NCBI GenBank assembly: GCA_024694785.1
Contig: JAILJL010000172.1
Coordinates: 1 to 11,567 of the forward strand
Direction of reading: 5' to 3'
DNA: 11,567 nucleotides
Source: Lachnospiraceae bacterium
GTDB taxonomy: Bacteria; Bacillota; Clostridia; Lachnospirales; Lachnospiraceae
Part shown: one piece after another, positions 1 to 11,567 of the stretch
Layout of the letters: each line of letters begins with the position of its first letter
Numbering within the stretch: position 1 is the first letter of the stretch
Notes under the pieces: generated by a model
Told to the model about the DNA's origin: nothing
Seen by the model: only the letters and a program-made list of their open reading frames with translations
The model's database searches: none
Translations under genes and position numbers: made by a program

Positions 1-214
1 TACCATTCTCTGCGTTATCAGATGCCTGATTAAGACCACGGATCTGGCTTCTCATCTTCTCAGAAATCTTTAATCCTGCTGCGTCATCGCCTGCACGGTT
101 GATTCTGTATCCACTTGACAACTTCTCTGTTGACTTGGAAAGATCACCTGTAGAGATACCTAACTGTCTGTTTGTGTTCATTGCTGATAAATTGTGCTGT
201 ACTACCATACTCAT
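1..214 (-). CDS. fliC: second flagellin, N-terminal 71 codons only (runs off left edge)
   Basis: This is the start of a second flagellin, the filament subunit exported through the flagellar secretion channel. The 71 readable residues begin [18 protein letters not shown] and include [20 protein letters not shown], the conserved N-terminal D0/D1 helix of flagellins. The sequence differs from the complete flagellin at 575-1657 at only three residues (42 Gly for Ala, 62 Asn for Asp, 69 Glu for Ala). By my count the DNA differs at 19 of 213 positions, mostly silent, and the first 20 codons are identical. The start is fixed by AGGAGG at 223-228, 8 bases upstream of ATG. The gene lies downstream of the first flagellin in the same direction, beyond a probable terminator, and has its own leader with a putative CsrA hairpin. 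The C-terminal part is outside the window, so its total length and variable domain are unknown. Confidence 0.95.
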
Positions 215-222
215 AAAATTTT

Positions 223-256
223 CCTCCTTGAAAATATTTTTCGGCTTCCTTGCCGA
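223..256 (-). promoter_or_regulatory. putative CsrA two-site operator and ribosome site of the second flagellin
   Basis: Read on the minus strand, TCGGC (256-252) and GCCGA (245-241) form a 5-bp stem around the hexaloop AAGGAA (251-246), which carries the ANGGA core typical of CsrA sites. About 20 bases downstream, CAAGGAGG (230-223) is the ribosome binding site and contains a second AAGGA. Known CsrA repression of flagellin (hag) in Bacillus subtilis uses two sites, one overlapping the Shine-Dalgarno sequence. The match to that layout is seen in the sequence. Binding is inferred. Confidence 0.6.
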
Positions 257-429
257 TGATTGAGTTTCTTGCCGTAAATTGATACCACAAATAAAACTCG
301 GTCTTCGTTATTTAATTGTAGTGTAGTGAATTATGCAAGAGAAACTTCCTGCTAACTGATTCGTAGAATTTAAGTCCACCGGATACACCTATCCGTATGT
401 AACTTGCAATATAGAGATACTGCTTATGA

Positions 430-457
430 TATTCGGCTTCATCCTTGAATCCAATTA
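430..457 (-). promoter_or_regulatory. candidate SigD (sigma-28)-type promoter for the second flagellin
   Basis: On the minus strand TAAT (457-454) is followed after 16 bases by GCCGAATA (437-430). The sigma-28 consensus is roughly TAAA, 15-16 bases, GCCGATAA, so both boxes match partly and the spacing fits. Sigma-28 control of flagellins is established knowledge. The site itself is a by-eye match. It would give an unusually long leader of about 210 bases. Confidence 0.35.
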
Positions 458-488
458 TTAGGTACGCTTCCTTGCGTATTATTATAAT

Positions 489-528
489 AACACATCTTGG
501 CCGGCCGCGCAACCGGCCAAGGCGTGTT
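489..528 (-). terminator. strong palindrome after fliC, probable transcription terminator
   Basis: TTGGCCGG (497-504) and CCGGCCAA (513-520) form a perfect 8-bp GC-rich stem around an 8-base loop. Outer bases 489-496 and 521-528 extend it to about 16 bp with one mismatch. On the minus strand it is followed by the T-rich ATTATTATAAT and lies about 47 bases beyond the fliC stop, as expected for a terminator. The T-run is interrupted, so the fit is good but not perfect. On the plus strand the hairpin is followed by TTTTTCACATTTTTTT, but no plus-strand gene exists to terminate. Confidence 0.55.
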
Positions 529-532
529 TTTC

Positions 533-576
533 ACATTTTTTTAAAATGTCTTGAGAAAGCTTGTAACCGCAAGCTT
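533..576 (-). repeat. two small inverted repeats at the fliC 3' end
   Basis: AAGCTTG/CAAGCTT (557-563 and 570-576) forms a 7-bp stem with a 6-base loop, and the fliC stop codon (575-577) sits largely inside it. Next, ACATTTT/AAAATGT (533-539 and 543-549) forms an AT-rich 7-bp stem. Together with the 489-528 palindrome the flagellin transcript would end in three consecutive stem-loops. A role in 3' stability is an inference. Confidence 0.4.
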
Positions 577-1657
577 AACGGATTAAGTTAAGTACGCCCT
601 GAGTTGACTGGTTAGCCTGAGCGAGCATTGACTGTCCTGCCTGAGCAAGGATGTTGCTCTTGCTGTAAGCTACCATTTCAGAAGCCATATCAACATCGCG
701 GATCTGGCTCTCAGCTGCCGAGGTGTTCTCAGATGCTGTATCAAGGTTTGCTATTGTATGCTCAAGTCTGTTCTGAAGAGCACCGAGTGCTGATCTCTGG
801 CTTGATACTGAATTAATAGCTGCCTGAACCTTAGACAATGTCTGGTTAGCTACTGTAAAGTTATCAACTGCTACCCTTACGCACTGCTTAAGTGATGTTA
901 ACTTGCCACCTGTATTAGCTACACTATGGAATCCCTTAGCGCTTGCTACAGCTGTCTTAACCTTGTCAAGAGTTGTATATACGCAACCGGCGTATACATA
1001 CTTGCCACCGGATGTCTTAACATCTGCTGTATTCTGTGTGTAAAGTACATTCTTTGCTGCATCAAATGCTGCCGACTTTGTTGTGAATCCCTTTACAGAC
1101 TGACCATTAACTGCTGCACCGTAAGTTACGAAAGATGTAACCTTAAGTCCGATGTTCTCAGCGTCCATGTTCTTAATCGTAATTGCAATGTTCTGACCAA
1201 CATTGGCACCGATCTGTAACTTAGTATCCTTCAATGTACCATCAAGAAGATTCTTCTTGTTGAACTGGGTTGTTGAAGAGATTCTATCGATTTCTTCCGT
1301 AAGTGCCTGTAACTCTTCGTTAATAGCGTCACGGTCGATATCTTCGTTAGTATCGTTAGCGCCCTGTACTGCTAACTGGTTCATTCTCTGAAGGATAGCG
1401 TGGGTCTCGTTAAGAGCACCTTCTGCTGTCTGGATAAGAGAAATACCGTTTGCTGCATTGTCAGATGCCTGATCAAGACCACGGATCTGGCTTCTCATCT
1501 TCTCGGAAATCTTCAATCCTGCTGCATCATCTGCTGCACGGTTGATTCTGTAACCGCTTGATAACTTCTCTGTAGACTTAGATAAATCACCTGTGGAGAT
1601 ACCTAACTGTCTGTTTGTGTTCATTGCTGATAAATTGTGCTGTACTACCATACTCAT
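575..1657 (-). CDS. fliC: flagellin, filament subunit
   Basis: This is a complete 360-residue flagellin, the exported protein that polymerises into the flagellar filament. The N-terminal D0/D1 helices span about residues 1-165, with [20 protein letters not shown] at 33-52 and LQRMNQLAVQGAND at 89-102, the region that in other flagellins is recognised by TLR5. A short variable region of about 100 residues (roughly 168-270) is followed by the C-terminal D1/D0 helices (LEHTIANLDTASENTSAAES, ending VLNLIR). It is shorter than enteric flagellins because the outer domains are small. Two cysteines, Cys225 and Cys259, lie in the variable region, which is unusual for flagellins. The start is set by CAAGGAGG at 1666-1673. 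The gene follows the chaperone genes after a 170-base leader. Its leader carries a CsrA-like hairpin, so post-transcriptional control is likely. Confidence 0.98.
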   Translation of the reverse strand: MSMVVQHNLSAMNTNRQLGISTGDLSKSTEKLSSGYRINRAADDAAGLKISEKMRSQIRGLDQASDNAANGISLIQTAEGALNETHAILQRMNQLAVQGANDTNEDIDRDAINEELQALTEEIDRISSTTQFNKKNLLDGTLKDTKLQIGANVGQNIAITIKNMDAENIGLKVTSFVTYGAAVNGQSVKGFTTKSAAFDAAKNVLYTQNTADVKTSGGKYVYAGCVYTTLDKVKTAVASAKGFHSVANTGGKLTSLKQCVRVAVDNFTVANQTLSKVQAAINSVSSQRSALGALQNRLEHTIANLDTASENTSAAESQIRDVDMASEMVAYSKSNILAQAGQSMLAQANQSTQGVLNLIR

Positions 1658-1665
1658 AATATTTT

Positions 1666-1702
1666 CCTCCTTGAAATTAAATTGTTACGGCGTCCATGCC
1701 GT
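1666..1702 (-). promoter_or_regulatory. putative CsrA two-site operator and ribosome site of fliC
   Basis: On the minus strand ACGGC (1702-1698) pairs with GCCGT (1691-1687) around the hexaloop ATGGAC (1697-1692), which has the ANGGA core. The ribosome site CAAGGAGG (1673-1666) lies about 20 bases downstream and holds a second AAGGA. The same structure occurs before the second flagellin, with the outermost pair switched from A-T to T-A, which is a compensatory change. CsrA repression of flagellin is established in Bacillus subtilis. Its operation here is inferred from this architecture and from csrA and fliW lying nearby. Confidence 0.65.
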
Positions 1703-1827
1703 GTTTATAAGTAATGGGTCCTTATTTCTCTTTTAATCGAGATAAGGAAAAAAATTAACTAGATTGTAATGCACCTGCGCTTGGTGCACTTTTAATATAT
1801 GTAAAAGGATAATTCCCTTCTACCAAA
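1703..1827 (-). other. distal leader of fliC with two inverted repeats
   Basis: Between the FliT-like gene and the CsrA-like hairpin there are two further inverted repeats. One is 1768-1790 (described separately). The other is 1720-1747, with arms CCTTAT/ATAAGG and an inner CTC/GAG separated by a 2-base bulge. A run of seven T on the minus strand precedes the second one. I could not find a convincing sigma-28 promoter here. CTCGATTA at 1741-1734 is the best -10-like sequence but has no good -35 partner. Confidence 0.4.
1768..1790 (-). terminator. possible terminator or attenuator after the FliT-like gene
   Basis: On the minus strand AGTGCACC (1790-1783) pairs with GGTGCATT (1775-1768) around a 7-base loop, giving 8 bp including one G-U pair. 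That pair is an A-C mismatch on the plus strand, so the hairpin favours minus-strand RNA. It lies about 38 bases after the FliT-like stop. The T-run TTTTTTT comes about 14 bases later instead of directly after the stem, so termination may be partial or absent. Confidence 0.35.
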
Positions 1828-2307
1828 TTAATGCTTCTCGTTAAAGAACTGCGGGTCTATGTAATTGACCTTCTGCATATTGTCCTTATAGAGCTTAGCT
1901 GCCCGATTCGACTGTGTCAGAACTTTGCCTTTTTTTTTAAGTCTGGCGAAGTGTCTCATCGCTGCTTCTTTGTTCCTTGCTTCTTCTGACTGAATCACTT
2001 CCGATAACTCAGTGAGCTTCCTAATCAAGTCCTGCATGTGGTTGATCTCTTTCTTGTAGGCTTCTCTGTTGACCTGAAGTTCATCTCTTACATGTTCATA
2101 TACTTCATTGAAGCCTTCATCCAAGAAATTAATCTCATCCACAAGCTCTCCCTTCGTATTCGTAAGCTCATCCCATTTGTCAATGTCCGGATCCTCTTCA
2201 CTAAGAAGCAGGGCCTGTTGTTCGTTCATCGCCTTGACCTTCAGGAGAATATCTACTTTCTTCTCAAGGCTTTGCTGCAAGGCGAGAACATAATCTCTTT
2301 GCTCCAT
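1828..2307 (-). CDS. small coiled-coil flagellar protein, probable FliT/FlgN-like export chaperone
   Basis: This 159-residue, highly charged protein is predicted mostly helical by eye (start MEQRDYVLALQQSLEKKVD) and ends in a basic stretch (RLKKKGKVL) followed by NYIDPQFFNEKH. It has no signal peptide and no membrane segment. A single base separates the fliS stop from its ATG, and AAAGG 9 bases upstream serves as ribosome site, so it is the last gene of the flaG-fliD-fliS operon. FliT, the FliD chaperone, occupies this position after fliS in many bacteria, and FlgN-type chaperones share this size and helical build. The role as a FliD or junction-protein chaperone is inferred from position and shape, because I cannot recognise a diagnostic FliT motif. 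I am confident that it is a real gene and only moderately confident of the function. Confidence 0.8.
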   Translation of the reverse strand: MEQRDYVLALQQSLEKKVDILLKVKAMNEQQALLLSEEDPDIDKWDELTNTKGELVDEINFLDEGFNEVYEHVRDELQVNREAYKKEINHMQDLIRKLTELSEVIQSEEARNKEAAMRHFARLKKKGKVLTQSNRAAKLYKDNMQKVNYIDPQFFNEKH

Positions 2308-2308
2308 A

Positions 2309-2701
2309 TTACTCTGCCTTTGCTTGTGGTCTGTTAAGTTCCATTACCTGTTTCCAGGTATCTCTCATGGTTCTCAAGTGACCCAGAACCTCTTCGAGTA
2401 TTTCTTTGTCCTTAGTCATGTTGGCTTCGTGAAGTCTTTGCTTAAGATATGTATATACATTCTCGAAGTCCTTGGCTACAGGATATTTATGATCAAGAGT
2501 AATTATAAATTCCGTAATGATGTTCTTGGTCTTCATGATATTGACATAAGCCTTTTCAACATCCTTTTGTTCGATAGCCATTATAGCTATGTTACAGAAC
2601 TTAATTGCTCCATCATAAAGCATAAGTGTTAATTCTGCAGGAGTTGCAGTTAAAACCTTGTTGTTATTGTATTGTGCATATGCGTTCTGTGCTACTGACA
2701 T
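2309..2701 (-). CDS. fliS: flagellin export chaperone FliS
   Basis: FliS binds the C-terminal helix of flagellin in the cytoplasm, preventing early polymerisation and delivering it to the export gate. In the Gram-positive regulatory circuit it also influences how much flagellin is available to FliW. The 130-residue product has the family length. It starts AQNAYAQYNNNKVLTATPAE and carries the core motif LTLMLYDGAIKF (24-35), with a helical remainder ending in the tail NRPQAKAE. The ribosome site AAGGAGG lies in the 12-base gap after fliD and fixes the ATG. The order flaG-fliD-fliS is typical of the family. Assignment is secure. Confidence 0.97.
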   Translation of the reverse strand: MSVAQNAYAQYNNNKVLTATPAELTLMLYDGAIKFCNIAIMAIEQKDVEKAYVNIMKTKNIITEFIITLDHKYPVAKDFENVYTYLKQRLHEANMTKDKEILEEVLGHLRTMRDTWKQVMELNRPQAKAE

Positions 2702-2713
2702 AACAACACCTCC

Positions 2714-4231
2714 TTAATTACTGCTTCCGAGAAGTGACGCAAGTGACTGTGTCTGTGACTGAAGTTTGGTAAGTGCGGTCTCCATCTTGGAGAACTTCTT
2801 GTACCAGGATTCCTCGTACTTACTTACCTTGGTCTCCCAATCGGAAATCTTGCTCTTCAGCTCTTTCATCTCGTTATTCATTTCCTTATCGTTATATACC
2901 GTATATGCTGAACGAAGCGTCGTCGAGGTCATCTTGGTATGTAACGAATCGTATACATTAGATGCAACCTTGTTGAAGAACTTCTGTACGAGATCAGGAT
3001 TCGATGCTATCATCTCTCTTAACTTATCTGCCTTATCGGCTGTAAGCTTGTCATCCTTATCGCCGGCTATATGATAAGCATTCTGCTCATTCTCTGCCGA
3101 ATATGTAATTCCAAGCCCGTCTATACCGAAATCGGATAAGTGATATGTCTTGCCGTCAATTACAACACCCTGTGACATCGCATTGGTAAGAGCATTGATT
3201 ATCGAACCTAACTGCTCATCTCTTCTGAAAAGCGAATCCTTAATCTTACCTTCCCACTTTTCAACTTCTTTCTCAGATAACTCCGACTTCTCGTCATCTG
3301 ATAATGGTTCGTAATCCTTGGCTGATTCTGCGTTGTACCCCTTAGTCATCTCATTGATAAGGCTGTTATAGTCACCAACGAAAGACTTTATCATATCGTA
3401 GATACCGTCCGTATCAGTCGATACGTTGATGGTCATTGCAGTATCCGTTACGCCGAGAGCTTCGATTGTTACACCTGCTACCGTAAGCGAATTGCTATCC
3501 GATTCAAATGTTGCTCCGTTAACAACTATCTTGGAATCCGAGCCATCCTGCTTCTGTGCCGTTGAAAGAAGTCCGAGACTTTCAAGTGCGTCTTCGCTAT
3601 CTCCGTCAGCTGTAAGTCTGAAGTCATTCTTTGCTCCGGATTCGGAGTGAATGATAATTCTCTGTGTTGTCTTATCAAATGAAGCGGAAAGACCGGTCTC
3701 TTCTTTGATTCTGTCGATTACATCGCCAAGTGTATCGGTTGATTTGAATTCCACGAACTTCTCTGTCGGTAATGTATCGTGATCGTTAGGATCACCGATC
3801 TGAAATTTCATCTTTCCGTCTGCTGCAACACCAAGTTCTGCAAGAGTTGTTGATGTTGTTGCATCCTTACCGAGTAAAGTTGTATCAACCTTACCGCCTG
3901 TAAGGTAAGCTGCCTTGGCGAGCTTCTTAATCTCTACTGTCTGTGTTCCGTTAGCGGCACCGTTACCTGCTGTAATCTTAGCCTTGGTTGAATCGGATAC
4001 CGTAACGTTCTTCTTTGCCGAGAATGAACTTGCCATTCTCATGCTGCTAAGCGATCCCGAATAGAAGCCGTATACCTTGGTATTCATGTCTTTCCATTTT
4101 TCCTGCTTCCATTCAAGCTTTGTTTTCTGTTTGTTGAAGGTTTCGAGCTTGGTGCTATATGCGTTAACCAATTCCTTTACCATGGAATCAGTATCCAGAC
4201 CCGAAGCCATTCCGGTTAATCTGATTGACAT
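2714..4231 (-). CDS. fliD: flagellar filament cap protein FliD (HAP2)
   Basis: FliD forms the cap at the filament tip that folds incoming flagellin. The product has 505 residues. The conserved N-terminal segment (MSIRLTGMASGLDTDSMVKE at 1-20) and the coiled region ending in the QTQSLASLLGSSN tail flank variable outer domains, including the TVEIKKLAKAAYLTGG stretch. No cysteine was seen, unlike the neighbouring junction proteins and flagellin. AGGAGG 8 bases before ATG (about 4235-4240) overlaps the flaG stop codon, which suggests translational coupling. It sits between flaG and fliS, as in many Firmicutes. Confidence 0.97.
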   Translation of the reverse strand: MSIRLTGMASGLDTDSMVKELVNAYSTKLETFNKQKTKLEWKQEKWKDMNTKVYGFYSGSLSSMRMASSFSAKKNVTVSDSTKAKITAGNGAANGTQTVEIKKLAKAAYLTGGKVDTTLLGKDATTSTTLAELGVAADGKMKFQIGDPNDHDTLPTEKFVEFKSTDTLGDVIDRIKEETGLSASFDKTTQRIIIHSESGAKNDFRLTADGDSEDALESLGLLSTAQKQDGSDSKIVVNGATFESDSNSLTVAGVTIEALGVTDTAMTINVSTDTDGIYDMIKSFVGDYNSLINEMTKGYNAESAKDYEPLSDDEKSELSEKEVEKWEGKIKDSLFRRDEQLGSIINALTNAMSQGVVIDGKTYHLSDFGIDGLGITYSAENEQNAYHIAGDKDDKLTADKADKLREMIASNPDLVQKFFNKVASNVYDSLHTKMTSTTLRSAYTVYNDKEMNNEMKELKSKISDWETKVSKYEESWYKKFSKMETALTKLQSQTQSLASLLGSSN

Positions 4232-4242
4232 ATCAGCACCTC

Positions 4243-4653
4243 CTATCTCTTCTCATCTACCATAATTCCGGCCATCTCCCAAGCCTTGGCGATCAAGTCA
4301 AGGGTCTTCTCTGCCGGGAATTCCTTTACTACTTCTTTCGTATCCTTATTAAGGATCTTAATTGTCATACGACCTGTCTGCTCGTGAATACCGAACTGAA
4401 CGGTCTTATTTGCGTTCTGCTTATTAATCTCGTCCACTGCTCTCTTAATAGCCTCTGCAGCCTTGGAGTCGTTAATTTCAACGTCGCTATTCCTTTGATT
4501 ACCGGTGATTTCTACCGCCTTTGAAATAGACTTTTCTGCGACTTCCGGTGTATCCATAGACTTGTTTACAGTGTCTATTGTCGGCTTAACTGAACTTGCT
4601 GCATTACTCTGATAAGATGCATTGTTAATCGAATTAATTTTTTCAATTGACAT
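4243..4653 (-). CDS. flaG: FlaG family flagellar protein
   Basis: This 136-residue protein has a low-complexity, Ser/Asn-rich N-terminal half (about 1-60) and a conserved FlaG domain at about 65-136. The domain contains TVQFGIHEQTGRMTIKI (84-100), then a KDTKEVVKEFPAEKTLDL segment and GIMVDEKR at the end. FlaG is linked to filament length control in some bacteria, and its biochemical role is poorly defined. It opens the flaG-fliD-fliS operon, with a ribosome site ACGGAGGTGA at 4661-4670. Its 161-base leader has a promoter-like sequence and a hairpin with a GGA hexaloop, so it may share CsrA control with flagellin. Confidence 0.93.
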   Translation of the reverse strand: MSIEKINSINNASYQSNAASSVKPTIDTVNKSMDTPEVAEKSISKAVEITGNQRNSDVEINDSKAAEAIKRAVDEINKQNANKTVQFGIHEQTGRMTIKILNKDTKEVVKEFPAEKTLDLIAKAWEMAGIMVDEKR

Positions 4654-4660
4654 AAGATTT

Positions 4661-4713
4661 TCACCTCCGTGTGAATCATCCTTACCTTTTGATTACCCAC
4701 TTCCTTATGGGCA
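4661..4713 (-). promoter_or_regulatory. flaG leader hairpin with GGA hexaloop plus two more GGA motifs (putative CsrA site)
   Basis: On the minus strand CCCAT (4711-4707) pairs with GTGGG (4700-4696) around AAGGAA (4706-4701), the same hexaloop as in the second flagellin leader. Flanking bases extend the stem to 7 pairs with G-U wobbles that are mismatches on the plus strand. Downstream follow TAAGGATG (4684-4677) and the ribosome site ACGGAGG (4670-4664), each with ANGGA. Three spaced GGA motifs ending at the ribosome site suggest a CsrA target. Confidence 0.5.
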
Positions 4714-4717
4714 GGAA

Positions 4718-4747
4718 ATTATATCTACTCCATATATCGAATGGTAA
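4718..4747 (-). promoter_or_regulatory. candidate sigma-A-type promoter of the flaG operon
   Basis: On the minus strand TATAAT (4723-4718) is a perfect -10 box. TTACCA (4747-4742) is a 4-of-6 match to the -35 box with an 18-base spacer. Transcription would begin near 4711, so the mRNA would start at or just inside the GGA hairpin. No terminator was found between csrA and this point, so read-through from csrA is also possible. Confidence 0.4.
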
Positions 4748-4814
4748 GTAATGATTCTTAACCCTTTCTTTGTGAACGTTTTATGAATTAATCTGCAGTG
4801 TATAAAAGCTCGAT

Positions 4815-5030
4815 TTAGAAGAGATCTGCCAACTTGTCGATACCTTCGTTCTTCATCGACTCCTCGTTCTCTTTCTGAATCTGTAAGTAAATTTCTTTTC
4901 TATAGATAGTTACGTCCTTCGGCGCCTGGATGCCGATCTTGACCTGATCGCCCTTAACCTCAAGAACAGTAATCTCTACATTGTTGCCGATAACTAAGGC
5001 TTCGCCTTTCTTTCTGGTTAATGCCAGCAT
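4815..5030 (-). CDS. csrA: CsrA translational regulator
   Basis: CsrA is a small dimeric RNA-binding protein that blocks translation by binding GGA motifs near ribosome sites. In the flagellar circuit of Gram-positive bacteria it represses flagellin synthesis. The product has 71 residues with the canonical start [20 protein letters not shown], the [20 protein letters not shown] core with Arg44 (a key RNA-contact residue, as are Leu4 and Arg6), and a C-terminal helix extension. Asn55 is present, and I recall that the equivalent residue in Bacillus subtilis CsrA matters for FliW binding. The ATG lies one base after the fliW stop. Its ribosome site AAAGGAGG is inside the last codons of fliW, so the two are translationally coupled. 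Likely targets in this window are the fliC, second-flagellin and flaG leaders. Confidence 0.98.
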
Positions 5031-5031
5031 C

Positions 5032-5493
5032 CTACTCGCCTCCTTTTTCCTTATTCTTTTTTAAGATGTCGTATATCGGGAATCGTACCGGATAATCATC
5101 TTCGATAATTACCTGTGCACCCTTCTTCTCATCGACATTGATAATAACAGGCGCTTTTAAGTTAACGCTTATCTGCTCGATGTTGCTTGGTACCTTAACG
5201 GTTACAAGTACGCAGATATTCTCGCCTGTAAGTTCGCCGAGCGGCTTAAGAAGCTCGTCATCAACGAACGGATTATAATCTTCCTTAACTGTTGTCGGAT
5301 TCATTACAGGAAGTGCAAACTGTCCCTCCTCAATGCTCTGAAGATAGGAAATTCTATTCGGTCCTTTCTTCTCTTCATCATAGACAACGGCAAAATGCTT
5401 TAACTCAGGAAAACCGATAATGCCATTTTCGAAAGTTACGATCTTGTTGTCATCAATATCGATTTCGCCAAAAATCTTTGTATTAACTACCAT
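5032..5493 (-). CDS. fliW: flagellar assembly factor FliW, CsrA antagonist
   Basis: FliW binds flagellin in the cytoplasm and, when flagellin is exported, is freed to bind CsrA and lift its repression. It couples filament export to flagellin synthesis. The product has 153 residues, a usual length. Conserved features are the N-terminal strand motif [20 protein letters not shown] (6-25) followed by GFPEL, the LPVMNP segment (61-66), and [10 protein letters not shown] (111-120). The start is fixed by family N-termini and by the lack of alternatives. The leader is odd: AAAGGAGG is about 24 bases from ATG, with a hairpin between. fliW and csrA form a two-gene unit after flgL. Confidence 0.97.
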
Positions 5494-5525
5494 GGTCCTT
5501 GTCGCAGGGAAACCCTGCCTCCTTT
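5494..5525 (-). promoter_or_regulatory. fliW ribosome site split from its start codon by a hairpin
   Basis: AAAGGAGG (5525-5518) is followed by GCAGGG (5518-5513), TTT and CCCTGC (5509-5504), a perfect 6-bp hairpin, then CGACAAGGACC and ATG. If the hairpin folds, the ribosome site is brought within usual reach of the start but its last G is paired. ACAAGGA (5502-5496) next to the start matches the CsrA-type ACARGGA core. Autoregulation of fliW-csrA through these elements is inferred. Confidence 0.5.
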
Positions 5526-5549
5526 CTCAATTGTATGTGAAGTTGATTG

Positions 5550-5667
5550 GGTCATTTACGGACTTCTTCCGTGGCTTAAGGAAAGCCACTTCAGAATCTG
5601 CCTTCGGCAGACGCATCTTCGATGCGGTCATTTACGAGTATAATTCTTCTGAAGAAGAATTATACTC
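5550..5667 (-). repeat. tandem hairpin array between flgL and fliW, three hairpins framed by an 11-bp direct repeat
   Basis: Five successive inverted repeats occur: 5558-5572 (ACGGA/TCCGT), 5571-5589 (GTGGCTT/AAGCCAC), 5597-5611 (TCTGCC/GGCAGA, GAA loop on the minus strand), 5612-5626 (CGCATC/GATGCG, GAA loop) and 5636-5667 (a 14-bp perfect stem, GAGTATAATTCTTC and its complement, UUCA loop on the minus strand). The fifth begins in the flgL stop codon. The direct repeat CGTAAATGACC (minus strand) occurs at 5626-5636 and 5550-5560 and brackets the second to fourth hairpins. No T-run follows the strongest hairpin, so it is not a normal terminator. The function is unknown to me. Confidence 0.7.
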
Positions 5668-7262
5668 TACAAATATGTTAAAAGTGTCATCTGATTGATT
5701 TCGCTTGCTGCTTTAAGTGACGACTCATATGCGAGATTTGCGGTTTCATAATCAATTAATATATCGGATAATTCTCTGTCTTCATTACTGTGAATCAATT
5801 CCTGTAAGGAAGATTTCTGTGCAGTTACTCGTGTCTTGGTAAGTTCAAGTCTGCTTGATCTGCTTCCGACATCGGTCTTCGCAAGCTCAGTCGTCTGCTT
5901 ATAATTCTGGAATCTGGTAATTCCTTTGGAGAATACGGATCTGAGATTCTCTGTTGTATAATCTACTTCCTTATTAATAGCTTCAAGCCATGTTGCAAAC
6001 GCTTTCTGATAATCATCGCCCGCATACATCGGATCCTTAATCATTGCCTCTATACGAGTTTTCTTCTCATTTGCCTTCTGCGATGCGGTTACCGCATCCA
6101 TAAGTTCCTTAATATCTCGTCCTATAGCTGTGGATAAGATACCATCCTGTCCTGCCTGAGTATTAACATTAAGCTCCTGATTACCGGCTACCGTATAATT
6201 GATATCCTGAACTTCTCGTTCAAATTCAATACCTGTATTAAGATCTTTACAATCGAAATACATCTCCGGTCTTACCTCGCCTTTATCGAATCCCTTCTTA
6301 TAATACTCAACTTCTGCAACGATGTTATTTTCACCATATAGCTGTGCATATGTCTTAATACCCTGTTCCACGATATCTTCATTAAGAATTATCTCGCCCG
6401 TATCATGCAAAAGTACTGCTGTCGGAGCACCCGGTATGCCGGCAAGCTCTCCTCCGTAAGAGATGAATTCTGCATAAGACATTACCACTATATTCTGCTG
6501 TGCAATATCAAGTCCGTAAGAATTGTCATCGTTCAATACCGACTCTTCACCGGTATTCGGATCTGTATATTTTAATACCAGCTTCGGAACCAGATCTGCT
6601 CCGGTATCCGTAACTTTATCAAGATTATCATACGCTAATCTCATTCTATAATTATATACATTATCGATTTCATCATTTACATCCGGAACATTTGCCATCA
6701 TATCTGCCGCCGAATTAGGTACGGTTAAGATATTCTTCTGATAACACTTCTTGTCGATGCTGCTGATACTTACACGGTCTGTTATACGATAATAGGCGTC
6801 TTCCGTTGCTTCCTGAAAAGTAAGTGTCTTATTGGTCTTATATCCGGTAAAAATTGTTCTTCCGGCATATTCCGTATTACCTTCGGCGTAGATCTGATCT
6901 ACGTAAGCAGACAAATTGCTTAATATAATGTTACGGTCATCTGTTGTGAGCGTTCCGGTCGAACCGTTAACGCAAAGTGTATATATATCCTTAAATACAT
7001 TACTCATGTTATTAAGGGATGTCTCTGTGACCTTAAGCCAGCTCTCCGCATCCGGAATATTCTTATCGGTATACTGCTCAACCTCGTGAAGAGAATCTCT
7101 AAGGCGAAGAGAACGAATAGCTACTACAGGATCGTCAGAAGGCTTATCAATCTTCTTCTGACTTGTCATCTGACCGTTATATTTATCTGTAAGGTTCTTG
7201 GTGCCGTTAATATTGGTCTTGCTGTGCATTGTAATCATGCTATTGGTAATTCTCATTGCCAT
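5667..7262 (-). CDS. flgL: flagellar hook-filament junction protein FlgL (HAP3), enlarged
   Basis: FlgL joins the filament to FlgK at the hook tip. The 531-residue protein has FlgL/flagellin-like ends: MAMRITNSMITMHSKTNING at the start with KPSDDP at 40-45, and SSRLELTKTRVTAQKSSLQE followed by the final YETANLAYESSLKAASEINQ segment, ending MTLLTYL. Well-studied FlgL proteins have about 300 residues, so about 230 residues of extra outer domain (roughly 150-400) lie between these helices. It contains cysteines (in TLCVNG, KKCYQK and FDCKDL). AGGAGG overlaps the flgK copy 2 stop codon (7274-7276) and sits 7 bases before ATG, so the two are coupled. A 173-base hairpin-rich gap follows before fliW. 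Confidence 0.95.
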   Translation of the reverse strand: MAMRITNSMITMHSKTNINGTKNLTDKYNGQMTSQKKIDKPSDDPVVAIRSLRLRDSLHEVEQYTDKNIPDAESWLKVTETSLNNMSNVFKDIYTLCVNGSTGTLTTDDRNIILSNLSAYVDQIYAEGNTEYAGRTIFTGYKTNKTLTFQEATEDAYYRITDRVSISSIDKKCYQKNILTVPNSAADMMANVPDVNDEIDNVYNYRMRLAYDNLDKVTDTGADLVPKLVLKYTDPNTGEESVLNDDNSYGLDIAQQNIVVMSYAEFISYGGELAGIPGAPTAVLLHDTGEIILNEDIVEQGIKTYAQLYGENNIVAEVEYYKKGFDKGEVRPEMYFDCKDLNTGIEFEREVQDINYTVAGNQELNVNTQAGQDGILSTAIGRDIKELMDAVTASQKANEKKTRIEAMIKDPMYAGDDYQKAFATWLEAINKEVDYTTENLRSVFSKGITRFQNYKQTTELAKTDVGSRSSRLELTKTRVTAQKSSLQELIHSNEDRELSDILIDYETANLAYESSLKAASEINQMTLLTYL

Positions 7263-7273
7263 AGTATCGCCTC

Positions 7274-9202
7274 CTATGCTCCGGTATTAAGTATCAACTG
7301 GTTATACATCTCCTGCAATACAGATACCATCTTGGATGAAAGATTATATGCATTCTGGAACTTAACAAGATCAAGTGCCTCTTCATCCGAGTCAACTGCC
7401 GATATACTCATTCGCTGATTGAGTATCGCCTGCTGCAGGTTCTCATAATTATTTGTAAATATTTTGGTTTTCTGTGTATCTACAGAGATATCGGAAAGAA
7501 GACATTGTAAGAAGTCTCCCGCAACTCCGCCTCTGAAGATCTTGGTCTTGTCCTTCAAATCAAGGAGCTTTTCTACTATATCGTACGAATCGACGCCATT
7601 ATTAAATGCTTTTTGCGAAGAAGTTGAAATTGTTGAAGAATCTTTCATAGCTTCGCTGCAAACCGTAAAGTTCTTTGCATTAAGAAATGTGTAGTAATAG
7701 CTGCCTTTGTAAGTCTTAACGGTATTACCGTCGGCATCTGTCGACTCTGTTACCTGGTGAGAATCATAATCATATTCTCCGCCATTCGTAAGGTCATTGG
7801 CCACGAAGAAAGCATTGGTTAATTCGCCATTTTCGTTAACGCCGTCCATCGAAATTTTATTGTATTCGATTGCAAAGTTACGAACGAATTCGCTTATCTG
7901 CTGCTGGTAATATGCTATTCCCATGTAATCTACCTGAGTACCGATTATTGCTTCTCTGCCGGTAAGCGGCATAAGCTCGTATATATCAATCGGCGCTCCG
8001 TCTGAATCCTTAGTCAGGGTAAATACATATTCGTATGTGCTCTCGCCCGTTGTTGCATCTACCGTCTCTCTAAGCTCGTATTCATCATATCTGAATTCCT
8101 TGCTTCCAAGCTTAATCATTCCGTGCTCAGGCATCGTAATCTGCTTCGGATCCGTAATGGAAGGATCACTTATCGTTACCGTATAAGGTCTTACCGCCTT
8201 ATTTAACGGAACCTCTTTAATAGTTCCGCTGAATGCCTGATTATTGTTGCCGTCTCTTATATCAAAAAGTGCTTTCAACGAACCCCCCATGGTTCTTGTA
8301 GTTACTTCAAGCTTTCTTGATGACACTTCATCGGTATACTGATTAATTGCCCAGTAGATATCATATAATCCGTCTACATCACATTCATTTACCTGATTCT
8401 CTGTCGTACGTGGTACGCAGATAAGCTTGGTGAAATCATATGTATCCACAAGCATCTGTCCGTCAATTCTGACACGATACTCGGTAGCACCCGTCTCTAC
8501 ATCCGGCATGTTGGTGTTAACTATAGGTCTTTCGGTAACATCTACCGGAACAATCTTCGATAACTGGTCTACAAGTAAGTTACGCTGATCTCTAAGTTCG
8601 GCTGCAGAAGAATGCTGCTGTTCGATAATGTTGATCTGCTTGGTTAAATTCGCGATCTTCTGCGCGATGCCGTTGATCTCTTCAACCTTTGTCTCTATAA
8701 CGTTGTTAACTTCATCCTGAAGTCTGTATAGCTGCTCATTGATACTGTTGAAGTATTCGCAAAGTGTCATCGCCTTGCTTATATACGCATTTCTCGTTGT
8801 AAGAGAATGTGCATCTGTCTTCATTGTATCCATTGCTTTAAAATAATCACTGAAAATAGTGGTAAATCCTTTTACATTCTCATCATCAAGGAAGTTAATC
8901 TCTATCTGAGATAAGTAATCCGCCTTGGTTGACTGCTCTCCGAGTCTTGATTCGTTTGACCAGTACTTAAGGTCATAATATTTATTGCGAAGCTGTTCTA
9001 TCTCTGTTACTTCAACACCGCTGCCCATTGAACCGTACTTTGCTTCAACGCGAATCGCCTGCATTGACTGCATATTGGCTCTCTGTCTTGTGTAACCTTC
9101 GGTATCCACATTAGAGATATTGTTCGCTGCCGTATTAACTGCTGTCTGATATGTAGAAAGTCCGCTTCCCGCGATTGTCAATCCGAAAAATTGTGAAGGC
9201 AT
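7274..9202 (-). CDS. flgK: flagellar hook-associated protein FlgK (HAP1), second copy
   Basis: This is a 642-residue FlgK-type junction protein, longer than the roughly 500-550 of well-studied homologues. The N-terminal D0 segment is MPSQFFGLTIAGSGLSTYQT followed by NTAANNISNVDTEGYTRQRA, with GSGVEV nearby. A coiled region contains ELRDQRNLLVDQL (202-214). The C-terminal helix carries the FlgK signature SDEEALDLVKFQNAYNLSSK and ends NTGA. It is a full-length paralogue of the gene at 9228-10982, not a fragment, and the two differ clearly in their central domains. AGGAGG lies 9 bases before ATG in the 25-base gap after copy 1. Several cysteines occur (for example TLCEYF, KLICVP and NECDVD). Whether both copies sit in the same junction is not visible from sequence. 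Confidence 0.94.
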   Translation of the reverse strand: MPSQFFGLTIAGSGLSTYQTAVNTAANNISNVDTEGYTRQRANMQSMQAIRVEAKYGSMGSGVEVTEIEQLRNKYYDLKYWSNESRLGEQSTKADYLSQIEINFLDDENVKGFTTIFSDYFKAMDTMKTDAHSLTTRNAYISKAMTLCEYFNSINEQLYRLQDEVNNVIETKVEEINGIAQKIANLTKQINIIEQQHSSAAELRDQRNLLVDQLSKIVPVDVTERPIVNTNMPDVETGATEYRVRIDGQMLVDTYDFTKLICVPRTTENQVNECDVDGLYDIYWAINQYTDEVSSRKLEVTTRTMGGSLKALFDIRDGNNNQAFSGTIKEVPLNKAVRPYTVTISDPSITDPKQITMPEHGMIKLGSKEFRYDEYELRETVDATTGESTYEYVFTLTKDSDGAPIDIYELMPLTGREAIIGTQVDYMGIAYYQQQISEFVRNFAIEYNKISMDGVNENGELTNAFFVANDLTNGGEYDYDSHQVTESTDADGNTVKTYKGSYYYTFLNAKNFTVCSEAMKDSSTISTSSQKAFNNGVDSYDIVEKLLDLKDKTKIFRGGVAGDFLQCLLSDISVDTQKTKIFTNNYENLQQAILNQRMSISAVDSDEEALDLVKFQNAYNLSSKMVSVLQEMYNQLILNTGA

Positions 9203-9227
9203 ATTACGTAACCTCCTCTCTTAGAAA

Positions 9228-10982
9228 CTATCTTCCGAGCTGCATTATCATGTGCTCTATCATTTCATCTATTGTAGTAATGAAACGGCTCGCTGCATTA
9301 TATGCACTCTGGAATCTTATCATATTACTCAATTCTTCATCGGATGAAACTCCGATAACCATCGTTCTCTGCGTCTCGATGGATGAAACCGAAGAAGTAA
9401 GCGTATTGGTTACGCTCATGTATACAGAACCGTTCGATGCAACATATCCAACCATGTTATCGTAGTAGTTCTTGTATGAGAACTTCGGTGTATCAGGTGA
9501 CAGCTCCAATGTATCTGTATCAAATACCTTTGCAAGCTTATCTGACAAACTATGATCGACTTCACCATTCCGGCGGAATGTCGCAAGTCTTGTCTCATCC
9601 GCCGTAAGAGCTTTGTTAACCTCTAAGTTAAGTATATTGTAAAACGTTGCAGTATCCTTCGGAATAGGTATTCCGAGAAGGTCGTACTCGTCTTCTCCGA
9701 CTTCTTCTTCATTATATACGTACCAGGTCTTGCCGTTATTATCAACGGTTTCCGTATAACGCGGTCTGCTTCTTCTGGAGAAAAGCTCTGCTGCCGGCTT
9801 CTCGCCTGCGGCACCGACCGTTCCGTTATCTTCATCCCATACAAGAACTGTCTTGCTCTCTGTTCCGATATCAATCGTAACTTCCTTTAAAGGTGAGAAG
9901 AGATTATTAAGTGTGGTTGTTATACTTCTTACCAGGCTGTCAAGCTGCGCCTCTGCGGTCTCAACAGGTGAAAGCTGAGTTGTATTGGCGAATTCTTTCG
10001 CACTTTTCTCGGTTATGTCCCGGAAGTCCGCAACCTCTGTACCTCTGCACATTACAATTGCCTTAAGCTCTCCGATATCGGTATTTAACTCGGATGAGAT
10101 ATCTACCGTAAAGTCAAATACATCAACGTATTCTTCTTTCATAAAGTCGGATAATTCCTTCCAGACCGGAGTCTCAAATCCTGTTGTTGTATCTGTTCTT
10201 ACTGCCATCTGATGGCAGGTAAATCTGTCTACAAATTCCTGCGCTTCAAGCTTAACTGTTACAGCACCGTCTTCCTGCTCCTTGAAGCTGATTCGTGCAA
10301 GTGCGCCAAGCTCATCGAGAAGAACATCTCTTTGGTCTCTTAATTCCATTGCGGTCTCAACGTGATTGGCCTCAACCGTTCTTATTCTGTCATTAAGATC
10401 TGCAATGGCCTTGCCTATATCATTAATTCTCTTAACTTTGTCTTCAATCTGGGAATTTAAGTTAAGCTGATATTCCTTGAGGCTGTCATAAAGCGATTCT
10501 GATCTCTCTATGAAAAGTGTAGCCTTCTGAACTACGAGGTTCTGGTTAACCGATGATCCCGGATTCTTAACAAGTTCTTGTATGGCTTCATTTAAGTCAG
10601 CCAGTACTTCCTGGAAAGCTTCACCTTCCGTCTCCTGTAAAAGTTCCTGAATCTCATTGGTTGTTCCGTAACAGGTCTCATAGAAGTTCTTTCTTCCGGA
10701 TTCCGAACGGAAATATGTATCAAGGAAAACATCTCTTGTATGAACAACATCGCCGACTGCAACACCAAGACCTGACTGCTTCATATTAATCGACTGATGA
10801 TACAGATGGTTCATCTTGGCTTCCGACAATGTGGAATACTCTTTATCAGAAAAAAGAACCTGTTCACGTACATACCCTTGGGTATTTAAGTTGGACAGGT
10901 TATTTGCGGTGACGTTGATGGCGTTCTGTGCACCGGCTAATCCCGACTGACCAACATATAAGCTACCGAATCCGTTTGCCAT
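9228..10982 (-). CDS. flgK: flagellar hook-associated protein FlgK (HAP1), first copy
   Basis: FlgK is the junction protein directly on the hook. I place the start at 10982 (584 residues): MANGFGSLYVGQSGL then aligns position for position with the start of the second copy, and GGTGA lies 5 bases upstream. An in-frame ATG at 10994 would add MVTN, but its nearest ribosome-like AAAGG is only one base away. GTG at 10991 is a third option. N-terminal helix motif: VTANNLSNLNTQGYVREQ. A coiled segment contains ELRDQRDVLLDEL (213-225). The C-terminal helix has SSDEELSNMIRFQSAYNAAS and ends MQLGR. Three cysteines were seen (ETCYG, FTCHQ, VMCRG). It follows flgN, its likely chaperone gene, after a short hairpin-bearing gap. 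Confidence 0.95.
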   Translation of the reverse strand: MANGFGSLYVGQSGLAGAQNAINVTANNLSNLNTQGYVREQVLFSDKEYSTLSEAKMNHLYHQSINMKQSGLGVAVGDVVHTRDVFLDTYFRSESGRKNFYETCYGTTNEIQELLQETEGEAFQEVLADLNEAIQELVKNPGSSVNQNLVVQKATLFIERSESLYDSLKEYQLNLNSQIEDKVKRINDIGKAIADLNDRIRTVEANHVETAMELRDQRDVLLDELGALARISFKEQEDGAVTVKLEAQEFVDRFTCHQMAVRTDTTTGFETPVWKELSDFMKEEYVDVFDFTVDISSELNTDIGELKAIVMCRGTEVADFRDITEKSAKEFANTTQLSPVETAEAQLDSLVRSITTTLNNLFSPLKEVTIDIGTESKTVLVWDEDNGTVGAAGEKPAAELFSRRSRPRYTETVDNNGKTWYVYNEEEVGEDEYDLLGIPIPKDTATFYNILNLEVNKALTADETRLATFRRNGEVDHSLSDKLAKVFDTDTLELSPDTPKFSYKNYYDNMVGYVASNGSVYMSVTNTLTSSVSSIETQRTMVIGVSSDEELSNMIRFQSAYNAASRFITTIDEMIEHMIMQLGR

Positions 10983-11015
10983 ATTTGTCACCATACCTTT
11001 CTTTAAGAATTTCTA

Positions 11016-11050
11016 TCGGGAGTACGCCGGATTACTCCAACGCCTCCCGA
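11016..11050 (-). repeat. overlapping alternative hairpins between flgN and flgK
   Basis: TCGGGAG (11016-11022) pairs with CTCCCGA (11044-11050), and GGAGTA (11019-11024) pairs with TACTCC (11033-11038). The arms overlap, so the two stems exclude each other. There is no adjacent T-run on the minus strand, where TAGAAATTC follows. It lies about 22-34 bases before the ribosome-site region of flgK. A regulatory role is possible but unproven. Confidence 0.45.
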
Positions 11051-11062
11051 AAAGGATTTTCG

Positions 11063-11563
11063 TTATTGTGTTACATTAAAACCGCCGCCCGGCAATATAG
11101 TATCTGTACTATACGCGTTCTTATTATAATTTGCTGTTGTCGGCGCCTGGCGTGTACTTCGTATAAGGTTCATATCGTATTCGAGCATCTCTAAGGATTG
11201 TTTCAATAACGCTTCATTCTCCTTATTGATCTTGGCAACTTCGATAAGTGTAAGTCTTATCTTCTCACGAAGATTAAGTATCTTCGTCTTCTCGTCCGGC
11301 CGTTTATCCAGAATCGTTGCCATATTTAATAAAGTAAGGCTCGCAGCAGGAACCTTTAATATTCCCGCCATCTCTTCACGAAGCTTGGCACGCTTCTTGT
11401 CGAGATTCATAATGGAACCGACTATTTCCTGCTCCTGCTCGGTAAGTTTCATGAGCTCGTCAACTCTCGCATAGACGATTGTCGCCGTCTTCTTTCTCGA
11501 TATGAAAGCAAGGTCTTCATAGGCTTTATTTTCTTCTTCGAGAACCGAGATAAACTCATCCAT
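11063..11563 (-). CDS. flgN: flagellar export chaperone FlgN (start at window edge)
   Basis: FlgN is a cytoplasmic chaperone for FlgK and FlgL. This 166-residue product is helical and highly charged, with no membrane segment: MDEFISVLEEENKAYEDLAF, a central ARVDELMKLTEQEQEIVGSI stretch, a long helix through LREKIRLTLIEVAKINKENE, and a flexible tail ending PGGGFNVTQ. Length and composition match the FlgN family, and the position directly before the two flgK genes supports the role. Only 4 bases precede the ATG in this window, so the ribosome site is not visible and a longer start upstream cannot be excluded. Confidence 0.9.
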   Translation of the reverse strand: MDEFISVLEEENKAYEDLAFISRKKTATIVYARVDELMKLTEQEQEIVGSIMNLDKKRAKLREEMAGILKVPAASLTLLNMATILDKRPDEKTKILNLREKIRLTLIEVAKINKENEALLKQSLEMLEYDMNLIRSTRQAPTTANYNKNAYSTDTILPGGGFNVTQ

Positions 11564-11567
11564 GATA

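Follow-up and report, generated by a model that had tools for sequence, protein, structure and literature searches.

The closest described relatives of the flagellin leader studied here come from three bacteria, and we summarize them from the accessible portions of the published reports. In Bacillus subtilis, the hag leader carries two CsrA sites (BS1 and BS2), the downstream one lying over the Shine-Dalgarno sequence (SD), and FliW antagonises CsrA (PMC7652899, PMC6529632, PMC8523840). The flaA 5' untranslated region of C. jejuni forms two stem-loops (SL1 and SL2), each with ANGGA in the loop and the second over the ribosome site, with compensatory changes in relatives; this layout is backed by gel shifts and mutants, and the flaG leader is also bound by CsrA, placing flaG among the CsrA targets of that species (PMC4894983). 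For fliC of C. difficile, which has both FliW and CsrA, two hairpins (CBS1 and CBS2) have been predicted, one of them over the SD and the other upstream of it (PMC8523840, PMC11898703), and in a reporter regulation was kept when the upstream site was deleted, the SD site alone being needed (PMC11898703). The available text of a 2013 paper on Eubacterium and Roseburia motility mentions that csrA lies at the locus, deals with promoters and reports two consecutive flgK copies (PMC3720852). CsrA sites in Lachnospiraceae flagellin leaders were not described in the literature that we searched, which mostly lay outside subscription journals and is thus weak evidence of absence.

The window, by which we mean the whole stretch of 11,567 nucleotides that was analysed, belongs to an assembly of 214 contigs that totals 1.43 Mb and is 69% complete. 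Its nearest named relatives are Lachnospiraceae metagenome-assembled genomes, some of them sampled from the omasum of goats or the rumen of buffalo. On its minus strand lie two flgK-like genes, flgL, fliW, csrA, flaG, fliD, fliS, a FlgN/FliT-like gene, fliC and a second flagellin gene, the names flgK and flgL resting on position and by-eye sequence reading. The features on which our argument draws are as follows.

1..214, minus strand: second flagellin gene, 5' part, truncated at the contig edge; 96% identity with fliC residues 1-71
218..235, minus strand: second flagellin, predicted site 2 around the SD, hairpin ATTTTC-AAGGAG-GAAAAT; in the MFE, pair probability 0.55-0.72
241..256, minus strand: second flagellin, predicted site 1, hairpin TCGGC-AAGGAA-GCCGA; held-out model match at 212-258, 49.3 bits
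463..478, minus strand: predicted additional GGA hairpin, TACGC-AAGGAA-GCGTA, at a distance upstream of the second flagellin; weak model matches (first model 16.5 bits, held-out model 10.0 bits)
575..1657, minus strand: flagellin gene fliC, 360 aa; PF00669 and PF00700 matches
1657-1655, minus strand: fliC start codon, ATG, read from the sequence
1663..1676, minus strand: fliC, predicted site 2, SD mini-hairpin TTTC-AAGGAG-GAAA; pair probability 0.55-0.74
1666-1673, minus strand: CAAGGAGG, with the second AAGGA within the SD, read from the sequence
1687..1702, minus strand: fliC, predicted site 1, hairpin ACGGC-ATGGAC-GCCGT, with GGA in a C-G closed hexaloop; pair probability 0.90-1.00, stem covarying in relatives
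4243..4653, minus strand: flaG, PF03646; followed by fliD, fliS and the FlgN/FliT-like gene
4660..4675, minus strand: flaG leader, predicted hairpin TTCAC-ACGGAG-GTGAA with the SD in its loop; pair probability 0.82-0.95
4694..4713, minus strand: flaG leader, predicted upstream GGA hairpin TGCCCAT-AAGGAA-GTGGGTA; pair probability 0.85-0.99
4815..5030, minus strand: csrA, 71 aa, the proposed repressor; PF02599, 93.5 bits
5032..5493, minus strand: fliW, the proposed CsrA antagonist, adjoining csrA; PF02623, 121.2 bits
7274-10994, minus strand: two flgK-like genes in a row, differing in sequence and named by eye

Like hag of B. subtilis, the window leader has two GGA sites, of which the downstream one covers the SD, in company with fliW; unlike hag, it has another sequence, and the window is predicted to hold two operator-bearing flagellin genes as well as a flaG operator. 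The likeness to C. jejuni flaA extends to two GGA-loop hairpins, the second over the SD, and to a covarying stem, whereas flaA differs in having a 45-nt leader, a third GGA that forms the second codon and, in the portions of the report available, an mRNA that titrates CsrA (PMC4894983). As in C. difficile fliC, an upstream hairpin is paired with an SD hairpin, and csrA and fliW are both encoded. Given that C. jejuni and C. difficile have this same layout, the window leader would be a further example of a known circuit.

In the fliC leader, the stem ACGGC/GCCGT and the hexaloop ATGGAC on which the original prediction was built are present on the minus strand from 1702 to 1687 with a predicted pairing of 0.90-1.00 (hairpin 1), and the second AAGGA, said to overlap the ribosome site, is likewise found, within CAAGGAGG at 1673-1666. 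The distance between hairpin and CAAGGAGG had been put at about 20 bases and is in fact 13, with 25 nt from GGA to GGA. The earlier reading overlooked the SD mini-hairpin, which in the predicted ensemble places the fliC SD in a hexaloop shaped like that of hairpin 1, and also the double hairpins of the second flagellin (218-256) and of flaG (4660-4713). Rfam gave one sub-threshold match, away from the leader, when the whole window was searched up to an E-value of 5, eight matches below the gathering score in window positions 200-600 with lax filters, and none above the gathering score in the loci of 10 relatives.

Leaders for comparison came from flagellin loci in two sets of genomes, the named ones and 150 sampled from the family. 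The 220 raw matches fell to 184 once identical leaders were removed, to 160 when an N-terminal flagellin pattern excluded 24 (FlgL and false starts, along with L071, apparently a real flagellin), to 159 after one of less than 90 nt was set aside and to 149 after 10 near-duplicates were dropped. A strict hairpin 1, defined as a hexaloop with GGA at loop positions 3-5 on at least 4 bp upstream of the SD, occurred in 102 of these 149 leaders, against 1.2% of dinucleotide shuffles. The remaining 47, which include nine of 18 from the window's own genus and at least one row (an L102 entry) that looks like FlgL, lacked it. Broken down by hand-assigned group labels, the strict hairpin was found in 9/18 leaders of the window's genus, 24/38 of other named Clostridia-type genomes, 43/52 of family genomes, 20/27 of Bacilli, 3/10 of Actinomycetota, 1/2 of Spirochaetes, 1/1 of Chloroflexi and in the one divergent flagellin (1/1), encoded on contig C86 in the window's assembly. 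As controls, 210 other open reading frames with a strong SD, taken from the window and from loci L039-L117 and some of them possibly not genes, yielded three strict hairpins, one before a flaG-like frame. When loops of 4, 5, 7 or 8 were admitted as well, the total rose to 115 of the 149 leaders.

Because the strict search itself requires GGA, we repeated the search without reference to it. Hairpins with a hexaloop, at least 5 bp and two G-C pairs were carried by 99 of the 149 leaders, and GGA stood at loop positions 3-5 in 87 of these 99, with any other triplet there three times at most. This result bears the weight of the argument for the loop, since the anchoring used in the alignments described below fixes GGA and loop conservation in them therefore proves nothing.

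For covariation, leaders were anchored blind to the stem, on the ANGGA nearest the SD, giving 113 distinct sites from the 149 leaders. Stem positions 1-5 of hairpin 1 were paired at 104, 100, 100, 96 and 85 of these sites, compared with means of 74, 63, 46, 51 and 47 under permutation; the highest counts that any of 1000 permutations reached were 85, 75, 62, 65 and 63. The SD mini-stem paired at positions 2, 3 and 4 in 114, 93 and 74 of 132 leaders (permutation maxima 103, 89 and 72), and over the same 132 leaders pairing at position 1 and at the outer positions was not beyond all permutations. In an alignment of 30 rows picked by loop-to-SD spacing alone, 93.7% of cells were paired, with 43 doubly changed cells versus 8.4 in shuffles and a covariation of 0.434 versus 0.154, the shuffles, like the permutations, being tests that ignore the relatedness of the sequences. 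Structures slid along this alignment did far worse, and the 30-row result matches what had been counted before on 34 and on 28 rows. Our first alignments had omitted two of the 30 rows (L020 and L093, which have no clean stem) and had shortened rows L041 and L042; the result holds with both omitted rows restored. Most of the signal comes from hairpin 1, as three of the four SD stem pairs are invariant and the fourth fails in 9 of the 30 rows. The comparison with relatives to which the original prediction had pointed came out in its favour: the stem covaries there, and the loop GGA is strongly preferred in hairpins picked without it; the stem of hairpin 1 thus appears to be conserved by compensatory change with its loop GGA kept, and its covariation implies selection on this hairpin.

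Covariance models gave a measure of specificity. The first model, R1, included both window leaders and four rows from their own genus, and the held-out model, R2, was built from 28 leaders of other genera with no row from the window's genus. With R2, the second flagellin leader scored 49.3 bits and the fliC leader 44.2 bits (E-value for the window 1.2e-9), and the next-best match in the window was the flaG leader at 11.1 bits, leaving both flagellin leaders ahead by 33 bits. R1 gave 54.4 bits and, for fliC, 54.3 bits, with the next match in the assembly at 20.4 bits among the best 150 of 1178 candidates; these 54-bit scores are partly so by construction, as the model was built with the window's own leaders. 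R2 was run over the window and 11 further loci, and on loci of the window's genus it gave hairpin-bearing flagellin leaders 35.0-49.3 bits and others 13.6-21.0 bits or no match, the weakest match (L042, 13.6 bits) being counted irrespective of the gene behind it. In seven genomes of the genus, all 12 R1 matches with an E-value below 0.05 precede flagellin open reading frames, among the best 150 of 1015-2782 candidates scored per genome, so that lower-ranked sites may be missed.

The arrangement recurs elsewhere in the window. Compared with hairpin 1 of fliC, that of the second flagellin has its outer pair changed on both sides and a different loop, with GGA kept. Downstream of csrA in the loci that were read, the window included, lie 13 genes of about 120-145 codons, picked outside the window by size and position; nine of them are preceded by such an SD hairpin with a stem of 4 bp or more, which the other four (L052, L062, L066 and L067) lack. 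From their leader sequences, the second flagellin would be under the same CsrA control as fliC, and so, probably, would flaG.

CsrA and FliW, the regulatory parts of the Hag-FliW-CsrA partner switch, are both encoded in the window, as adjacent genes, and the CsrA gene is where the original prediction had located it. The best Protein Data Bank matches of the two proteins are two chains of one entry, 5dmb: FliW matches 5dmb_A with an E-value of 3e-13, and the alignment of CsrA with 5dmb_D is free of gaps over residues 2-58 and has at position 55 an Asn that may matter for FliW binding. Arg44, a residue with a role in RNA binding, is common to the window CsrA and to 1y00, a solved CsrA with which it aligns ungapped. 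The term Asn55 is absent from the accessible text of one FliW-CsrA paper that was searched for it. Among the 150 family genomes sampled, CsrA scored above the cut-off in 80 of the 82 with flagellin (43/44 and 37/38) and in none of the 68 without (two sub-threshold matches), 48 of these 68 being classed as flagellin-less by elimination from the sample listing. The two flagellin-bearing genomes with no CsrA match are G002 (94% complete) and G137 (81% complete), and in G143, counted among the 80, the matching protein is a divergent paralog taken up below. A search for FliW in 44 flagellin genomes matched it in 42. As CsrA stands above the cut-off only alongside flagellin in this sample, it looks here like a flagellar rather than a global carbon-storage regulator.

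The fliC observation is confirmed. Our results show the leader sequence and how it is predicted to fold, that the structure is conserved, covaries and is enriched among flagellin leaders, and that CsrA occurs together with flagellin. We consider it very probable that the leader is a two-hairpin CsrA operator belonging to the known flagellin-FliW-CsrA circuit, in which CsrA would repress when export stalls and FliW would relieve the repression; CsrA binding, repression and FliW gating are what we infer from B. subtilis, C. jejuni and C. difficile. Translational repression of this type, lifted by FliW, has been described for hag and flaA (PMC7652899, PMC6529632, PMC4894983) and argued for C. difficile fliC (PMC8523840, PMC11898703). 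A CsrA homodimer, with its two RNA sites, would grip the hexaloop of hairpin 1 and the SD hexaloop 25 nt downstream, and the bridging dimer would keep the 30S subunit off the fliC SD. While flagellin is being exported, FliW would be free to bind CsrA and the leader would be released; with export stalled, flagellin would sequester FliW and CsrA would repress.

Short stems are common, and a loose scan of both window strands returned 55 GGA hairpin foldings (alternatives included), so a chance inverted repeat deserves consideration. Its probability is nonetheless negligible: hairpin 1 occurs in 102 of 149 leaders as opposed to 1.2% of shuffles, the window leaders stand 33 bits above all else in the window under a model that never saw their genus, and the shuffles, the anchored permutations, the held-out scores and the 30-row covariation together rule chance out. 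A protein-independent element of translation or stability in a highly expressed mRNA, for instance a standby site for ribosomes or a block to 5' RNase, with the GGA incidental or serving as an auxiliary SD, would fit a hairpin just upstream of a perfect SD and the fact that some flagellin paralogs manage without it. We regard such an element as improbable, because a stability hairpin needs no hexaloop GGA in a fixed place, yet 87 of the 99 strong hexaloop hairpins have one, and because CsrA is kept with flagellin and was not found above the cut-off without it.

A narrower version of the operator reading accepts that CsrA acts and holds that the SD site alone matters, hairpin 1 being a helper or a relic. 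The C. difficile fliC reporter, as described in the accessible text, is a precedent (PMC11898703), and since that reporter required the SD site only, a need for hairpin 1 here is not guaranteed. In the window's own assembly, a pair of flagellin genes on contig C118 keeps linear GGA motifs and CAAGGAGG without hairpin 1 (held-out model 21 and 15 bits), as do their counterparts in L039 and L040. Covariation in hairpin 1, which implies selection on it, speaks against this version, and we judge it unlikely, though less so than a protein-independent element. For the C118-type paralogs, either their control is less tight than in the two-hairpin operator that we favour or hairpin 1 is dispensable. 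By eye, the C118 pair has sigma-28-like promoters, and the fliC1 promoter is just a poor sigma-28-like match.

More speculatively, paralog operators may be graded, from the full double hairpin of the two window flagellins to the linear GGA and SD of the C118 pair, so that FliW-CsrA sets the order or ratio of flagellin isoforms, and in relatives the closing pair of the loop may be a specificity code separating two CsrA circuits, a possibility that we put forward tentatively and with more doubt than belief. If true, FliW-CsrA would govern isoform order or ratio beyond the total amount of flagellin.

A divergent CsrA-like protein of 83-107 aa gave strong matches in 8 of the 150 family genomes (11 copies), with weak matches in G131 (its ordinary CsrA) and G057 (a third type); none was found in the window's assembly, which is 69% complete. 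Its gene lies 76-197 nt upstream of flagellin in 10 of the 11 copies, and the eleventh, in G008, ends at a contig edge; the loci beside flagellin are L178-L181, L183-L187 and L251, to which L112 is added from a named genome. In all 11 readable flagellin leaders beside a divergent csrA, L112 included, the GGA hexaloop is closed by A-T. The 113 anchored sites, some of these leaders among them, have C-G as the closing pair in 81 cases, the usual one, and A-T in 14. Two observations speak against a strict code: genomes whose only CsrA is the ordinary one (G083, G096, G115 and G146) can have A-T closure too, and in the Alkalicoccus locus L105 the flagellin gene that follows a CsrA-like paralog has a C-G closed loop. 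In G143 (locus L186; 98% complete), only the divergent paralog was found, with no match to ordinary CsrA or to FliW, so that its flagellin circuit would have to run without FliW. The spacers between divergent csrA and flagellin often share a CCTAGGG motif (L112, L180 and L183-L187), for which there was no Rfam match.

With covariation in support, these results extend the circuit of flagellin, FliW and CsrA to a clade within the Lachnospiraceae, some of whose named relatives come from animal guts. The window leaders match no Rfam family; the covariance models built here could seed one. The spacer between the two window flagellin genes (334-573) is identical to that of L043 at 228 of 240 positions, for borders that were chosen after the profile had been seen, compared with 77% at fliC third codon positions and 27 of 40 in the flanking stretch 294-333. 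A strong match to it was found in one of six other genomes of the genus. Positions 312-512 were considered as a gene and rejected, having no Pfam match and a frame that, by eye, meets a stop in L043. Several GGA motifs and a strong GC hairpin lie within the spacer (334-574), and we mention purely as a remark that a CsrA sponge RNA might lie there, between fliC1 and fliC2.
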